Shown here: positions 1-64,000 of the stretch, in pieces
How positions within the stretch are numbered: the stretch's first letter is position 1
Layout of the letters: each line of letters opens with the position of its first letter
Assembly: GCF_001652725.1 (NCBI RefSeq)
Contig: NZ_LWHJ01000027.1
Span: 124,001-188,000 of the forward strand
Direction: 5' to 3'
From: Pedobacter psychrophilus
GTDB lineage: Bacteria > Bacteroidota > Bacteroidia > Sphingobacteriales > Sphingobacteriaceae
DNA length: 64,000 nucleotides
Notes under the pieces: model-generated
Seen by the model: the letters and a program-made list of their open reading frames with translations, nothing else
The model's database searches: none
What the model was told of the DNA's origin: nothing
Position numbers and translations under genes: made by a program

Positions 1-1
1 A

Positions 2-355
2 ATAAATCAATATAAAAATCTTGCTTTTAGATTTATGCTTTTGGCATCATCATTAATTTTTGTAGTGATTTTTAGCACAGGTTCAGAATCTCCAACATAT
101 ATTATTGCTTTTACAGGTGTTTCAATATGGTTTGTATTACAAGATAGTCCTAAATTGAATTGGATAGTCGTTTTATATATTTTTGCTTTTATCTTAACTA
201 GTTTATCTCCTTCAGATATATTCCCAAAATACATAAGGGTAAATTATGTTCAACATTATTCCTTAAAGGCTTTGCCTTGTGTAATGGTTTGGATGGTTAT
301 CATTTATCAAATGCTTACAGCAGATTTTAAAAATTATAAGATTAATATCGAATGA
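2..355 (+). CDS. Membrane protein C-terminus, GT87 (DUF2029)-like, 5' partial
   Basis: The reading frame is open from base 2, so the gene begins outside the window and only about 117 C-terminal residues are visible. They form several hydrophobic segments. The stretch STGSESPTYIIAFTG resembles the C-terminal part of Bacteroidota GT87/DUF2029 polyprenyl-phosphate-mannose-dependent glycosyltransferases; this is a recollection of the family, not a search result. The stop TGA overlaps the ATG of the next gene (ATGA at 352-355), so the two are probably translationally coupled in one envelope-glycan operon. With only the tail visible, another polytopic sugar-transfer or flippase protein is possible. 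Confidence 0.6.
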   Translation: MNQYKNLAFRFMLLASSLIFVVIFSTGSESPTYIIAFTGVSIWFVLQDSPKLNWIVVLYIFAFILTSLSPSDIFPKYIRVNYVQHYSLKALPCVMVWMVIIYQMLTADFKNYKINIE

Positions 356-1278
356 AAAAACTAGTTTCGATTGTAATACCTGCATTTAATGAAGAAGAAA
401 ACCTTATAACAATAATTGATAGGATTGAAAAGGTTTTTGAATGTTTAGGTTATAATTTTGAAATCATTATAGTTGATGATGGAAGCAGCGATAATACCAT
501 CAACAATTTAAAAAATGAAATTGCGAATAAACATCATCTATATTTCATAGAATTTTCCAGAAATTTCGGGCATCAAGCAGCATTAATGGCTGGTTTAAAT
601 AATGCCAATGGAGATTGTGTAATCTCGATGGATGCAGATTTGCAGCATCCTCCAGAAATGTTAACCCAAATGCTGCAAAAATGGGAAGAAGGATATGAAG
701 TAGTATATACCAGACGATTGCCAGATCCATCATTACCCTTTAAAAAAAGAAAATTCTCCGAGCTTTTTTATAAGTTATTAAACTCACTTTCTGATGTGGA
801 AATTGAATCGGGAACTGCAGATTTTAGGCTTTTAGATAAAATTGTTGTTAAAAATTTGAATCAATTTAAAGAAATGGATCCTTTTGTTAGGGGCTTAGTA
901 AAACTAGTTGGTTTTAAGCAATTTGCAATTGATTATATTCCTGCAGAAAGGTTTAAAGGCTCAAGTAAATATAGCTTAGCTAAAATGAGAAGGTTAGCTT
1001 TACATGGAGTTACTTCATTAAGTATAAAGCCTTTATACACAGCTGTATATTTAGGTTTCTTTTTTTCTTTTCTGTCTTTATTATATATTCCATATATTTT
1101 ATTTGCATTCTATGAGGGAACAGAAGTTTCAGGGTGGGCTTCGTTAATCATGACAGTTGTATTTTTTGGAGGATTACAATTGATTATTCTTGGATTTTTA
1201 GGCATTTATTTAGGTAAAATGTTTATGCAGGCTAAAAACAGACCTAATTATATCATTAGATCTACAAATATTAAATAA
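352..1278 (+). CDS. GT2 polyprenyl-phosphate glycosyltransferase (DPM1/GtrB/ArnC type)
   Basis: This 308-residue protein has an N-terminal GT-A domain with the family-2 start SIVIPAFNEEENL, the nucleotide-binding VDDGSSDNT (about residues 41-49) and the metal-binding DADLQHP (about 94-100). Two hydrophobic helices near residues 235-260 and 265-290 anchor it in the inner membrane. This layout is that of enzymes that load a sugar from a nucleotide sugar onto undecaprenyl phosphate at the cytoplasmic face. It overlaps the upstream membrane protein by 4 bases and is one base from the downstream deacetylase, which fits a lipid-linked glycan pathway in which the GT87-like protein uses the polyprenyl-phosphate sugar. 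The sugar cannot be read from the sequence. Confidence 0.88.
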   Translation: MKKLVSIVIPAFNEEENLITIIDRIEKVFECLGYNFEIIIVDDGSSDNTINNLKNEIANKHHLYFIEFSRNFGHQAALMAGLNNANGDCVISMDADLQHPPEMLTQMLQKWEEGYEVVYTRRLPDPSLPFKKRKFSELFYKLLNSLSDVEIESGTADFRLLDKIVVKNLNQFKEMDPFVRGLVKLVGFKQFAIDYIPAERFKGSSKYSLAKMRRLALHGVTSLSIKPLYTAVYLGFFFSFLSLLYIPYILFAFYEGTEVSGWASLIMTVVFFGGLQLIILGFLGIYLGKMFMQAKNRPNYIIRSTNIK

Positions 1279-1279
1279 A

Positions 1280-2071
1280 TTGATTTTACTAAGTTTTGAT
1301 ATTGAAGAATTTGATATGCCATTTGAATATGGTAAATCAATATCATTTGCCGACCAAATTTCTATATCTACTGAGGGAACAACAATAATTTTAGACTTAT
1401 TAAAAAAATACAGCGTCAAAGCGACTTTTTTTAGTACCGTTACTTTTGCTAAAAATGCTCCTGAAATTATTGATAGAATTGTGAATGAAGGTCATGAATT
1501 AGCATCCCATACTGTAAATCATTCTTCCTTCAAAGATGTTGATTATTTAGACTCATTGGTTCAGTTGCAAGAGCTATCCGGTTTACCGATTACAGGTTTT
1601 AGGATGCCAAGAATGCAACCTGTAAATGATAATAAATTAAGGGAAGCAGGTTATTTATATGATAGCTCTATTAATCCAACTTACTTGCCGGGTAGATATA
1701 ATAATTTAAAGGAACCAAGAAAATTTCATTATAAAAATGGAATTATAAAATTGCCAGCTTCAGTAAGTACTTTCTTTAGGTTTCCTTTATTTTGGCTATC
1801 CTTTCATAATTTACCAAACTGGTTATATTTTTGGCTTTCAAAAAAGGCAATTAAAAGCGAAGGATATCTAAATATTTATTTTCATCCTTGGGAATTTTAC
1901 AACTTAAAGGATAAAAAAAGATTTGGTTTCCCAACATATGTATCAAAAAATAGTGGAAATAAAATGGTATTAAAGATGGAAGATATGTTAAATAGGTTTT
2001 CTAAAAAAGGTTATCAGTTTTCTACCATTAGTAATTATATCCTTCCAATCTTTAAAAATAAAAAAGCTTAA
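1280..2071 (+). CDS. Polysaccharide deacetylase, DUF3473-type (TTG start)
   Basis: This 263-residue NodB-fold protein has FDIEEFD at residues 6-12, TFF at about 50-52 and metal ligands H77 and H81 in ELASHTVNH; FRMPRMQP takes the place of the usual RxPY motif. The C-terminal part with YFHPWEF matches the DUF3473 extension of exopolysaccharide-locus deacetylases. The start is taken at TTG 1280, one base after the preceding stop, because the first ATG lies at FDM (1315 onward) and would remove the catalytic FDIEE motif. It should remove acetyl groups from a GlcNAc-containing glycan or glycolipid made by the two upstream genes. The operon assignment is inferred from spacing. Confidence 0.8.
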   Translation: MILLSFDIEEFDMPFEYGKSISFADQISISTEGTTIILDLLKKYSVKATFFSTVTFAKNAPEIIDRIVNEGHELASHTVNHSSFKDVDYLDSLVQLQELSGLPITGFRMPRMQPVNDNKLREAGYLYDSSINPTYLPGRYNNLKEPRKFHYKNGIIKLPASVSTFFRFPLFWLSFHNLPNWLYFWLSKKAIKSEGYLNIYFHPWEFYNLKDKKRFGFPTYVSKNSGNKMVLKMEDMLNRFSKKGYQFSTISNYILPIFKNKKA

Positions 2072-2196
2072 AACCCATTAAAATAATGCGACTGTAATTT
2101 AATTTTAATATTTTAAGCACATCATTCAAATTAGTTAAAAAAACCCTTATAATTGTTATTTAACGCTTATATTTAACGCAATTTATTAGCTTTAAC

Positions 2197-2204
2197 TAGA
2201 TTTG
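2197..2204 (+). promoter_or_regulatory. Candidate -7 element of the gltA promoter
   Basis: TAGATTTG matches the Bacteroidota -7 consensus TAnnTTTG and lies 21 bases before the ATG of citrate synthase. No good TTG sits 19 bp upstream (TTTA is nearest), so only half of the promoter is supported. Confidence 0.45.
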
Positions 2205-2225
2205 TAACAAAAGCCAAGATACTAT

Positions 2226-3512
2226 ATGTCAGAAACTGCGGAACTAAAATTAGAAGGAAATGTTTACACTTTACCAATTGTAGAGGGAACTGAGAATGAA
2301 AAGGCAATTGATATTGCAAAACTGAGAGATCAAACTGGTTTTATTACATTAGATAGTGGCTTTAAAAATACGGGAGCAACAAAAAGTTCTATTACTTTTT
2401 TAGATGGCGAAAAAGGAATTTTAAAATATAGGGGATATTCTATTGAGCAATTGGCAGAAAAATCTACTTTTCTAGAAGTTGCTTATCTTTTAATTTACGG
2501 TAATTTACCTACCCAAAAACAAATTGAAGATTTCCAACATCAAATTAGCAGACATACGCTTGTTCATGAGGATATGAAGAAATTTTTTGATGGTTTTCCA
2601 TCAAAATCACATCCAATGGGGCAACTTTCTTCATTAGTTTGCTCACTTTCTTCCTTTTATCCAGAATCTTTAGATCCTAATCAAACAAAAGAAGAATTTG
2701 ATTTAACAATTATCAAACTACTTGGAAAAATGGCTACTATAGTTTCTTGGATCTACAAGAAATCTCTAGGGCATCCGGTAATTTATCCTAAAAATAAATA
2801 CGATTATGTAACCAATTTTCTTCACATGACTTTTGGTCAACGTACCGAAGAAGTAGAAATTGATGAGGTTGTAATTGATGCAATGAACAAATTGCTGATT
2901 TTACATGCAGATCATGAGCAAAACTGCTCTACATCAACTGTAAGGATTGTCGGTTCTTCAGATTGTAATCTTTACGCATCAATTTCTGCAGGGATTTCTG
3001 CACTTTGGGGTCCGTTACATGGTGGTGCAAACCAAGCCGTTATCGAAATGTTAGAGAAAATCAAAAACGATGGTGGCGATGTAGATAAGTGGGTAAATAA
3101 GGCAAAAGATAAAAATGATTCCTTCCGTTTAATGGGTTTCGGACATCGTGTTTATAAAAACTTTGATCCAAGAGCAAAAATTATTAAAAAAGCATGTGAT
3201 GATATTTTGGAGAAATTGGGTATTAATGATCCAGTTTTAGATATTGCCAAAAAATTAGAGGAAGTTGCATTAAGTGATCCATATTTTGTAGAGAGAAAAC
3301 TATATCCTAACGTAGATTTTTATTCAGGAATTATTTACCGGGCTTTAGGTTTCCCAACAGAAATGTTTACAGTATTATTTGCTTTAGGCCGTTTACCAGG
3401 ATGGATTGCACAATGGAAAGAAATGAGAGAGAACAAAGAGCCAATCGGTCGTCCAAGACAAGTATATGTTGGTGAAAATGATAGAGATTTTGTTCCAATT
3501 GAAAAAAGATAA
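2226..3512 (+). CDS. gltA: Citrate synthase
   Basis: The protein of 428 residues is the normal length for type II bacterial citrate synthase, which condenses oxaloacetate and acetyl-CoA at the entry of the TCA cycle. The active-site blocks are present: HADHEQNCSTSTVR, WGPLHGGANQAV with its catalytic His, GFGHRVYKNFDPRA with the second His, and the C-terminal arginine segment GRPRQVYVG. ATG 2226 is preceded by a candidate promoter and the gene is followed by its own terminator, so it looks monocistronic. Nothing about the sequence is unusual. Confidence 0.97.
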   Translation: MSETAELKLEGNVYTLPIVEGTENEKAIDIAKLRDQTGFITLDSGFKNTGATKSSITFLDGEKGILKYRGYSIEQLAEKSTFLEVAYLLIYGNLPTQKQIEDFQHQISRHTLVHEDMKKFFDGFPSKSHPMGQLSSLVCSLSSFYPESLDPNQTKEEFDLTIIKLLGKMATIVSWIYKKSLGHPVIYPKNKYDYVTNFLHMTFGQRTEEVEIDEVVIDAMNKLLILHADHEQNCSTSTVRIVGSSDCNLYASISAGISALWGPLHGGANQAVIEMLEKIKNDGGDVDKWVNKAKDKNDSFRLMGFGHRVYKNFDPRAKIIKKACDDILEKLGINDPVLDIAKKLEEVALSDPYFVERKLYPNVDFYSGIIYRALGFPTEMFTVLFALGRLPGWIAQWKEMRENKEPIGRPRQVYVGENDRDFVPIEKR

Positions 3513-3520
3513 TTAATATA

Positions 3521-3547
3521 AAAGCTCTTGAATAAGGGCTTTTTTTA
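3521..3547 (+). terminator. Rho-independent terminator after gltA
   Basis: AAAGCTCT and AGGGCTTT form a stem (one G-U pair) around TGAATA, followed by T7. It lies 9 bases after the gltA stop. Confidence 0.8.
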
Positions 3548-3552
3548 TGTCC

Positions 3553-3740
3553 TTATTTCTCTGAAAGTGGAGAATAACCTTCAACATCTCCTGTCAATAT
3601 ATCAATAGTAGTTTTAGGTTTGTTTATATTTAGAGAGAACCATCCGCATCTAATCCTAAGTTTTCTTTTTTACTTTCTTCAACTTGTTTTTCTAATCTTT
3701 TTTTAGCCTCAGCTATAGATTTTTTGTCTTGCTCATTCAT
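3553..3740 (-). pseudogene. Small acidic/basic gene split by a 2-bp frameshift
   Basis: ATG at 3740 opens a frame that reads MNEQDKKSIAEAKKRLEKQ and on to GLDADGSL, then hits TAA at 3632-3630 (36 residues). At the tract TCTCTC (3633-3638) one TC unit fewer would join it to a second open frame reading NINKPKTTIDILTGDVEGY and ending at 3553. The joined product would be about 61 residues, with a charged coiled-coil-like N-terminus. The coherent amino-acid sequence on both sides of a dinucleotide tract argues for a real gene with a recent slip or a sequencing error. I do not recognise the family. Confidence 0.6.
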
Positions 3741-3791
3741 GCTTCCTGATTTAGATACGATTATACATCAAATATTTAACCACAATCAATA

Positions 3792-4469
3792 TCATAAATT
3801 CAACATTGTCTTCATTCTTAAAAATTCTGATTGAAGAGGAGCTGTAAAATGAAATTTTTGATGAGTTACCGGATGCTCAAATTCCAACTCAGAAGCGTGA
3901 AGCAACATGGTGTCCATTTCCCATGTTTCCTTAAATAATTTATTCTGTTTGTTGCAACCGTGAGGTCTATCACCAATTATAGGATGATTAATATGCGCAA
4001 AATGTTTTCTCAATTGATGCATTCTGCCAGTTTCTGGGGCGGCCTCAACTAAAGAATACCTAGACGAAGCATGATTTCCAAAAGCTACATCAATTTCTCC
4101 TTTTTTTAAGGTTTTAAATCTGGTAAAAGCCTCTTGCAATACACCGTTTTCTTTCTTTAACGGATAATCTATTTCCATTTCATCTGGAGTAAAACCCCTT
4201 ACAATTGCCAAATATCTTTTCTTAATCTTGTTATCCCTAAATAAACCTTGCAATAAGGCATTCACTTCTTTATTTAAAGCAAATAATAACAAGCCTCCAG
4301 TTTTTCTGTCTAACCGATGTGCTGGCCAAACATTTTGCCCAATTTGGTCTCTTAATAATTGAAGTGCAAATTCTTCCGCATCTCTTGCAATTGGCGATTG
4401 ATGCACCAACAAGCCATGCGGTTTATTAATTGCAACCAAATGTTCGTCTTGAAAAATGATTTCTAACAT
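3792..4469 (-). CDS. RluA-family pseudouridine synthase, TruC-like
   Basis: About 225 residues; the start is placed at ATG 4469 (LEIIFQDEHLVAINKPHG), though ATG 4472 or TTG 4478 are possible. The catalytic motif HRLDRKTGG carries the nucleophilic Asp (residue 54 from this start), and the C-terminal half has the RluA-fold blocks GRMHQLRKHFAHINHPIIGD. The single-domain length without an S4 domain and the close match of the HRLDRxTxG region favour TruC, which makes pseudouridine 65 in tRNA, over RluA, RluC or RluD. Substrate choice within this family cannot be proved from sequence. The gene stands alone, divergent from purM. Confidence 0.85.
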   Translation of the reverse strand: MLEIIFQDEHLVAINKPHGLLVHQSPIARDAEEFALQLLRDQIGQNVWPAHRLDRKTGGLLLFALNKEVNALLQGLFRDNKIKKRYLAIVRGFTPDEMEIDYPLKKENGVLQEAFTRFKTLKKGEIDVAFGNHASSRYSLVEAAPETGRMHQLRKHFAHINHPIIGDRPHGCNKQNKLFKETWEMDTMLLHASELEFEHPVTHQKFHFTAPLQSEFLRMKTMLNL

Positions 4470-4534
4470 CATTTGCAATGATAGATAATTAGAGATAATA
4501 AATTATTGTTTTTTAATTATTTGGAAATTAGTTT

Positions 4535-4625
4535 GGGCGTTTTAACACGCTATTCACTATATCTTTTTTTGCTATTTGCATCATGGCAAGAAGCAAAAAA
4601 AGGATGCCGTTTCTATCGTTAACGC
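4535..4625 (+). repeat. Dispersed structured intergenic element, copy A
   Basis: It begins GGGCGTTTTAACACGCT, has the core CACTATATC, then an A/T-rich hairpin (TTTTTTTGC ... GCAAAAAAA), then GGATGCCGTTTC and ends ATCGTTAACGC. The outer GGGCGTT and AACGCTC ends can pair. The same layout recurs at 5972, 32602, 40265 and 63379. This copy lies between divergent genes. Confidence 0.85.
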
Positions 4626-4747
4626 TCATATATCATGGGAAATTTAAATTGTTAAAATTATAAGCTCAACCAATAAAACCATGTTTTCTAAGATTAAGTT
4701 TTAATGTTTAAAACCCAAATTGCTTTATCATAATTGGTGGTTTTTAA

Positions 4748-4755
4748 TATCTTTG
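4748..4755 (+). promoter_or_regulatory. Candidate -7 element of the purM promoter
   Basis: TATCTTTG matches TAnnTTTG and ends 8 bases before ATG 4764, implying a very short leader. Its place between an in-frame upstream TTG (4734) and ATG 4764 decides the start in favour of the ATG. No clear -33 TTG at the right distance. Confidence 0.5.
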
Positions 4756-4763
4756 CCATCAAT

Positions 4764-5942
4764 ATGAGCGATAATCGTTATAATCAACGTGGCGTTTCTG
4801 CCGGAAAAGAAGATGTACACAATGCCATTAAAAATATTGATAAAGGCATTTTCCCTCAGGCATTTTGTAAGATAATTCCAGATATTTTAGGTGGTGATGA
4901 TGCATATTGCAATATTATGCATGCCGATGGCGCTGGCACAAAATCTTCTTTAGCTTATATTTATTGGAAAGAAACAGGCGATATTTCAGTTTGGAAAGGC
5001 ATTGCACAAGATGCCATCATCATGAATTTAGATGATTTACTTTGTGTTGGAGCAACAGACCATATTTTATTGTCATCAACTATAGGAAGAAATAAAAACT
5101 TGATTCCGGGAGAGGTAATTGCAGAAATTATTAACGGAACAGAGGAAATTCTTTCCGATTTACGTGAATTGGGAATCAACATTTTCTCTACAGGTGGCGA
5201 AACTGCAGATGTTGGAGATTTAGTTAGAACGATTATCGTAGATTCCACGGTGACTTGTAGAATGAAAAGAGAAGATATTATTTCTAATCATACCATAAAA
5301 GCTGGAGATGTAATTGTTGGTTTATCATCTTCTGGCAAAGCGACTTATGAAAAGGAATATAACGGAGGAATGGGTTCTAACGGATTAACTTCTGCCCGTC
5401 ATGATGTATTTAATAAAGATATAGCTAGTAAATTTCCTGAAAGTTTTGACCCAGCTGTTCCTTTTGATTTGGTTTTTTCTGGTCATAAAAGTTTAACTGA
5501 TGAAATCAAGATTCACGAAAATTTATCAGTTACAGCTGGTAAATTAGTTTTATCCCCAACCAGGACTTACGCCCCAGTAATCAAAAAAATTCTAGATAAA
5601 TTCCGTCCTCAAATACATGGGATGGTGCATTGTAGCGGTGGCGCACAAACTAAAGTGCTTCATTTTATAGAAAACCTTCACATTATAAAAAATAATTTAT
5701 TCCCAATTCCTCCTCTTTTTAAACTGATTCAAGAACAATCTGGTACAGATTGGAAAGAAATGTACAAAGTTTTTAATATGGGCCACCGAATGGAAATTTA
5801 TTTGGAAGAAGCCTACGCCAATGAAATCATATCTATTTCAAAATCTTTTGGAATTGACGCTCAAATTGTAGGTAGGGTAGAAGCAGCCGATAAAAAGCAG
5901 GTTACTATAACTTCTGAAAAAGGAGAGTTTGTTTATCATTAA
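4764..5942 (+). CDS. purM: Phosphoribosylformylglycinamidine cyclo-ligase, Bacteroidota type
   Basis: This 392-residue protein is in the AIR synthase/PurM superfamily. It begins YNQRGVSAGKEDVHNAIKN and carries HADGAGTKSSLAYIYW, the ATP/Mg region DAIIMNLDDLLCVGATD, STGGETADVGD and the C-terminal VFNMGHRMEIY. Length and these blocks fit the long PurM of Bacteroidota, which closes the imidazole ring to make AIR in purine synthesis. The start is ATG 4764 because a promoter-like TATCTTTG lies between it and the upstream in-frame TTG 4734. No other pur gene lies beside it. The assignment is firm at superfamily level and good at function level. Confidence 0.88.
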   Translation: MSDNRYNQRGVSAGKEDVHNAIKNIDKGIFPQAFCKIIPDILGGDDAYCNIMHADGAGTKSSLAYIYWKETGDISVWKGIAQDAIIMNLDDLLCVGATDHILLSSTIGRNKNLIPGEVIAEIINGTEEILSDLRELGINIFSTGGETADVGDLVRTIIVDSTVTCRMKREDIISNHTIKAGDVIVGLSSSGKATYEKEYNGGMGSNGLTSARHDVFNKDIASKFPESFDPAVPFDLVFSGHKSLTDEIKIHENLSVTAGKLVLSPTRTYAPVIKKILDKFRPQIHGMVHCSGGAQTKVLHFIENLHIIKNNLFPIPPLFKLIQEQSGTDWKEMYKVFNMGHRMEIYLEEAYANEIISISKSFGIDAQIVGRVEAADKKQVTITSEKGEFVYH

Positions 5943-5971
5943 AATATATTACTTTCCATTTTATAAGTTTT

Positions 5972-6052
5972 GCGTTAGGGATTGAAACGGCAGCTTTTTT
6001 GTCCGCCAGCTGGCTGACAAAAAACTACAGTGTAAAGCCCGCCCGAACGCCC
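5972..6052 (-). repeat. Dispersed structured intergenic element, copy B (inverted)
   Basis: Read on the minus strand it starts GGGCGTTCGGGCGGGC, has the hairpin TTTTTTGTC ... GACAAAAAA around GCCAGCTGGC, then CTGCCGTTTC and ends AATCCCTAACGC. Next to the hairpin GTAG faces CTGC, where the other copies have TATC facing GGAT, so pairing is kept although both sides changed. Confidence 0.8.
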
Positions 6053-6128
6053 AAATAAATCTCAAAAAATTTTACCTTAATATTAAGTTGTTGCGGTTAT
6101 ACTTGTCTCTTAAATTAAAAGAGATTAT

Positions 6129-6136
6129 TACTTTTG
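6129..6136 (+). promoter_or_regulatory. Candidate -7 element of the aminotransferase promoter
   Basis: TACTTTTG matches TAnnTTTG and ends only 4 bases before ATG 6141, so a transcript from here would be leaderless or nearly so. A TTG lies upstream at 23 bp, longer than the usual 19. Confidence 0.4.
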
Positions 6137-6140
6137 TACC

Positions 6141-7343
6141 ATGCCGAAAATTTCAGAAAAAGGAAAAGTAATGCCTGCTTCGCCAATTAGGAAGCTTACG
6201 CCCTATGCCGAGAAAGCAAAACTACAAGGAAAAACAGTTTATCATTTAAATATAGGTCAGCCGGATATTGAGACGCCAGAAATTATGCTGGATGCTGTTA
6301 AAAATATTGATTTTAAGGTTTGGTCTTACACTGCTTCTGAAGGAACTTTAACTTACCGAACAAAACTAGCTGAATATTATAATAAGTTAAATTACAATAT
6401 CACTCCTGAAGATATCATTGTTACAGCTGGGGGTTCTGAAGCGATTATTTTCGCCATGATGAGTTGCTTAAATCCAGGTGATGAGGTAATTATTCCTGAA
6501 CCTTTTTATGCAAATTACAATGGTTTTGCTTGCGAATGCGATGTAACGGTAAAGCCGATTTTATCCGTTATTGATAATGGTTTTGCTTTGCCGCCAATTG
6601 TCGAATTCGAAAAGTTAATTAACGAAAAAACCAAAGCAATTTGTATTTGTAACCCAAATAACCCAACAGGATATTTATATAGTAGAGACGAGATGCAGGC
6701 TCTAAAAGAGTTGGCATTAAAATACGATTTGTATATTTTTTCTGATGAGGCTTATCGCGAGTTTTGTTATGATGGCAAAGCATTTATTTCGCCGATGCAC
6801 TTAACTGGATTAGCCGAAAATGTGATTGTGATGGATACGGTTTCTAAACGTTATAGTGCTTGTGGAGCAAGATTAGGTTGTTTAATTACAAAGAATAAGG
6901 AAGTAATGGCTACAGCTTTAAAGTTTGCACAAGCTAGACTAAGCCCTGGCATGGTCGAACAAATTGCCGGAACCGCTGCAATTGATACACCAGATAGTTA
7001 TTTTAAAGAAGTAAATTCGATGTATACCGAACGCAGAAATACGTTGGTAAAAGCTTTAAATAAAATGCAAGGTGTGTTTTGCCCAAATCCAGGCGGTGCA
7101 TTTTATGTTGTAGCGAGTTTGCCAATTGATGATTCGGATAGGTTTTGCCAATGGATGTTAGAAGAGTTTTCTTTCGAAAACCAAACGGTAATGATGGCGC
7201 CCGCAACTGGTTTTTACGCAACAGAAGGTGCAGGAAAAAACGAAGTAAGAATGGCTTATGTTTTGAACCGAGAAGATTTGAATAAAGCGATGATTTGTTT
7301 GGAAGAAGCTTTAAAAATTTATCCAGGGAGAGGTAGGAAATAA
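6141..7343 (+). CDS. Class I/II PLP-dependent aminotransferase (AspC-like)
   Basis: The 400-residue protein has the fold-type I aminotransferase blocks: NIGQPDIETP, the PLP-phosphate region TAGGSEAI, CICNPNNPTGYLYSRDE, SDEAYREFCYDG and the Schiff-base Lys K236 in DTVSKRYSACGARLG. These match the aspartate/aromatic/alanine aminotransferase group (subgroup I-gamma-like). The amino-acid substrate is not determined; ArAT, AspC or an AlaA-type role are all possible. It stands alone between repeat copy B and the tmRNA gene. Its stop codon TAA is also the first three bases of a heptamer-repeat array. Confidence 0.85.
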   Translation: MPKISEKGKVMPASPIRKLTPYAEKAKLQGKTVYHLNIGQPDIETPEIMLDAVKNIDFKVWSYTASEGTLTYRTKLAEYYNKLNYNITPEDIIVTAGGSEAIIFAMMSCLNPGDEVIIPEPFYANYNGFACECDVTVKPILSVIDNGFALPPIVEFEKLINEKTKAICICNPNNPTGYLYSRDEMQALKELALKYDLYIFSDEAYREFCYDGKAFISPMHLTGLAENVIVMDTVSKRYSACGARLGCLITKNKEVMATALKFAQARLSPGMVEQIAGTAAIDTPDSYFKEVNSMYTERRNTLVKALNKMQGVFCPNPGGAFYVVASLPIDDSDRFCQWMLEEFSFENQTVMMAPATGFYATEGAGKNEVRMAYVLNREDLNKAMICLEEALKIYPGRGRK

Positions 7344-7424
7344 AAAGTAAAAAGTAGAAATTAAAAAGTAAAAAGGTAAAATGTTTAGACTCTTAACTTT
7401 AAACTCTTAACTTTGGACTCTAAT
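7341..7424 (+). repeat. Heptamer repeat array before ssrA
   Basis: Twelve degenerate 7-bp units follow one another: TAAAAAG twice, TAGAAAT, TAAAAAG twice, GTAAAAT, GTTTAGA, CTCTTAA, CTTTAAA, CTCTTAA, CTTTGGA, CTCTAAT. The period of 7 is unbroken although the unit sequence drifts. The array starts at the aminotransferase stop codon and includes the likely ssrA promoter. Confidence 0.75.
7408..7415 (+). promoter_or_regulatory. Candidate -7 element of the ssrA promoter
   Basis: TAACTTTG fits TAnnTTTG and ends 14 bases before the mature tmRNA 5' end. The element lies within the heptamer array, and the -33 position is TTTAG-like rather than TTG. Confidence 0.4.
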
Positions 7425-7429
7425 AAAAC

Positions 7430-7823
7430 GGGCTCGACCGGAATAGACAGGATGGATGATAAGTGTGTAAGCATGCAGCGCAATGAGGATTCAGCGCTTA
7501 AATATTGATTCTCAAAACACAACAGGCGAAAATAACTACGCTCTTGCTGCTTAATCTTAACGAGTTAAGATTTGCTTAGTCGTACTTTAGAAGTACGAGC
7601 GAGATGTTTCCCGAAGGCCAAGTCTGGCGGCAATCGATCAGGAAGCACAGAAATGCTAGAATAAGGAAGACTAAGTTTCGGAGTCTTCACGAAAATTTAA
7701 GAAAATAAGGAGTAACCAGATTTTTTATGGTCAAGTTGCTCACGAAAACCAACCATAAAATAAGCATGTAGAAAGCGCAACTGGTCCCATGTTTGGACGA
7801 GGGTTCGAATCCCTCCGGGTCCA
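7430..7823 (+). ncRNA. ssrA: tmRNA (tag peptide GENNYALAA)
   Basis: The 5' end GGGCTCGACCGGAATAGACA and the 3' end with TTCGAATCCCTCCGGGTCC pair as the tRNA-like acceptor arm (GGGCTCG with CGGGTCC, two wobbles). The tag frame at 7525-7551 reads GENNYALAA followed by TAA 7552-7554; the same tag is known from Porphyromonas. The RNA with SmpB rescues stalled ribosomes and marks the nascent chain for proteolysis. CCA is not fully encoded (ACA after the acceptor stem). A strong terminator follows. Confidence 0.97.
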
Positions 7824-7830
7824 CATTAAC

Positions 7831-7866
7831 AAAACCTTATAAATCATTGATTTATAAGGTTTTTAT
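7831..7866 (+). terminator. Terminator after ssrA
   Basis: A near-perfect palindrome, AAAACCTTATAAATCA pairing with TGATTTATAAGGTTTT and one base in the centre, then TTATTC. It lies 8 bases past the tmRNA end. Confidence 0.85.
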
Positions 7867-7945
7867 TCATATGGGGAAGAGTAATAGGATGTAGAAAAAA
7901 TCAACCATTGCGTACCCATTTCAAAACAATTTAATCATTTAAAAT

Positions 7946-8545
7946 ATGTTGAAACTAAGTAGTATAAACACTTTGCTTTTTTTGATTTTGTACTTTACGG
8001 CTTGCAATAATGGTGGAAGTAAGGTGCAAAGCAAAACAGACACTCTCTCAAATACCCATAATGATTCCCTAATGTTGAAACCTGATTTTATGTTGCAACC
8101 GGGCGAAGCGGCAGGTAAAATTAAACTAGGAGAAGATACCGAATTGCTATTCCAAGAAATGGGAAGGCCAGACTCTAGTGATGCAGCTATGCAAAAGATG
8201 GTGGCTTTTTGGTACGAAGGAAATGACAGAACAAAATATTCGACTGCTATTTATGCCTCAAGAGATACTGGAGATATGCCAAAATCAAGAGTCAAACAAA
8301 TTAGAGTAACTGCTCCCAATTTCAAAACTGCCAATGGAGTTGGCATTGGTTCAATTTTAGATAAGCTTAAAGAAGCTTTTACACTGAGCCAAATCAAGTT
8401 TAATAAAGATACATCACGTTTACCACAAGTTTGGGACAGTAAGGATGGAATTGCTTTTGAAATAGACAGTCAGCACAAATGTAGCGCAGTAATCATTCAT
8501 CAAAAGGATGAGGAATTGAAACCCACCTATTTGCCCTTACGGTAG
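7946..8545 (+). CDS. Lipoprotein of unknown function
   Basis: The product has 199 residues. A short signal sequence ends in the lipobox FTAC (Cys near residue 20), so it should be lipid-anchored after Lgt/LspA processing. The mature part begins with a Ser/Asn/Asp-rich linker and then a soluble domain with the block AGKIKLGEDTELLFQEMG, reminiscent of small secreted proteins in which 'G.I.LG......' starts a beta-rich repeat. A related pattern recurs as GVGIGSILDKLKEAF around residue 130, so the domain may be an internal duplication. I do not recognise the family and assign no function. The gene stands alone between ssrA and the hexosaminidase. Confidence 0.75.
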   Translation: MLKLSSINTLLFLILYFTACNNGGSKVQSKTDTLSNTHNDSLMLKPDFMLQPGEAAGKIKLGEDTELLFQEMGRPDSSDAAMQKMVAFWYEGNDRTKYSTAIYASRDTGDMPKSRVKQIRVTAPNFKTANGVGIGSILDKLKEAFTLSQIKFNKDTSRLPQVWDSKDGIAFEIDSQHKCSAVIIHQKDEELKPTYLPLR

Positions 8546-8782
8546 TTTATAAAAAGTATAGAACAATATAAACTTCTTTGCATGTCAATAAAATCTTTAG
8601 CTTGTTATTGATTTTAAACTACCCATTCAATTTTTGTTATATATCTTCTAATATTATTACTGGATTTGATAATCAACAAGATAAAATGAATCTTATAAAA
8701 TCAAATTTCTTCAAAACCTATTTCCAAAAATATTTTCTTATTTTTCCATTATTCTTACATAGCTCAGTACTCCATTAACAAC

Positions 8783-11098
8783 ATGAATTTGAAGCACCTA
8801 TTTTGCGTTATTTTAATACTCTTCACTACTTTGACATTTGCCCAAACCGATCCAAATTTGGGAATTATACCTGCACCTCAAAGTATTATCATAAAATCTG
8901 GCTATTTTCAAATCACAGAAAAAACGGCATTACAATATGAAACTGATGCAGATCGGAAAATAGCAGAGCTTTTTAAAACTTTGGTGAAAGATAAAGAAGG
9001 ATTTGATTTGGTGATGGCAAAAAACTTTATTCAAGCTCCAGAAAGTATGATTTCTTTTAACTCGGCGAAAAGCCAAAATGTTAATACAGAAACTTATACT
9101 TTATATATCGATAACAAAAACATTCAATTAAAAGGAAGTGTAAAAGGTGTTTTTTATTCCATGCAAACGCTTACCCAGCTTTATCTCAATAATTTAGAAA
9201 CACATCAAATACCACAATGTGCTATAAATGACGAACCTAGATATGAATACCGTGGTTTGCATTTAGATGTTTGTAGATACTTTTTCCCGATAGATTTTAT
9301 CAAAAAGTATATCGATTTCATGGCTGCTTATAAGCTCAATACATTTCATTGGCATTTAACCGACGATCAGGGTTGGCGAATTGAAATCAAAAAATATCCT
9401 AATTTAACTTCGATTGGTGCTTATCGTGATCAAACTATTATTGGTAATTATCATGATCGTATGCCGCAATGGTTTGATGGAAATAAATATGGTGGGTTTT
9501 ACACTCAAGAAGAAATTAAAGAAGTTGTGGCTTACGCCGATTCAAAATTTATTACTGTAATCCCTGAAATCGAAATGCCGGGACATGCTTTGGCTGTATT
9601 GGCTTCTTATCCGGAATTAGGTTGTGGAGACAATCCTGGTCCATATAAAGTTGCGGATAAATGGGGTGTTTTTCCTGATATTTTTTGTGCAGGAAAAGAT
9701 CATACTTTCGATTTTATGGAAGATGTTTTAACTGAAGTGATGGAATTATTCCCGTCTAAGTATATCCACATCGGCGGCGATGAAGCCCCAAAAACAGTTT
9801 GGAAAACATGTCCGTATTGCCAACAAAGAATTAAAAAGGAGCATTTAAAAAACGAGGATGGTTTGCAATCTTATTTTATTCAAAGGATAGAAAAGTTTGT
9901 TAATAAAAAAGGAAGATCAATTATTGGTTGGGACGAGATTTTAGATGGAGGTTTAGCTCCAAATGCAACTGTGATGAGCTGGAGAGGAGTGAATGGAGGA
10001 ATAACTGCTGCAAAACAAAATCATCAGGTAATTATGACGCCCAGTACGGCAGGGCTTTATTTAGATCATACCCAAGGTCGGTCTGATCAGGAACCGGTTG
10101 GTATTGGTGGCGACGGCCGCATTTCTAAAATTTACAATTATGACCCAACACCAGAGGTTTTATCGGCTTTACAGCTGAAAAACATTTTAGGGGTGCAAGC
10201 AAATATGTGGGCAGAATATTTACCCAACACAACCAAAGTAGAATATATGCTCTTTCCAAGAATAATGGCTGTATCTGAAATTGCTTGGACTAACTTAAAT
10301 AGAAAGGATTTTAAGAATTTTAATGAAATTCGCATTCCCCAACATTTGGCACTGTTAGATAAAACCAGTACATTTTATAGAGTTCCAGAGGTAATTGGTG
10401 CAAAAGATACTTCTATAAATGTTATAAACGATAGCTATAATTTTGATTTTAAGCCTTCTGTAAATGGTGCAAAAGTGTATTATACCATTGATGGATATGA
10501 GCCTAACGAAACCACTACTTTATATACGCAGCCTTTTAAAGTAAATGTGCCTAAAGGAGAGATGCGTCCTGTAAAAGCTAGAGTAATTACTCCATTGGGT
10601 AAAAAAAGCGTGGTTACAACTACTTTATTATTTAATAGAGATACGCTTAAAGCAGATGATAGCGGAAATAATAAAAACCAAGGAGCGTTAAAATATTATT
10701 ATTTACCCGGTAAGTTCAAAAACACTTTAGAAATTGATACCAATTTAGCTACAAAAAAAGGTTTAACTAGTCAGATTTCTTTTACTAAAGTGAGCGGCAA
10801 AGCAAGAGAATACGGAATTGTTTTTACGGGTTTTATCAATGTAAATGAGAACGCTAATTTTGAATTTTCGCTTTACAGCGATGATGGCAGCCGTTTATAT
10901 ATTGATGATGAACTGATAATTGATAACGATGGTAAACATGCTAGGTTTGAGCGTTCTGCTGGTGTGGCTTTACAATCTGGTTTACATAAAATAAAAGTCT
11001 TATATTTTGATGATGGTCCTGGTTCTACCTTACAGGTTTCTGTAAAAGGGACTGATGGTAAAAAGATTGAGATTCCGTCTGTAATGTTATATAATTAA
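8783..11098 (+). CDS. Beta-N-acetylhexosaminidase, GH20, with C-terminal PA14 domain
   Basis: The 771-residue exported enzyme has a signal peptide ending TLTFAQ, an N-terminal GH20b domain (about 25-145) and the GH20 barrel starting at YEYRGLHLDVCRYFF. The catalytic pair D333-E334 lies in HIGGDEAPK, and the substrate-binding FHWHLTDDQGWRIEIK is present. After the barrel come a chitobiase-like beta-sandwich (about 545-615, YYTIDGYEPN) and a PA14 carbohydrate-binding domain (about 640-770, YSDDGSRLYIDD). It should release terminal GlcNAc or GalNAc from chitin fragments, glycans or peptidoglycan by substrate-assisted catalysis in the periplasm or at the surface. It is followed at 6 bases by a lipoprotein gene. 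Confidence 0.93.
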   Translation: MNLKHLFCVILILFTTLTFAQTDPNLGIIPAPQSIIIKSGYFQITEKTALQYETDADRKIAELFKTLVKDKEGFDLVMAKNFIQAPESMISFNSAKSQNVNTETYTLYIDNKNIQLKGSVKGVFYSMQTLTQLYLNNLETHQIPQCAINDEPRYEYRGLHLDVCRYFFPIDFIKKYIDFMAAYKLNTFHWHLTDDQGWRIEIKKYPNLTSIGAYRDQTIIGNYHDRMPQWFDGNKYGGFYTQEEIKEVVAYADSKFITVIPEIEMPGHALAVLASYPELGCGDNPGPYKVADKWGVFPDIFCAGKDHTFDFMEDVLTEVMELFPSKYIHIGGDEAPKTVWKTCPYCQQRIKKEHLKNEDGLQSYFIQRIEKFVNKKGRSIIGWDEILDGGLAPNATVMSWRGVNGGITAAKQNHQVIMTPSTAGLYLDHTQGRSDQEPVGIGGDGRISKIYNYDPTPEVLSALQLKNILGVQANMWAEYLPNTTKVEYMLFPRIMAVSEIAWTNLNRKDFKNFNEIRIPQHLALLDKTSTFYRVPEVIGAKDTSINVINDSYNFDFKPSVNGAKVYYTIDGYEPNETTTLYTQPFKVNVPKGEMRPVKARVITPLGKKSVVTTTLLFNRDTLKADDSGNNKNQGALKYYYLPGKFKNTLEIDTNLATKKGLTSQISFTKVSGKAREYGIVFTGFINVNENANFEFSLYSDDGSRLYIDDELIIDNDGKHARFERSAGVALQSGLHKIKVLYFDDGPGSTLQVSVKGTDGKKIEIPSVMLYN

Positions 11099-11104
11099 TT
11101 ATAA

Positions 11105-11719
11105 ATGAGATTATTAAAAAGTTTATTTGGTTTAAGTTTGATATTAATTGTTTTATCTTCTTGCGGAGGCGATGAGGATAAAAAGGTAAAAGAAGTTCCA
11201 AAAAAGATTGCTGCTTTACCAGCACCTTTTAAACATCATGAAAAAATTGAAGTTGGACCAGAGTTGATTTTTGATATTTACACCTGGGGAAGAGGAGCAG
11301 ATTCTACCTCTTCTTTACTGGTTTTGCGCTCGGATTCCATTGAAAATGATTTTTCTTTAGCATCTACAAATAACATTAATGGTAAGTTTAAGGAGGTTTT
11401 TAATACTGATATGGATGATGATGGTAATCCCGAAGTTTTGATTTACTACACCGCAAATGATAAATTTCAGTCTGCAAAAGTAATTTGTTATGAGTTTACT
11501 GGTAAAAATGCAAATGAAATTGATTTCCCTAATTTAAGTACCAAAACCAAAGATCAATATCATGGAAAAGATAAGTTTTATGTAAAAGAGGGAAAATTAT
11601 TTAGAGAGTTTGATCTATTTGATAACAATGATAAAGAAGGTAAAAAAGCCATCGATAAAAAAGTAATTCAATATTTTATAAAAGGAAACAGACTCGATTT
11701 GAACGAAGTAGAGCAATAA
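11105..11719 (+). CDS. Lipoprotein with Asp-rich calcium-loop-like motif
   Basis: This 204-residue protein has a signal sequence and lipobox LSSC (Cys near 20), followed by GGDEDKK. The central block DMDDDGNPEVLIYY looks like the FG-GAP/EF-hand-like Asp loop seen in beta-propeller repeats, here occurring once. The rest is beta-rich with no catalytic motif that I can name. It follows the GH20 gene by 6 bases and is probably cotranscribed with it, but a joint role is only an inference. Its stop lies 7 bases from the convergent LTA-synthase-like gene. Confidence 0.75.
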   Translation: MRLLKSLFGLSLILIVLSSCGGDEDKKVKEVPKKIAALPAPFKHHEKIEVGPELIFDIYTWGRGADSTSSLLVLRSDSIENDFSLASTNNINGKFKEVFNTDMDDDGNPEVLIYYTANDKFQSAKVICYEFTGKNANEIDFPNLSTKTKDQYHGKDKFYVKEGKLFREFDLFDNNDKEGKKAIDKKVIQYFIKGNRLDLNEVEQ

Positions 11720-11726
11720 AGATTTA

Positions 11727-13595
11727 TCAATATTCTAGGTAATCTTTAAAAACACTTTGCATTAAAGTCTTGGCTTTTTTAATATGATTTTTTTCTTGTT
11801 GATCCGTTAAATTTTGATTTTTAAAAATTACATGATTACTTACTGGATCATAACTTAATGCCCCATTTTCATCAATGTATCCAAAACCATTATCCCAGTT
11901 ATAAAATCCAAACCCTTTTAAATTAGGATTTAAAAGATCTATACTGTACTTAAAAGCAGTATCAGGAATATTTAATTGGTTTAATAAAGTTGAAGCTATA
12001 TCAGTTTGACCTCCAAACTTATTTATAATTTGCCCCTTATATTTATTAGTTAATGCACCTCCAAATATCAAAAGTGGAATGTGATATTTTTCAGGCTGAT
12101 AGGTTTCCCTGATTTCTTTTGGTAATCGATGACCGTGATCTGCAGTAATTATAAAAATTGTATTGGCATACCATGCTTGTTTTTTTGCATTTTGAACGTA
12201 TTGATAAAGTGCTTCATCAACAAAATAACTGGTGCTTCTAAATTTATTTGGCAGACTGTTATCTCCAAATTTACCTTTTACAGGGAGTTGAAAAGGTTCA
12301 TGATTGGTAAGTGTTAAAAGTGTAGAAAAAAATGGCTGTTTGATTTTGTTTAAAAACGAGATTTGCTTACTAAAAGTCACATCATCATAGGCTCCCCAGT
12401 TAGATTTAATCTCAGCGTTTTTAAAGTCTTTCTTTTCAAACAGGGTTTGATATTGATGGCTTAAAATGTAAGACTTAAAGTTAGAAAAATCGGTGTCTCC
12501 GCCATAAAAAAAAGAAGTTTGATAGCCATCTGATTTCAAAACTTTAGCTACAGAAGGTAAATTTAGTTGCTTATCATTTTCTTTGATTATAGATTTAATC
12601 CCTTGTGCCGGAAAGGCACTGATAACGGCAACAATTCCTTTATCCGTTCTATCTGAAGTAGCATAGATATGATTGAATAATAATCCTTCTTTAATTAACT
12701 CACTAAATTTAGGTGTTACGCCTTCTTCACCACCAAGTTCTTTTACTACATCCGCAGTAAAACTTTCCATCACAATTAATACGATGTTTGGTTTTTTAAC
12801 GGAAAATATCTTTGAGGTAAGTGTATCTTTTTTTGCTAATAAACTTTCAACATTTATTTGTAAATCACTTTCTGAGAAATAGATATATGGATTTTTAACA
12901 TTGTTTAAGTTTGAAATAATACTCGAAATCAAAAACCAATTTGTATTAATAGCTGCAAAATTTAAAATTTGATGTTTGCTATAATAGGCCTTACTTGTAT
13001 TCATCGGCGCAACGCCAATCCCACCCCTTATTGCTAAAAATGTGAGGGCCAAAGTAAATAGATAAACAGGGATTTTAAATAATAAGGTAATTCGTTTTTG
13101 ATCAAAATAATCTGTTTTAAAAACAAGGTTGGAGAATAATGCAAATCCAATAAATATCAGTACAATTAAACCAAAAATATTTAAAAAAATAGGTGAGGAG
13201 GCGCTAGATGCAAAAGCTTCTGAAGGAGACTTAATAAGAAATTCTAAGGCTCTATAATTTAGATTTGTTCCCCACTCTCTGTAAATGTTAATATTTACAA
13301 TGCAATTTATAGATGCAATCACCAAAAAAAAGTAGGTGTAAATTTTTATGGGTTTGATTGATATTTTTAAGTTTGATAGAAAGATGATGCCATAAAATAA
13401 AAAAGGAAGTACACATAAATAACCTGCCATTGAAGCATCCATGTGAAGACCATAAACAAAGGAAAAGAAGATTTCTAGAAAATCTAAATCTGCAAGTTTA
13501 TGATAAAAAGCTATTTCAAAGATTATTCGGCTTAATAAAAAAAAGAGACACCAGCCTAAAAAATATTTTAAAAAAAAAGAAAGGCTTTTAAACAT
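11727..13595 (-). CDS. LTA synthase family sulfatase / phosphoglycerol transferase
   Basis: The 622-residue protein has five hydrophobic segments in its first 190 residues and then a periplasmic sulfatase-fold domain. The metal and nucleophile motifs are visible: IVLIVMESFTADVV with metal-binding Glu, SDRTDKGIVAVIS with the likely Thr nucleophile, and the metal pair in ADHGHRLP. Enzymes of this family transfer phosphoglycerol or phosphoethanolamine groups from phospholipid to glycans or lipids. Bacteroidota lack classical lipoteichoic acid, so the acceptor here is unknown, perhaps a periplasmic glycan or lipid. The gene is separate from its neighbours. Confidence 0.88.
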   Translation of the reverse strand: MFKSLSFFLKYFLGWCLFFLLSRIIFEIAFYHKLADLDFLEIFFSFVYGLHMDASMAGYLCVLPFLFYGIIFLSNLKISIKPIKIYTYFFLVIASINCIVNINIYREWGTNLNYRALEFLIKSPSEAFASSASSPIFLNIFGLIVLIFIGFALFSNLVFKTDYFDQKRITLLFKIPVYLFTLALTFLAIRGGIGVAPMNTSKAYYSKHQILNFAAINTNWFLISSIISNLNNVKNPYIYFSESDLQINVESLLAKKDTLTSKIFSVKKPNIVLIVMESFTADVVKELGGEEGVTPKFSELIKEGLLFNHIYATSDRTDKGIVAVISAFPAQGIKSIIKENDKQLNLPSVAKVLKSDGYQTSFFYGGDTDFSNFKSYILSHQYQTLFEKKDFKNAEIKSNWGAYDDVTFSKQISFLNKIKQPFFSTLLTLTNHEPFQLPVKGKFGDNSLPNKFRSTSYFVDEALYQYVQNAKKQAWYANTIFIITADHGHRLPKEIRETYQPEKYHIPLLIFGGALTNKYKGQIINKFGGQTDIASTLLNQLNIPDTAFKYSIDLLNPNLKGFGFYNWDNGFGYIDENGALSYDPVSNHVIFKNQNLTDQQEKNHIKKAKTLMQSVFKDYLEY

Positions 13596-13654
13596 AACGC
13601 AATTTAGATTTTTGCATTTATGCTTAAAAGCCTTAACAATAATTTTACTTTATT

Positions 13655-14335
13655 TTAACCGCCCATTTGGCTTAGCACATCTTCAAATGTCATGGTTTCA
13701 TAGCCTGTTGGTATATCCATTTTAATGTCTGTAACTGACTCTTCTGTTATACTTTTAAGTGTCATTTTAGATTTCATTCCTCTAGCATTAGAAGAAAATT
13801 CTATAGGCACTCCCTTAACATTTTTAATGCTAGAGGTTAAAGAATTTGCTGGGATTGTAATATCTGTAGTTGCCCAAACATCTACACTCTCACCAGAAAT
13901 TTTGTCCTTTAAAATGTATTTGGTACAGTTATAACCAGCAACTTTTTTAGTTTCCGTAGTAGTGGTTACTTCAACATCTTTTTCGCCTGCTTGCATTTCT
14001 TGCATTTTGTCAGTTTGCTCTTGATTCATTTTAACAGCAATTTTTTTGTTCTGCATTGGTACATCTGTTAAGCTCAAGCTTTCTTTAGTTGTACTATTAT
14101 AAATAACTTCCGTAGCATACATGCCCATATCCATTTTAAACTTGCTGTTATCTCCTTTAAACTGAACCTTAAATTCTTTTGGAAGCATAGCGGCCATAGA
14201 TTCTTGACCGACAGGCAAATCATATTCTACTGTATAAATTGCCGTACCTTCTTTTATTACTTTTTGGGCCTGTGCCGCAAATGTAGCCCCAAAACAAATA
14301 AATGCTATTAGACCTATTTTAGTGTTTTTTAACAT
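13655..14335 (-). CDS. Secreted protein, DUF4412/GLPGLI-like
   Basis: The product has 226 residues with a signal peptide ending AAQAQ. The mature protein opens with EGTAIYTVEYDLP, continues with KMDMGMYATEVIYNS and has the block KKVAGYNCTKYILKD, which resembles the central 'kkIaGyxcKkA' signature of small secreted Bacteroidota proteins of the DUF4412/GLPGLI kind. Such proteins are presumed periplasmic beta-sandwiches; no biochemical role is known to me. It is transcribed alone, with 60 bases to the LTA-synthase-like gene on the same strand. Confidence 0.8.
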   Translation of the reverse strand: MLKNTKIGLIAFICFGATFAAQAQKVIKEGTAIYTVEYDLPVGQESMAAMLPKEFKVQFKGDNSKFKMDMGMYATEVIYNSTTKESLSLTDVPMQNKKIAVKMNQEQTDKMQEMQAGEKDVEVTTTTETKKVAGYNCTKYILKDKISGESVDVWATTDITIPANSLTSSIKNVKGVPIEFSSNARGMKSKMTLKSITEESVTDIKMDIPTGYETMTFEDVLSQMGG

Positions 14336-14401
14336 GGTTCTTGATTTTTTATTTTAATAATTAGATGTGATTTTACAAATAAAGTTACAGTAAAATTTGA
14401 A

Positions 14402-15172
14402 TTACCAAACAATTTTATTTTTATCTAAAAACGCCTGAATTCCTCTTTTACAATCAACTGTAGATCTTGCATGAGCATTCATTTCTGCAGCAAAATCTAA
14501 TGCTTCTTCCAATGGTTTATCTTGTATTTTATTTAATAATTGTTTTGTTAACGCAATAGATTGCGATGATGTTGTATTGCATAATTTTTCGGCATATTTT
14601 GTTACCTCTTCTTCAATCAACTCACCATCAACAATAAAATTAATAAGATTGATGCTTTTAGCTCTTTCCGCATCTATTAAATCGCCACTAAAAACCAGTT
14701 CTTTAGTTAAGCCTTCCCCAATTTTTCTTAACAGAAAAACTGCTACAATAGCGGGAATAAAGCCAATCTTAACCTCGGTGTAACCAAATTTGGCTTCTGG
14801 TACGCTAAATACAAAATCACAAACCGAAGCTAATCCGCAACCACCAGCAATTGCATGTCCCTGCACTTGTGCAATTACTATTTTCGGTTGTTCGTAAATT
14901 AACTGGAATAGATCTTTTAACTGATTAGAATCCTTAAGGTTTTCCTCAAAAGAATTAGATTGTAATTTTTTGAGATAATCTAAATCTGCACCCGCACTAA
15001 AAACTTCCCCAACTGCTTTTAATACAATTACTTTAACATTTTCATCTTTTTCTGCTTTTTTAAAACATTGAGTAAGCTGTAAAACAAGTTCTGCATTAAG
15101 TGCATTTCTTTTATCCGGACGATTTATTTCTATAAAAGCTACCCTATTTATTATTTGATAATTTACAAACAT
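14402..15172 (-). CDS. Enoyl-CoA hydratase/isomerase family protein
   Basis: This 256-residue crotonase-fold protein has the N-terminal INRPDKRNALNAEL, the oxyanion-hole loops FSAGADLDYL and HAIAGGCGLASVCDFVFS, and the C-terminal RSTVDCKRGIQAFLDK. In enoyl-CoA hydratases two Glu residues activate water; the second position here falls in YTEVKIGFIPAI, where Glu is present. Likely substrates are short enoyl-CoAs from fatty-acid or amino-acid breakdown, but methylglutaconyl-CoA hydratase is also a common identity for this form. It is the last gene of a minus-strand run, 4 bases after comEC, and has no obvious functional link with it. Confidence 0.88.
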   Translation of the reverse strand: MFVNYQIINRVAFIEINRPDKRNALNAELVLQLTQCFKKAEKDENVKVIVLKAVGEVFSAGADLDYLKKLQSNSFEENLKDSNQLKDLFQLIYEQPKIVIAQVQGHAIAGGCGLASVCDFVFSVPEAKFGYTEVKIGFIPAIVAVFLLRKIGEGLTKELVFSGDLIDAERAKSINLINFIVDGELIEEEVTKYAEKLCNTTSSQSIALTKQLLNKIQDKPLEEALDFAAEMNAHARSTVDCKRGIQAFLDKNKIVW

Positions 15173-15176
15173 CTAT

Positions 15177-17243
15177 TTATAATTTAATTTCTATTGCAAA
15201 ACTTCTTTTTAAAACACTTGGTTTTAAATTCAGTTTTTGAGCTTGATTTTTAAAATCCTCGATAATAAAATCCTTATTTCTACCATCAATAAATAGTTTA
15301 TGAAAAGAATTTTGGTTTTTTATCGATTGCAAATCTTGTTTTTTATTGCTGCTTAATAAAAGCCAATCTTGCTTAGAATTAGCAAAATTAATGTTTTTAT
15401 GATTGATGATTTTTAACTTCTTACCCTCAAAGCTAAACAATTTTTCATTTTCAGTAAGATGAGGATTTATCCATTGTATATTATCAATTTGGCAACTATC
15501 TAAATAAGGTTTAACCGAAAATAGAAAAGTGAACTCATTGGGATTTAAATCTGAAATTAACACAGCATTATTTCCTTTAATAAATGCAATGGCAGTATTC
15601 TTTCTTAAACTAAAAAATAATGCTTGTTTTTGTTTGATGTGCTGAAAAGCTCTAAAATTGGTGGATAGTATTAAAAACAATAAAAAAAGGCTTGCATATT
15701 TTCTCAGGTTTTTGTTTTGAATTGATTCGGATGCCAAAAGAATGAATATGTAGAATAATATAATTTCTATACTACCCCACCAAATTTGAGTAACATTTGC
15801 ATGAGGAATATGTTCTATTAATTTTAAACCATCATTGGTGAATTTGATACTAAATTCTAAACACCAAGCCAATAAAAATGCAATTGACGGGATGAAATAA
15901 AGTAATAAAAAGAATAAACCGAAATACATTATTAGTATGGATGGTAGAAATATAAACAGATTACTAAGTATAAAATAGACTGGAAATTGATGGAAATAAT
16001 ATAGACTTAATGGTGCAGTTGCAATCTGAGCGGCTAAAGAAACTGCCGTAAGTTTCCAAATCCAGTCTAAAATTTTATTATTTGTATTATATAAATTATA
16101 AACTAAAGGTTGTAAATAAATTATACCTGCAACTGCAATAAAAGAAAGTTGAAAGCCGACATTTATAATTGCGAAAGGGTCGAAAATTAAGATAGCAAAA
16201 GCTGTTATGGCAATGATGTTAAATGTGTTTGTTTTTAAAGATCGAGCTTTTCCTAACATAATGAATGTGGTCATTATTGCTGCCCTTTCTATTGAAGGAG
16301 CCAACCCTGTAATTAAGGCATAAAACCACACTAAAGAAATCATGATTATGGCTTGTAAAATTCTGCCTTTTTTAGATTTGTTTAGAAACATTAACATAAA
16401 TGCTAATAAATAAACTACAATTCCAACATGCATCCCAGAAACTGAAAGCACATGCATGGTTCCGGTTTTTGTATAAGTTTGTAAAATTTCCTTACTTAAA
16501 TCAGCTCTGTAACCTAAAATTAAAGTAGATGCCACTGCTTTTACAGAACTATCCTTCAGATAAGTATTAAATTTTTCAATTTGGCGCTCCCTAAATTTTA
16601 ATGCAAATTCTTTTATAGGATTTGCCACATGCTCGTCTATTTTCTTTGTCTCTTTTTGATTTATAAAACTTTGATAATAAATTTGTTGAGTGCTTAAGAA
16701 TCCTTTATAATTAAATTCTGACGGGTTATATGCTGGTTCTGTTTCCTTAAATTTTGATTTGATTAATAATAAATCTCCATAATGTAGATTAAGGCTTTTG
16801 GTTGTGTCAAACCTCATTGCCAACAATAATTTACCTTGTGTTTTAACAAGATTATTTTTTTGAAGATTATTTGTAACCTCCACATTAAAGCGAGCGATAT
16901 CTCCTTTAATTTTTGGCTCCTCTAGTAGGTAAACTATTAATTGTTTAGAAGGTGTTTTTGAGAAATGATTGGTTTTAAAAATTTCTTTATGTTGATTACA
17001 AATAATAATTCCTGAGAGGATCATTATTACATAAATACAAATACCAAAATAGTAGGAGTGAAGATAAATTATCTGTTTCTTTAACCATAAATTTAAAGCA
17101 ACGAACACCAAAGAAAGAATCGTCCAGAAAAAAATAAATAGATTATTTGGAGAAATATTAAAAGAAATAGCGGTTATTATTCCAATTATAAAAAATATTA
17201 TTAAACGAATAAAGGGAACTTCAGTTTTATAATAGGCAATCAT
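15177..17243 (-). CDS. comEC: ComEC/Rec2-family DNA-uptake channel protein
   Basis: The 688-residue polytopic inner-membrane protein has an N-terminal DUF4131 region with hydrophobic helices, an OB-like soluble segment, then the Competence domain with the hallmark HVLSVSGMHVGIVVYLLAF and FALITGLAPSIERA-type sequence (actual text YALITGLAPSIERA). It ends in a soluble tail of about 170 residues without the HxHxDH motif of the metallo-beta-lactamase domain, the usual case in this phylum. ComEC carries single-stranded DNA across the inner membrane in natural transformation. It begins 1 base after the HhH protein gene, so they are surely one transcript. Whether the strain is competent is unknown. 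Confidence 0.92.
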   Translation of the reverse strand: MIAYYKTEVPFIRLIIFFIIGIITAISFNISPNNLFIFFWTILSLVFVALNLWLKKQIIYLHSYYFGICIYVIMILSGIIICNQHKEIFKTNHFSKTPSKQLIVYLLEEPKIKGDIARFNVEVTNNLQKNNLVKTQGKLLLAMRFDTTKSLNLHYGDLLLIKSKFKETEPAYNPSEFNYKGFLSTQQIYYQSFINQKETKKIDEHVANPIKEFALKFRERQIEKFNTYLKDSSVKAVASTLILGYRADLSKEILQTYTKTGTMHVLSVSGMHVGIVVYLLAFMLMFLNKSKKGRILQAIIMISLVWFYALITGLAPSIERAAIMTTFIMLGKARSLKTNTFNIIAITAFAILIFDPFAIINVGFQLSFIAVAGIIYLQPLVYNLYNTNNKILDWIWKLTAVSLAAQIATAPLSLYYFHQFPVYFILSNLFIFLPSILIMYFGLFFLLLYFIPSIAFLLAWCLEFSIKFTNDGLKLIEHIPHANVTQIWWGSIEIILFYIFILLASESIQNKNLRKYASLFLLFLILSTNFRAFQHIKQKQALFFSLRKNTAIAFIKGNNAVLISDLNPNEFTFLFSVKPYLDSCQIDNIQWINPHLTENEKLFSFEGKKLKIINHKNINFANSKQDWLLLSSNKKQDLQSIKNQNSFHKLFIDGRNKDFIIEDFKNQAQKLNLKPSVLKRSFAIEIKL

Positions 17244-17244
17244 A

Positions 17245-19302
17245 TTAAAACTGAAATCTTACTTGCAATTTAGCTTCCGATCTCAAATTTCCATCTATTT
17301 CATCTAATCCCGATCCTACAGTTTGCTGATTATTGTATTGGGTTAAACTATATCTCAACCAAATATCAATACCTCTTTTCAGGTTATATCGGGCATTTAA
17401 ATAATATCTTATTCCTTTGTTTTGAAAACCCGGAATGGAAAATCCGTATAAAACGTCATTTTCATAAGCATAAATCCGAGTATCAAATCCATCAGTATCA
17501 AATAAAGCTAATCTTGTATTGCCAGACCATCTGGAACTTAAAGGGCTGTAAATTATATCCTGATAAGCTAAAAAACCATAACGATTTGTTTTGTTTTCTT
17601 CTTGATATTGAACCATTTCTATTCTATTTCTTAAAGCAAAACTTTTGTTAATTTGATACAATAAATCAGCCCTATAATTAGATTTTTTAACGAAAGACAG
17701 CGTATTCACAAAAGTTGGGATATCATCATTTTGCTGTTTATTTTGGAATTGATACCTTAAAGTTAAACGGGTAGTTTTATTGGGTGTATAACTTAATTGG
17801 CTAAAAATATCATAACCTGTAGAAGGTGCATCAACCCTAAATTTTAAGTAAGGGAATTTAAATAGATCAGTATAAAAATCAAGTTCAAATTTTCGATCTG
17901 GTTTTAATTGCAAACCTGCAAAAAAGCCTTTTTCATTAACAGCTGTACTCCCTTCTCCAATTCCTTGATTGTAAAATGAATAGTAATCTTTTTGATAATT
18001 TCTATGAAATAAAACCGCAGAAACAATTGGAGATAAACTAGTTATTAATCCATTGATATAGGCTACACCAGAATTCAAACTGTGTGCAAATTCTCCAAAA
18101 AAGTAAGTGTTATTAAGCGTATAGCTATAGTTTAAACCTACGTTATTAAGGGAGCTCCCGGTAAAATCAAATTGATTATATAATGATTTACCTGGGGCAA
18201 AATCTTGGCTGTAATTGCTATGGTATCCTGTTAGGCCAACTGAAAGTTTTCGATAATTATATTGTAAATTTCCACCAAAAACCATCTGAGAAATTCTTCT
18301 TCTATTTTTAAGTTCGCTTAATGTACGGTGAAGTCCACTTTGTTGTAAAGTAGAAATTTCTTCTAAATTGGTTAGTGGATTTAAAGCTAAACCGGCATCT
18401 ATTTTATTGTATGAAAAAAACGGTGTAAAATCTAGCTTTCCAAAATTTACCTGGGTTGCAATGCCTCTGAAATAAGAAAATTCATTGATTGATGTATAAG
18501 GTTTAAGCCCAATGTTGGGTTTAACAACAGAAAATATATCAGCTCCTTTACCAAAGCTTAAACCACTCCATAAAGCTAATCCTTGTCCAAATTGTAAAGA
18601 ATAATCTCCAATAACTAGTTTTTTTATTTTTCTTAAATCTTTTATGTACAAGCTTGCAGACGAAAAATCGGGTCCGGTTTGTCCGTTATTGCTATTCCAA
18701 TATTTTTCTCCCGCATCTTTCTCTAAATTTAAAGAGAACTGAATATTATTACTGTATGAAAATCTATAGCGAGTAAATACTCTTTCTGGGGTTCCTAAAT
18801 ATCTGCTAGAGGTATTTGAGGCAGAAGAAAACCCCCGTTGTTGTTCTAAATATCGGCTATATCTTATTAATAGATCATTTTTACCATCTTTAAAAAGTTT
18901 ATTAAAAGAGAAATTTTCAAAGCCAGTAGGTGTGTTAATATCGGCGAAATAGAGCAGGTTTTTAATGGTTTCTAAATCATAACCACTAATGCTTTGTAGT
19001 TCTAAAGTATTCACTAAACTACCATTTAATGATATATGCTCAAATAAAGCATCAATTTGTAAAGGATTTAAAAAAATCAGTTCTTGTAATTGCTCTTTAG
19101 AAGTTTTATTAAGATTGATTTTATTACGCTTGTAAAAATTTAGTCTATCAATCAATTCGGAATAATCATAATCTTCGGTTTGATTTGCGGCAACAGACTC
19201 TATAATATATTCAATAACTGGATCATCAGTTTGCTGGGCAAAACTTATTTTGCTACATAACAAGAAAAAAAATAATAAAAGAAGTTTTGTCTTAAAACTC
19301 AT
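17245..19302 (-). CDS. Helix-hairpin-helix protein with outer-membrane barrel-like C-terminus
   Basis: The 685-residue protein has a signal peptide ending ISFAQQ. Residues about 25-125 contain ComEA-type HhH motifs (INLNKTSKEQLQELIFLN and LELQSISGYDLETIKNLL). The rest, about 150-685, is rich in aromatic alternating strands (RYRFSYSNNIQFSLNLEKD) and ends in VRFQF, a C-terminal Phe typical of outer-membrane beta-barrels. HhH motifs bind DNA backbone without sequence specificity. The gene overlaps its upstream neighbour by 11 bases and abuts comEC, so a role in DNA uptake at the outer membrane is a plausible inference, though unproved. Confidence 0.82.
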   Translation of the reverse strand: MSFKTKLLLLFFFLLCSKISFAQQTDDPVIEYIIESVAANQTEDYDYSELIDRLNFYKRNKINLNKTSKEQLQELIFLNPLQIDALFEHISLNGSLVNTLELQSISGYDLETIKNLLYFADINTPTGFENFSFNKLFKDGKNDLLIRYSRYLEQQRGFSSASNTSSRYLGTPERVFTRYRFSYSNNIQFSLNLEKDAGEKYWNSNNGQTGPDFSSASLYIKDLRKIKKLVIGDYSLQFGQGLALWSGLSFGKGADIFSVVKPNIGLKPYTSINEFSYFRGIATQVNFGKLDFTPFFSYNKIDAGLALNPLTNLEEISTLQQSGLHRTLSELKNRRRISQMVFGGNLQYNYRKLSVGLTGYHSNYSQDFAPGKSLYNQFDFTGSSLNNVGLNYSYTLNNTYFFGEFAHSLNSGVAYINGLITSLSPIVSAVLFHRNYQKDYYSFYNQGIGEGSTAVNEKGFFAGLQLKPDRKFELDFYTDLFKFPYLKFRVDAPSTGYDIFSQLSYTPNKTTRLTLRYQFQNKQQNDDIPTFVNTLSFVKKSNYRADLLYQINKSFALRNRIEMVQYQEENKTNRYGFLAYQDIIYSPLSSRWSGNTRLALFDTDGFDTRIYAYENDVLYGFSIPGFQNKGIRYYLNARYNLKRGIDIWLRYSLTQYNNQQTVGSGLDEIDGNLRSEAKLQVRFQF

Positions 19303-20092
19303 ATCCTAAAGCTACTTGAGGTGAATAACCTAAAACAGGATGAGAAGCCACTGCAAAATCTATATTAACTCTTTGATAATTAAGCCCAAAACCAGCAAAT
19401 TGCTTAAAAGGATTTACAGAAATCCCACCACGCAATGCCACAAATTTTATCAATTTATATTCTATACCAGCTTTAAAATCAGCCTGTGCATCTAATATTT
19501 TTTCTAATTCAGTAGTAATTAATAATTGTTCTGAAAAAATATAATTTGCTCCAAATTGGATATGTGTAGGAATAATTTGGTCTGTATTTTCTCCATATCT
19601 GGCCTGATTTGGATTAGAGATATGGCTACCTAACCATAATTTAGGAAATGCATTGTATTGCAACCCAACATCAATAGAAAAGGCATTTGAGTTACCATAA
19701 TTTGATATTTTTAATTGATGGTAATTTAAACCTACTGCCAAAAATAACTTTGGCCCAAATGATTTTGCCAGAGTGAGACCTGTTTTAATTTCTCGATAAT
19801 CACTTACCCCATAAGAATTAAAAGCTGCACCAATTGCATAATCTTTAATTGGTATAGAAAAAACTGCAGCTTGTGTGCTTAATTCTTTAACACCAAATCT
19901 ATTTTCATAACCTGCAGCTACAATTGGTTTCAATAAGCCAGCAATACCAGCTTGATTATTTTTAACCGACCAAACATCTTGTAAAGCAACACCAGCATTA
20001 CCTAGAGCGGTAATTCTTGGACCGTTATTATCTTGAGCTTTTAAAAATGAGGTAAATAATAAAATCCATATTAGTAAGTATAATTTCCTCAT
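19292..20092 (-). CDS. PorV/PorQ-like outer-membrane protein
   Basis: About 266 residues from ATG 20092 (RKLYLLIWILLFTSFLKAQ signal peptide); an upstream in-frame start at 20119 would only add a non-signal extension. The mature protein begins with GPRITALGNAGVALQDVWS and carries NNQAGIAGL, both typical of the PorV/PorQ (FadL-superfamily) barrels of type IX secretion. It ends GYSPQVALGYEF with terminal Phe. It overlaps the HhH barrel gene by 11 bases and is the first gene of the run that leads to comEC. It may be a general PorV-like protein and not a T9SS component. Confidence 0.75.
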   Translation of the reverse strand: MRKLYLLIWILLFTSFLKAQDNNGPRITALGNAGVALQDVWSVKNNQAGIAGLLKPIVAAGYENRFGVKELSTQAAVFSIPIKDYAIGAAFNSYGVSDYREIKTGLTLAKSFGPKLFLAVGLNYHQLKISNYGNSNAFSIDVGLQYNAFPKLWLGSHISNPNQARYGENTDQIIPTHIQFGANYIFSEQLLITTELEKILDAQADFKAGIEYKLIKFVALRGGISVNPFKQFAGFGLNYQRVNIDFAVASHPVLGYSPQVALGYEF

Positions 20093-20170
20093 GTACAAAT
20101 ATTTGCAATGAAAATACAAATAAGTAACATATTATTTATTTAAATATTAATTTTTTTTGTAAATTAAAAT

Positions 20171-21217
20171 GTGGATAAGCATCAACTAATTTATGAGATA
20201 TTACTGATTGGGGATTCAGGTAATGTAAAAAGAAAACAACCTGATGAACTATTAGAATTAATGAAAGCACATTTACCATCAAGTAAAGATAGTGCGGTTA
20301 TTTTTTTAGGCGATAATGTTTATCCTAAAGGTTTGCCCGCAGAAGATGACGTTCTTAGGGAAGATGCAGAAACGGTAATTATAAATCATCATAAAGCTTT
20401 AGCTGACTATAATGGAAAAGTGATTTTTATTTCAGGGAATCATGACTGGAATAAAGGTAAAGAAGACGGTATTGAATATGTTTTAAGGCAAGAACATTAC
20501 ATCAACAAACTTTTCAATAATAATGAAACTTACCTTCCTGCAAATGGCTGCCCTGGCCCAAAAGAAGTAATTATTAATGACCAATTAGTAATAGTTGCAA
20601 TTAACACGCAATGGTGGGTTCAAAAAGGATTTAGACCAATTGGTAAGCATGAAGGTTGTGATATAGAAAATGAGAATGATTTTTTTACTCATCTGGAAGA
20701 AATTTTAGAAAGAAATAAAAATAAACGGATTTTAGTTATTGGACATTATCCAATTTACAGTAACTCTTTACATGGAGGAAAGTATTCCCTCAAACATCAC
20801 TTGTTTCCATTTACACTTTATAAGAAAAAAGCTTTTTTGCCATTGCCTTTGGTGGGTTCTTTACTTCCTTTATATCGAAAATTTTTTGGAGCAAGAGAAG
20901 ATTTGTCTCATCCAAGGTTTAAGGTTTTAAGAAAAAAACTAAAAGTAATTTTTAAGAAATATCCAGGTTTAATATATGCAGCAGGGCATGAGCATAATTT
21001 ACAGTTTATAGAGAAATATCAAAATAATTTTATAGTAAGTGGTGCAGCTTCTAAGGCAACGTATGTAGTTGATAGTAAGCACTCAAGATTTGGGATTTCT
21101 GCTAAAGGATTTTTTAAACTTAAATTTTATGACGATTTAAAAGTTAAGGCAGAAGTTTTAATTGTAGATGAAAATAATGTTGCTGGTGAATTAATTTACG
21201 AGGGTTGGATGTTCTAA
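20171..21217 (+). CDS. Calcineurin-like metallophosphoesterase (GTG start)
   Basis: This 348-residue protein has the metallophosphoesterase motifs GDSG, GDNVYP, GNHDW, GHYPIYS and GHEHNLQ in order, all the metal ligands in place. GTG 20171 is the first possible start after an in-frame TAA at 20165-20167, and the ATG at 20169 is in another frame and closes at once. No signal peptide is seen, so it should be cytoplasmic. The family hydrolyses phosphomono- or diesters; the substrate is unknown. Related Bacteroidota proteins carry such a domain joined to an outer-membrane barrel; this one has none. Its 3' end overlaps the convergent lipid kinase gene by 27 bases. Confidence 0.86.
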   Translation: MDKHQLIYEILLIGDSGNVKRKQPDELLELMKAHLPSSKDSAVIFLGDNVYPKGLPAEDDVLREDAETVIINHHKALADYNGKVIFISGNHDWNKGKEDGIEYVLRQEHYINKLFNNNETYLPANGCPGPKEVIINDQLVIVAINTQWWVQKGFRPIGKHEGCDIENENDFFTHLEEILERNKNKRILVIGHYPIYSNSLHGGKYSLKHHLFPFTLYKKKAFLPLPLVGSLLPLYRKFFGAREDLSHPRFKVLRKKLKVIFKKYPGLIYAAGHEHNLQFIEKYQNNFIVSGAASKATYVVDSKHSRFGISAKGFFKLKFYDDLKVKAEVLIVDENNVAGELIYEGWMF

Positions 21218-22105
21218 ATTTTTATTAATTATAACCTTTAAAGTTTGAGGTAAAATCTCAAGATTAATAATCTTTGTTTTGCCCATTATTTCACCATCTA
21301 TTTGTAAAGTGGTTTTTCTTGAACATTTTACTATCGCCTTCTTACATTTTATTACTTCAAAATATTCAGAATATCTTAGTGTATTAGTAAACATTTGATA
21401 GGAAATTTGAAAAATATGCCATTTTGGAAATGGCTTAACGATACAAATTTCAAAAAAACCATCATTTAATTTGCCTGTTGGGTTAATTACCGCTCCAGTA
21501 CCATATTTTGTAGCGTTCGCAAAAGTTAGAGAAACAGCTTTATATTTCTTTGTTTTTCCATCAAATTCTATATTAAAATGATAGCTTTTTAACACAAATG
21601 CTTCAAAAAAAAGATGCTTTGCATAAGTTAACAATCCTCTTTTGCTATCCATCTGAAAGCGTTTAACAATCCTCGCATTAATGCCAACATCGGCAAGGTG
21701 CATACTTATCTGATTATTAACCTCCAGCAAATCAATATTTACGGTTTTGCCCTCCACAATTAAATCTAAACAAGAATGTAAGTCTTCTAGTATTTGTAAT
21801 TCTTTGGCCATTCCGTTTGCGGATCCAAACGGTACTATTAATAGTTTTATAGCTGTTTTATAAATAATCGACGAAACTAAATTAACGGTCCCATCGCCAC
21901 CCAAGGCCGCAACAATATTGGGATTGTATCTGTCTATTTCTTGAGCTATTTTTTGTTTTGGATTACCATCATCCATCAAACAATGGTCAAATTGGTAACC
22001 ATTTAATTGAGCATGTTTTGTGATGATATCTTTAATATCTATTTTTTTCTGATTGCCTGCTTTGTGGTTAATTACAAATAATACTTTCAGCGCTCTATTC
22101 TCCAT
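21191..22105 (-). CDS. Diacylglycerol kinase-family lipid kinase
   Basis: About 304 residues from ATG 22105 (two in-frame TTG codons precede it). The DAGK catalytic N-domain has FVINHKAGNQKK and the nucleotide-binding AALGGDGTVNLV, then PFGSANGMAKEL, the usual 'P.GTxND' block with changes. The C-terminal beta-sandwich of the YegS/DgkB/sphingosine-kinase family follows. It should phosphorylate diacylglycerol or a sphingoid lipid; Sphingobacteriaceae make sphingolipids, so a sphingolipid role is worth considering but is speculation. It is the last of three closely spaced minus-strand genes with merR and the M23 peptidase. Confidence 0.86.
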   Translation of the reverse strand: MENRALKVLFVINHKAGNQKKIDIKDIITKHAQLNGYQFDHCLMDDGNPKQKIAQEIDRYNPNIVAALGGDGTVNLVSSIIYKTAIKLLIVPFGSANGMAKELQILEDLHSCLDLIVEGKTVNIDLLEVNNQISMHLADVGINARIVKRFQMDSKRGLLTYAKHLFFEAFVLKSYHFNIEFDGKTKKYKAVSLTFANATKYGTGAVINPTGKLNDGFFEICIVKPFPKWHIFQISYQMFTNTLRYSEYFEVIKCKKAIVKCSRKTTLQIDGEIMGKTKIINLEILPQTLKVIINKNLEHPTLVN

Positions 22106-22120
22106 CAACAATAAAATAAT

Positions 22121-22456
22121 TTATAATTGTTCTCTAAGTTCCAGCATAAAAGATTTTATCTTTTCTAGTGATACAATCACTTTTTGCTGCTCTAAGGCTT
22201 CGTTCTTGTTTTTCTTTAAAAAATCTTTTGCTCCTTGTAAAGTATAGCCTTTATCCTTAATCAAATTAAAAATAATTTTAAGATTTTCTATATCTTCTGG
22301 TCTAAACAACCTATTGCCTTTTGCATTTTTTTTAGGTTGTAAAATATCAAACTCTTTTTCGTAAAATCGGATCAAAGAGGTATTTTCTTGAAACATCTCA
22401 GCTACTTCGCCAATAGGGTAGTATAACTTATTGATTTCTTTTTCTTTGTATGCCAT
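22121..22456 (-). CDS. MerR-family transcriptional regulator
   Basis: The 111-residue protein starts with a winged helix of the MerR type (YYPIGEVAEMFQENTSLIRFYEKEFDIL, then KNAKGNRLFRPEDIENLKIIFNLI) and a short coiled-coil tail. It lacks a C-terminal effector domain, so it may respond to its partner or act constitutively. Small MerR proteins of this shape are common next to the M23 peptidase in Bacteroidota. The spacing is 6 bases to the peptidase gene and 15 to the lipid kinase, so it is in one transcript with them. Its target promoter is unknown. Confidence 0.88.
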   Translation of the reverse strand: MAYKEKEINKLYYPIGEVAEMFQENTSLIRFYEKEFDILQPKKNAKGNRLFRPEDIENLKIIFNLIKDKGYTLQGAKDFLKKNKNEALEQQKVIVSLEKIKSFMLELREQL

Positions 22457-22462
22457 TAAAAT

Positions 22463-23428
22463 TTAGTCTAATGATTGATTTTCTTGTGATGCCACTTCTA
22501 ACATAACCATGTACTCTGCCGGAGATAGGTCATTGAAAAAGAAGTTAATTGGATTTATAGGTTTACCACTTTTATAAACTTCATAGTGGCAATGTGGACC
22601 AGTAGAAGCTCCAGTATTACCAACGTAACCAATCACATCTCCCCGTTTAATTCTTTGTCCGGTGCGCACTTTAAATTTACTCATGTGAGCATATTTGGTT
22701 ACATAACCATAACCATGGTTAATCATTACCCTATTCCCATAACCTCGCTCTTGGCCTACTGCTACTATAATCCCATCTCCTGTTGCATATATTGGTGTAC
22801 CAATTGGAGATGCAAAATCCATCCCATCATGCATTTTCCTAATTTTATAGATAGGGTGCATTCGATATCCAAAACCAGAAATTGAACTTAATTTTCTACT
22901 ATCAATAGGCTCAATTGCAGGAATAGAAGCCATCATTTTACTTTTAGAATTAACAGCCTTTGCTAATTCATCATAAGATTTAGACTGCACATATAATTGT
23001 TTAGAAATGATATCTAATTTTTTGGTAGTTTCTATCATTAAATCAGAATAATCATAATTTTCTAAATTTTTATATCTGTTAATTCCTCCAAAACCAGCAT
23101 TTCTAACTTCTAATGGAATGGGTTCTGCTTCAAAAATTACCCTGTAAATATTATCATCCCTTTGCTGTAAATCTTTCATTACACCATTTACCTGCTTCAT
23201 TCGTTTATTCAAAATATCATATTGGAAACTTAACTCACTAATCTCTCTCTTTAATTGCTTTTCTTTTGGTGAGTCTAAAAAAGTATATGCAAAAGCGATT
23301 ATTATAAATGAGAAAACTAAAGCAGTAGAAACAAAACCTAATACTTTTAAAAATTTATTTCCTAAATTAATCTTAACTTTCTCGTATTTTAGCGTTTGTG
23401 AGTTAAAATAATATTTAGTTTTTGCCAT
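22463..23428 (-). CDS. M23-family peptidase (membrane-anchored LytM domain)
   Basis: This 321-residue protein has a short cytoplasmic N-terminus, one TM helix at about 29-51, a coiled coil at about 55-95 and a C-terminal LytM domain. Zinc ligands H200 and D204 (MHDGMDFASPIG) and H281 (HCHYEVY) are present, together with H248 in YAHMS and H279, so the enzyme should be active as a DD-endopeptidase cutting peptidoglycan cross-links. The coiled coil and TM layout resembles peptidoglycan hydrolases that work in envelope growth or division. It heads a run with merR and the lipid kinase. TACATTTG at 23464-23471 (minus strand) is a candidate -7 element. Confidence 0.92.
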   Translation of the reverse strand: MAKTKYYFNSQTLKYEKVKINLGNKFLKVLGFVSTALVFSFIIIAFAYTFLDSPKEKQLKREISELSFQYDILNKRMKQVNGVMKDLQQRDDNIYRVIFEAEPIPLEVRNAGFGGINRYKNLENYDYSDLMIETTKKLDIISKQLYVQSKSYDELAKAVNSKSKMMASIPAIEPIDSRKLSSISGFGYRMHPIYKIRKMHDGMDFASPIGTPIYATGDGIIVAVGQERGYGNRVMINHGYGYVTKYAHMSKFKVRTGQRIKRGDVIGYVGNTGASTGPHCHYEVYKSGKPINPINFFFNDLSPAEYMVMLEVASQENQSLD

Positions 23429-23463
23429 TGTTTAAAGGAATTTTAAGCCATTGATAATAGCTA

Positions 23464-23471
23464 CAAATGTA
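23464..23471 (-). promoter_or_regulatory. Candidate -7 element of the M23 peptidase promoter
   Basis: TACATTTG read on the minus strand matches TAnnTTTG, 35 bases before the start at 23428. There is no TTG at the usual spacing. Confidence 0.35.
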
Positions 23472-23512
23472 AAATAAATAAACAAACGTAAAAACAAGCT
23501 AAATGTGCATAA

Positions 23513-23543
23513 AAAAGGTCATTAGATTTACCTAATGACCTTA
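23513..23543 (-). terminator. Terminator after the glycine-zipper lipoprotein gene
   Basis: AAGGTCATTAG and its complement CTAATGACCTT flank a short loop, with T6 after it on the minus strand, 22 bases past the stop at 23565. Confidence 0.8.
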
Positions 23544-23564
23544 AAATATTTATTTAGCTAAGTA

Positions 23565-23990
23565 TTAATCAGCTCTCCCTGTTTTTTTATCTTTATCTCT
23601 GCCAATTAAATAACCAGCACCAGCACCAGTTGCGCCACCAATGATTGCGCCTCTTCCAGATTTTTTGTCAATTAAAGCACCTCCAACAGCACCAGCTGCA
23701 CCGCCAATTACTGCACCTTTAGCTGCAGAACTCCATCCCTTTTTTTGGGTTGTTGTTGTCGTTGTTGAGGTTTGTCCAGGAGTATCATAATGGTTTACTA
23801 CCACTGTTTTTGTTTCAACTTCTTCTTTTGCCTTAACTTTTTCAGCTTCAGCTCTTTTAAAGCTATCTAAACTTAGGCTATCCTTCATCATTTTAATGGA
23901 GTCAGCTCTATCATCAGAACTAGCTTTATATTTATTATTACAAGCCGCAAGTGATGCAGCTACTAAAATTATGCTCATTAACTTTTTCAT
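23565..23990 (-). CDS. Glycine-zipper lipoprotein
   Basis: The 141-residue protein has a signal sequence with lipobox LAAC (Cys 17). A charged linker rich in Ser, Asp, Lys and Thr leads to a C-terminal glycine-zipper segment, GAVIGGAAGAVGGALID, followed by GAIIGGATGAGAGYLIG. The zipper helices (YMGG/OmpA-linked 'Gly-zipper' families) pack in membranes or oligomerise. A structural envelope role is likely; no enzyme motif is seen. The gene stands alone, with a clear terminator. Confidence 0.82.
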   Translation of the reverse strand: MKKLMSIILVAASLAACNNKYKASSDDRADSIKMMKDSLSLDSFKRAEAEKVKAKEEVETKTVVVNHYDTPGQTSTTTTTTQKKGWSSAAKGAVIGGAAGAVGGALIDKKSGRGAIIGGATGAGAGYLIGRDKDKKTGRAD

Positions 23991-24097
23991 AATATTCGTT
24001 TTTGATTTAATGACTCATATGAAATTATAATGCCAAAGCCCTGTGGGGTTAATACAGCAGTTATTACGAAAGTCAGAGATTTAATTTGTATGTAATT

Positions 24098-25014
24098 TTA
24101 TACAGTTTTTAATTCACTCTTATTTTTTTCTTGATAAATTTTTAAAGGGCTACCAAAAATAAAGAATAGTTTCTTTTTTAAACTCCCAGCATTCTTAACA
24201 TCTTTAATCATATCGTGATATTCATGAAAATTTAAAAATATTGGGTTAAACCGATCACCAATTTTATTTGTTAATCCATAATCTGGCCTTTCTTCTTCTT
24301 TTTGATAAGTGCCAAACATCCTATCCCAAAAAATAAAAGTTGCAGCATAATTTTTATCTAAATATTTTTCTTGAGTACCATGATGTACTCTATGGTTAGA
24401 TGGTGTAGCTAAAAGATATTCAAAAACATAAGGTAATTTTTTGATGTATTCAGTATGAACCCAAAACTGAAATAAAACGCTTGCTTGGCTAACTACAAAT
24501 ATTACTACGGGATGGAACCCTAGGAAGAATACTGGTAAAAAAAATATTGTTTTAATATTTTGAACCCAACTCAATCTAAAAGATACTGAAAGATTATAGT
24601 TTTCGGCCGATGATGAACGATATGTGTTGCCCAAAAAAAACGGTTCTCATGAGAAATTCTATGTGACCAGTAACTGCATAAATCAAACAATAAATAACAC
24701 GGAATTAACATCCACCAATTAAGTTCCATTCGCCAAGGCACCAAATTATAAATCCAAATTGCTGCATATAATAACCCTATTTTAACTAATAATCCTAAAG
24801 CCACATTTCCTAAACCAACAAATGTAGAGCCTAATGTTTCTTTTAATGGATAGTTGTTTTTCTCTTTTTTATGAGAGAAATAAATCTCTAAAAGAGTAAG
24901 AATACCCATTATTGGAATAGCATAAATAATAAGGTTAGGAGCAGATTTTTCTAAATGTGTAATTTGGTCGTAAGAGATCTTGTCAGCTCCAAAAAGGAAT
25001 AATAGCTTTATCAT
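24098..25014 (-). pseudogene. Sterol desaturase-family fatty acid hydroxylase, frameshifted
   Basis: Two overlapping frames together make one normal-length (about 305-residue) membrane-bound di-iron hydroxylase. The first (from 25014) runs through the histidine box HRISH to ATHIVHH and then shifts out of frame at about 24608. The second (24634 to 24098) continues with SAENYNLSVSFRLSW and the third box HRVHH. Adding one T after CATCAT (about 24608) would join them as HIVHHSSAENYNLSV-like text. So this is a single-base deletion in an otherwise intact gene, either a recent mutation or a sequencing error. The family hydroxylates lipids, for example sphingolipid or fatty acyl chains. The first histidine boxes and the last lie on different sides of the break, so no active product is expected unless the shift is an error. 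Confidence 0.85.
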
Positions 25015-25201
25015 GACAGTAAAATAGCAATAATATAGCCATTTGGGAACTTAAATTGAGAAATACCAAAAAATAGTTAGTTTTAATTATCATTTTTTAG
25101 CAACTATCAGTATAAAAGTGAGTTGCATGAAAATCCGAATTAAAATATATCCATTAGAATGTTAAATAAATAGATTCTATTAACGTTTATATGTTATAAT
25201 C

Positions 25202-27538
25202 TTAAAAAGGTAAGCCTATACCAAACTGGATCTGTGAAAGTGAATATCTATCGGGTCCGTTTGTTATTGCATAATTATTTCTAAAAGCTTTTTTCTCACT
25301 TTTATTAAACCAATATTTATAAACATATTGATCTGATCCGCTAAACTGTGGATCTTTAAACTTAAAACCAGCGTCTAATCTAAAAACAAAGAAAGATACA
25401 TCAAACCTTAAACCAAAACCAGCGCCTATAGCGGTTTGATCAAATAGTTTATTTAATTTTATTTGGCCACCAGCTAAACCGTTATCTCTAAGTTGGTAAA
25501 TATTTCCAAAATCTATAAATGTTGCTCCTTTAACTTTAGCACCAATAAAATTATCTAATAGCTTAAAACGATATTCCAAGTTACCCTCAAATTTGATATC
25601 TCCTAATTGATCCAAATTCCTTAAATTTCTTCTTACAGAATCGCTAGCTAAACTTGATCGGTTATAGTTTCCTGGACCTAAAGTTCTAGCTTGCCACGCT
25701 CTAACTCCAGTTGATCCGCCTGCAAAAAATTGCTTTTCGAAGGGTAATGAAAGTACATTTCCATAAGAATAGCCAATACCTGGATTTAACCTTAAAATTA
25801 ATTGTTTCTCTCCTCCTAAAGATTTATAAAACCTAACATCCGGCTCTAATTTTGCAAATTGATAATATGGCACTCCAAAGAGTGTATTTTGCCCATCACT
25901 ATTTGTTTTTTTACTTAATTGACTTACTAAAGCGGCAGAATTTCCCCCAATCTCAGCATTACCTGAAAAGAAAGTAAAATTACTATAAGTTGTTAGTTTA
26001 GAGAGATTTAAAGTGTAACTATATAAACTGCTTGATATAATTTGAGAGCGTAAAGTAAATAAGAAAAAGGCATTTCCTTGATCTATTAAATTCTGCACCA
26101 AAATAGGGTTAATATCAGCTAAAGAATACTGGATATTTATTGGAGTAAAAGAATGTAATTTGTTTTTAGTTTCTACCCAATCATAGGTTAAATTGGCTCC
26201 CAAGCTTCTCCTCAGGTAATTGTCTTGAAGTTTATATATTTGATAGCTTGTCCCAATTCTAGTACGCGGAATACCGTTTTCTCCAAGATCTGGAAAATTA
26301 AATGGAGTAATTAACCTTGGAAAACTTAAACTAACTCCAACTTGATAATCTCTGCTCAATAAGCGATCTGATAAATTTCCAGACAATTTTTTATCAAATT
26401 GTAAACCACCCCTTAATTTAATTTCAAACAACTCGGCACCGCCAAAAATATTTCTATTTTGGTAAGTAACGCCTAAGTTTATTCCTGTAATACTTGAGTT
26501 AAAAGTATATTCCCCTTCAAGACGATTAGATTTTTTCTTTAGTGGAACAATATCAATTAAACCTGCTAAAGTTCTATCCGTACTATCTCCAACTTTTCTA
26601 TAATCAACACTTATACCTCTAAAGGCATTCATGTCAAAAAAACGCTGAGTGGTAAGTTCTGAGTTATCTATATTATACAAATCTCCCTTTTTAAGGAAAA
26701 TGTAAGTTTTCAGTTTTTTAGGTTTAAAAAATTTAGAATAATCAAAAAAGTGATATTGAGAATCTAAGACTACAGAATCTCTGGTCATTCCTTTTGTAAT
26801 AATTCCACTACTTGGTTGTATCCTAATATAAGTGTCTTTTAAGGTATATGTGTAATGTTTTGGCTGATCTGGAGGATTTAAAATGGCAATTTTAACATCA
26901 GCAACACCTTTATTAAAATTGGTGTCAACAGTTGGTCTCATATACTGGCGTACATAATCGTAATAACCGTTTTTCTTCATTAATTGATAAATTTGTTCCC
27001 TTTCATAAGCCAAACTATCTGTATCATAACGTTTTCCAGAATCTATTTTAGTAAAACTTTGTCTGTTGGCGAGGTATAAATTTTTGACAGCACTATCAGG
27101 AATTTCAAAAGAAACATTTCTAAACTTAAACTCAGTACCTAAAATAGCATTATAGATTACAGAGGCTTTTTTATTTTTTATATGAATGCTATCTGTCACT
27201 TTAGCATTTAAATAACCTTTTATAGTTAAGAATTTTTCAATTTGTAATCTTGAGGCCTCAACTAAGGTACTATCTAATATATGCGGGGCTTCACCCAGTT
27301 TTTTGTTTCCTTTTTTATTAAACGTATTATAAAACCATAAGTTAAACCTAGAGTTTGGTCTTACTTCTAATGCAACAAAATCTTTTGCTTGTTCTGCAAA
27401 TTGATTATTTACACCATTAACCTCTAAACGGGTAACTAATGATTGGGTTTTATCTAACCTTTTTGTAGACTTACAGCCTATAGCTATAAAAGTAAAAAGT
27501 AGTATTATTGCAAAAGGATAGGATATATATGCTTTCAA
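25202..27538 (-). CDS. TamA/BamA-family (Omp85) outer-membrane lipoprotein
   Basis: The product has about 778 residues. The start is placed at TTG 27538 because it gives a compact signal KAYISYPFAIILLFTFIAIG followed by Cys, a lipobox; GTG 27565 would add nine residues. The N-terminal third has POTRA-like repeats (FLTIKGYLNAKVTDSIHIKN), and the C-terminal half is an Omp85 16-strand barrel with GGSTGVRAWQARTLGPG and terminal FGIGLPF. Such proteins insert or translocate outer-membrane proteins; the lipidated N-terminus is seen in Bacteroidota TamL. It starts inside the 5' end of the divergent methyltransferase gene. Confidence 0.88.
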   Translation of the reverse strand: MKAYISYPFAIILLFTFIAIGCKSTKRLDKTQSLVTRLEVNGVNNQFAEQAKDFVALEVRPNSRFNLWFYNTFNKKGNKKLGEAPHILDSTLVEASRLQIEKFLTIKGYLNAKVTDSIHIKNKKASVIYNAILGTEFKFRNVSFEIPDSAVKNLYLANRQSFTKIDSGKRYDTDSLAYEREQIYQLMKKNGYYDYVRQYMRPTVDTNFNKGVADVKIAILNPPDQPKHYTYTLKDTYIRIQPSSGIITKGMTRDSVVLDSQYHFFDYSKFFKPKKLKTYIFLKKGDLYNIDNSELTTQRFFDMNAFRGISVDYRKVGDSTDRTLAGLIDIVPLKKKSNRLEGEYTFNSSITGINLGVTYQNRNIFGGAELFEIKLRGGLQFDKKLSGNLSDRLLSRDYQVGVSLSFPRLITPFNFPDLGENGIPRTRIGTSYQIYKLQDNYLRRSLGANLTYDWVETKNKLHSFTPINIQYSLADINPILVQNLIDQGNAFFLFTLRSQIISSSLYSYTLNLSKLTTYSNFTFFSGNAEIGGNSAALVSQLSKKTNSDGQNTLFGVPYYQFAKLEPDVRFYKSLGGEKQLILRLNPGIGYSYGNVLSLPFEKQFFAGGSTGVRAWQARTLGPGNYNRSSLASDSVRRNLRNLDQLGDIKFEGNLEYRFKLLDNFIGAKVKGATFIDFGNIYQLRDNGLAGGQIKLNKLFDQTAIGAGFGLRFDVSFFVFRLDAGFKFKDPQFSGSDQYVYKYWFNKSEKKAFRNNYAITNGPDRYSLSQIQFGIGLPF

Positions 27539-28275
27539 AGTCTCAAATAAGTTTAGTAAAATCACTTCATCAAAAAAAGTTTCGTAAAGAAAACAATCTC
27601 TTTTTTGTTGAAGGAATTAAAGCAGTAACAGAATTCTTAAATTCTAGTTTTGTGTTGTATTCTATTTATATAGTTCCAGAATTTGTCCCAAAATTGCCTA
27701 AATTATCTCATAAACAGAAAGTTTTTGAAGTTAGTATAAATGAATTGCAAAAAATAAGTGTTTTGCAAAATCCTCAAGGTGTTTTAGCCGTTTTTGAAAT
27801 TCCTAAAAGTATAGATTTTGATGTTGAAAAGGTTAACGATTTAGTAATTGTTTTGGATGGAATACAAGACCCCGGAAATATGGGAACTATTATTAGAACT
27901 GCTGATTGGTTTGGATTTAAAAATATAATTTGCTCCATAGATACGGTTGACGTTTACAACCCAAAAGTAGTACAAGCCAGCATGGGTTCTTTGGCAAGGA
28001 TTAGAGTTGTTTATAATGATTTAGGTATTTTATTGAGTAAAAATACTTTACCTGTTTATGGAGCTTTATTAGATGGTGCTAATATTTTTAAAACTAATTT
28101 TTTACAAAAAGGATATTTGATTTTTGGGAATGAGGGAAATGGAATATCAGAAGAACTTAAACCATTTATTAGCAAAGCGATAACGATTCCAGGTGGTGAA
28201 GCAACAGAATCCTTAAATGTGAGTATTTCTGCAGCAATTTGTTGTGCCGAAATACGTAGAAATATGTTTAAATAA
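27529..28275 (+). CDS. SPOUT RNA 2'-O-methyltransferase (TrmH/SpoU family)
   Basis: About 248 residues from ATG 27529 (a TTG 27508 is in frame upstream). An N-terminal L30e-like substrate-binding domain, FFVEGIKAVTEFLNSS, is followed by the knotted SPOUT domain with its three motifs: PGNMGTIIRTADWFG, FGNEGNGIS and SLNVSISAAICCAEIRR. These enzymes put a 2'-O-methyl on a ribose of tRNA or 23S rRNA using AdoMet; TrmH, RlmB and TsnR types cannot be told apart here. The gene is divergent from the TamA-like gene with overlapping 5' ends, so both promoters lie inside the other's coding sequence. Confidence 0.87.
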   Translation: MLSKSQISLVKSLHQKKFRKENNLFFVEGIKAVTEFLNSSFVLYSIYIVPEFVPKLPKLSHKQKVFEVSINELQKISVLQNPQGVLAVFEIPKSIDFDVEKVNDLVIVLDGIQDPGNMGTIIRTADWFGFKNIICSIDTVDVYNPKVVQASMGSLARIRVVYNDLGILLSKNTLPVYGALLDGANIFKTNFLQKGYLIFGNEGNGISEELKPFISKAITIPGGEATESLNVSISAAICCAEIRRNMFK

Positions 28276-28276
28276 G

Positions 28277-28306
28277 TTGCCTTCTATTAAAATTTTACTA
28301 TTTTTG
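28277..28306 (+). promoter_or_regulatory. Promoter of tRNA-Cys: TTG, 19 bp, TATTTTTG
   Basis: TTG at 28277-28279, a spacer of exactly 19 bp and TATTTTTG at 28299-28306 match both parts of the Bacteroidota -33/-7 promoter, 20 bases before the tRNA 5' end. Confidence 0.75.
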
Positions 28307-28325
28307 CAATCCTTAAAAGGAAAAT

Positions 28326-28396
28326 GGTCGAGTGGCCGAGTGGCTAGGCAGAGGTCTGCAAAACCTTCTACAGCGGTTCGAATCCGCTCTCGACCT
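28326..28396 (+). tRNA. tRNA-Cys (anticodon GCA)
   Basis: Acceptor GGTCGAG pairs with CTCGACC and U73 follows, the discriminator typical of Cys. The anticodon loop CTGCAAA gives GCA. The T arm contains GGTTCGAATCC. CCA is not encoded. It is followed 30 bases later by a small basic protein gene. Confidence 0.95.
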
Positions 28397-28426
28397 CGTT
28401 TAAAAATTTAATAAAAATAAAAAGTC

Positions 28427-28597
28427 ATGGCAGTAACTCGTTTAAAAAGAAAAGACAGAAGAAATAAAACAGTTTCTCGCTTGGAAGTACAATTTCTTAA
28501 GAATGCTACAAATGTTGAAAATGGTAGCCGTTCTGTAGAACCTAAAAATAACCAAGTAAGAAAAAACAATGAAGTTTTGGCTTCATTAGGTAAATAA
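28427..28597 (+). CDS. Small basic protein of 56 residues
   Basis: ATG 28427 opens a 57-codon frame that begins AVTRLKRKDRRNKTVSRLEV and ends NNEVLASLGK. It is rich in Lys, Arg and Asn with no hydrophobic segment. Codon use is like that of its neighbours, the frame starts 30 bases after tRNA-Cys and ends just before a strong terminator, so the two are probably cotranscribed. A 56-residue basic protein with such an RRN/KxN-rich sequence resembles small ribosome-associated proteins of Bacteroidota by composition, but I do not recognise a named family and give it no function. Confidence 0.75.
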   Translation: MAVTRLKRKDRRNKTVSRLEVQFLKNATNVENGSRSVEPKNNQVRKNNEVLASLGK

Positions 28598-28615
28598 TTT
28601 TTCTACATCTTATTG

Positions 28616-28650
28616 ATCCTGTTTATCGGCCGGTAAACAGGATTTTTATT
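28616..28650 (+). terminator. Terminator after the tRNA-Cys unit
   Basis: ATCCTGTTTA and TAAACAGGAT form a perfect 10-bp stem, followed by TTTTATTTT. No T-run follows on the minus strand. Confidence 0.85.
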
Positions 28651-28660
28651 TTATAAGTTT

Positions 28661-29587
28661 TTAAGATAAAATCAAGCCTTCCTTTAAAGAATAAGTGCAG
28701 GTTGTCACTTTTTCTATTTTTCCATTGACAATGGTATAATTGGTTAAGATAGCAGCCATTAAAATCATATCTATCCGTAAAGGAATCAATCCATTCATTT
28801 CCACCCGTTCTTGATGAGTACTTTTAATAACTTGTGTTATTAAATTCATAAATTGATTAAAATCAAAATGATAATCACGTTGGGTTGAAGCATTAAAGCT
28901 TTCATTTTTTTTTATAGCCATCATAGTTGCAAAAGAGTCAAAAGAACCAGCGGTGCCAATCAATTCTTTAGGTTGATATTTTTCAATAGCCTTAAATAAA
29001 TCCGGAGTTTTATTTTTAAAATGATTTTCGAGATTGGTTAAGGTTTCTTTAGAAATGGCATTATCGTTTTGATAAAAATCTGCCAGTAATCTGGCTGCAC
29101 CTAACTGATAACTGTTTTTAAAGAAAATTTCTTGATGATTGCAGATAATAAATTCTACACTTCCACCACCAATATCCATAATTAAAGCAGTTTCACTATT
29201 TAAAACGCCTGCTCCTTTTGCTCCATTATAAATATATGTCGCCTCTTTTAAACCATCAATTAAGGTAATTTTGATATTGGCTTTTTGATAAGCCTCATCA
29301 ATAAATTGTTGACCATTATTTGCATCCCTCACAGCAGCTGTTGCTGTTGCAAAAACGTCTTCTATATTAAATTCATCTAATTCTTTTCTAAATAAAATTA
29401 AAGCATCAATTCCTCTTTGGTAAGCAGCTTCTGCAATGTATCCTTTATTTACACCACCTTCGCCCAACTTTACAGGAATTGTATTTTTATGGATGACTTT
29501 TATATTGTTTAAATCATCAACTTCTGCAATCAATAAATGGAAAGTGTTGGTTCCGATGTCTATAACGGCTTTAGTTTTTGAAGGCAT
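28661..29587 (-). CDS. ppx: Ppx/GppA phosphatase family (exopolyphosphatase)
   Basis: The 308-residue protein belongs to the actin/ASKHA fold: DIGTNTFHLLIAEV at the start, the phosphate loop ATAAVRDANNG and DIGGGSVEFIIC. It has the length of the short Bacteroidota Ppx/GppA form without the C-terminal HD domain. Members hydrolyse polyphosphate or (p)ppGpp-related pppGpp; the two activities cannot be separated by eye. It is downstream of the ParDE pair by 37 bases on the same strand. A weak hairpin (AATCTA/TAGATT, then T's) in that gap may separate the transcripts. Confidence 0.86.
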   Translation of the reverse strand: MPSKTKAVIDIGTNTFHLLIAEVDDLNNIKVIHKNTIPVKLGEGGVNKGYIAEAAYQRGIDALILFRKELDEFNIEDVFATATAAVRDANNGQQFIDEAYQKANIKITLIDGLKEATYIYNGAKGAGVLNSETALIMDIGGGSVEFIICNHQEIFFKNSYQLGAARLLADFYQNDNAISKETLTNLENHFKNKTPDLFKAIEKYQPKELIGTAGSFDSFATMMAIKKNESFNASTQRDYHFDFNQFMNLITQVIKSTHQERVEMNGLIPLRIDMILMAAILTNYTIVNGKIEKVTTCTYSLKEGLILS

Positions 29588-29624
29588 AATAAAAAATCTA
29601 GTAAATTTTAGATTGTTGTTTTTT

Positions 29625-29924
29625 CTAATCTTCTAGTCTATTTTCGATGTCCATTTCTTGATGTAAGATTCTAATAATTTCTATTTTACTATCAATTGTA
29701 GAATGTCTATAAAAAATGATGTGAGATTTCACTTTAGAAAATCTGTAGTTTTCTCTAACATATCCATAGTCTTTTCCTGAATTTGGATTTTTAGCTAAAT
29801 ATTCAATTTCTTCAAAAATCAATTTAATATACCTATCAGCTTGTTTAATTGACCATTCTTTTAAAGTGTAAATCCAGATGTTTTCAATATCATTTGAAGC
29901 TTTCCGACTTAACTTATAGGTCAT
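29625..29924 (-). CDS. ParE/RelE-family toxin
   Basis: The 99-residue protein has the ParE-type sequence: KLSRKASNDIENIWIYTLKEW, then IEYLAKNPNSGKDYG and the C-terminal strands SKVKSHIIFYRHST and IEIIRILHQEMDIENRL. ParE toxins poison DNA gyrase, RelE toxins cut mRNA; the lack of clear catalytic His/Arg pairs of RelE favours ParE. It overlaps its antitoxin gene by 11 bases, as usual in these modules, with the antitoxin first. Confidence 0.85.
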   Translation of the reverse strand: MTYKLSRKASNDIENIWIYTLKEWSIKQADRYIKLIFEEIEYLAKNPNSGKDYGYVRENYRFSKVKSHIIFYRHSTIDSKIEIIRILHQEMDIENRLED

Positions 29925-30168
29925 TGCTTAAATGATTTTTATGAAGATTTTTTATGAATTGATTTTTATCAAAATCTTCTATAAAACCAGATTTTTCTCC
30001 GATTTCTAATTCTTTAATCAATTCTGACTTTTTAATTTCTTGAGATTCGAAAACTCTCAAAGCAGTTCTTACAACTTCGCTCGCAGAATTAAAACGTCCT
30101 GTCTCAACTTGTTTCGTGATAAATTTATCAAAATAATCACCTAAAAGTATGGATGTATTCTTAGCCAT
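29914..30168 (-). CDS. ParD-family antitoxin
   Basis: 84 residues from ATG 30168 (an upstream in-frame GTG-type extension is not needed). The N-terminal ribbon-helix-helix AKNTSILLGDYFDKFITKQV and GRFNSASEVVRTALRVFE matches ParD/CopG antitoxins, and the C-terminal tail KNLHKNHLSNDL binds toxin. The antitoxin represses its own operon. A 10-bp inverted repeat 17 bases upstream is a candidate operator. Confidence 0.87.
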   Translation of the reverse strand: MAKNTSILLGDYFDKFITKQVETGRFNSASEVVRTALRVFESQEIKKSELIKELEIGEKSGFIEDFDKNQFIKNLHKNHLSNDL

Positions 30169-30184
30169 TTGTTTAAATTTTAAT

Positions 30185-30209
30185 AAAGATACCAATTCTT
30201 GGTATCTTT
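30185..30209 (-). promoter_or_regulatory. Inverted repeat before parD: operator or terminator
   Basis: AAAGATACCA and TGGTATCTTT form a perfect 10-bp inverted repeat with 5-bp spacer, between the ABC permease stop and parD ATG. TATCTTTA within the right arm (minus strand) resembles a -7 element. It could equally terminate the ABC operon. Confidence 0.5.
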
Positions 30210-30235
30210 TATTAAAAGGTTTTTTAAAATTATTC

Positions 30236-31555
30236 CTACTCTTTATAACTAAACCATTTAGCCAATTCTTTATAGGTTACTTTTTTACCGTACATTAAAA
30301 TTCCAACTCTGTAAATTCTTGAAGCTACCCAGGTAGTAAAAATGAATCCGATAATTAATAGCGCCATTGATAATGCAATCTGCCATCCAGGTACACCAAA
30401 AGGTATACGAATCATCATCGCAATAGGGGAGGTGAAAGGAATAATTGATAACCAAAATGATAATGTGCTATCAGGATTATTGACGATAACATTCATTCCT
30501 AAAATAAAAGTAAAAATCAGCGGAAGCGTTATGGGCAGCATAAATTGCTGGGTTTCTGTCTCATTATCAACTGCCGAACCAACCGCCGCAAATAATGCAC
30601 TGTATAAAAGGTAACCTCCTAAAAAGTAAAAGAAAAATGTGGAGATGATATAAGGAAAGTTTATAGTATCTGCTGCTTTTAATAAATCTTGTATTTTATT
30701 ATTAGAGGATGCAACTTTTGTCATTTCTTGACCTTGTGTACCTTTACTTACTTGTTCAATCTTCGCTTTTCCATCATCATCTTTAGAAAAATAACCTGCC
30801 GCTAAAGTAGACAAACTGGTACTTAAAATAATCCACAATAAAAATTGAGTTAAACCTACTGCACCAATTCCCAAAATTTTACCTAGCATGAGTTGGAAAG
30901 GCTTTACAGAAGAAACAATAACTTCAATAATTCTATTGGTTTTTTCTTCTATTACGCCACGCATTACTTGTGCGCCATAAATAAATAAGGAAAGATAAAT
31001 TAAAAATGCACTTACAAAACCTACAATAAAAGTCGCTCCTATACTTGCATCTTTTTCTCCTTCATCTGTTAGTTGCTTAGCATTTATAGAAACTTTAGCT
31101 TTAGAACTGTTTAAAACCGCAGTATCAATTCCCGCAGCTATCAATTTTTTATTTCGTAAAATGGTTTCCATCTGGGTTTCAATATCATCTACAACGGCAA
31201 ATCCAGGCTTTTTTTCTGAAATTATTTCGGTGTTACCCGTTTTTGAATAATCTGACGGGATATACAACAAATATGCATTTTCATCTTTTCTTATATCCTT
31301 TTTTGCTTTTGCATAATCGCCATCTAAATAGGTGAAATTTAATGTTGATGAATTGATAAGCTGATTTTGAAAAATGCCAGACTGATCCAATACTTTAAAT
31401 TCTTTTTTACTGTCATCTCCTTTTTTTGATAAATAGCCTACTAAAAATATCATGGCTAAAAATAATGATGGCACTAAAAAAGTCATGATTAAAAAAGATT
31501 TTTTTTTAACACGACTCAAATATTCTCTTTGTATAATAAGGAAAACTTTATTCAT
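30236..31555 (-). CDS. ABC-2 type permease (NatB-like)
   Basis: The 439-residue protein has one N-terminal TM helix, a large extracytoplasmic domain of about 150 residues, and five or six C-terminal TM helices, the ABC-2/NatB layout. The block GAQVMRGVIEEKTNRIIEVIVSSVKPFQLMLGK is cut short here but its core EEKTNRIIEVI is the family signature. It starts 7 bases after the ATPase gene, so the two form one exporter. NatAB extrudes sodium in Bacillus; the cargo here is unknown. Confidence 0.88.
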   Translation of the reverse strand: MNKVFLIIQREYLSRVKKKSFLIMTFLVPSLFLAMIFLVGYLSKKGDDSKKEFKVLDQSGIFQNQLINSSTLNFTYLDGDYAKAKKDIRKDENAYLLYIPSDYSKTGNTEIISEKKPGFAVVDDIETQMETILRNKKLIAAGIDTAVLNSSKAKVSINAKQLTDEGEKDASIGATFIVGFVSAFLIYLSLFIYGAQVMRGVIEEKTNRIIEVIVSSVKPFQLMLGKILGIGAVGLTQFLLWIILSTSLSTLAAGYFSKDDDGKAKIEQVSKGTQGQEMTKVASSNNKIQDLLKAADTINFPYIISTFFFYFLGGYLLYSALFAAVGSAVDNETETQQFMLPITLPLIFTFILGMNVIVNNPDSTLSFWLSIIPFTSPIAMMIRIPFGVPGWQIALSMALLIIGFIFTTWVASRIYRVGILMYGKKVTYKELAKWFSYKE

Positions 31556-31562
31556 GGTTTTT

Positions 31563-32465
31563 TTAGTTTAACTGTTTAACTTTTTCAATAAATATATCGT
31601 TGATGGTGGGTATTACTTCCTCTAAATAATTAATTCCTGTTAACGGAATCAATTCAGAAAGTACATCATTAGTGCTAAAACCATCTTTTAATTTAATTTT
31701 TATCTTTTCTCCTTCATCAGATTTTTCTGAGTTTAGCAATTCAAAAGTTTTAAGATTAGCGATGTCAAATGATTTAGTTGTTTCCAAATAAAAAGTATTA
31801 TTGCGATAAGCATTTTTAATTGATTTTACGCTGCCATCCAATATTTTATGAGATTTATTAAGCAAAGCAATGTGGTTACATAATAATTCTACAGATTCCA
31901 TTCTATGCGTAGAAAATATGATTGTAGATCCTTTTTTATTAAGTTCTAGAATCTCATCCTTAATAATTTCTGCATTTACAGGATCAAATCCCGAAAAAGG
32001 TTCATCTAAAATAATCAACTCCGGTTCATGTAAAACGGTGGCCACAAACTGTACTTTTTGCTGCATTCCTTTAGAAAGGTCTTCTACTTTTTTCTTCCAC
32101 CAATCCTGCATTCCCATTTTTTCGAACCAAAATTTTATTCTTTTGGCTGCTTCTGTTCGGCTTAAACCTTTTAATTGGGCTAAATAGAGCATTTGTTCGC
32201 CAATCTCCATTTTTTTGTAAAGTCCACGTTCTTCTGGCAGATAACCTATTTTATTAATGTGATTCTGGTTCAATTTTTCTCCATGAAAAAAAACTTCTCC
32301 TTCATCTGGTCCAGTTATTTGGTTAATGATTCTTATTAAAGAAGTTTTTCCAGCTCCATTTGGTCCCAGTAATCCAAAGATTGTCCCTGTTTCTACCTCT
32401 AAACTTACATCGTCTAAAGCCCGATGTTTGGCATATTCTTTAACTATATGGCTAACTTTTAACAT
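31563..32465 (-). CDS. ABC transporter ATP-binding protein (NatA-like)
   Basis: The 300-residue ATPase has Walker A GPNGAGKTS, Q-loop region near GYLPEERGLYKKM, signature LSKGMQQKVQ, Walker B LIILDEPFSGFDP and the switch His in FSTHRMESVE. A C-terminal extension of about 80 residues is typical for the DUF4162-containing group paired with ABC-2 permeases. The permease gene follows directly. Upstream are 420 bases with no gene but two repeat copies. Confidence 0.92.
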   Translation of the reverse strand: MLKVSHIVKEYAKHRALDDVSLEVETGTIFGLLGPNGAGKTSLIRIINQITGPDEGEVFFHGEKLNQNHINKIGYLPEERGLYKKMEIGEQMLYLAQLKGLSRTEAAKRIKFWFEKMGMQDWWKKKVEDLSKGMQQKVQFVATVLHEPELIILDEPFSGFDPVNAEIIKDEILELNKKGSTIIFSTHRMESVELLCNHIALLNKSHKILDGSVKSIKNAYRNNTFYLETTKSFDIANLKTFELLNSEKSDEGEKIKIKLKDGFSTNDVLSELIPLTGINYLEEVIPTINDIFIEKVKQLN

Positions 32466-32601
32466 AAATATGGTTTTGATTTGTAATTAGATACAATTTG
32501 CGGATAAATATTACAACAATACTTTTTTTTATGTATTAATTGATGTGATTTTTAAATTTTATATCAAATTTATTATGATTGATTTTTGAAATTATTTATT
32601 T

Positions 32602-32682
32602 GGGCGTTTTGACACGCTTTTCGCTATATCTTTTTGTCCGCCAGCCGGAGGACAAAAAGGATGTCGCTTCAATCGTTAACGC
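32602..32682 (+). repeat. Dispersed structured intergenic element, copy C
   Basis: GGGCGTTTTGACACGCTT, core CGCTATATC, hairpin CTTTTTGTCC/GGACAAAAAG around GCCAGCCGGA, then GGATGTCGCTTC and AATCGTTAACGC. The stem has a perfect 10-bp pairing. Confidence 0.85.
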
Positions 32683-32739
32683 ACCTTTTAAAATGGAAAA
32701 TGAAATTCAAGAATTAATTACAGAAAAACCAAAGTTTTT

Positions 32740-32812
32740 AGCCCCGATAGCAGCGGATACAGGCTTGTGATTAATGCCTTGTGTGCGTATGAGTGTATAG
32801 CGGGAACCAGCT
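32740..32812 (-). repeat. Diverged inverted relative of the dispersed element
   Basis: AGCCCCGATAGCAGCGGATAC ends (shown in part) on the left and GAGTGTATAGCGGGAACC on the right. The pieces GATnGnAGCG and TATAGCG correspond to the reverse complements of the AATCG...CGC and GCTATA blocks of copies A-E, so it looks like a distant member in opposite orientation, 57 bp from copy C. Confidence 0.5.
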
Positions 32813-32887
32813 TCGTTAAAACCGATTAACCTTTCTGCTTCAAAAAAACAAAACCTTATATTTTCTTATGCTTATCTTTACCGCCCA

Positions 32888-34120
32888 ATGAAGTTTAGCA
32901 AGTATCATATTGTTCCTCAATTAAAAAAGGCTTTAGAAGAGTTGGATTATAAAAAGCCAACTGATATACAATTTAAATCTATTCCTCAAATATTATCTGG
33001 TCAGGATATTTTGGCAATTGCACAAACAGGAACAGGTAAAACTGCTGCTTTCGCCATTCCTTTGATTAGTATGTTGCAGTCTGATATTCGTCGTAATCCA
33101 GATCAAAATGTAAAAGCTGTTGTAATGGTGCCAACCAGAGAACTTGCTTTACAAATTGAACAAGTTTTTAATGAATTAGGGAAATATACAGACATAGAAA
33201 CGATTTCTATAATTGGTGGTGTAGATATTGAACCTCAGGTAGAAAAATTAAGAAAAGGTGTAGATGTGTTAATTGCTACTCCTGGAAGAATTCAGGATTT
33301 GGTACATAAAGGTCATTTAAATTTGAAAAAGATAGATTTTTTAGTTTTAGATGAGGCAGATCATATGTTAAATAAAGGTTTTTATCAAGATATTCAGCAT
33401 TTAATACAGTTCTTACCAAGACGACGTCAAACGCTTTTTTTCTCTGCAACTATTGATGAGAACATTAAGGATTTAGCTTATGCATTAGTAAGCAAGCCTG
33501 TAAGAATCCAGATTTCACCTAAGGATCCGGTTTCTAAAAATGTAGATCATGGAGTGGTTTATGTTGCGATGGATGATAAACGTTTCTTTTTAGAGCGCAT
33601 TATAAAAGAACATCCAGATAAAAAAATATTGGTTTTTGTGCGTACAAAAGTAAGGGCAGAAAGGGTTTTTAAAGCTATGGAACGTGTTGATATTGTTACC
33701 GCAACTTTGCATGGCGATAAAGAACAAGAAGCTCGTTTTTCTGTTTTGGAAGATTTTAGGGAAGGAAAAGTTAAAGTTTTAATCGCAACGGATATTAGCG
33801 CTAGAGGTTTGGATGTTAAAGGTGTACAATATGTAATTAATTATGATTTACCTGATGTTGCAGAAAATTATGTTCATAGAATTGGGAGAACCGGAAGGGG
33901 AAATAATAGGGGAAATGCTGTTTCTTTTTGCAGCGAAGAAGAGAAACCAATTTTAGAGGAAATTGAAAGTTACTTAACGCAACCTATTAAAACAATGGCG
34001 CTCAAAAAAACGGAATATGAAGAAACTTTAGCTATTTCTGATGCTAACTTAAATGATTGGAAATCGTTAATAAAAGATGCAGAAATTGATGCTTTAACAA
34101 GAAAGAAAAAGAAGAAATAA
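32888..34120 (+). CDS. DEAD-box RNA helicase
   Basis: The 410-residue protein has all core motifs in order: Q motif near KKPTDIQFKSIPQILSGQD, AQTGTGKT, PTRELALQ, TPGR, DEADHML, SAT, the RGLDV and HRIGRTGR. After the two RecA-like domains there is only a short basic tail (TRKKKKK), as in RhlE-type or CshA-like minimal helicases. It remodels RNA in ribosome assembly or mRNA turnover, often important in cold. It is transcribed alone from ATG 32888. Confidence 0.93.
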   Translation: MKFSKYHIVPQLKKALEELDYKKPTDIQFKSIPQILSGQDILAIAQTGTGKTAAFAIPLISMLQSDIRRNPDQNVKAVVMVPTRELALQIEQVFNELGKYTDIETISIIGGVDIEPQVEKLRKGVDVLIATPGRIQDLVHKGHLNLKKIDFLVLDEADHMLNKGFYQDIQHLIQFLPRRRQTLFFSATIDENIKDLAYALVSKPVRIQISPKDPVSKNVDHGVVYVAMDDKRFFLERIIKEHPDKKILVFVRTKVRAERVFKAMERVDIVTATLHGDKEQEARFSVLEDFREGKVKVLIATDISARGLDVKGVQYVINYDLPDVAENYVHRIGRTGRGNNRGNAVSFCSEEEKPILEEIESYLTQPIKTMALKKTEYEETLAISDANLNDWKSLIKDAEIDALTRKKKKK

Positions 34121-34192
34121 AATATTTTTAAATGAAAATCAGGGTTTTAGCATCTAGTTTAAAATCATGTTTAAGAAAATGTTAAAAAATGA

Positions 34193-34200
34193 TACCTTTG
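34193..34200 (+). promoter_or_regulatory. -7 element of the SRP RNA promoter
   Basis: TACCTTTG matches TAnnTTTG and ends 4 bases before the SRP RNA start, the right distance for transcription start. The position 19 bp upstream reads TTA, one mismatch from TTG. Confidence 0.6.
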
Positions 34201-34203
34201 CAG

Positions 34204-34302
34204 CGGGTTAGTCTTCTACGACCAGCTCCTTCTGAACTCCCCCAGGGTGGGAACGCAGCAAGGGTAAGAGGTTGTAGCGGTGCGATAGGAGGGGCTAACC
34301 CA
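34204..34302 (+). ncRNA. ffs: Signal recognition particle RNA (4.5S type)
   Basis: The ends GGGTTAG and CTAACCC pair, and the apical domain with GGTGGGAACGCAGCAAGGGT and GAGGTTG-like flanks is the conserved Ffh-binding helix 8. The length of about 99 nt is that of the small bacterial SRP RNA. With Ffh it delivers ribosome-nascent chain complexes to FtsY. A T6 run directly follows the closing stem and would end transcription. Confidence 0.93.
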
Positions 34303-34532
34303 CTTTTTTATTCTCTTTTAAAAAATCAAATTTTCTTTTTGCTTCACACAACATTCATAAAAAGACTGTTCAATTCCTGTCATTTTGTAAATATTCATTT
34401 ATCTTTGGAAAAGAATGGTAAACTTATTGAGTGTTAAATATTAAATGAATCAAAATAATTGCTAGTTCTATAACCTAGCAAATAATTGACAAATAATCAA
34501 ATCAACTAATTATCACATTAATTAAAAGAATT

Positions 34533-35192
34533 ATGAAATTTTTTATCGATACCGCAAACCTTGATCAAATTAGAGAAGCTCAAGATTTAGGTGTATTAGA
34601 TGGTGTAACTACCAACCCAAGTTTAATGGCTAAAGAAGCAATTAGTGGAGATAAAAATGTAATGCAACATTACAAGGATATTTGCGCAATTGTAGATGAT
34701 AATGTGAGTGCAGAAGTGATCTCTATTGATTTTGAAGGGATGATTAAAGAAGGTGAAGCACTTGCAGCATTGGATGATAAGATAGTGGTTAAAATACCTA
34801 TGACTAAGGATGGTGTTAAGGCTCTAAAATATTTTAGTGATAAAGGAATAAGAACCAATTGCACTTTGATTTTTTCTGCAGGTCAGGCATTATTAGCTGC
34901 AAAAGCTGGAGCAAATTATGTTTCTCCATTTTTAGGTCGTTTAGATGATATAGGCGCAGATAGTTTTGGTTTAATTGAGGATATCCGTTTAATTTTTGAT
35001 AATTACGGTTATGAGACTGAGATTTTAGCAGCTTCTATTAGAAATACAGTTCATATTGTAGAGTGTGCTAAAATTGGTGCTGATGTTATGACTGGTCCCC
35101 TGAGTTCAATATTAGGTTTGTTGAAACATCCTTTAACTGATAGCGGTTTAGCTCAGTTTTTAGCTGATCATAAAAAAGCTGCTGGTCAATAG
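34533..35192 (+). CDS. Transaldolase / fructose-6-phosphate aldolase-like (TalC type)
   Basis: The 219-residue protein is the short, single-domain TalC/MipB form: [19 protein letters not shown] at the start, [12 protein letters not shown], the Schiff-base Lys in [15 protein letters not shown] (about residue 85), [13 protein letters not shown] and ILAASIRN. Proteins of this size act as transaldolase in the pentose phosphate pathway or as fructose-6-phosphate aldolase; the sequence does not decide. rpiA at 59053 belongs to the same pathway but is far away. It has its own terminator. Confidence 0.9.
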
Positions 35193-35215
35193 TTTTTAAA
35201 TTTATAAATTATTTG

Positions 35216-35243
35216 AAAGCCTCCAATTTGGAGGCTTTTTTAC
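35216..35243 (+). terminator. Terminator after the transaldolase gene
   Basis: AAAGCCTCC and GGAGGCTTT form a perfect stem around AATTT, then T's. Confidence 0.88.
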
Positions 35244-35343
35244 TTTTATAATTATATTAGATTTTAAATTATTATTATTGTTTCAACAATAGTTTTAGCT
35301 AAACTTTTAATATAAATTATTTAACCACAAACATTAATTCAAA

Positions 35344-35565
35344 ATGAAAAAACAATTATCAATCTTATCATTAGCAGTTTTATTATTATCAATGTCTAGC
35401 TGTGCCACTGTATTTGGTGGTAAGGTAACTGATGCTCAAAGAACAAAACCAGCTGCAGGACAGCCTTCAAGAGAAATCAGAACAGGTGCTTTAATTGCTG
35501 ATATATTATTATTTCTTCCGGGTTTAGCCGTAGATTTTGCTACTGGAGCTATTTACAGACCATAG
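35344..35565 (+). CDS. Small lipoprotein (YceK-like)
   Basis: 73 residues: KKQLSILSLAVLLLSMSSC gives a signal with lipobox (Cys 20), then ATVFGGKVTDAQRTKP, a linker, and a C-terminal hydrophobic helix ALIADILLFLPGLAVDFATG with AIYRP. The pattern CATVFGG ... D..TGAIYRP resembles YceK/YidQ-type small lipoproteins. Role unknown. It has its own terminator. Confidence 0.78.
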   Translation: MKKQLSILSLAVLLLSMSSCATVFGGKVTDAQRTKPAAGQPSREIRTGALIADILLFLPGLAVDFATGAIYRP

Positions 35566-35581
35566 TAACTAAATATTAAAT

Positions 35582-35612
35582 AAAAGAGGTTTTTCCAAAA
35601 CCTCTTTTATTT
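35582..35612 (+). terminator. Terminator after the small lipoprotein gene
   Basis: AAAAGAGGTTTT and AAAACCTCTTTT, a perfect 12-bp stem with loop TCC, then ATTTT. Confidence 0.88.
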
Positions 35613-35655
35613 TAAAAGTATTAGAAAAAAAACAATATTTGAATTTTTTTTGATA

Positions 35656-36330
35656 TTACAATATTTCAAATTCATACCCTTCCTTTTTCCAGTATTCCAA
35701 AGCCCTAGGTAAAACATATTTTAATCTTTCCCAAGCTTTTAAACTATCATGAAATACTACAATAGAACCATTTTCGGTATGCCTAATCACATTTTTTAAG
35801 CATTTTTCTGGTGAAATTTTCAGATCAAAATCGCCACTTAAAACATCCCACATGATAATAGTATATTGATTATTTAGAATTGAGTATTGAGTATTCTGCA
35901 AATTATCTTGGCTCTTGGCTCTTTTTTCTTGTTTCTGAATCGATTTAATCTGAGAAAACTTAATCCTTCCATAAGGAGGTCTAAACAAGTTAGTTTGTGT
36001 TATTTCCTGGCACTTCAAAAAGTTTGAAATATAAACATCATCTTCGCAATCCCATCCTTTTAAATGACTGTAAGTGTGGTTTCCAATGGCATGTCCATCA
36101 GCTTTAAGCTGAGAAAAAATTTCAGGATGTTTGCTAATATTATCTCCAATGCAAAAAAATGTAGCTTTGGCATTAAAGTTTTTTAAAGTTTTTAAAACCC
36201 AAGGTGTAACAATTGGTATAGGTCCGTCGTCAAAAGTGAGAAAAATGGTTTTTTTATCTCGACTTTTGTTCCAAATAAGAGATTTAGGATAAATTTTTTT
36301 TAAAAGAAAAGGAGTTTTTACGAGATACAT
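35656..36330 (-). CDS. Polysaccharide deacetylase (NodB) with an in-frame heptamer-repeat insertion
   Basis: About 224 residues from ATG 36330 (YLVKTPFLLKKIYPKSLIW); ATG/ATT codons further up to 36381 would extend it. NodB motifs are TFDDGPIP, GNHTYSHL (metal His pair), FRPPYGR and the C-terminal VVFHDSLKAWERL. Between KSIQKQ and YTIIMWDVLSGDFD, where the family has no loop, the protein carries 21 extra residues (EKRAKSQDNLQNTQYSILNN plus Q), encoded by nine 7-bp units at 35866-35928. The insertion falls between conserved strands and keeps the frame because nine units are 63 bp. The enzyme probably deacetylates peptidoglycan or a polysaccharide if it still folds. Confidence 0.85.
   Translation of the reverse strand: MYLVKTPFLLKKIYPKSLIWNKSRDKKTIFLTFDDGPIPIVTPWVLKTLKNFNAKATFFCIGDNISKHPEIFSQLKADGHAIGNHTYSHLKGWDCEDDVYISNFLKCQEITQTNLFRPPYGRIKFSQIKSIQKQEKRAKSQDNLQNTQYSILNNQYTIIMWDVLSGDFDLKISPEKCLKNVIRHTENGSIVVFHDSLKAWERLKYVLPRALEYWKKEGYEFEIL
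35866..35928 (-). repeat. Heptamer repeat array inside a coding sequence
   Basis: On the plus strand nine units run TTGATTA, TTTAGAA, TTGAGTA twice, TTCTGCA, AATTATC, TTGGCTC twice, TTTTTTC, with an unbroken period of 7. It lies within the deacetylase gene and adds 21 codons. Confidence 0.75.
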
Positions 36331-36386
36331 AACCGAAAGAACTAAAGTATATATAAATTTATAATCTGAAAGAATTATCAAAAAAA

Positions 36387-37724
36387 ATGAAATACTCGAA
36401 ATTGAAAATATTATTCTTTTGTTTACTTGGAGTAATCGTTTGTAACAACGCTAATGCCCAAACGGCAGAGGTAATTACTTTGCAACAAGCAGTTGAAAAA
36501 ACCTTAGCAAATAATCTACAAATTAGGCAAGCACAATACCAAGCTGCAATTACTGATGAGAATTTAAAACAATCTAAATTTGAATTATACCCAAGTGTAT
36601 CCTCTTCGTTCTCTGCGAGAAGGCAATTTGGATTTTATTCAGATCCTCAATCTTTAAGATTGATTAATTCAACTATTGATCAATTACAGGGAGGTTTAAA
36701 TACTTCTATTCTATTATTTGGCGGTGGAACATTAATGAATCAGATTAAGCAGAATAAATCTTTTTTAATGTCGGATAAAAGTAACATAGAAAAAATAAAA
36801 AATGATTTATCTCTTTCAGTTGTAAATACTTATTTACAAATTTTAAATAATCAGGATCTAGTAAAAGCTAGCCAACAACAATTCGAATTGTCAAGCCAAC
36901 AATTAAATGTGGCTCAAAGGAATTTTGATGTTGGAAATAATACCCAAGCAGATTTATCACAGTCAAAAGCTCAGGTCGCTAACAATGAATTAAGTATAAC
37001 CAATGCGCAAAATGCCTTTGAATTATCTCTTTTAAACCTTAAACAATTGATGGAGATGAATCCTGAACAAAACATTAGCGTTCAGGTTCCGGTAATTGAC
37101 GACCCAGAAAATATAAAGAATGATTATACTGGATTTGATGTTTATACAAAAGCAGTTGGTAATTATCCAGATATTAAGGTTGCAGAATATAATAGTGAAG
37201 CTTTTAAATATGGAATTAAAATAGCTAAAGGAAATCTTTATCCATCATTAAGTTTTGGTGGAGGTTTATCTACAGGTTATTCTAGTTCTGTTGCAGTACC
37301 ATTCTATGATCAATTCTCTAATAGAAATTTTGGTCAATTTTTAGGATTTAATCTAAACATTCCAATTTTCAACAATTACAGAAATAGGTCTTCATACAAC
37401 ATTGCAAAAATCAGATATGAAAATGCAAAAGCATCAGAGCAATTGGCTAAAAACAATTTAAACAAAATTATTAGTCAAGCAGTATTAGATTTAAAATCTG
37501 CAATAAAAAGTTATGATGCCACTAAAAGTGCTTTTGAATCTTCTAAAGAAGCGTTTAATGTTATCAAACAACGCTATGAAGTAGGTTTGGTGAATGTGAT
37601 TGAATTAAATACATCTCAAACAAATTATAATAAGGCTGAATTTGATTTTATCCAAGCCAAATACAACGTTATTTTTAGGCAAAAAGTAATCGACTTTTAT
37701 TTAGGAAATCCATTAACTCTTTAA
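36387..37724 (+). CDS. TolC-family outer-membrane efflux protein
   Basis: The 445-residue protein has a signal peptide ending NANAQ and the two TolC-type repeats of long helices with strands: EVITLQQAVEKTLANN near the start, and QRYEVGLVNVIELNTSQTNY near the end, both typical of the outer-membrane efflux protein family. It forms the trimeric exit duct of a tripartite efflux pump or a type I secretion system. It is followed 30 bases later by the periplasmic adaptor gene. No pump gene follows, so the inner-membrane partner is encoded elsewhere. Confidence 0.92.
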   Translation: MKYSKLKILFFCLLGVIVCNNANAQTAEVITLQQAVEKTLANNLQIRQAQYQAAITDENLKQSKFELYPSVSSSFSARRQFGFYSDPQSLRLINSTIDQLQGGLNTSILLFGGGTLMNQIKQNKSFLMSDKSNIEKIKNDLSLSVVNTYLQILNNQDLVKASQQQFELSSQQLNVAQRNFDVGNNTQADLSQSKAQVANNELSITNAQNAFELSLLNLKQLMEMNPEQNISVQVPVIDDPENIKNDYTGFDVYTKAVGNYPDIKVAEYNSEAFKYGIKIAKGNLYPSLSFGGGLSTGYSSSVAVPFYDQFSNRNFGQFLGFNLNIPIFNNYRNRSSYNIAKIRYENAKASEQLAKNNLNKIISQAVLDLKSAIKSYDATKSAFESSKEAFNVIKQRYEVGLVNVIELNTSQTNYNKAEFDFIQAKYNVIFRQKVIDFYLGNPLTL

Positions 37725-37754
37725 ATTTAAACAAAATTAAATAATCATAATAAA

Positions 37755-39104
37755 ATGAACAAGACGCTTAGAAATGTACTTATAGGAGTTGGGGTTTTAG
37801 TGTTGGTAGCAATTATTGCCAATAAAATGGGCTGGATAGGAAAAAGCAAAGCAGTGCAAGTTGCTATCTCCAAATCTGAACAAAAAGACATTGTGGAAAC
37901 CGTTTCTGCTAGTGGCAAGATACAGCCGGAAGTAGAAGTTAAATTAAGTCCAGAAGTTTCTGGGGAAATTGTAGAATTAACCGTAAAGGAAGGTGATGCA
38001 GTAAAGAAAGGTCAGTTACTTTGCCGTATTAAACCAGATATTTTAGCATCAGGATATGATAGAACGGTTGCATCTTATAATGCACAAAAAGCAACAGTTG
38101 CAAGTGCTCAACAACAAATTGTAACTGCGGAAGCTAATTTAAAAAACATTGAGGCAAGGTTTAAAAGAAATCAGACACTTTACAAGGATAAAGTGATTTC
38201 TGCTTCAGAATTTGATGCGGCCCAAGCAGAATATTTAACCTCAAAATCTAATCTTGAAAGTGCAAAACAAAGCTTAATAGGCGCAAAATTTGGTTTGCAA
38301 CAATCTGGTGCTGGAGTTAAAGAAGCTAGTGATAACTTAGCTAGAACAAGCATTTACTCTCCTGTTGATGGTATCGTGTCAAAACTTTCTGTAGAGCAAG
38401 GAGAGCGAGTGGTTGGAACTGCGCAAATGAGCGGTACCGAGATTATGACCATTGCAAATCTAAGTAGCATGGAAGTAAATGTTGATGTAAATGAAAACGA
38501 TATTAACCGTTTAAGTTTAGGAGATACCGCAATTATTGAAGTTGATGCTTTTATGGATAAAAAATTCAAAGGTGTAGTAACAGAGATTGCTAGTTCTGCA
38601 AATGTGGTAGGTACTACTGCAGATCAGGTTACCAACTTCGCTGTAAAAGTTAGAATTTTGCAAGATTCGTACGATAATTTAAAAAACAAAGGCAATTCTG
38701 ATTCTCCTTTCCGCCCTGGATTGTCTGCCACGGTAGATATTCAAACAGAACGAACCAATGGTTTGATAGTTCCAATACAATCTGTAACAATAAGAGAAGA
38801 CGATAAAGATAAAAAAGCGGACAATAAGGTTGATGCACCAAAAAATGCTGACGACGATAAGAAAAAAGACAAAAATAAGCCTAAAGCAAAAGAATATGTG
38901 TTTGTTGTGGAAGCTGGGAAAGTGAAACAAGTTGAAGTAAAAACTGGCATTCAAGATGATCAGAATATAATTATTTTATCAGGATTAAAACCTGGACAAC
39001 AAGTTGTTAGTGCACCATACGCTGCTATTTCTAAAACTTTAAAGGATAAAATGGATGTAGAAGTGGTTGATAAATCTAAATTATTTACTCCAGAGAAGAA
39101 GTAA
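37755..39104 (+). CDS. Periplasmic adaptor (HlyD/MacA/RND-adaptor family)
   Basis: 449 residues: an N-terminal TM anchor (RNVLIGVGVLVLVAIIANKM), the lipoyl-like half EVSGEIVELTVKEGDAVKKGQLLC, a long coiled-coil hairpin, the second half YSPVDGIVSKLSVEQGERV and beta-barrel plus membrane-proximal domains. The C-terminal region contains an unusual stretch of about 40 charged residues (Asp, Lys) around residues 345-380, just before EYVFVVEAGKV. It is cotranscribed with the TolC homologue and ends in a terminator, so MacB or RND pump is absent from this operon. Confidence 0.9.
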   Translation: MNKTLRNVLIGVGVLVLVAIIANKMGWIGKSKAVQVAISKSEQKDIVETVSASGKIQPEVEVKLSPEVSGEIVELTVKEGDAVKKGQLLCRIKPDILASGYDRTVASYNAQKATVASAQQQIVTAEANLKNIEARFKRNQTLYKDKVISASEFDAAQAEYLTSKSNLESAKQSLIGAKFGLQQSGAGVKEASDNLARTSIYSPVDGIVSKLSVEQGERVVGTAQMSGTEIMTIANLSSMEVNVDVNENDINRLSLGDTAIIEVDAFMDKKFKGVVTEIASSANVVGTTADQVTNFAVKVRILQDSYDNLKNKGNSDSPFRPGLSATVDIQTERTNGLIVPIQSVTIREDDKDKKADNKVDAPKNADDDKKKDKNKPKAKEYVFVVEAGKVKQVEVKTGIQDDQNIIILSGLKPGQQVVSAPYAAISKTLKDKMDVEVVDKSKLFTPEKK

Positions 39105-39129
39105 TAAATCATTTTAAATTGATTATTTT

Positions 39130-39164
39130 GTCCCAATCTGATTTTTCAGATTGGGACTTTTTTT
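39130..39164 (+). terminator. Terminator after the efflux adaptor gene
   Basis: GTCCCAATCTGA and TCAGATTGGGAC form a perfect 12-bp stem with a TTTT loop, then T7. Confidence 0.92.
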
Positions 39165-39215
39165 ATTTACAAGAGTCTAATTAAAAACACCAATTTATAG
39201 TACAATCATTTTAAT

Positions 39216-40223
39216 ATGAAGGATAGCTTAAATAAAATAGCAGTTATTGGAGGGGGAAGTTGGGCTACTGCAATAGTGAAAATGTTATCGGATAATATAA
39301 CGGAGAAAGAAATTTTTTGGTGGATGAGAGATGAAACTGCCGTTAAACATATTTGTAAATACCATCATAATCCTAATTATTTATCTTCTGTAGAGATTAA
39401 AGTTAAGCCAGAAAATATTTTTACTGATATTAAAAAAGCCATCGCTTCAGCTGAAATGGTTTTATTGAATGTACCAGCTGCATTTTTGAAACAATCATTA
39501 AAAGAAATTACCGCAGATGATTTAAAGGGTAAGAAAATCATATCTGCTATTAAGGGTATTGTTCCGGATGAGAATCAAATTATCGGCGAATTTATGCATC
39601 AACAATATCAAATCCCTTTAAATGATATTATTGTTATTAGTGGGCCTTGTCATGCCGAAGAAGTTGCATTAGAAAAATTAAGTTACCTAACCATTGCTTC
39701 ACAAGACTTGAACCTAGCTTGTAGGTTTGCAAAAATGATCAATACCCGTTACATTAAAACAAATAGCAGTGATGATATTTATGGAACAGAGTATGGTGCA
39801 GTATTAAAAAATATTTATGCAGTTGCTAGCGGCATTTGTCATGGGGTTGGCTTTGGAGATAATTTCCAGGCGGTATTGATTTCTAATGCCATAAGAGAAA
39901 TGAGCAGGTTTGTTGATGCCATTCATCCAATTACTCGTGATATAAAAGAATCAGCCTATCTAGGCGATTTATTGGTGACTTCCTATTCGCAATTTAGTCG
40001 TAATCGAACTTTTGGAAATATGATTGGAAAAGGTTATACCGTAAAATCAGCTCAATTAGAAATGAATATGGTTGCAGAAGGGTATTATGCTGTGAACTGT
40101 ATTCATCAAATCAATAAAATACATAAAGTGAATATGCCAATTGCCAGAGCTGTTTATGCCATATTATATGAAAAACATGCTCCCAATATAGAAATGAAGT
40201 TACTTGCTGATTTACTTTCTTAA
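39216..40223 (+). CDS. gpsA: NAD(P)H-dependent glycerol-3-phosphate dehydrogenase
   Basis: 335 residues. The Rossmann start AVIGGGSWATAIVKML has the GxGxxxA form (GGGSWA), LNVPAAFL follows, then ISGPCHAEEVA and the catalytic Lys in GAVLKNIYAVASGICHGVGFGDN, with LGDLLVTSYSQFSRNRTFG as the C-terminal substrate block. It makes sn-glycerol 3-phosphate from DHAP for phospholipid synthesis in the cytoplasm. It stands alone, with repeat copy D downstream. Confidence 0.93.
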   Translation: MKDSLNKIAVIGGGSWATAIVKMLSDNITEKEIFWWMRDETAVKHICKYHHNPNYLSSVEIKVKPENIFTDIKKAIASAEMVLLNVPAAFLKQSLKEITADDLKGKKIISAIKGIVPDENQIIGEFMHQQYQIPLNDIIVISGPCHAEEVALEKLSYLTIASQDLNLACRFAKMINTRYIKTNSSDDIYGTEYGAVLKNIYAVASGICHGVGFGDNFQAVLISNAIREMSRFVDAIHPITRDIKESAYLGDLLVTSYSQFSRNRTFGNMIGKGYTVKSAQLEMNMVAEGYYAVNCIHQINKIHKVNMPIARAVYAILYEKHAPNIEMKLLADLLS

Positions 40224-40264
40224 TTTAATAAGCTGTTTTTTATAAATCTGTGTTTAAATAATTT

Positions 40265-40343
40265 GGGCGTTTTAACACGCTATCAGCTATATCTTTTTTT
40301 TGCTGAAAACGCAAAAAAAGGATGCCGCTTTTATTGTTAACGC
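40265..40343 (+). repeat. Dispersed structured intergenic element, copy D
   Basis: GGGCGTTTTAACACGCTA, core AGCTATATC, hairpin TTTTTTTTGC ... GCAAAAAAA with a short loop, then GGATGCCGCTTT and TTGTTAACGC. It lies between the convergent gpsA and hisIE genes. Confidence 0.85.
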
Positions 40344-40389
40344 TTCTATTCAACAACAGATTTCGGTAAATTATAATCTACTTATTTAT

Positions 40390-40977
40390 TTACTGATGTC
40401 TTGATTCTAAATTCTTAGCAATATCAGCTAAGGTCAAGTTTTTTTCTTTTAATAAAACCAATAGATGAAAAACTAAATCAGAAGATTCATTAATTAAATC
40501 TATTTCAGTTTCCGCCAAAGCAGCAATAACAGTTTCTACTCCTTCTTCACCAACTTTCTGAGCAATTTTATTTAATCCTTTTTCTCTTAAACTATTTACA
40601 TAAGATTTAGCGGTAGGATTTTCATATCTGTCTTTAATGATGTTTTCAAGCTGGAAGATAAAATTATGATTGTAACCAGTATCAAAACAACTTCTTGTGC
40701 CTTTATGGCAAGTTGGTCCAACCGGATTTACTTTAATTAATATAGTATCATTATCACAGTCTAAAGCGATTGATATTACATTTAAGAAATTACCACTTTC
40801 TTCTCCTTTTGTCCATAAGCGATTTTTAGTACGAGAGAAAAAAGTTACTTTCTTTTCTTCTTCGGTTTTTTGATAAGCTTCTTCATTCATGTAGCCTAAC
40901 ATCAAAACTTCTAAAGTTTGTTCATCCTGAATAATCACAGGCACTAATCCGTTGCTTTTTGTAAAATCTATATTCAC
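40390..40977 (-). CDS. hisIE: Bifunctional phosphoribosyl-AMP cyclohydrolase / phosphoribosyl-ATP pyrophosphatase
   Basis: 195 residues: the HisI domain (about 1-110) with TFFSRTKNRLWTKGEESGN, zinc ligands in DCDNDTIL and GPTCHKGTRSCF, then the all-helical HisE domain with KVGEEGVETVIAA. It catalyses steps 2 and 3 of histidine synthesis. It is the last gene of the operon. The GTG start (40977) overlaps the TGA stop of the inserted toxin gene as GTGA, so its translation is coupled to the toxin-antitoxin pair. Confidence 0.94.
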   Translation of the reverse strand: MNIDFTKSNGLVPVIIQDEQTLEVLMLGYMNEEAYQKTEEEKKVTFFSRTKNRLWTKGEESGNFLNVISIALDCDNDTILIKVNPVGPTCHKGTRSCFDTGYNHNFIFQLENIIKDRYENPTAKSYVNSLREKGLNKIAQKVGEEGVETVIAALAETEIDLINESSDLVFHLLVLLKEKNLTLADIAKNLESRHQ

Positions 40978-41279
40978 TGTTTTGGAAATTTTAATTTGTT
41001 TGGGTTTTGGCGAGTATCAAAAACTCTTAAAATGAAAATATCTTTATCCATCATATTATATAGTAAACTATTATGCTTTGTAATAACACATTGTCTAATT
41101 CCATTATTCTTATAAATGATTGGATATAATTTAGGATTGTTTTGGATTTTATTGATATGATAATTTAAATCTTGAACAAAATCTTCGGCGATATTTAAAT
41201 TCCATTCTGAAATAAGATAATCTAATAAATTTGATAAATCTTCTTTTGATTCTGGAGACCAAATTATTTCATTATACAT
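40974..41279 (-). CDS. RelE/ParE-family toxin inside the his operon
   Basis: 101 residues with the ParE/RelE fold pattern: EIIWSPESKEDLSNLLDYLI, then DLNYHINKIQNNPKLYP, IRQCVITKHNSLLYNMM and ILRVFDTRQNPNKLKF. It would act on gyrase or mRNA. It overlaps the antitoxin gene by 8 bases and overlaps hisIE by GTGA, so the module is built into the operon between hisF and hisIE, where no gene is usual. It is distinct from the ParDE pair at 29625-30168. Confidence 0.85.
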   Translation of the reverse strand: MYNEIIWSPESKEDLSNLLDYLISEWNLNIAEDFVQDLNYHINKIQNNPKLYPIIYKNNGIRQCVITKHNSLLYNMMDKDIFILRVFDTRQNPNKLKFPKQ

Positions 41280-41517
41280 TATTTAATTTATTCTTAACCA
41301 TTGACATTACATCATGATGAGGAATTCCTTTGCCTTGTTTTATTGATTCTAAAGCTTCAAAAATTCCTATCTGCTGTTCTTTGCTTAATAAATTCCATCC
41401 TTCTTCATCTACTTCTTTATTTGGATTTTCTTTTAAGATGATTATATCCATATCCGCTAAATCTTGTAACAACTTCTTCGCTTTTGGGTTTATAAGTTCT
41501 ACAGTGAATGTTTCCAT
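41272..41517 (-). CDS. Antitoxin of the his-operon module
   Basis: 81 residues, METFTVELINPKAKKLLQDL at the start, then DMDIIILKENPN and IFEALESIKQGKGIPHHDVM. The layout resembles the short antitoxins of RelE/ParE modules (a DUF2683-like N-terminus and a C-terminal helix). There is no clear ribbon-helix-helix. It starts 15 bases after the hisF stop and overlaps the toxin by 8 bases. The assignment rests on context and on the toxin. Confidence 0.75.
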   Translation of the reverse strand: METFTVELINPKAKKLLQDLADMDIIILKENPNKEVDEEGWNLLSKEQQIGIFEALESIKQGKGIPHHDVMSMVKNKLNNV

Positions 41518-41532
41518 GTTTAAAGATAAAAA

Positions 41533-42672
41533 TTAAATCCTTATTTCAATTTGATTGTTCTTCAATAACGCTTTCAATTCAGGTATCAAAATCTCGCCAT
41601 AATGGAAAACCGAAGCTGCTAAAGCTGCATCTATATTGGTTTTTTGGAAAACATCAATAAAATCCTGACTAGAGCCAGCTCCTCCAGATGCAATAACAGG
41701 AACGGAAACCATTTCATTTATTTGCTTTAAAAGGATATTATCAAAACCAGATTTAGTACCATCTTTATCCATTGATGTTAATAATATTTCTCCTGTACCA
41801 CGTTCTTCTGCTTCCTTAATCCAATGTTGTGTTTGCAATTCGGTAGCAATTCTGCCACCGTTTAAGTGGACAAAATCGCCATTAGGCAAATTCTTTGTAT
41901 CAACTGCTAAAACCACAAACTGAACTCCAAAAGCATCTGCCAATTCATTGATTAATTGTGGTCTTCTTACAGCAGCAGAATTAATTGAAATTTTATCTGC
42001 TCCAGCATTTAATAAGGCTTCTGCATCTTTTAATTCTGAAATACCACCACCTATTGTGAAAGGAATATTGATTTGTCTTGCAACAGATTTTACCATTTCA
42101 ATTGTGGTTTTTCTTTTTTCATGAGTAGCTGTTATATCCAAAAAAACCAACTCATCCGCACCTTGCTGCGAATATTGCCAAGCCAATTCAACAGGATCAC
42201 CAGCATCACGTAAATCCACAAAATTGACTCCTTTAACTGTACGTCCGTCTTTTACGTCTAAACATGGAATTATACGTTTAGCTAAACCCCCCAACCCCCT
42301 AAAGGGGGATTGCATGGCTTCTTTTATTGCTTTCAATACTTTCTCAATGTTTTTAAAAACCTCATTATTAGTAAACCTAATTACTTTTAATCCTAAATTT
42401 TCTAATTCAATTTGTCTTACATTATCATTTTCTAAAATTTCAGGAAGGTTATGAATACTTCCATCTAATTCGATAATTAATTTATGTTGATGACAATAAA
42501 AATCAGCAATATAATTTAATAAAGGATGTTGTCTTCTAAATTTACAACCTAACTGGTTTCCGCTTAAATATCCCCATAAAATTTTTTCCGCTTCGGTTTC
42601 TCTACCTCTTAATTCTTTAGCATTTTGGAATATAATTCTATTGGCACCACAAAACATATTTTCCTTTTTCAT
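41533..42672 (-). CDS. hisF: DUF559 endonuclease-fold domain fused in frame to HisF
   Basis: 379 residues. Residues 1-120 are a DUF559 domain of the very-short-patch-repair/PD-(D/E)xK fold: [17 protein letters not shown] with D57, [12 protein letters not shown] with E68 and D70, and a C-terminal helix [14 protein letters not shown]. Residues about 130-379 are a complete HisF ([40 protein letters not shown]), the cyclase half of imidazole glycerol phosphate synthase. A normal HisF begins MLAKRIIPC; here GGT stands where ATG should be, and the sequence before it comes from a C-rich repeat. Either the fusion is made, or HisF starts at ATG 42315 (MQSPF), giving a 10-residue extension. HisF works with HisH at 43485. 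Confidence 0.93.
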
Positions 42673-42731
42673 AGATTATAAAATCTTAATAGTCGCCAAT
42701 CTAATTTCCCTTAAGGGGTTAGGGGTTTTAA
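42284..42731 (-). mobile_element. Putative DUF559 mobile element with imperfect inverted terminal repeats
   Basis: Left end on the plus strand AAACCCCCCAACCCCCTAAA then GGGGG; right end, read from the minus strand, AAAACCCCTAACCCCTTAAG then GGAAATTAG. The ends are imperfect inverted repeats, each with an internal palindrome (CCCCCTAAAGGGGG and CCCTTAAGGG), and bracket the DUF559 domain. The right end begins right after the hisA stop (42734). No target duplication can be assigned. Confidence 0.6.
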
Positions 42732-42733
42732 TT

Positions 42734-43483
42734 TTATATGGAAGATAATTGCATTAAATTCCAGTTTTTAATTTCTTCAATGGAAATCCTGTTCTCATAA
42801 ATTGCTTTTCCAACCACACAAGATTCTATTTTAAACTCATTTAACTCTTCAATATCATTCATAGAACTAATACCACCTGAAGCTATTAATTTGATAAATG
42901 GAGAATGAGATAAAAGTTTTTTATATAAATCAACTCCAGCTCCGCCTAATTTTCCATCCTTATTAATATCTGTACATAAAAACCTATAAAAGCCAAGATT
43001 TAAGCACTTATCAATATAATCCATCAACTTGATTGGAGAACTTTCCATCCAGCCAGAATATTTGATTACTTCATCCAAAACATCAACAGCCACAACCACC
43101 TGATCACTACATTTGGTTTTATTACACATTTCATTTCCTAATTCTTCTAAGAAAGTTGGATTTGTAATAGCTTGTGTACCAACAATAACTCGGTGAATCC
43201 CAGCGTCAATTAATTCCTTAACTTTATCAATACTTCTAACACCGCCACCGTATTGAACTTTCATATCGGTTTTTTTGATGATATCAAATAGATATTTTTG
43301 ATTGCTAAAATCGCCTTTGGCACCATTTAAATCTATAATATGAACAAATTCTGTCCCGTTAGATTGATAAGTTTCTATTTGCTCTTCTAAAGAAACTTCA
43401 TATTGTGTAACTTGGTTATAATCGCCTTCTACTAAACGGACAATTTTTTGGTTTAAAACATCAACGGCAGGAATTATGTACAT
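42734..43483 (-). CDS. hisA: Phosphoribosylformimino-AICAR ribotide isomerase
   Basis: 249 residues, a TIM barrel with IIPAVDVLNQKIVRL (catalytic Asp), the phosphate loops VQYGGGVRS and LIASGGISS, and the second catalytic Asp in VAVDVLDEVI. It catalyses step 4 of histidine synthesis (ProFAR to PRFAR). The HisA/HisF similarity is the usual internal duplication. The stop is at the edge of the DUF559 element. The ATG overlaps no gene but lies 1 base after the hisH stop. Confidence 0.94.
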   Translation of the reverse strand: MYIIPAVDVLNQKIVRLVEGDYNQVTQYEVSLEEQIETYQSNGTEFVHIIDLNGAKGDFSNQKYLFDIIKKTDMKVQYGGGVRSIDKVKELIDAGIHRVIVGTQAITNPTFLEELGNEMCNKTKCSDQVVVAVDVLDEVIKYSGWMESSPIKLMDYIDKCLNLGFYRFLCTDINKDGKLGGAGVDLYKKLLSHSPFIKLIASGGISSMNDIEELNEFKIESCVVGKAIYENRISIEEIKNWNLMQLSSI

Positions 43484-43484
43484 T

Positions 43485-44081
43485 TTAAATTTTTAAGTGT
43501 GCAAAATTTTGAAGTAGTTTTTCACCAGCTTCACCAGATTTTTCTGGGTGAAACTGTACTCCATAAAAGTTATTTTTTTTTATACTGGCAGAAAATTTTG
43601 TTCCGTAATTACAGTACGAAATGGTAAATTTAGAATTAAATTCTATATAATAGGAGTGAACAAAATAAAAATACGTTTCATCTGCAATACCTGCAAACAG
43701 AAGATTTTCATTTTGAACAAATATTTGGTTCCAACCCATATGAGGAACTTTTTTTGAAATGTCTTCTTTAAATTTTAAGGTTTTAACAGGAATAATACCT
43801 AACATTTCAGAATTTCCTTCTTCAGAAAAATCAGTTATCAATTGCATTCCAACACAAATACCTAAAACAGGTTTAGTAAGGCTTTTTATTTTAGGAACTA
43901 ACCCAGTATCTATCAGTTTCTTCATTGCAGCACCAGCATGTCCAACACCAGGAATAATAATCCGCTCATACAAATCGAAATCAGATTCAGAATTAATCAT
44001 TCCATATTCTAAATTCAATCGCTCTAATGCAGCAGTTAAAGAGAAAATATTCCCAGCTCCGTAATTAACTATTCCTGTCAT
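43485..44081 (-). CDS. hisH: Imidazole glycerol phosphate synthase, glutaminase subunit
   Basis: 198 residues from ATG 44081 (TGIVNYGAGNIFSLTAAL); a start at 44102 would add a non-conserved extension. Class I glutamine amidotransferase motifs: LGICVGMQL with catalytic Cys, and the His-x-Glu pair in GVQFHPEKSGE. It hands ammonia to HisF. The spacer before it contains a hairpin of heptamer repeats. Confidence 0.94.
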   Translation of the reverse strand: MTGIVNYGAGNIFSLTAALERLNLEYGMINSESDFDLYERIIIPGVGHAGAAMKKLIDTGLVPKIKSLTKPVLGICVGMQLITDFSEEGNSEMLGIIPVKTLKFKEDISKKVPHMGWNQIFVQNENLLFAGIADETYFYFVHSYYIEFNSKFTISYCNYGTKFSASIKKNNFYGVQFHPEKSGEAGEKLLQNFAHLKI

Positions 44082-44093
44082 TTTTTTTAGATA

Positions 44094-44160
44094 AAAGAAC
44101 AAAGAATAAGGATTATAGGAAGTCTTTATTCTTTGCTCTTTGTTCTTTGTTCTTTAAAAT
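44094..44160 (-). repeat. Heptamer array forming a hairpin between hisB and hisH
   Basis: On the plus strand AAAGAAC, AAAGAAT, AAGGATT ... then TATTCTT, TGCTCTT, TGTTCTT, TGTTCTT, all in period 7. AAAGAACAAAGAATAA pairs with TTATTCTTTGCTCTTT in 15 of 16 positions, so the array folds. Confidence 0.65.
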
Positions 44161-44163
44161 GTT

Positions 44164-45300
44164 TTACAACAGCCCTTTTGTACTTGGTAAACGCATATTA
44201 TTTATATCTCGTTTTACTGCCATTTTAATTGCCTTTGCAAATGCTTTAAAAATTGCTTCTATTTTATGATGCTCGTTATCGCCTTCTACCTTAATATTTA
44301 AGTTAGATTTTGAAGCATCTGAAAATGATTTAAAGAAATGATAAAACATTTCTGTTGGCATATCGCCAACTTTTTCTCGTTTAAATTCTGCATCCCAAAC
44401 AATCCAGTTTCTACCACCAAAATCTATAGCAATTTGTGCTAGGCAATCGTCCATTGGTAAACAAAAACCATATCTTTCGATCCCTTTTTTATCGGCTAAA
44501 GCCAAAGCAAAAGCTTCTCCTAAAGCAATTCCTGTATCTTCAATTGTATGATGTTCATCGATATGTAAATCACCTTTAGTATGCACCGTCAAATCAATAC
44601 CACCATGACGGGCAATTTGATCCAACATGTGATCGAAAAAATTTAATCCAGTTTTAATATTAGAATTTCCTTTTCCGTCAAGGTTTATTTTGATGAGGAT
44701 GTCGGTTTCGTTAGTTTTTCTGATATGCTCAATTTTACGGTCTCTAACTTTTAAAAAACGATAAATTTCATCCCAGTCGGAAGTTTGAATAGCTAAAACT
44801 TCATCAACATTATCTATTTTGTTTTGAATTTCTGCAGCACCTAAATCTGGATTGTTATTTAACCAAATTGCTTTTGCTCCCAAGTTTTTAGCTAAAACAA
44901 CATCGTTTAATCGATCACCAATCACAAAAGAATTTGCTAGATCATATTTTTCTTTATCAAAATAATGAGTTAATAAAGCAGTTCCAGGCTTACGAGTAGG
45001 AACATTATCTTTTGCAAAAGTTTTATCAATAATTATTTCGTTAAAGCGAATGCCTTCATTTTCTAAAGTTTGTATGATGAAATTTTGAACTGGCCAAAAA
45101 TTTTCTTCTGGGTGCGATGATGTTCCCAATCCATCTTGATTAGTTACCATTACCAATTCAAAATCAGCTTCTTTAGCTATTTTAGACAAATTAGTGATGG
45201 CACCTGGATAGAAAACCAATTTTTGAAAAGAATCAATTTGTTCATCTTCTGGCTCAAGAATTAAAGTGCCATCTCTATCTATAAATAATAATTTAATCAT
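44164..45300 (-). CDS. hisB: Bifunctional histidinol-phosphatase / imidazoleglycerol-phosphate dehydratase
   Basis: 378 residues. The N-terminal HAD phosphatase (about 1-170) has [12 protein letters not shown] with nucleophile and general acid Asp, and [17 protein letters not shown]. The C-terminal IGPD domain has the two manganese-binding HxxxHHxxE-type blocks, [14 protein letters not shown] and a corresponding [16 protein letters not shown]. It catalyses steps 6 and 8. The start codon overlaps the hisC stop by 8 bases (45293-45300). Confidence 0.95.
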
Positions 45301-46345
45301 TTTTCAATTTTTTAAGACTGTTGATTAAGGCTTGATTCTCCTCAAATGTGCCCACAGTAATCCTTAAACATCCTTCGCAAAGCTTTATTTTGTTTCTATT
45401 TCTAACTATAATTCCCTGCTCTGTTAAATATTTGTAAATGCCATCTGCATCAGCAGTTTTAACTAAAATAAAATTAGCATCTGATGGGTAAATATCAATT
45501 ACAAAATCAAAACTTTTTAATGCTAAAACTAAAGTATCTCTTTCCTTCAAAATTTCTTTAATCCAGTTGTTAATTTTCTCTACATTTTGCAATGCCTCCA
45601 AAGCCAATTGCTGAGAAGCCTCATTAATGTTATAAGGAGGTTTAACACGATTAAAAACCTCGATAATTTCTTCACTTGCAAAAGCCATCCCAACTCTTAA
45701 AGCGGCTAATCCCCAAGCTTTTGACAATGTTTGTAAAACCACCAAATTAGCATACTCAGTTAATTCCTGGATAAAAGTTTTTTGTCGAGAGAAGTTGATA
45801 TAAGCTTCGTCAACCACAACAATTCCGTTAAAGTTTGCCAGTAAAGTTTCAATATCCTCCCGATTAATAGAATTTCCAGTTGGGTTATTTGGTGAGCAAA
45901 TAAAAATTAGTTTAGTGTTTTTATCTATTGCTTCGGCTATGCCTTCTAAATTTAACTGATATTCTTCGGTAAGATTTATTCGCTTAATTTCCACATCATT
46001 GATATTTGCAGAAACTTCGTACATGCCATATGTTGGCGGTACAATGATCACATTGTCAACGCCTGGATTGCAAAAACTTCTAAATAAAATATCAATCGCC
46101 TCATCACTTCCATTTCCTAAAAAAATATTTCTAGCAGGAACTCCTTTTATTTCACTTAATCGCATCTTAACAGCATAAGCCATAGGATCAGGATAGCGAT
46201 GGTAATTTGTAGATAATGGAGAACCAAACGCATTTTCGTTGGCATCTAAATATACAGAAGCTTCGCCCTTAAATTCGTCCCTTGCGGATGAATAAGGTTT
46301 AAGGGATTTTATATTTGGTCGAATAATGGTATTTAATTCAAACAT
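45293..46345 (-). CDS. hisC: Histidinol-phosphate aminotransferase
   Basis: 350 residues, fold-type I PLP enzyme: [46 protein letters not shown] and the Schiff-base Lys in [20 protein letters not shown]. Catalyses step 7. Coupled to hisB by the 8-base overlap; separated from hisD by an 80-base spacer made of imperfect 9-bp units (AGTTCATTA-like). Confidence 0.95.
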
Positions 46346-46425
46346 GATTTTGAGTTCATTAAGTTCATTAGTTGAAATAGTTTATTAGTCTAAATCGCTC
46401 TTTCTAAATCTTCAATCTTTGCTTT

Positions 46426-47721
46426 TTATTCTTTTATCTCAGCAAGTCTCAAACTCACCGCATTTTTATGAGCTTGTAATCCTTCTATTTCAGCCAAAGT
46501 CTCAATTGTTGGACCTAAGTTTTTTATCCCCATTTCATTAATATGCTGAAAAGTAATTTTTTTAATGAAAGAATCTAAGGAAACTCCAGAATAAGAACGG
46601 GCATAAGCACTTGTTGGTAAAGTATGGTTTGTACCACTTGCATAATCCCCAGCACTTTCAGGAGTTAAATTGCCTGCAAATACAGAACCCGCATTTATAA
46701 TTTTATCTGTTATAGTTTTCCAGCTATCAGTTGCTAATATTAAGTGTTCGGGAGCATTTTCATTACTAAAAATCATTGCTTCTTCTAGGTCTTTTACCAA
46801 AACAGAATAAGAGTTTTCTATTGCTTTAGCAGCGATTTCTTTTCGAGGCAATATTTCAAGCTGTTTATCTAACTCAGTTAATGTTTGGTCGATGATTTTT
46901 TTTGAAGTAGATACCAAAACAGCTTGGCTATCTACGCCATGTTCACATTGTGCCAATAAATCGGCAGCTACAAAAACTGGATTTGCGGTTTCATCTGCAA
47001 TTACTAAAACTTCTGATGGACCAGCAGGCATATCAATTGCGGTATTAGTTGTAGATTGCACCAACGTTTTTGCCATGGTAACATACTGATTCCCAGGACC
47101 GAAAATTTTATCTACTTTAGGAATGCTTTCAGTTCCATAAGCCATTGCAGCAACAGCTTGAGCTCCGCCTACTAAATATATTTTATCGATTTCTAATAAT
47201 TGAGCTACATATGCTAAATATCCATTAACTTCTCCACTTTTTTGGGGAGGGGAGCAAACAACAATTTCTTTACATCCGGCAATTTTTGCAGGAATACCTA
47301 ACATTAAAAATGTACTAGGAAGTACAGCCGTTCCACCTGGAATATATAAACCTACACGTTCAATGGCTCGTGATTCTCTCCAACAAGTTACCCCAGTTGT
47401 AGTTTCTAATTTTTGTTCTTTAGAGATTTGTGATTCGTGAAATTTTTTGATGTTGCTATAAGCCACATTTATGGCTTGTTTTACCTCTTCAGAAATGCCA
47501 TTTGCCAATTGATCAATTTTATTTTTCTCGATAAATAAAGAAGGCAATTCAACTTTGTCGAATTGTAAAGCAAAGTTTTTTAATGCAGCATCGCCATTGG
47601 TTTTTACCTCGGCAATAATTTGTTGCACTTTTTCTCTAATTTCATTTCCCGAATCCACATTACGCGAAATCAGCTTTTGAATATCAGCTTTGCTTAAATT
47701 TTGATAGTTATATATCTTCAT
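46426..47721 (-). CDS. hisD: Histidinol dehydrogenase
   Basis: 431 residues. Zinc and catalytic blocks are present: GGTAVLPST, GPGNQYVTMAK, the pair in VAADLLAQCEHG and the C-terminal HTLPTSAYARSYSGVSL. It performs the last two oxidations (steps 9 and 10) to L-histidine with two NAD. The 86-base spacer to hisG consists of two arms of imperfect 8-bp repeats (TTAG-rich, then CTAAC-rich) that are partly complementary. Confidence 0.96.
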   Translation of the reverse strand: MKIYNYQNLSKADIQKLISRNVDSGNEIREKVQQIIAEVKTNGDAALKNFALQFDKVELPSLFIEKNKIDQLANGISEEVKQAINVAYSNIKKFHESQISKEQKLETTTGVTCWRESRAIERVGLYIPGGTAVLPSTFLMLGIPAKIAGCKEIVVCSPPQKSGEVNGYLAYVAQLLEIDKIYLVGGAQAVAAMAYGTESIPKVDKIFGPGNQYVTMAKTLVQSTTNTAIDMPAGPSEVLVIADETANPVFVAADLLAQCEHGVDSQAVLVSTSKKIIDQTLTELDKQLEILPRKEIAAKAIENSYSVLVKDLEEAMIFSNENAPEHLILATDSWKTITDKIINAGSVFAGNLTPESAGDYASGTNHTLPTSAYARSYSGVSLDSFIKKITFQHINEMGIKNLGPTIETLAEIEGLQAHKNAVSLRLAEIKE

Positions 47722-47807
47722 CTTTCTAGTTTGTTAGAAATTAGTTAGTTAGTTTGTTAGACTGTGGCGATATTTCTAACCACCTAACAAACCAACCATC
47801 TAACCAA
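47722..47807 (-). repeat. Octamer repeat pair in the hisG-hisD spacer
   Basis: Plus strand: TAGTTTGTTAGAAATTAGT and on in TTAG-rich units, then after GTGGCGATA the run TTTCTAAC, CACCTAAC, AAACCAAC, CATCTAAC, CAACTAC with period 8. The two halves are imperfectly complementary and could fold. Confidence 0.6.
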
Positions 47808-48659
47808 CTACAAAATAATCTTCTCAATAGGCATTACTACAATTCCTTGAGCGCCAGCAGCTTTTAATTCATTAATATGGCTCCAAAAATCACGTTCTGG
47901 AATTACAGTATGAACCGCTACCCATCCATCTTCTGCCAAAGGCAAAACAGATGGACTTTTAACGCCCGGAAGTAAAGCTAAAATTTTATCTAAATTGACT
48001 TTTGCCACGTTTAATACCACATACTTGGTTTCTTTAGCTCGCATTACAGATTGTATGCGTTGCAACAATTCTAGTATTAATGGATTGTTTTCTTCGCCTT
48101 TTCTTCCAATTAAAATTGCCTCAGATTTCATTACATCTGCAAATGGCATTAATCCATTGCTACGTAAAGTTCCACCTGTAGAAACTATATCAAAAATCGC
48201 ATCAGCTAAACCCAAGCCCGGAGCAATTTCTACAGAACCAGAGATGGTTTTTACATCAGCCTTGATGTTTTCTTTGTCTAAAAAATTTTGAAGAATGACA
48301 GGGTAGGAGGTGGCAATTGCCTTTCCGTCTAAATCAGCAATATTTTTATAATTACTGTCTTTAGGAACTGCAATTTTTAAAGTACATTTTCCAAATCCAA
48401 GTCGTTGTAAATAAGTTACTTCAACATTTGTTTCGGCAATTACATTTTCACCAACCAAACCAATATCGGCTATGCCATCTTGTACGTATTCTGGAATATC
48501 ATCATCCCTTAAAAAAAGAATTTCTAAAGGAAAATTTGATACGGTAGATATTAAAGAACTCTTATAATTTTCGAAACTAAGGCCACAATTTTTTAACAGT
48601 TCAACTGATTTTTCATTCAACCTACCAGATTTCTGTATAGCAATTTTTAAAGTTTTCAA
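47808..48659 (-). CDS. hisG: ATP phosphoribosyltransferase (TTG start)
   Basis: 283 residues: KTLKIAIQKSGRLNEKSVEL at the start, EYVQDGIADIGLVGENV, the PRPP loop DAIFDIVSTGGTLRSNGL, and the C-terminal ACT-like regulatory domain (from about residue 210), so this is the long form subject to histidine feedback. The start is TTG 48657-48659 (no ATG near). It commits PRPP and ATP to the pathway and is the first enzyme gene of the operon, after the leader peptide. Confidence 0.95.
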   Translation of the reverse strand: MKTLKIAIQKSGRLNEKSVELLKNCGLSFENYKSSLISTVSNFPLEILFLRDDDIPEYVQDGIADIGLVGENVIAETNVEVTYLQRLGFGKCTLKIAVPKDSNYKNIADLDGKAIATSYPVILQNFLDKENIKADVKTISGSVEIAPGLGLADAIFDIVSTGGTLRSNGLMPFADVMKSEAILIGRKGEENNPLILELLQRIQSVMRAKETKYVVLNVAKVNLDKILALLPGVKSPSVLPLAEDGWVAVHTVIPERDFWSHINELKAAGAQGIVVMPIEKIIL

Positions 48660-48705
48660 GATTTTTTGAGATTATAAATAAAAGACAACAATTGAGAATT
48701 GAAAA

Positions 48706-48722
48706 GTTTTGACGTACAAAAC
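48706..48722 (-). promoter_or_regulatory. Weak hairpin between his leader and hisG
   Basis: GTTTTG and CAAAAC pair around TACGT, followed on the minus strand by TTTT. It is a possible attenuator but has only 6 A/T-rich pairs. No strong terminator is present in this 66-base gap. Confidence 0.3.
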
Positions 48723-48725
48723 AAA

Positions 48726-48788
48726 CTATATAGCAACACCGTAATGGTGATGATGTAGATGATGTAATGTGATCAATTTTATTTTCAT
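48726..48788 (-). CDS. hisL: His operon leader peptide (attenuation)
   Basis: A 20-codon frame from ATG 48788 to TAG 48726 encodes a peptide with the run HHLHHHH, six His in seven codons, followed by YGVAI. It lies 66 bases upstream of hisG and 36 bases after a perfect -7 element. A His-rich leader is the classic sensor of charged tRNA-His: a stalled ribosome lets transcription go on into hisG. Chance occurrence is very unlikely. Gene name hisL follows enteric usage. Confidence 0.9.
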   Translation of the reverse strand: MKIKLITLHHLHHHHYGVAI

Positions 48789-48824
48789 GTCTTTATTAAT
48801 TTCTTGGATAGAAATTGTGATGCG

Positions 48825-48854
48825 CAAATATAACAAGCAAAAGATGATATGCAA
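48825..48854 (-). promoter_or_regulatory. Promoter of the his operon: TTG, 19 bp, TATATTTG
   Basis: On the minus strand TTG (48854-48852), a 19-bp spacer and TATATTTG (48832-48825) match the Bacteroidota -33/-7 consensus. The leader ATG is at 48788. Confidence 0.8.
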
Positions 48855-48950
48855 GTTTTAAATGAATAAAATACCATTTTTTGGGTATTGTAAACTTGTT
48901 AAATGAAATTAATTTTGATGTATTAATTGTTTTGGTTAGTGTTAAATTAA

Positions 48951-48984
48951 AAAAGGAGTGGTCAATGTCCACTCCTTTTATTTT
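48951..48984 (-). terminator. Terminator after accD
   Basis: On the minus strand AAAAGGAGTGG and CCACTCCTTTT pair around a 7-base loop, followed by T6, 19 bases past the accD stop. Confidence 0.85.
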
Positions 48985-49002
48985 TATTTTTTGATTTAGA
49001 AT

Positions 49003-49848
49003 TTAATTATTCATCATTTTTAAAAAAGACGCAAGTTTAGTTTTCATTTCTCTTCTATCTACTATAAAATCCAGAAAACCATGTTCCAAAACAAATTCTG
49101 AGGTTTGAAAACCCTTTGGTAAATCTTTTTTTATGGTTTCTTTAATAACTCTTGGTCCTGCGAAACCTATTAAAGCACCTGGTTCGGCAATGTTAATATC
49201 GCCAAGCATGGCATAAGAAGCAGTTACACCTCCAGTTGTTGGATCAGTAAGTAGAGATATATATGGGATTTTTGCCTGTGCTAACAAAGCTAGTTTAGCA
49301 GATGTTTTGGCCATTTGCATCAATGAAAATGCTGCTTCCATCATCCTTGCACCACCAGATTTGGAAATCATTAAGAAAGGGATTTTATTTTTCATGCTAT
49401 AATCTATAGAACGGGCAATTTTCTCACCAACTACAGAACCCATAGAGCCACCAATAAAGCTAAAATCCATACAGGCTATTACTACATCCTGATTATCAAT
49501 CTTACCTATTGCTGATCTTATTGCATCTTTTAATCCTGTTTTTTTAATGCTCTCTACTAATCTTTCTGGGTAAGGTTTACTATCAATGAAATGTAATGGG
49601 TCACCAGAAGTTAGGTTTCCAAAAAGTTCTACAAAGCTATTTTCATCAAATAAAACCTCAAAATATTCTTTAGATCCTATTCTTAAGTGATAATTGCAAT
49701 ATTGGCAAACGTATTTATTTTCTACCTGTTCTTTATAGTGAAGTGCTTTTTTACAATTTGGGCATTTGTTCCAAACACCATCCGGAGCTTCTTTTTTTTC
49801 TTCGGTAAGCGTAGAGATACCTTTAGTGTTTCTTTTAAACCAAGCCAT
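49003..49848 (-). CDS. accD: Acetyl-CoA carboxylase carboxyltransferase subunit beta
   Basis: 281 residues. An N-terminal zinc ribbon CPNCKKAL ... CQYCNYHL (four Cys) is followed by the crotonase-fold carboxyltransferase domain with [15 protein letters not shown] and [17 protein letters not shown]. With AccA it moves the carboxyl from biotin to acetyl-CoA to make malonyl-CoA. It is divergent from fbaA, with 140 bases between the starts. Confidence 0.95.
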
Positions 49849-49987
49849 ATTTTAAAATAGTGTATGCAAAGAAACAAAAAAAATGCAGAATGCTTATTTA
49901 GTTATTTCATGTATTCATGTTTTTACCATCAAAAAACTAACATTTAATATTTTTTTTTAACTTCGATGCCAAGAAATAATTATAAAA

Positions 49988-51067
49988 ATGAGCTTAAAAG
50001 ATTTTAAAGGAGTAGTTACTGGAGACCAAGTTCAAGAACTTTTTGAAGTGGCAAAAAAGCATCAATTTGCTTTACCTGCAGTTAATATAATAGGTACAGA
50101 TTCTATAAATGCAGTAATGGAAACGGCAAAAGCTGTAAATTCTCCAGTTATTGTTCAATTATCCAATGGTGGGGCACAGTTTTATGCTGGTAAATCATTG
50201 CAAAACGACAAATTACAAGCTTGTATTTTAGGGGGTATTTCCGCAGCTCAACACGTTCATTTAGTAGCAGAACATTACGGAGTTGCTGTTATTTTACATA
50301 CTGACCATTGTGCTAAAAAATTGTTGCCATGGTTAGATGGATTATTGGATGCTAGTGAGAAACATTTTGCTCAGCATGGAAAGCCATTATATTCTTCTCA
50401 TATGATTGATCTTTCTGAAGAACCAATTGAAGAGAACATCGAAATTTGCAAAAGCTATTTAGAACGCATGAGCAAAATGGGGATGACTTTAGAAATTGAA
50501 TTAGGAGTTACAGGTGGAGAGGAAGATGGTGTCGATAATTCTGATGTTGATTCTTCTAAACTTTACACACAACCAGAAGAAGTATCTTACGCTTATGAAG
50601 AATTAAGTAAGATTAGTGATAAATTTACGATTGCTGCAGCATTTGGAAACGTACATGGGGTTTATAAACCAGGTAATGTAAAACTACAACCTGTAATTTT
50701 AAATAATTCTCAAAAATATGTGAAAGAGAAATTTAAATTAGATGCTGAAAAACCAATTAATTTTGTTTTTCATGGTGGTTCTGGTTCTTCACAAGAAGAA
50801 ATTAGAGAAGCAATTTCTTACGGAGCAATAAAAATGAATATTGATACAGATATGCAATGGGCATTTTGGGAAGGTATTTTAAATTATTATAAAGCTAAAG
50901 AAGGTTATTTACAATCACAGATTGGTAGCCCAGATGGAGATGATTCTCCAAATAAAAAATATTACGACCCAAGAGTTTGGTTAAGAAAAGGAGAGGATCA
51001 ATTTGTTAAAAGATTGACCAGCGCTTTTGAAGATTTAAATTGTTTAGATGTAAATAGTAAATTATAG
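49988..51067 (+). CDS. fbaA: Class II fructose-bisphosphate aldolase
   Basis: 359 residues with zinc ligands in AVILHTDHCAKK, the GGEEDGVDNSDV loop, AAAFGNVHGVYKPGN and VFHGGSGSSQEEIREAI, and the C-terminal PRVWLRKGEDQFVKRL. The form is class IIA (FbaA) of E. coli type, which cleaves fructose 1,6-bisphosphate to DHAP and glyceraldehyde 3-phosphate. It is monocistronic with a terminator. Confidence 0.95.
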   Translation: MSLKDFKGVVTGDQVQELFEVAKKHQFALPAVNIIGTDSINAVMETAKAVNSPVIVQLSNGGAQFYAGKSLQNDKLQACILGGISAAQHVHLVAEHYGVAVILHTDHCAKKLLPWLDGLLDASEKHFAQHGKPLYSSHMIDLSEEPIEENIEICKSYLERMSKMGMTLEIELGVTGGEEDGVDNSDVDSSKLYTQPEEVSYAYEELSKISDKFTIAAAFGNVHGVYKPGNVKLQPVILNNSQKYVKEKFKLDAEKPINFVFHGGSGSSQEEIREAISYGAIKMNIDTDMQWAFWEGILNYYKAKEGYLQSQIGSPDGDDSPNKKYYDPRVWLRKGEDQFVKRLTSAFEDLNCLDVNSKL

Positions 51068-51085
51068 ATTATTAATAAATTAAAA

Positions 51086-51121
51086 CAAAAAAAGAGATTG
51101 TAAAAAGCAATCTCTTTTTTT
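51086..51121 (+). terminator. Bidirectional terminator between fbaA and smc
   Basis: AAAAAGAGATTG and CAATCTCTTTTT pair around TAAAAAG, with A and T runs on both sides, so it can serve both convergent genes. Confidence 0.85.
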
Positions 51122-51163
51122 GTTTTTTGCATTTCGATTTAAGCTTTTTGCATACAGCATAAA

Positions 51164-54100
51164 TTATGCAACTTCTCGCATATCTACAGCTACCACTCTA
51201 GAAACGCCTTGCTCTACCATGGTTACTCCATAAATGATATCTGTACTAGAAATTGTTTTCTTATTATGAGAAACTACTATAAATTGAGATTGATTTGAAA
51301 ATTTACGGATGATGTTATTGAATTTATCAATATTTGTATCATCTAAAGGAGCATCAACCTCATCAAAAATACAAAATGGAGCGGGTTTTAATAAATAGAG
51401 AGAAAATAATAAAGCAGTTGCGGTCAATGTTTTTTCACCTCCGGATAATTGGTTAATTGACAACGGTTTTTTTCCTTTCGGTCTTGCAATAATATCAATG
51501 TCAGATTCTAATGGAGCGCTAGGATTTATTAAAACTAAATCGCAGCTATCCTCTTCATTAAATAATGATCTAAAAACTTTCATAAAATTCTCTCTCACCG
51601 TAACAAAAGCTTTCATAAATTTCTCTTTAGCGGTATCATCAATCTCTTTAATAGTTTCTAACAAAGATGTTTTTGCATCTAAAAGATCTTTCTTTTGTGA
51701 ATTAATAAAAGCGAAGCGTTGTTCCATTTCTTGATAAGCTTCCATAGCCATAGGGTTTATGGCACCAAAATCATCTAATTGTTTCTTAAACTTTTCTACA
51801 TTCTCTTTTACGCTTGTTTCATCTTCATCTTCTGGAGGTTCATCATCTAAAATATCTTCTATTTGGATGTTAAATTCAACCGCTAAACGCTCTTTTAAAC
51901 CATTTAACTCAATTTTTAAATTTGTTTTTTTGTCTTTTAATTCAGAAGCTAAGTGTTCAGTAACGTCTTTGTTTTTACGTAGATTGCTTAATTCTATTTC
52001 TAATTCGTTAATTTTTAATTTGCTATCATAATAATCTTTTTCTGCAGCTTCAACCGCTTTTTCCATTTCCTCTTTTTGCTGATACATTTCAATTAAATCA
52101 GTATCATCATAATCTGTATGTTGTACGGTTTCTAAAATATTGCCTTTTGTAATGTCTAAATCTGATTGGTTTTTATTCAAACGAATTTCTAAAGTTTCTA
52201 ATTGAATTTGTCTGTATTCTAAATCTTTGTCAATACTACTAAGCTTGTTTTTTTGCTGATGAAATTTTAAATTTTCTGCGTTAAACGCCGATGATTTAAC
52301 TGTCAAAAATTCGCTCAACTCGGCGAAAGCCATTTTCTCAATTTGATAATGAATTTCTAAAGCCTGTTTTTGAGTTTTTAGTTCTTGTATTTGAGGATTG
52401 ATTTTTAATATAGACTGGCTAATTCCAAGCAATTTATCCTCAATATCTTTTTTACGGTTTTGAGTATTCTGTAAAAAAGAAAGGTATTGTTCTTGTTTGG
52501 TTTTAACCGATATTAACTCGTTTTGTAATAGATTAAATTCCTTTTTAATATTTTGTATTTCAGAGATTTTTGAAGCAGATTTTAAACTGTTTAGTCTGAT
52601 GGATTCATCATTAATTTTTTCTTTTAACTTTTCTGAAGTAGTATTTAATGATTTGATTTCTTTTAAAAGACTGTCCAAATTTTTAGCTCTTCCAATTCTT
52701 TTCCCTTCAAATAAACCAACAGAACCTCCAGATAGAATATGATGACTTTTAAAGAATTTTCCAGATTTTCCAATCAAGATTATTTCATTATTATAATCTT
52801 TTTCTAAATTCCTGTAAGCATCATCATCAACTAAATAAACGTTTTGCAATAAATATTGATAAAGGTTTTCATATTTTTTATCTACCTCGACTACATTTAA
52901 TGCACTTATAGCGTTTTTTGGAATATCTACAGATAAATTGTTCTGTTTTTTTAAGCTATCTAAAATAAAAAAATTCGCTTTTCCTCTTGCTGCATTGCTC
53001 AAAAGATTGATGGCTAAAATAGCTTCTTCAAAATTTTGCACCACATAGTAATTCATTAAATTCTCTAAAAAACTTTCAATTGCTACTCTATACTCTTCTT
53101 GACAAAAAAGAATATCTGAAAGGAGCGGAGCATTTTTATTCCATTGAGCATTTTTCTTTAAAAAACGGATAGACTCGGGAAAACCTTCCAAATTATCAAC
53201 CATACTTTTGGTCAAATTATATTCGTTTTGTTTGGCATCTAGTTTTCTGCTATTTTGATTTAGCGTTTCTTTATCACTTAAGATATTTTTTTCTAATGCC
53301 TCTATTTGATGCTTTAAGTTTTCCTCTTGTTTTTCAAGACTTTCTAAAATGCTTTGTTTTTCAGAGCTATTTAATTCTAATATTGATATTGCTTTATTAA
53401 ATTCAGAAAGTTCGTTTTCCCTATTATTAGAATCTTCAATATTTCTTTTACTTTCTTGTAATAATGCTTCTTGTTGGATATTTAATATATCAGATTCTTT
53501 TTCGTTTTTATAAAGTTTGTTCTGTAATTCGATGTTTTCCTTTTGTATTAAATCTACTTTTACCTTACCCGATTGCTGTTGTAATCTTAATTCTTCTACT
53601 TCTTCCCTTAGCTCATTTAAAGAAATAGTGAAATGATTTAGGGTTTGCTCCTCTTTTAAATGTTCTTCGTTTAATCTTTTAATATTATAATTGATATGGA
53701 TTTGTTGATTTTTATCTTTATCAACTTCTTCTAATAATCTTTTTTCTTTTTCTTGAAGGAATTTAAGCTGCTCATTCTTGATTTTCTTTTCACTTTCATA
53801 AGCTCGTATTTTAGAAATGAAATCATTTGTAGCTTTTTGCTGTATTGACAGGTTTTTTTCTCTTGATAGATTATTGAATTTGTGTTTTTGAATTAAGGCA
53901 TCTAAGCCATTAATTTTAACTGAAAGATCGTGTTTTCCTTGTATTTGGTTTTCTTCCTGTTTGTCTAAATCATCCAAAGATTTTCTAAAATCAACTATTT
54001 TAAAAGATGCCAAAACCAAACTTAAAATCTTATATTTTTCTTTTAGCTTATAAAAGCGTTCCGCTTTTTTTGCCTGATTTTCTAAAGTTTTAAGATTTTT

Positions 54101-54697
54101 ATCAATTTCGAATAATAAATCTTCTACTCTGCTTAAATCTGCTTCTGTATCTTTTAAACGGCCAAATGTTTGTTTTTTTCTTAATTTATATTTAGATATT
54201 CCAGATGCTTCTTCAAATAAATTTCTTCTAGAGCCTTCTTTATTTGAAATGATTTCATCAATCATTTTTAATTCTATAATAGAATATGAATCGGCACCAA
54301 TGCCAGTATCTAGAAATAAATCTGTAATGTCTTTTAACCTACATTGAACATCATTTAATCTATATTCTGATTCTCCGGTGCGATATAATTTTCTGGTAAT
54401 GGTTACCTGAGAAAATGCAGTAGGAAGGATATTTTTTGTGTTATCAAATGTTAGGGAAACTTCTGCAAGATTTGCTTGCTTACGAGTTTTTGTACCATTA
54501 AAAATGATATTTTCCATTTTTTCTGAACGCAGCATTCTTGTGCTTTGCTCTCCTAAAACCCATCTAATAGCATCAACAACATTAGATTTTCCGCAACCAT
54601 TTGGACCAACAATAGCAGTTACACCCTCATTAAAATGGATGGTAATTTTATCTCCAAAACTTTTAAAACCTTTTATTTCAAGTTTTTCTAATTGCAT
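51164..54697 (-). CDS. smc: Chromosome segregation SMC protein
   Basis: 1177 residues, the usual SMC length. Walker A GPNGCGKSNVVDAIRWVLGE is at about 32-51, followed by a long coiled coil (about 160-500), the hinge (about 510-680), a second coiled coil, and the C-terminal signature LSGGEKTLTATALLFSLYLL with Walker B FCIFDEVDAPLDD. With ScpA and ScpB it loads on DNA to condense and separate chromosomes. The N-terminal QLEKLEIKGFKSFGDK is typical. It stands alone. Confidence 0.97.
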   Translation of the reverse strand: MQLEKLEIKGFKSFGDKITIHFNEGVTAIVGPNGCGKSNVVDAIRWVLGEQSTRMLRSEKMENIIFNGTKTRKQANLAEVSLTFDNTKNILPTAFSQVTITRKLYRTGESEYRLNDVQCRLKDITDLFLDTGIGADSYSIIELKMIDEIISNKEGSRRNLFEEASGISKYKLRKKQTFGRLKDTEADLSRVEDLLFEIDKNLKTLENQAKKAERFYKLKEKYKILSLVLASFKIVDFRKSLDDLDKQEENQIQGKHDLSVKINGLDALIQKHKFNNLSREKNLSIQQKATNDFISKIRAYESEKKIKNEQLKFLQEKEKRLLEEVDKDKNQQIHINYNIKRLNEEHLKEEQTLNHFTISLNELREEVEELRLQQQSGKVKVDLIQKENIELQNKLYKNEKESDILNIQQEALLQESKRNIEDSNNRENELSEFNKAISILELNSSEKQSILESLEKQEENLKHQIEALEKNILSDKETLNQNSRKLDAKQNEYNLTKSMVDNLEGFPESIRFLKKNAQWNKNAPLLSDILFCQEEYRVAIESFLENLMNYYVVQNFEEAILAINLLSNAARGKANFFILDSLKKQNNLSVDIPKNAISALNVVEVDKKYENLYQYLLQNVYLVDDDAYRNLEKDYNNEIILIGKSGKFFKSHHILSGGSVGLFEGKRIGRAKNLDSLLKEIKSLNTTSEKLKEKINDESIRLNSLKSASKISEIQNIKKEFNLLQNELISVKTKQEQYLSFLQNTQNRKKDIEDKLLGISQSILKINPQIQELKTQKQALEIHYQIEKMAFAELSEFLTVKSSAFNAENLKFHQQKNKLSSIDKDLEYRQIQLETLEIRLNKNQSDLDITKGNILETVQHTDYDDTDLIEMYQQKEEMEKAVEAAEKDYYDSKLKINELEIELSNLRKNKDVTEHLASELKDKKTNLKIELNGLKERLAVEFNIQIEDILDDEPPEDEDETSVKENVEKFKKQLDDFGAINPMAMEAYQEMEQRFAFINSQKKDLLDAKTSLLETIKEIDDTAKEKFMKAFVTVRENFMKVFRSLFNEEDSCDLVLINPSAPLESDIDIIARPKGKKPLSINQLSGGEKTLTATALLFSLYLLKPAPFCIFDEVDAPLDDTNIDKFNNIIRKFSNQSQFIVVSHNKKTISSTDIIYGVTMVEQGVSRVVAVDMREVA

Positions 54698-54817
54698 TTT
54701 AAATATAAAATGGAAAGCTCAAAATAATGAAAATTTTATAGGTTTAAACCACAAACTATAGAGTCTTTATTTTATATTTAATCAAGAAATTATCAGGATT
54801 ATGAAAATTTATGGCAT

Positions 54818-54848
54818 AAAAAAAACCGCTTAAAAAAAGCGGTTTTTT
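54818..54848 (-). terminator. Terminator between smc and the small lipoprotein
   Basis: AAAAAACCGCTT and AAGCGGTTTTTT form a strong stem with A/T runs on both sides. It follows the lipoprotein gene (stop 54867) on the minus strand. Confidence 0.88.
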
Positions 54849-54866
54849 AAATCTTTAAATTTAAGA

Positions 54867-55061
54867 TTAATTAGCTTTTGTAGTATCAACCATAACCATT
54901 GAAGAATCACCAGCAACTGTATCAACAGCCATAGTGTCAACAGTGATAGAATCCATAGAAGCTGAATCTGCAGTTTCGTCTGAAGCTTTGTTAGAGTTAC
55001 AAGCAACAACTGATAAAGATAATGCTAAAGCAAAAAATCCGATTTTGAATGAGTTTTTCAT
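54867..55061 (-). CDS. Small Asp/Thr-rich lipoprotein
   Basis: 64 residues. The signal KNSFKIGFFALALSLSVVAC has a lipobox Cys 21. The mature part is low complexity: DSASMDSITVDTMAVDTVAG and MVMVDTTK, a repeated (V/M)DT pattern. No fold or function can be assigned; such short acidic lipoproteins are common in Bacteroidota. It has a strong terminator and its own transcript. Confidence 0.75.
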   Translation of the reverse strand: MKNSFKIGFFALALSLSVVACNSNKASDETADSASMDSITVDTMAVDTVAGDSSMVMVDTTKAN

Positions 55062-55268
55062 ATTAATTTCTTTTTTAATTTTGTGATTAATTTGCTGTTT
55101 ATACCAGAAATTAAAAAAGGTAACCCACGTAACCCCAAAAAAAAATATTTTTTTAAATTTTATTAATTTACTCTCAAAACGCTTTTTTAAGATGATTATC
55201 CAAATAAATAATAATTAATTTTTTTTTATGGATTAAGGGTTACAATTTAGCAGAAATAGTATTAAACA

Positions 55269-55844
55269 GTGAGCAGTAAGATAAATTATTCTAAGCCAAC
55301 AGATAACGAGATTATTTTAGGAATTCTTAATAATTCTTCTTCAACGCTTCTATATCTTTATAAGGCTTATTTTCCGATGATTTATCAATTAATCATTAAT
55401 AATAACGGAAATGAGGATGATGCAAAAGATATTTATCAAGAAGGTATAATTATACTGCATGATAAAATTAAGAGCGGGGATTTTGAATTAACAAGTAAAT
55501 TAAAAACCTTTTTGTATTCTGTTTGCAGAAGATTATGGCTAAAAAAATTAAACCATAAAAGTAGGTTTAATGCAAACATTAATGATTATGAGGATCATTT
55601 CGCAGTTGAGCCAGATTTGGCCAATCATGAAGAAAAGGATCAACAATTTTTAATGATGGATAAAGCCTTATTGCAATTAGGCGAGCCTTGCAAAACGATT
55701 ATCGAGGATTTTTATATCCATAATAAGTCTATGCAAGACATCAGTGAAAAATTTGGATATACAAATGCTGATAATGCCAAAACCCAAAAATACAAATGCC
55801 TGCAAAGGTTAAAGAAATTGTTTTTTAGTAAAGAGAAGATATGA
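55269..55844 (+). CDS. RNA polymerase sigma factor, ECF type
   Basis: 191 residues from GTG 55269 (SSKINYSKPTDNEI). Region 2 is seen in LYLYKAYFPMIYQLIINNNG and EDDAKDIYQEGIIILHDKI, region 4 in LLQLGEPCKTIIEDFYIHNKSMQDISEKFGYTNADNAKTQK. It directs RNA polymerase to a set of promoters. The stop overlaps the start of the next gene as ATGA, so it is coupled to a membrane protein that probably controls it. Confidence 0.88.
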   Translation: MSSKINYSKPTDNEIILGILNNSSSTLLYLYKAYFPMIYQLIINNNGNEDDAKDIYQEGIIILHDKIKSGDFELTSKLKTFLYSVCRRLWLKKLNHKSRFNANINDYEDHFAVEPDLANHEEKDQQFLMMDKALLQLGEPCKTIIEDFYIHNKSMQDISEKFGYTNADNAKTQKYKCLQRLKKLFFSKEKI

Positions 55845-56935
55845 AAAGCGAGATTGAATTAATTAAAGAAATTGAAGCGTACCTTTTTCAGGAGATGGAT
55901 GCACAACAGTCATCTGCCTTTGAAAATGAGAGAAAGCAAAATTCTTCATTTGATCAAAAAGTTTCTGAGCATTTAAATTTTTTACAATCTTTAAAATCTT
56001 ACGGAGATAAAAAAGAACTTAAAGCAGCAATGGATACTATTCATGATGATATTGATTTAGATGCAATTAGAGCTGAATATCAGGAAAAGCCATCTAAAGT
56101 AGTTTCTCTTTGGAAAAAATCTAAGAGAAGTTTAGCCGTTGCTGCAAGTATTGCAGTTTTGGTTACTCTATCAACTTTATTTTTTACAGGTCAGTTTGAT
56201 GGTGAAAACCACGTTTCTAATTATAGTGAATTGAAACGCGATATGGAAACTATTAAACGTTCTCAAAAGGCACTAATCAGAAATATAAATAATGCAACAA
56301 ATCAGCCTCAGGATATTAGTCAGTTTGGAGGAACCGGATTTGCTTTATCATCAAATGGATATTTAGTAACTAATTATCATGTTGTAAAAGATGCAGATTC
56401 TATATATGTGCAAAATGGTAAAGGTGAATCTTTTAAAGCTGAAACGATTTATATAGACCCAACTTATGATATTGCCGTTTTACAAATAATCGATCCATTA
56501 TTTAAAAACCTTTCTCCTTTACCTTATACGTTCAAAAAATCTAATGCAGAATTAGGGGAGGATGTTTATACTATCGGTTATCCAAAAGACGATATAGTTT
56601 ATGGAAAAGGATATTTGAGTTCTTCGACAGGTTTTGGTGGAGATTCTACAGCTTATCAAGTTTCTATTCCTGTAAATCCAGGTAATTCTGGAGGGCCATT
56701 AATGGATAATAGAGGTAATGTAATTGGTATTGTTAGTGGTAAACAAACACTTGCAGATGGTGCTGCATTTGCAGTAAAATCAGATTTTGTTTTAAAATCT
56801 ATAGATAATATTCCTCAAGATTCCTTAAAACAAAAAATAAATATCAACAAGAAAAATACTTTAGCTGGCTTAAACAGAACAGCTCAAATAAGAAAGATGC
56901 AAGATTACATCTTTATTGTTAAGGTGTATAATTAA
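55841..56935 (+). CDS. Membrane-tethered trypsin-like protease with anti-sigma-like cytoplasmic domain
   Basis: 364 residues in three parts. Residues 1-95 are cytoplasmic and helical, with EIEAYLFQEMDAQQSSAFENERKQN close to the start of anti-sigma factors; no zinc ligands are seen. One TM helix lies at about 98-116. Residues about 160-325 are a DegP-like trypsin domain with catalytic H180 (VTNYHVV), D210 (TYDIAVLQ) and S283 (GNSGGPL). No PDZ domain follows. It is coupled to the upstream sigma factor by an ATGA overlap. A sigma regulator with its own periplasmic protease domain is a plausible reading, not proved. Confidence 0.82.
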   Translation: MKSEIELIKEIEAYLFQEMDAQQSSAFENERKQNSSFDQKVSEHLNFLQSLKSYGDKKELKAAMDTIHDDIDLDAIRAEYQEKPSKVVSLWKKSKRSLAVAASIAVLVTLSTLFFTGQFDGENHVSNYSELKRDMETIKRSQKALIRNINNATNQPQDISQFGGTGFALSSNGYLVTNYHVVKDADSIYVQNGKGESFKAETIYIDPTYDIAVLQIIDPLFKNLSPLPYTFKKSNAELGEDVYTIGYPKDDIVYGKGYLSSSTGFGGDSTAYQVSIPVNPGNSGGPLMDNRGNVIGIVSGKQTLADGAAFAVKSDFVLKSIDNIPQDSLKQKININKKNTLAGLNRTAQIRKMQDYIFIVKVYN

Positions 56936-56950
56936 AAAATTAAACTCATA

Positions 56951-56987
56951 AAAAAGGGAATCGTCAATAAAGACGATTCCCTTTTTT
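56951..56987 (+). terminator. Bidirectional terminator
   Basis: AAAAAGGGAATCGTC and GACGATTCCCTTTTTT pair around AATAAA. It serves both the protease gene and the convergent alcohol dehydrogenase. Confidence 0.9.
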
Positions 56988-57002
56988 GTTTTATTAATAA
57001 TT

Positions 57003-58052
57003 TTAATTTTTTAATGATGCCATATCAATTACAAAACGATAATGAACATCACCTTTTAAAGTACGCTCATAAGCTTCATTGATTTTATCAATATTTATCA
57101 TTTCTATATCAGAAACTATATTGTGTTCAGCACAGTAATCCAGCATTTCTTGTGTTTCTTTAATTCCTCCAACTAAAGAACCTACTAAACTTCTTCTTCC
57201 AAAGATCAGATTTGGAGCCGCAACTGGTAAGGCTTCTGGTGGAACTCCTAATAAAACCATAGTTCCATTGGTTCTCAATAGAGCTAAATATTCATTATAA
57301 TCATGTTTTGCAGAAACTGTATTGATGATTAAATCAAATGAATTAGCCATTTTTTCCATGTTTTCTTTTTCAGTAGTTAACATAAAATGATGAGCACCTA
57401 ATTCTTCTGCGTCTTTTTCTTTTTCTGGAGACCGACTTAGCATAGTTACTTCTGCACCCATAGAAGATGCTAATTTTACCGCCATATGCCCTAATCCTCC
57501 TAAACCAACAACTGCAACTTTATCTCCTTTTTTGCAGTTCCAGTGTTTCAATGGAGAATAAGTTGTGATACCTGCACATAAAAGTGGTGCAACTCCCGCT
57601 AAATCTAATTTATCAGAAACTTTTAAGACAAACTTTTCTGTAACAACAATATGGGTAGAATAGCCTCCATAAGTAATTGTCTTCTTGTCTTGAAGTTTTG
57701 AATTATAAGTTTGAGAATTACCGTTCTCACAATATTGTTCTAAATCATCTTCGCAATTATCGCAATGCCCGCATGAATCAACAAAACAACCTACACCAAC
57801 AGTATCACCTACTTTATGATTTTTAACCTTATCACCAATCTTTGATACTTTACCTACAATTTCATGTCCTGGTACAACAGGGTACATTGTGCCACCCCAT
57901 TCGTTTCTTGCAGTGTGAATATCTGAGTGACAAACTCCACAAAATAGAATTTCTATTTCAACATCGTTTTCGCCAACATCACGTCTATCTATTTTAAAAG
58001 GACCTACTGGTTTGTCTGCTTTTTCTGCAGCATAAGCTTTTACTTGAGTCAT
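57003..58052 (-). CDS. Zinc-dependent NAD(P)-alcohol dehydrogenase (YahK/CAD-type)
   Basis: 349 residues of the MDR family. Catalytic zinc ligands C39-like in CGVCHSDIH and the GHEIVG block, structural zinc Cys in CGHCDNCEDDLEQYC, coenzyme loop GLGGLGHMAVKLA, and substrate region MINIDKINEAYERTLKGDVHYRFVID cut short. The YahK/cinnamyl alcohol dehydrogenase type usually uses NADPH and reduces aldehydes. Substrate unknown. It is not in an operon. Confidence 0.93.
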   Translation of the reverse strand: MTQVKAYAAEKADKPVGPFKIDRRDVGENDVEIEILFCGVCHSDIHTARNEWGGTMYPVVPGHEIVGKVSKIGDKVKNHKVGDTVGVGCFVDSCGHCDNCEDDLEQYCENGNSQTYNSKLQDKKTITYGGYSTHIVVTEKFVLKVSDKLDLAGVAPLLCAGITTYSPLKHWNCKKGDKVAVVGLGGLGHMAVKLASSMGAEVTMLSRSPEKEKDAEELGAHHFMLTTEKENMEKMANSFDLIINTVSAKHDYNEYLALLRTNGTMVLLGVPPEALPVAAPNLIFGRRSLVGSLVGGIKETQEMLDYCAEHNIVSDIEMINIDKINEAYERTLKGDVHYRFVIDMASLKN

Positions 58053-58281
58053 AATTTAATTTTTGTTTACGATATGATTAACATGATAAGGATATAATAG
58101 TTTTGTTAAATATCGTGTATGATAAATTTGAATTGTTCTTAATATCCTAAGATAGAAAATGCAAAAAGCTTGCCTGCAAATGCTGATGTGATTTAATTAT
58201 ATGTAAAAATTCGGTAATTAAATAATTCGATTTTCAGATGATTTCACCTCATCCCATCAATAATTATTAACTTGAAACCGT

Positions 58282-58977
58282 ATGATGAAAAAGAGAATTA
58301 TTATTTTAACAGGAGCTGGAATTTCAGCAGAAAGCGGTTTAAATACATTTAGAGATGCTGATGGATTGTGGGAAGGATATAATATTGAAGATGTTGCAAC
58401 TTCAGAAGCTTGGAGAAAAAATCCAGAATTGGTTCAACAATTTTACAATGAGCGCAGAAAAACTGTTATGATAGCAAAGCCAAATGCCGCTCATTTAGCA
58501 TTGGCAAAATTGGAAGATAAATACGATACTTTAATCATTACTCAAAATATAGATGACTTACATGAGAAGGCAGGATCAAAAGCAATTATTCATTTACATG
58601 GAGAAATTGTTTATTCACGCTCCTCAAAAAATGCAGCATTGCTTTACAAAATGGAAAACCATGAAATTAAGATGGGCGATTTTTGTGAGTTAGGTTCTCA
58701 ATTACGTCCGCATGTGGTTTGGTTTGGAGAAGATGTGCCAATGATTACCAAAGCAATACATGAAATGCCAAAGGCAGATATCGTGATTTTAATTGGAAGT
58801 TCTTTAGCAGTTTATCCTGCTGCGGGATTATTGCAATATGTAAATCCTAAAATTCCTATTTATGTTGTTGATCCTAAAATTCCTGAGGTTAATTTACCTA
58901 ATAAAGTTATAAAGATTCAGGAGAAAGCGAGTAAGGCTGTTCCAATTTTGGTAGAAAAGTTACTACAGAACTTTTGA
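58282..58977 (+). CDS. Sirtuin NAD-dependent protein deacylase without zinc cysteines
   Basis: 231 residues: GAGISAESGLNTFRDADGL, TQNIDDLHEKAGS, the catalytic His in IIHLHGEI and ILIGSSLAVYPAAGLL are all present. The zinc-binding two-CxxC module that follows HGE in most sirtuins is absent; the segment YSRSSKNAALLYKMENHEIK has no Cys pair. This class is common in Bacteroidota and Gammaproteobacteria. It removes acyl groups from lysine using NAD. The gene is separate, 75 bases before rpiA. Confidence 0.9.
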   Translation: MMKKRIIILTGAGISAESGLNTFRDADGLWEGYNIEDVATSEAWRKNPELVQQFYNERRKTVMIAKPNAAHLALAKLEDKYDTLIITQNIDDLHEKAGSKAIIHLHGEIVYSRSSKNAALLYKMENHEIKMGDFCELGSQLRPHVVWFGEDVPMITKAIHEMPKADIVILIGSSLAVYPAAGLLQYVNPKIPIYVVDPKIPEVNLPNKVIKIQEKASKAVPILVEKLLQNF

Positions 58978-59052
58978 AAAGTAGATTTTTAAGAAACATA
59001 ATCTTTTTATAATCGATAATAAATATCATTTTTGAGCATCAATCAGTAAAAC

Positions 59053-59718
59053 ATGAATCCAAAACAATTAGTAGGAGAAAAAGCTACAGAATATATAAAA
59101 GAGAATATGATTGTAGGCTTAGGAACTGGCTCAACAGCCTACTTTGCTATCATGAAAATTGGTGAAATGGTTAAAAATGGTTTCAGAATTACTGGTGTAC
59201 CAACCTCAAAAGCAACTGAAGATTTGGCACTTAGCTTAAACATTCCATTACTAAATATTGCCGATGTGAAAAAAATTGATGTTACCATTGATGGTGCAGA
59301 TGAATATGATACACATAAAAATTTGATTAAAGGTGGCGGTGGTGCGCTTCTAAGAGAAAAAATAATTGCCTCAATTACTGAATTTTATGTCATAATTGCT
59401 GATAAAGATAAAGGATGTGATATTTTAGGGGACTTTGCAGTACCAGTAGAAGTTACTCCTTTTGCCAAAGAGATAACTATTAATCAGCTTAAAGCTTTAG
59501 GTTGCGAACCAAAGTTCAGACAAAAAGATGCCGAACTTTTTATAACTGATAATCAGAATTATATTGCCGATTGTAAATTTAAAGAGATAAAAAACCCTAA
59601 AGAGTTGACAGCTATGATAAATTCAATTCCCGGAGTTGTTGAAAATGGTTTATTTGTTGGAATGGCTGATGTAATTATTAGTGATGATGGCGAAGGTGGG
59701 ATTATCGAAATAGATTAA
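59053..59718 (+). CDS. rpiA: Ribose-5-phosphate isomerase A
   Basis: 221 residues: [12 protein letters not shown], the substrate block [24 protein letters not shown] and catalytic Glu in the following ALLREKI, then VPVEVTPFA. It interconverts ribose 5-phosphate and ribulose 5-phosphate. It is 26 bases before the LolD-like gene but is probably not functionally tied to it. Confidence 0.95.
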
Positions 59719-59744
59719 TCAAATTCCTTTTCTTAATTTTGAAT

Positions 59745-60395
59745 ATGCTAAAAGCAATAAATATTACCAAGAACTACGGGGATTTACAGATATTAAAAGG
59801 TGTTGATTTATCGATTAATAAAGGAGAAATTGTAAGTATTGTTGGAGCATCAGGTGCTGGTAAAAGTACATTGCTTCATATTATTGGTACTTTAGATAAG
59901 CAAGACAAAGGAGAAATTATTATTAACGATATTGATATTTCTTCGTTAAGCTCTAAAAATTTAAGCAATTTTAGAAATGTGAATATTGGTTTTATTTTCC
60001 AATTTCATCATCTATTGCCCGAGTTTACCGCATTAGAAAACATTTGCATTCCAGCATATATTGCGAAAAAGTCTAAGGTTGAGACTGAAAAGAAAGCTAT
60101 AGAATTATTGGAAATTTTAGGTTTAAGCGATAGAGCGCATCATAAACCTTCAGCTTTATCTGGTGGAGAGCAACAAAGAGTTGCAGTTGCTAGGGCTTTG
60201 ATTAATAAACCCGCATTAATTTTGGCTGATGAACCTTCAGGAAATTTAGATTCGCAACATGCTAAAGAATTACATCAGTTGTTTTTTGATTTAAGGGATA
60301 AGTTTAACTATACCTTCATTATTGTTACCCATAATGAAGATTTAGCCAATATGGCCGATAGAAAAATCACCATGAAAGACGGACTAGTATTTTAA
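59745..60395 (+). CDS. ABC transporter ATP-binding protein (LolD/MacB-type)
   Basis: 216 residues from ATG 59745 (an in-frame TTG lies at 59739). Walker [11 protein letters not shown]-loop [11 protein letters not shown], signature [15 protein letters not shown], Walker [12 protein letters not shown] and the switch His in VTHNEDLA. The best fit is the LolD group, which powers lipoprotein release from the inner membrane, but no LolC/E permease lies beside it. The downstream frame starts 2 bases after its stop. Confidence 0.88.
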
Positions 60396-60397
60396 AA

Positions 60398-61105
60398 TTG
60401 AAAATTCTTATTACAAGCCATCAATCTGAGGCAAGCGGAAAATTAGCCTATTTATTAAAAGATTTTGAAATTGTTTTTGGAGATTTATCTATAGATTTTC
60501 CGAAAGTTGATAGCGTTTCTTTAGCACATGAAATCTTAAAATTTAGTTTAGATCATTCTATAACTCATATTTATCCTACAAGACACGAAGATTTAGCACC
60601 TTTAAGAAAATCGAAAATATTATTTGATGAATTTGATATAAAAATCATGACATCAAATGATGATTTAATTTTTAATAATCCATCTGCAAAAGCAGAAAGT
60701 TATGCTTCATTATCTACTAAAATACTCTCATTAGATTATCCAAATCAGAAAATTGCTTTGGGAGACTCAACAGGAAAAGGGAATTTGATTTCAATTGATG
60801 ATAATGTTAAAGATTTTTCAAATATCTGGATTCAGATAAAATCTATATCTTTTATACAGATGGGGAAACTTTTTAACAATACTAATTTTGAAATAATTCA
60901 ATTATATACTTTCAATTCAGAAATAAAAAAATCATTCATTTTAATTAACGAAAACCAAGAAGTTAAATTTTTTGAAAATTTCAACAGCAATTTACAAGCA
61001 AAGATTATAAGTATAATATTCAATCAAAATTATGTAGGATTTTTTGTGGTAGATTATGATAGTGAGAATATTCTCAGGATAAGAAACGCTGCACTATCAT
61101 GTTAA
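60398..61105 (+). CDS. Unknown protein, possibly a degenerate ATP-grasp relative (TTG start)
   Basis: 235 residues from TTG 60398 (KILITSHQSEASGKLAYLLK). The N-terminus looks like a Rossmann-type pre-ATP-grasp fold and HIYPTRHEDLAPLR with SNDDLIFNNPSAKAES resembles Bacteroidota ATP-grasp proteins near that point. I cannot find the ATP-grasp catalytic glycine loop or its metal residues further on, so the second half may have degenerated or be a different fold. It starts 2 bases after the LolD-like gene and overlaps the next gene by 7 bases, so the three may be one transcript. Function unknown. Confidence 0.6.
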   Translation: MKILITSHQSEASGKLAYLLKDFEIVFGDLSIDFPKVDSVSLAHEILKFSLDHSITHIYPTRHEDLAPLRKSKILFDEFDIKIMTSNDDLIFNNPSAKAESYASLSTKILSLDYPNQKIALGDSTGKGNLISIDDNVKDFSNIWIQIKSISFIQMGKLFNNTNFEIIQLYTFNSEIKKSFILINENQEVKFFENFNSNLQAKIISIIFNQNYVGFFVVDYDSENILRIRNAALSC

Positions 61106-61704
61106 AATATCAGGATATCCCTAGCCATAAAAATGTTTTCATATTTGAATTAGATGATGTTTTAATTCCTCAAAAAGATTATGATTTACAGGTTTATTAT
61201 CTATTCGCAAATTTCATAGAGTATTTAGAGACCTTTCCACCAGCTCAAGAAATGTTAGCCTTTATGGCAAAACGTTATGAAGTTCATGGGCAATATATGA
61301 TGTTTGATGAAACAGCTAAAGTTTTTGGCTTAGCATCAAAATATAAAGAAAACCTCAGTTTATTATTTACCAATGCAAAACTTACGCTTAAACTTTTATT
61401 GTATAAAGAAGCATTAGAATTATTGCAGGAACTTACCATCAACAGAAAACATATTTATTTGTTAACCAGCGGAAACCCACAGCAACAGTTAAATAAAATT
61501 ACCCAAACAGAATGGCATGGTTTAGATAAATACCTAAAAGTTTATTTTGCTGATGAATTTGAACCTAAACCATTTATAAGCTCTTTAGAATATTTAATTG
61601 AAGAAAATAATTTAAAGAAGGATGAGATAATGATTATTTCTAATCATATAGAAGATGAGCAGCTAGCAAAAGTTGCTAAAATTGATTTTATGAAATTCAT
61701 TTAA
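61099..61704 (+). CDS. HAD-like protein with altered catalytic motif
   Basis: 201 residues with HAD architecture. Motif I, normally hhDxDxT, reads VFIFELDDVLIP: the nucleophilic Asp is Glu (E17), although the second Asp (D19) is kept. Motif II is in YLLTSGNPQQQL, motif III has the Lys of EFEPKPF, and motif IV (IISNHIEDEQLA) lacks the usual GDS/DD text. So hydrolysis by the classic mechanism is unlikely, and the protein may be a pseudo-enzyme or have another role. It overlaps the preceding unknown gene by 7 bases, which suggests the two act together. Confidence 0.78.
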   Translation: MLKYQDIPSHKNVFIFELDDVLIPQKDYDLQVYYLFANFIEYLETFPPAQEMLAFMAKRYEVHGQYMMFDETAKVFGLASKYKENLSLLFTNAKLTLKLLLYKEALELLQELTINRKHIYLLTSGNPQQQLNKITQTEWHGLDKYLKVYFADEFEPKPFISSLEYLIEENNLKKDEIMIISNHIEDEQLAKVAKIDFMKFI

Positions 61705-61768
61705 GGTGCAATTTTCAGCAAAACTTTTTTTTATATTTATTCGTTCTTAACTAAAAAAAATTGAACCT

Positions 61769-63358
61769 ATGAATAAAATAGTTAAATTATCCTTTGTATT
61801 ATTCTCTTTTATTCTTTTAGGCACTTCTTGTAAAAAGGATAAGGTTATAAATCCGGATACAAACTCTCAACCTACAGCATCGGGTACCAGAGATGAGCTT
61901 TCTAAAGATTCACTTTTTTTGTATGCACAACAAGTTTATTTGTGGAATGATGCTTTGCCTAGCTATGACGTTTTTAATCCTAGAAGCTATTCTTTAAAAA
62001 GTAGTATTTTGGGAAATTTGAACGATGAGCTTTATGCTATTACTCAGTTAAAAATTAATCCTACTACTGGAAAACCTTATGAATATATAGCTGATGCAAA
62101 TGGTGTACAGATTAAGAAACCAAAATATTCTTATATAGAGGATTTAGTGGCAAGTGGTAAAATAACTTTTTTAAATGATTTAAAAGGGTCAGTGGGATTA
62201 GATGGAAAAGGTGAAGATTTCGGTTTTGGAGGTTTAGCTGCTGTTGGAAATTCTAGAAATGATTATAAAGTTTATCTAAGATATGTTTCTCCAAGTTCAT
62301 CTTTGGCAAGCTTTAGAATCGGAAGAGGATCTTACATCAATAAAATTAATGGCAGAACCTTTGGGACTGATTTTGACAATGAGGTTGATTTTATTAACAA
62401 TAGTATTTTTGATGATAATGCACAAACTATTGCGGTTGGTGGTAAAAGAGCAGATGGAACCTCTTTTGACGTAACTGTAAACAAAACTAAATACACCAGT
62501 AGCCCAATTTACAAGGACACTATTTTAACCGTTGGCACTAAAAAAGTTGGATATTTATCTTACGCCAGATTTTCTAGTTCTGATAATTCTCAAGCTGTTT
62601 TAAACACTGCGTTTTCAAAATTTGCAGCTCAAGGCATAGAAAATTTGATAATAGATTTAAGATATAACGGGGGCGGTTTTGTCAGTACAGCACAACAAAT
62701 GATTAATCTTATTGCACCAAATAGTATAAATGGAAAAACAATGTTTTCATTAACCTACAACACTACTATGCAACAAGGTAAAGCTACAATTCTTAAAAAT
62801 CAACCTAACAGAGATCAGGCCGGTAATATTACATCAGGTACGCAATTTCAAGATGACTATTCCTTAGCTGGAAATACCGTTAAGATTGAAAAATCCGGAT
62901 CATTAAATAATGTAAGTAAGGTAATATTTATCACAACTGGCAGCACAGCTTCTGCAAGTGAGTTAGTGATCAATAGTTTAAAACCTTACCTAGATGTGAA
63001 GACAGTTGGAGCTACCTCTTATGGAAAACCGGTTGGTTTTTTCCCAATAAGAATAGCAAAATTTGATGTTTATATGTCTTCTTTTTTCAGCACAAACTCT
63101 GCTGGACAAGGCAATTATTTTGCTGGCTTCACACCTGATTCCCCAAAAACAGATGATGTTTCAAAAGATTTTGGTGACGTTAGCGAATTAAATTTAGCAT
63201 CAGCTTTGGCTTATATAAATACAGGTGTTTTTACAAACTCTGCTAATAATACCATTACTGTAAATTCTGTGAAGACTCAAGCAAGTCAATTAATGATAAA
63301 AAGCATCGGTCAACCTAATTCATTTACAGGAATGATTGATGATTTGCATAAAAAATAG
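61769..63358 (+). CDS. S41-family peptidase (C-terminal processing), lipoprotein
   Basis: 529 residues. Signal with lipobox LGTSC (Cys about 21), followed by KKDK. The domain order is an N-terminal helical region, a PDZ-like part (SSSLASFRIGRGSYINKING), then the S41 catalytic domain with LIIDLRYNGGGFV, the Ser in TTGSTASASELVINSL and the Lys in GATSYGKPVGFFP. It is a Ser-Lys protease in the periplasm. Bacteroidota carry several such lipoproteins; the substrate is unknown. It stands alone. Confidence 0.9.
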   Translation: MNKIVKLSFVLFSFILLGTSCKKDKVINPDTNSQPTASGTRDELSKDSLFLYAQQVYLWNDALPSYDVFNPRSYSLKSSILGNLNDELYAITQLKINPTTGKPYEYIADANGVQIKKPKYSYIEDLVASGKITFLNDLKGSVGLDGKGEDFGFGGLAAVGNSRNDYKVYLRYVSPSSSLASFRIGRGSYINKINGRTFGTDFDNEVDFINNSIFDDNAQTIAVGGKRADGTSFDVTVNKTKYTSSPIYKDTILTVGTKKVGYLSYARFSSSDNSQAVLNTAFSKFAAQGIENLIIDLRYNGGGFVSTAQQMINLIAPNSINGKTMFSLTYNTTMQQGKATILKNQPNRDQAGNITSGTQFQDDYSLAGNTVKIEKSGSLNNVSKVIFITTGSTASASELVINSLKPYLDVKTVGATSYGKPVGFFPIRIAKFDVYMSSFFSTNSAGQGNYFAGFTPDSPKTDDVSKDFGDVSELNLASALAYINTGVFTNSANNTITVNSVKTQASQLMIKSIGQPNSFTGMIDDLHKK

Positions 63359-63378
63359 TGTAAACATTATTGTTATTA

Positions 63379-63478
63379 GGGCGCTTTTACACGCTTTTCA
63401 CTATATCTTTTATTGCTATTTGCTAAATGGCTATAGCAATAAAAGGATGCCGTTTCAATCGTTAGCGCAAATAAGGGT
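63379..63478 (+). repeat. Dispersed structured intergenic element, copy E
   Basis: GGGCGCTTTTACACGCTT, core CACTATATC, hairpin CTTTTATTGCTAT/ATAGCAATAAAAG (perfect 13 bp) around TTGCTAAATGGCT, then GGATGCCGTTTC and AATCGTTAGCGC. It lies between convergent genes. Confidence 0.88.
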
Positions 63479-63499
63479 TCATTTCAATTAAAGGTATTG

Positions 63500-64000
63500 C
63501 TAATAAATCCCTTTTGGGATAGCATTTATCAGTTTTTGAGTGTAAGCTTTTTTAGGATGATGATAAATATCTTCTGGATAACCAATTTCTTCAATTTGTC
63601 CATTATTCATTACCATCATTCTATCAGAAACATGCTTTACAACTGCCATATCATGAGAAATGAAAATATAGGTTAGCTTAAATTCTTGTTGTAAATCTTT
63701 TAAAAGATTGATGACTTGAGCTTGAACAGAAACATCTAATGCAGAAACACATTCATCGCAAATAATTAGTTTAGGTTTTAATGCCAATGCTCTTGCAATT
63801 ACAATTCTTTGTCGTTGCCCGCCAGAAAACTCATGAGGATAACGGTTAAATTGCTGGGCTGTTAATCCAACTTTTTCCATCAAATTAATAATGTAGTCTT
63901 TCCTCTCTTGATAATTAGTTAAGATTTTGTGAACTACTAAAGGCTCAATTAAAGCTTCTCCAATTGTTTTTACTGGATTAAGCGAAGAATATGGATCCTG
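63500..64000 (-). CDS. Oligopeptide/dipeptide ABC transporter ATPase, 5' partial
   Basis: The frame runs off the window end at 64000 and reads QDPYSSLNPVKTIGEALIEP upstream of position 63883, so the short internal Met is not the start. Q-loop QDPYSSLNP, signature HEFSGGQRQRIVIARALAL, Walker B LIICDECVSALD and switch His in FISHDMAVVKHV are present; the C-terminal EIGYPEDIYHHPKKAYTQKLINAIP is the OppD/OppF/DppF tail. It would power uptake of oligopeptides or a related cargo. The Walker A part lies outside the window. Confidence 0.88.
   Translation of the reverse strand, partial: QDPYSSLNPVKTIGEALIEPLVVHKILTNYQERKDYIINLMEKVGLTAQQFNRYPHEFSGGQRQRIVIARALALKPKLIICDECVSALDVSVQAQVINLLKDLQQEFKLTYIFISHDMAVVKHVSDRMMVMNNGQIEEIGYPEDIYHHPKKAYTQKLINAIPKGIY

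Follow-up and report, generated by a model that had tools for sequence, protein, structure and literature searches.

In Pedobacter psychrophilus, a DUF559 gene lies between hisA and hisF, and its frame runs on into HisF. What kind of insert is this, and how is HisF still made from a gene whose start codon is gone? We addressed both questions in the window, i.e., the whole 64,000-nucleotide stretch that was analysed (contig NZ_LWHJ01000027.1, positions 124,001 to 188,000), and in genomes of the same genus, family, and phylum. The insert probably belongs to a family of small mobile elements found in Bacteroidota, which are coding, have hairpin ends, bear DUF559, and insert in frame.

Results

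A DUF559 unit bounded by inverted hairpin repeats occupies the hisA-hisF junction

The minus-strand ORF 42672..41533 encodes 379 aa and is open throughout, with DUF559 and then HisF in one frame. A Pfam search of this ORF assigned residues 16-120 to DUF559 (PF04480, E 1.5e-32), whose score of 112.1 bits against a curated cut-off of 20.6 places it in the family, and the part from residue 133 to HisF (PF00977, E 1.2e-80). The DUF559 nuclease part, for which a homing-endonuclease-like fold is predicted, extends over 42313..42672 from ATG 42672, and HisF from residue 2, located by family search and frame and open from DUF559, over 41533..42285; both are on the minus strand, as is hisA directly upstream (42734..43483, stop at 42736-42734). 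The whole inserted unit most likely spans 42286..42729 of that strand, i.e., 444 nt or 148 codons that lie between the hisA stop, 4 bases away, and HisF codon 2; the empty junctions of relatives are part of the basis for these bounds. The left terminal repeat (minus strand, about 42708..42729, AAAACCCCTAACCCCTTAAGGG in gene sense) is non-coding here, and the right one (minus strand, about 42286..42308, CCCCCTTTAGGGGGTTGGGGGGT in gene sense) is translated as the DUF559-HisF linker. The two ends are imperfect inverted copies that pair over 14 nt with 79% complementarity, and each contains a hairpin. When up to 3 mismatches were allowed, the end pattern matched the window at a single site, with 3 overlapping matches where chance predicts 0.14. 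The arrangement described in the initial annotation, a DUF559 ORF between inverted C-rich hairpin ends that is continuous in frame with HisF, is thus confirmed by ORF, Pfam, and repeat-pair analyses, although the repeat edges it gave, 42284 and 42731, lie 1 to 2 bases past the likely ends.

HisF was matched in 17 of the 18 genus genomes, and 15 of these 17 had the empty hisA-hisF junction that had been expected in relatives; the insert occurred only in the window genome, where it is the single DUF559 copy, and in Pedobacter cryophilus. GGT precedes the codon of HisF residue 2 (TTA, 42285-42283), as annotated, but the codon it replaced was not necessarily ATG, because the 15 empty junctions, read by eye, carry TTG (8), GTG (5), or ATG (2) at the start position. 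In P. cryophilus, a TAA interrupts the DUF559 frame and HisF is intact, with an in-frame ATG ahead of it at the position equivalent to the ATG in the DUF559 tail of the window (42313..42315, minus strand). The latter, noted in the initial annotation as 42315, is real and is a possible start for near-native HisF.

No Rfam intron family was found at E up to 1 in window positions 39000-46000, and no intein splice residues were seen by eye at the joints. Elsewhere in the his operon, the interval 40974-41517 between hisF and a hisIE-type gene holds a gene for a ParE-type toxin (PF05016) and, as its partner, a small ORF for which no family match was found. A dispersed repeat at 40269-40351 matched the Rfam Flavo-1 RNA (42.2 bits, gathering threshold 42), and a similarity comparison located related stretches at 4496-4631, 32563-32688, and 63376-63474. 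In one other genus genome (G001), hisF was matched in two overlapping pieces, one with a TAG, possibly a frameshift or an assembly error.

DUF559 lies in frame in many unrelated proteins

At E 0.001, DUF559 matches were obtained in 15 of the 18 genus genomes and in 241 of the 399 genomes of the family, some of them weak and Vsr-like; at E 1e-15, 126 of the 296 genomes of the phylum had one. Of 14 control genomes, 2 matched in the genus and family searches and 1 under the stricter threshold. We counted 112 DUF559 domains at the genus and family loci, i.e., 28 with HisF, 29 alone (a few partial), 18 and 6 at a first and a second site of LeuRS, 16 in an IcmF-type mutase, 9 in a DEXH helicase, 2 in MetH, 2 at the end of TruB, and 1 each with HisH and a type ISP protein. 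These numbers are not rates, because the family loci were taken nearly by score order as the best rows of a longer list (G097 and G193 were passed over), and the 50 phylum loci were the 30 best-scoring plus 20 chosen for large frames. The phylum loci added HsdR, HsdM, N6_N4 and Eco57I-type methylases, AddA/RecB-like helicases, RecG, a PurQ-like protein, HemF, N-formylglutamate deformylase, and an M23 peptidase as hosts, and named genomes added HisA (2), ArgB (2 confirmed, a third by eye), and a second HisH. The hosts of family copies were identified by BLAST to one reference per host, and the labels were checked by family search in one or two examples each for LeuRS (at both sites), MetH, TruB, HisH, HisA, ArgB, IcmF, and the helicase; NCBIfam did not confirm the ArgB part of L287 or the ISP label of L017, which resembles a locus (L220) that carries the Pfam ISP domain.

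DUF559 sits at the protein end in HisF, HisH, HisA, ArgB, HemF, and TruB, and internally, in frame, in LeuRS (at both sites of a single protein in L133), IcmF, the DEXH helicase, MetH, HsdR, RecG, and others, apparently without inactivating the host genes. A palindromic unit in frame in unrelated proteins, as seen here, is the hallmark of coding palindromes such as the Rickettsia palindromic elements (RPEs). DUF559-HisF fusions were present in several Sphingobacteriaceae genera, at least 26 among the matches listed, and 25 of 80 named loci had an unbroken fusion frame.

Three loci deserve separate mention. An HsdR (L242) carries GIY-YIG, a second homing-type nuclease, together with DUF559 in the same linker between its N-terminal and helicase domains. 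Genome G265 has three near-identical stand-alone DUF559 genes in tandem with hairpin repeats between them (L061). An ArgB with N-terminal DUF559 (L334) contains a further insert, NNPPLGDRG, which is short, in frame, and, by eye, hairpin-like.

Most DUF559 copies lie between two C-rich hairpins

Counting hairpins whose first arm is C-rich up to 200 nt from the domain, and omitting six weak or partial domains (L014, L015, L016, L019, L020, and L021) and copies with less than 150 nt of flank, we found them on both sides in 141 of 154 DUF559 copies, which are related and therefore not independent; one or both sides lacked a hairpin in the other 13. Both-sided hairpins occurred in 3 of 148 control windows 700 nt away, in 9 of 154 in the opposite direction, and in 2 of 154 shuffled flanks. 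Internal copies had both hairpins almost without exception (48/49 in the family, 25/26 in the phylum), with both ends inside coding frames, and so did most stand-alone copies (21/24 and 12/17, respectively). The flanking repeats expected in other genomes were thus found, but the rule is weaker outside Sphingobacteriaceae, where 26 of 46 named loci had both hairpins (control 0/38), versus 24 of 29 within the family (control 0/29). The end sequence differs by lineage, being of the CCCCyAACCCC-TAAA-GGGG type at hisF and of the GCCCCACC..AA.CCTCCCC type at LeuRS site 2.

Genome-wide, the pattern CCCCN{2,5}CCCCN{2,6}GGG gave 21 overlapping matches in the window genome and 0 in both reversed controls. 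P. cryophilus, the genus relative with the same insertion, likewise has such repeats elsewhere (25 overlapping matches, controls 0), so the refuting case set out in the initial annotation, a close relative that has the fusion but lacks repeats elsewhere, did not arise. The five genus genomes with CCCC-type DUF559 ends (G000, the window genome; G003, P. cryophilus; G010; G012; and G013) had 21-197 matches and the remaining 13 had 0-38, with 0-5 in reversed controls across genomes (Mann-Whitney p 0.003 for groups set after the data were seen). Among the 13, G007 had 29 matches, mostly tandem arrays of a different motif; G011 had 38 yet no DUF559 hit; and G006 had 5, no excess over its own control.

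The same ends occur without DUF559

In the window genome, paired ends bound about 85 nt between metH and metF, adjoining the metF ATG; both neighbouring genes were confirmed by family search. This mini-copy was present in 1 of 16 genus genomes and absent from the other 15 junctions, some of which differ upstream. At LeuRS site 2, the window genome has a 27-aa in-frame copy with paired ends and no DUF559; in relatives, this site is empty or holds either the full DUF559 insert or a lone hairpin of about 11 aa, which gives a series of forms, all in frame. By eye, the insert at that site replaces two codons of the empty site, with no duplication visible. Two Mucilaginibacter loci (L099 and L272) have HisH fused to copies that lack DUF559. 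Terminal inverted repeats in several copies per genome, as found here, are what defines MITEs and related transposons. In the LeuRS of three genus genomes (L002, L003, and L004 in G010, G013, and G012, respectively), DUF559 is seen by eye amid repeated in-frame units of about 30 codons, hairpin-ended and without DUF559.

The predicted fold is of homing type, and the hisF insert is mainly inherited

The AlphaFold model of DUF559 had a pLDDT of 86 (that of the whole fusion, 74, and was little used). Foldseek matched it to 3hrl (2.5e-7), a DUF559-like endonuclease that was matched by sequence too (E 1.4e-16), and to I-Bth0305I (3r3p, 1.4e-4); weaker matches were mitoribosomal chains (1.5e-3 and up), AbaSI (1.1e-2), and 1vsr (6.2e-2). 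By these matches, the model has the I-Bth0305I/Vsr catalytic-domain fold that characterizes EDxHD homing endonucleases.

A tree of 107 DUF559 domains, which has few columns and many unresolved forks, groups copies by insertion site, with 11 changes among 10 site labels (minimum 9, shuffled mean 67). DUF559 and HisF distances are correlated (r 0.81, n 26, 0 of 2000 permutations), and on the HisF tree the fused state needs 11 changes versus a shuffled mean of 17, with unfused genomes added on purpose. Given this correlation and these state changes, the hisF insert is old, mainly inherited, and often lost; and since DUF559 clusters by site and mostly follows HisF, movement at hisF is rare or old. 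A recent single capture, as the initial annotation had implied, is therefore rejected on the spread of the fusion over genera and the joint divergence of DUF559 and HisF; a homing-like element has support in the hairpin flanks, the DUF559-less copies in the same genome, the fold match, and the empty junctions of relatives.

Two hisH copies are known in all. The one in G382 groups in the tree among the hisF copies of its genus; it has 83 of 102 residues in common with the hisF copy of G382 and 83 of 103 in common with the one in G338. Since hisH carries no insert in G338, these matches point to a move into hisH within that lineage. Further, DUF559 of G043 joins two Mucilaginibacter copies with support 95, a group that HisF rejects (p-AU 0.0002). 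HisF also rejects the two Mucilaginibacter rows as a pair (p 0.0015), and a wider group that leaves out G043 is not rejected by DUF559 (p 0.136); all these groups were named after the tree was seen. The G043 conflict hints, not securely, that hisF loci have exchanged the element.

These data bear on the strongest alternative, a homing endonuclease gene proper, in which DUF559 cuts the empty junction (hisA-hisF, LeuRS, or IcmF), spreads from strain to strain by break repair with a specificity of its own in each site lineage, and the hairpins are secondary. Clustering by site, the I-Bth0305I fold, and the G043 conflict speak for it, as does the assignment of a DUF559 gene to the EDxHD homing family in the available part of one report (PMC9403480). 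Nevertheless, the DUF559-HisF distance correlation is strong, the G043 conflict is weakened by its post hoc groups and by the p 0.0015 and p 0.136 tests, and DUF559-less copies elsewhere need more than homing. We regard this alternative as unlikely.

DUF559 is under purifying selection, and HisF survives its decay

E14, Q33, D42, E53, and D55 (within-domain numbering) show no variation across 27 HisF, 52 internal, and 25 stand-alone copies, and H59 is kept in all except one internal copy. In HisF fusions, DUF559 has a median dN/dS of 0.16 (89 usable of 325 pairs) and HisF one of 0.02 (55 usable), and DUF559 is thus under purifying selection.

The initial annotation proposed that HisF is kept by fusion or by an internal start, and we found support for both. 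ATG, GTG, and TTG are absent between the DUF559 domain and HisF in 22 of 28 fusions; a start there is therefore not strictly required, and starts within the last DUF559 helix are possible. A fusion is not strictly required either, because in six loci (L270, L285, L295, L299, L338, and L339) the DUF559 frame is broken while the HisF frame behind it is intact and has an ATG, GTG, or TTG in frame 13-31 codons upstream of HisF; some of the breaks may be sequencing errors. These decayed loci would need a start in the DUF559 tail.

Purifying selection, the invariant catalytic residues in fused copies, and joint descent with HisF are also what ordinary domain accretion would predict, i.e., DUF559 recruited because it serves the host protein and kept by selection. 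This explanation fits poorly with inverted ends that form hairpins, with hosts that are unrelated, with patchy loss, with intact HisF behind a broken DUF559, and with DUF559-less copies sharing the same ends, and we consider it even less likely than homing proper. A reading of the hairpins as nothing more than intergenic transcription or RNA signals, with DUF559 a neighbour, is already disfavoured and highly improbable: other repeats do gather at these sites, but the hairpins lie within coding frames at both ends of internal insertions and mini-copies have paired ends. The repeats in question are unrelated to the element and occur at the hisA-hisF junction (L165, L167, L168, and L169) or LeuRS site 1 (G000, G005, G007, and G059), so that the junction and the LeuRS loop collect several repeat kinds.

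Discussion

The best reading of the insert is an in-frame coding element resembling the Rickettsia palindromes, whose full form carries a homing-type nuclease. In its anatomy it reads as a transposable element with non-autonomous copies, in its nuclease as a homing-type enzyme, and in its hosts as a coding insertion of the Rickettsia style. The both-sided hairpins, the unrelated in-frame hosts, the LeuRS site 2 series, the metF and HisH mini-copies, the hisH copies, the invariant residues, and the I-Bth0305I fold support a mobile element; site clustering, co-descent with HisF, the 13 copies without full hairpins, the looser rule outside the family, G011, and G006 count against it.

The element would consist of two inverted C-rich terminal repeats, whose inner parts form hairpins, around a DUF559 gene of Vsr/I-Bth0305I fold. 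DUF559 probably cuts DNA to mobilise the element, and we infer that host repair copies it in. Given ends with open frames, a landing in frame in a loop, a linker, or a protein end would add protein and leave the gene alive, and in essential genes only in-frame copies would persist. Shorter copies without DUF559 retain the ends and were presumably moved in trans. At hisF, the unit sits where the native start codon was, and the product would be either the DUF559-HisF fusion (about 43 kDa) or a protein started in the DUF559 tail (ATG 42315).

More broadly, we see about even chances that a phylum-wide class of autonomous mobile elements inserts in the form of translatable domains. Its members would carry a nuclease between hairpin ends, would lie in frame and unspliced in essential enzymes (LeuRS, HisF, MetH, and RecG), and would have nuclease-free mini-copies that write new loops and N termini into proteins. 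The present insert pairs Rickettsia-style insertion with a candidate enzyme in culturable bacteria, and the host genes hisF, leuS, and metH have simple complementation assays. Two questions thereby become testable: how a mobile element can last within an essential gene when no splicing removes it, and how insertions give rise to new pieces of protein and new sites for starting translation. Annotation is affected as well: in Bacteroidota, the added part of many long LeuRS, HisF, MetH, and HsdR proteins may be an element rather than a native domain.

Our literature search found no description of a DUF559-bearing hairpin element and nothing on DUF559 together with inverted repeats, and we know of no family that combines transposable anatomy, a homing-type nuclease, and coding insertion. 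Several known systems each share a part. REPINs accompany RAYT transposases; like REPINs and MITEs, the element has short copies with inverted ends, here DUF559-less, but the sole gene of the inserted unit is DUF559, not a RAYT. Free-standing homing genes need no intron or intein. With EDxHD homing endonucleases such as I-Bth0305I the element shares the predicted nuclease fold (3r3p) and conserved host genes. It differs in its small domain, inverted hairpin ends, and lack of an intron or intein, whereas the known members, as far as the available part of one report goes, are described with long DNA-binding parts of several domains and occur mostly in phages or introns (PMC3943268). VsrA of Caulobacter crescentus also has a Vsr-like DUF559 domain, but it is a stand-alone protein proposed for mismatch repair, and the accessible portion of its description mentions no repeats or fusions (PMC12907096).

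The closest likeness is in the manner of insertion. To our knowledge, the in-frame palindromes of Rickettsia have no known mobilising enzyme. They have been known since 2000, and RPEs, like the present element, are palindromic repeats in frame in unrelated protein genes, some as translational fusions; they are about 150 bp and, in the part of the source available, no mobilising enzyme is named for them (PMC10969869), whereas the full form described here, in another phylum, encodes a nuclease.
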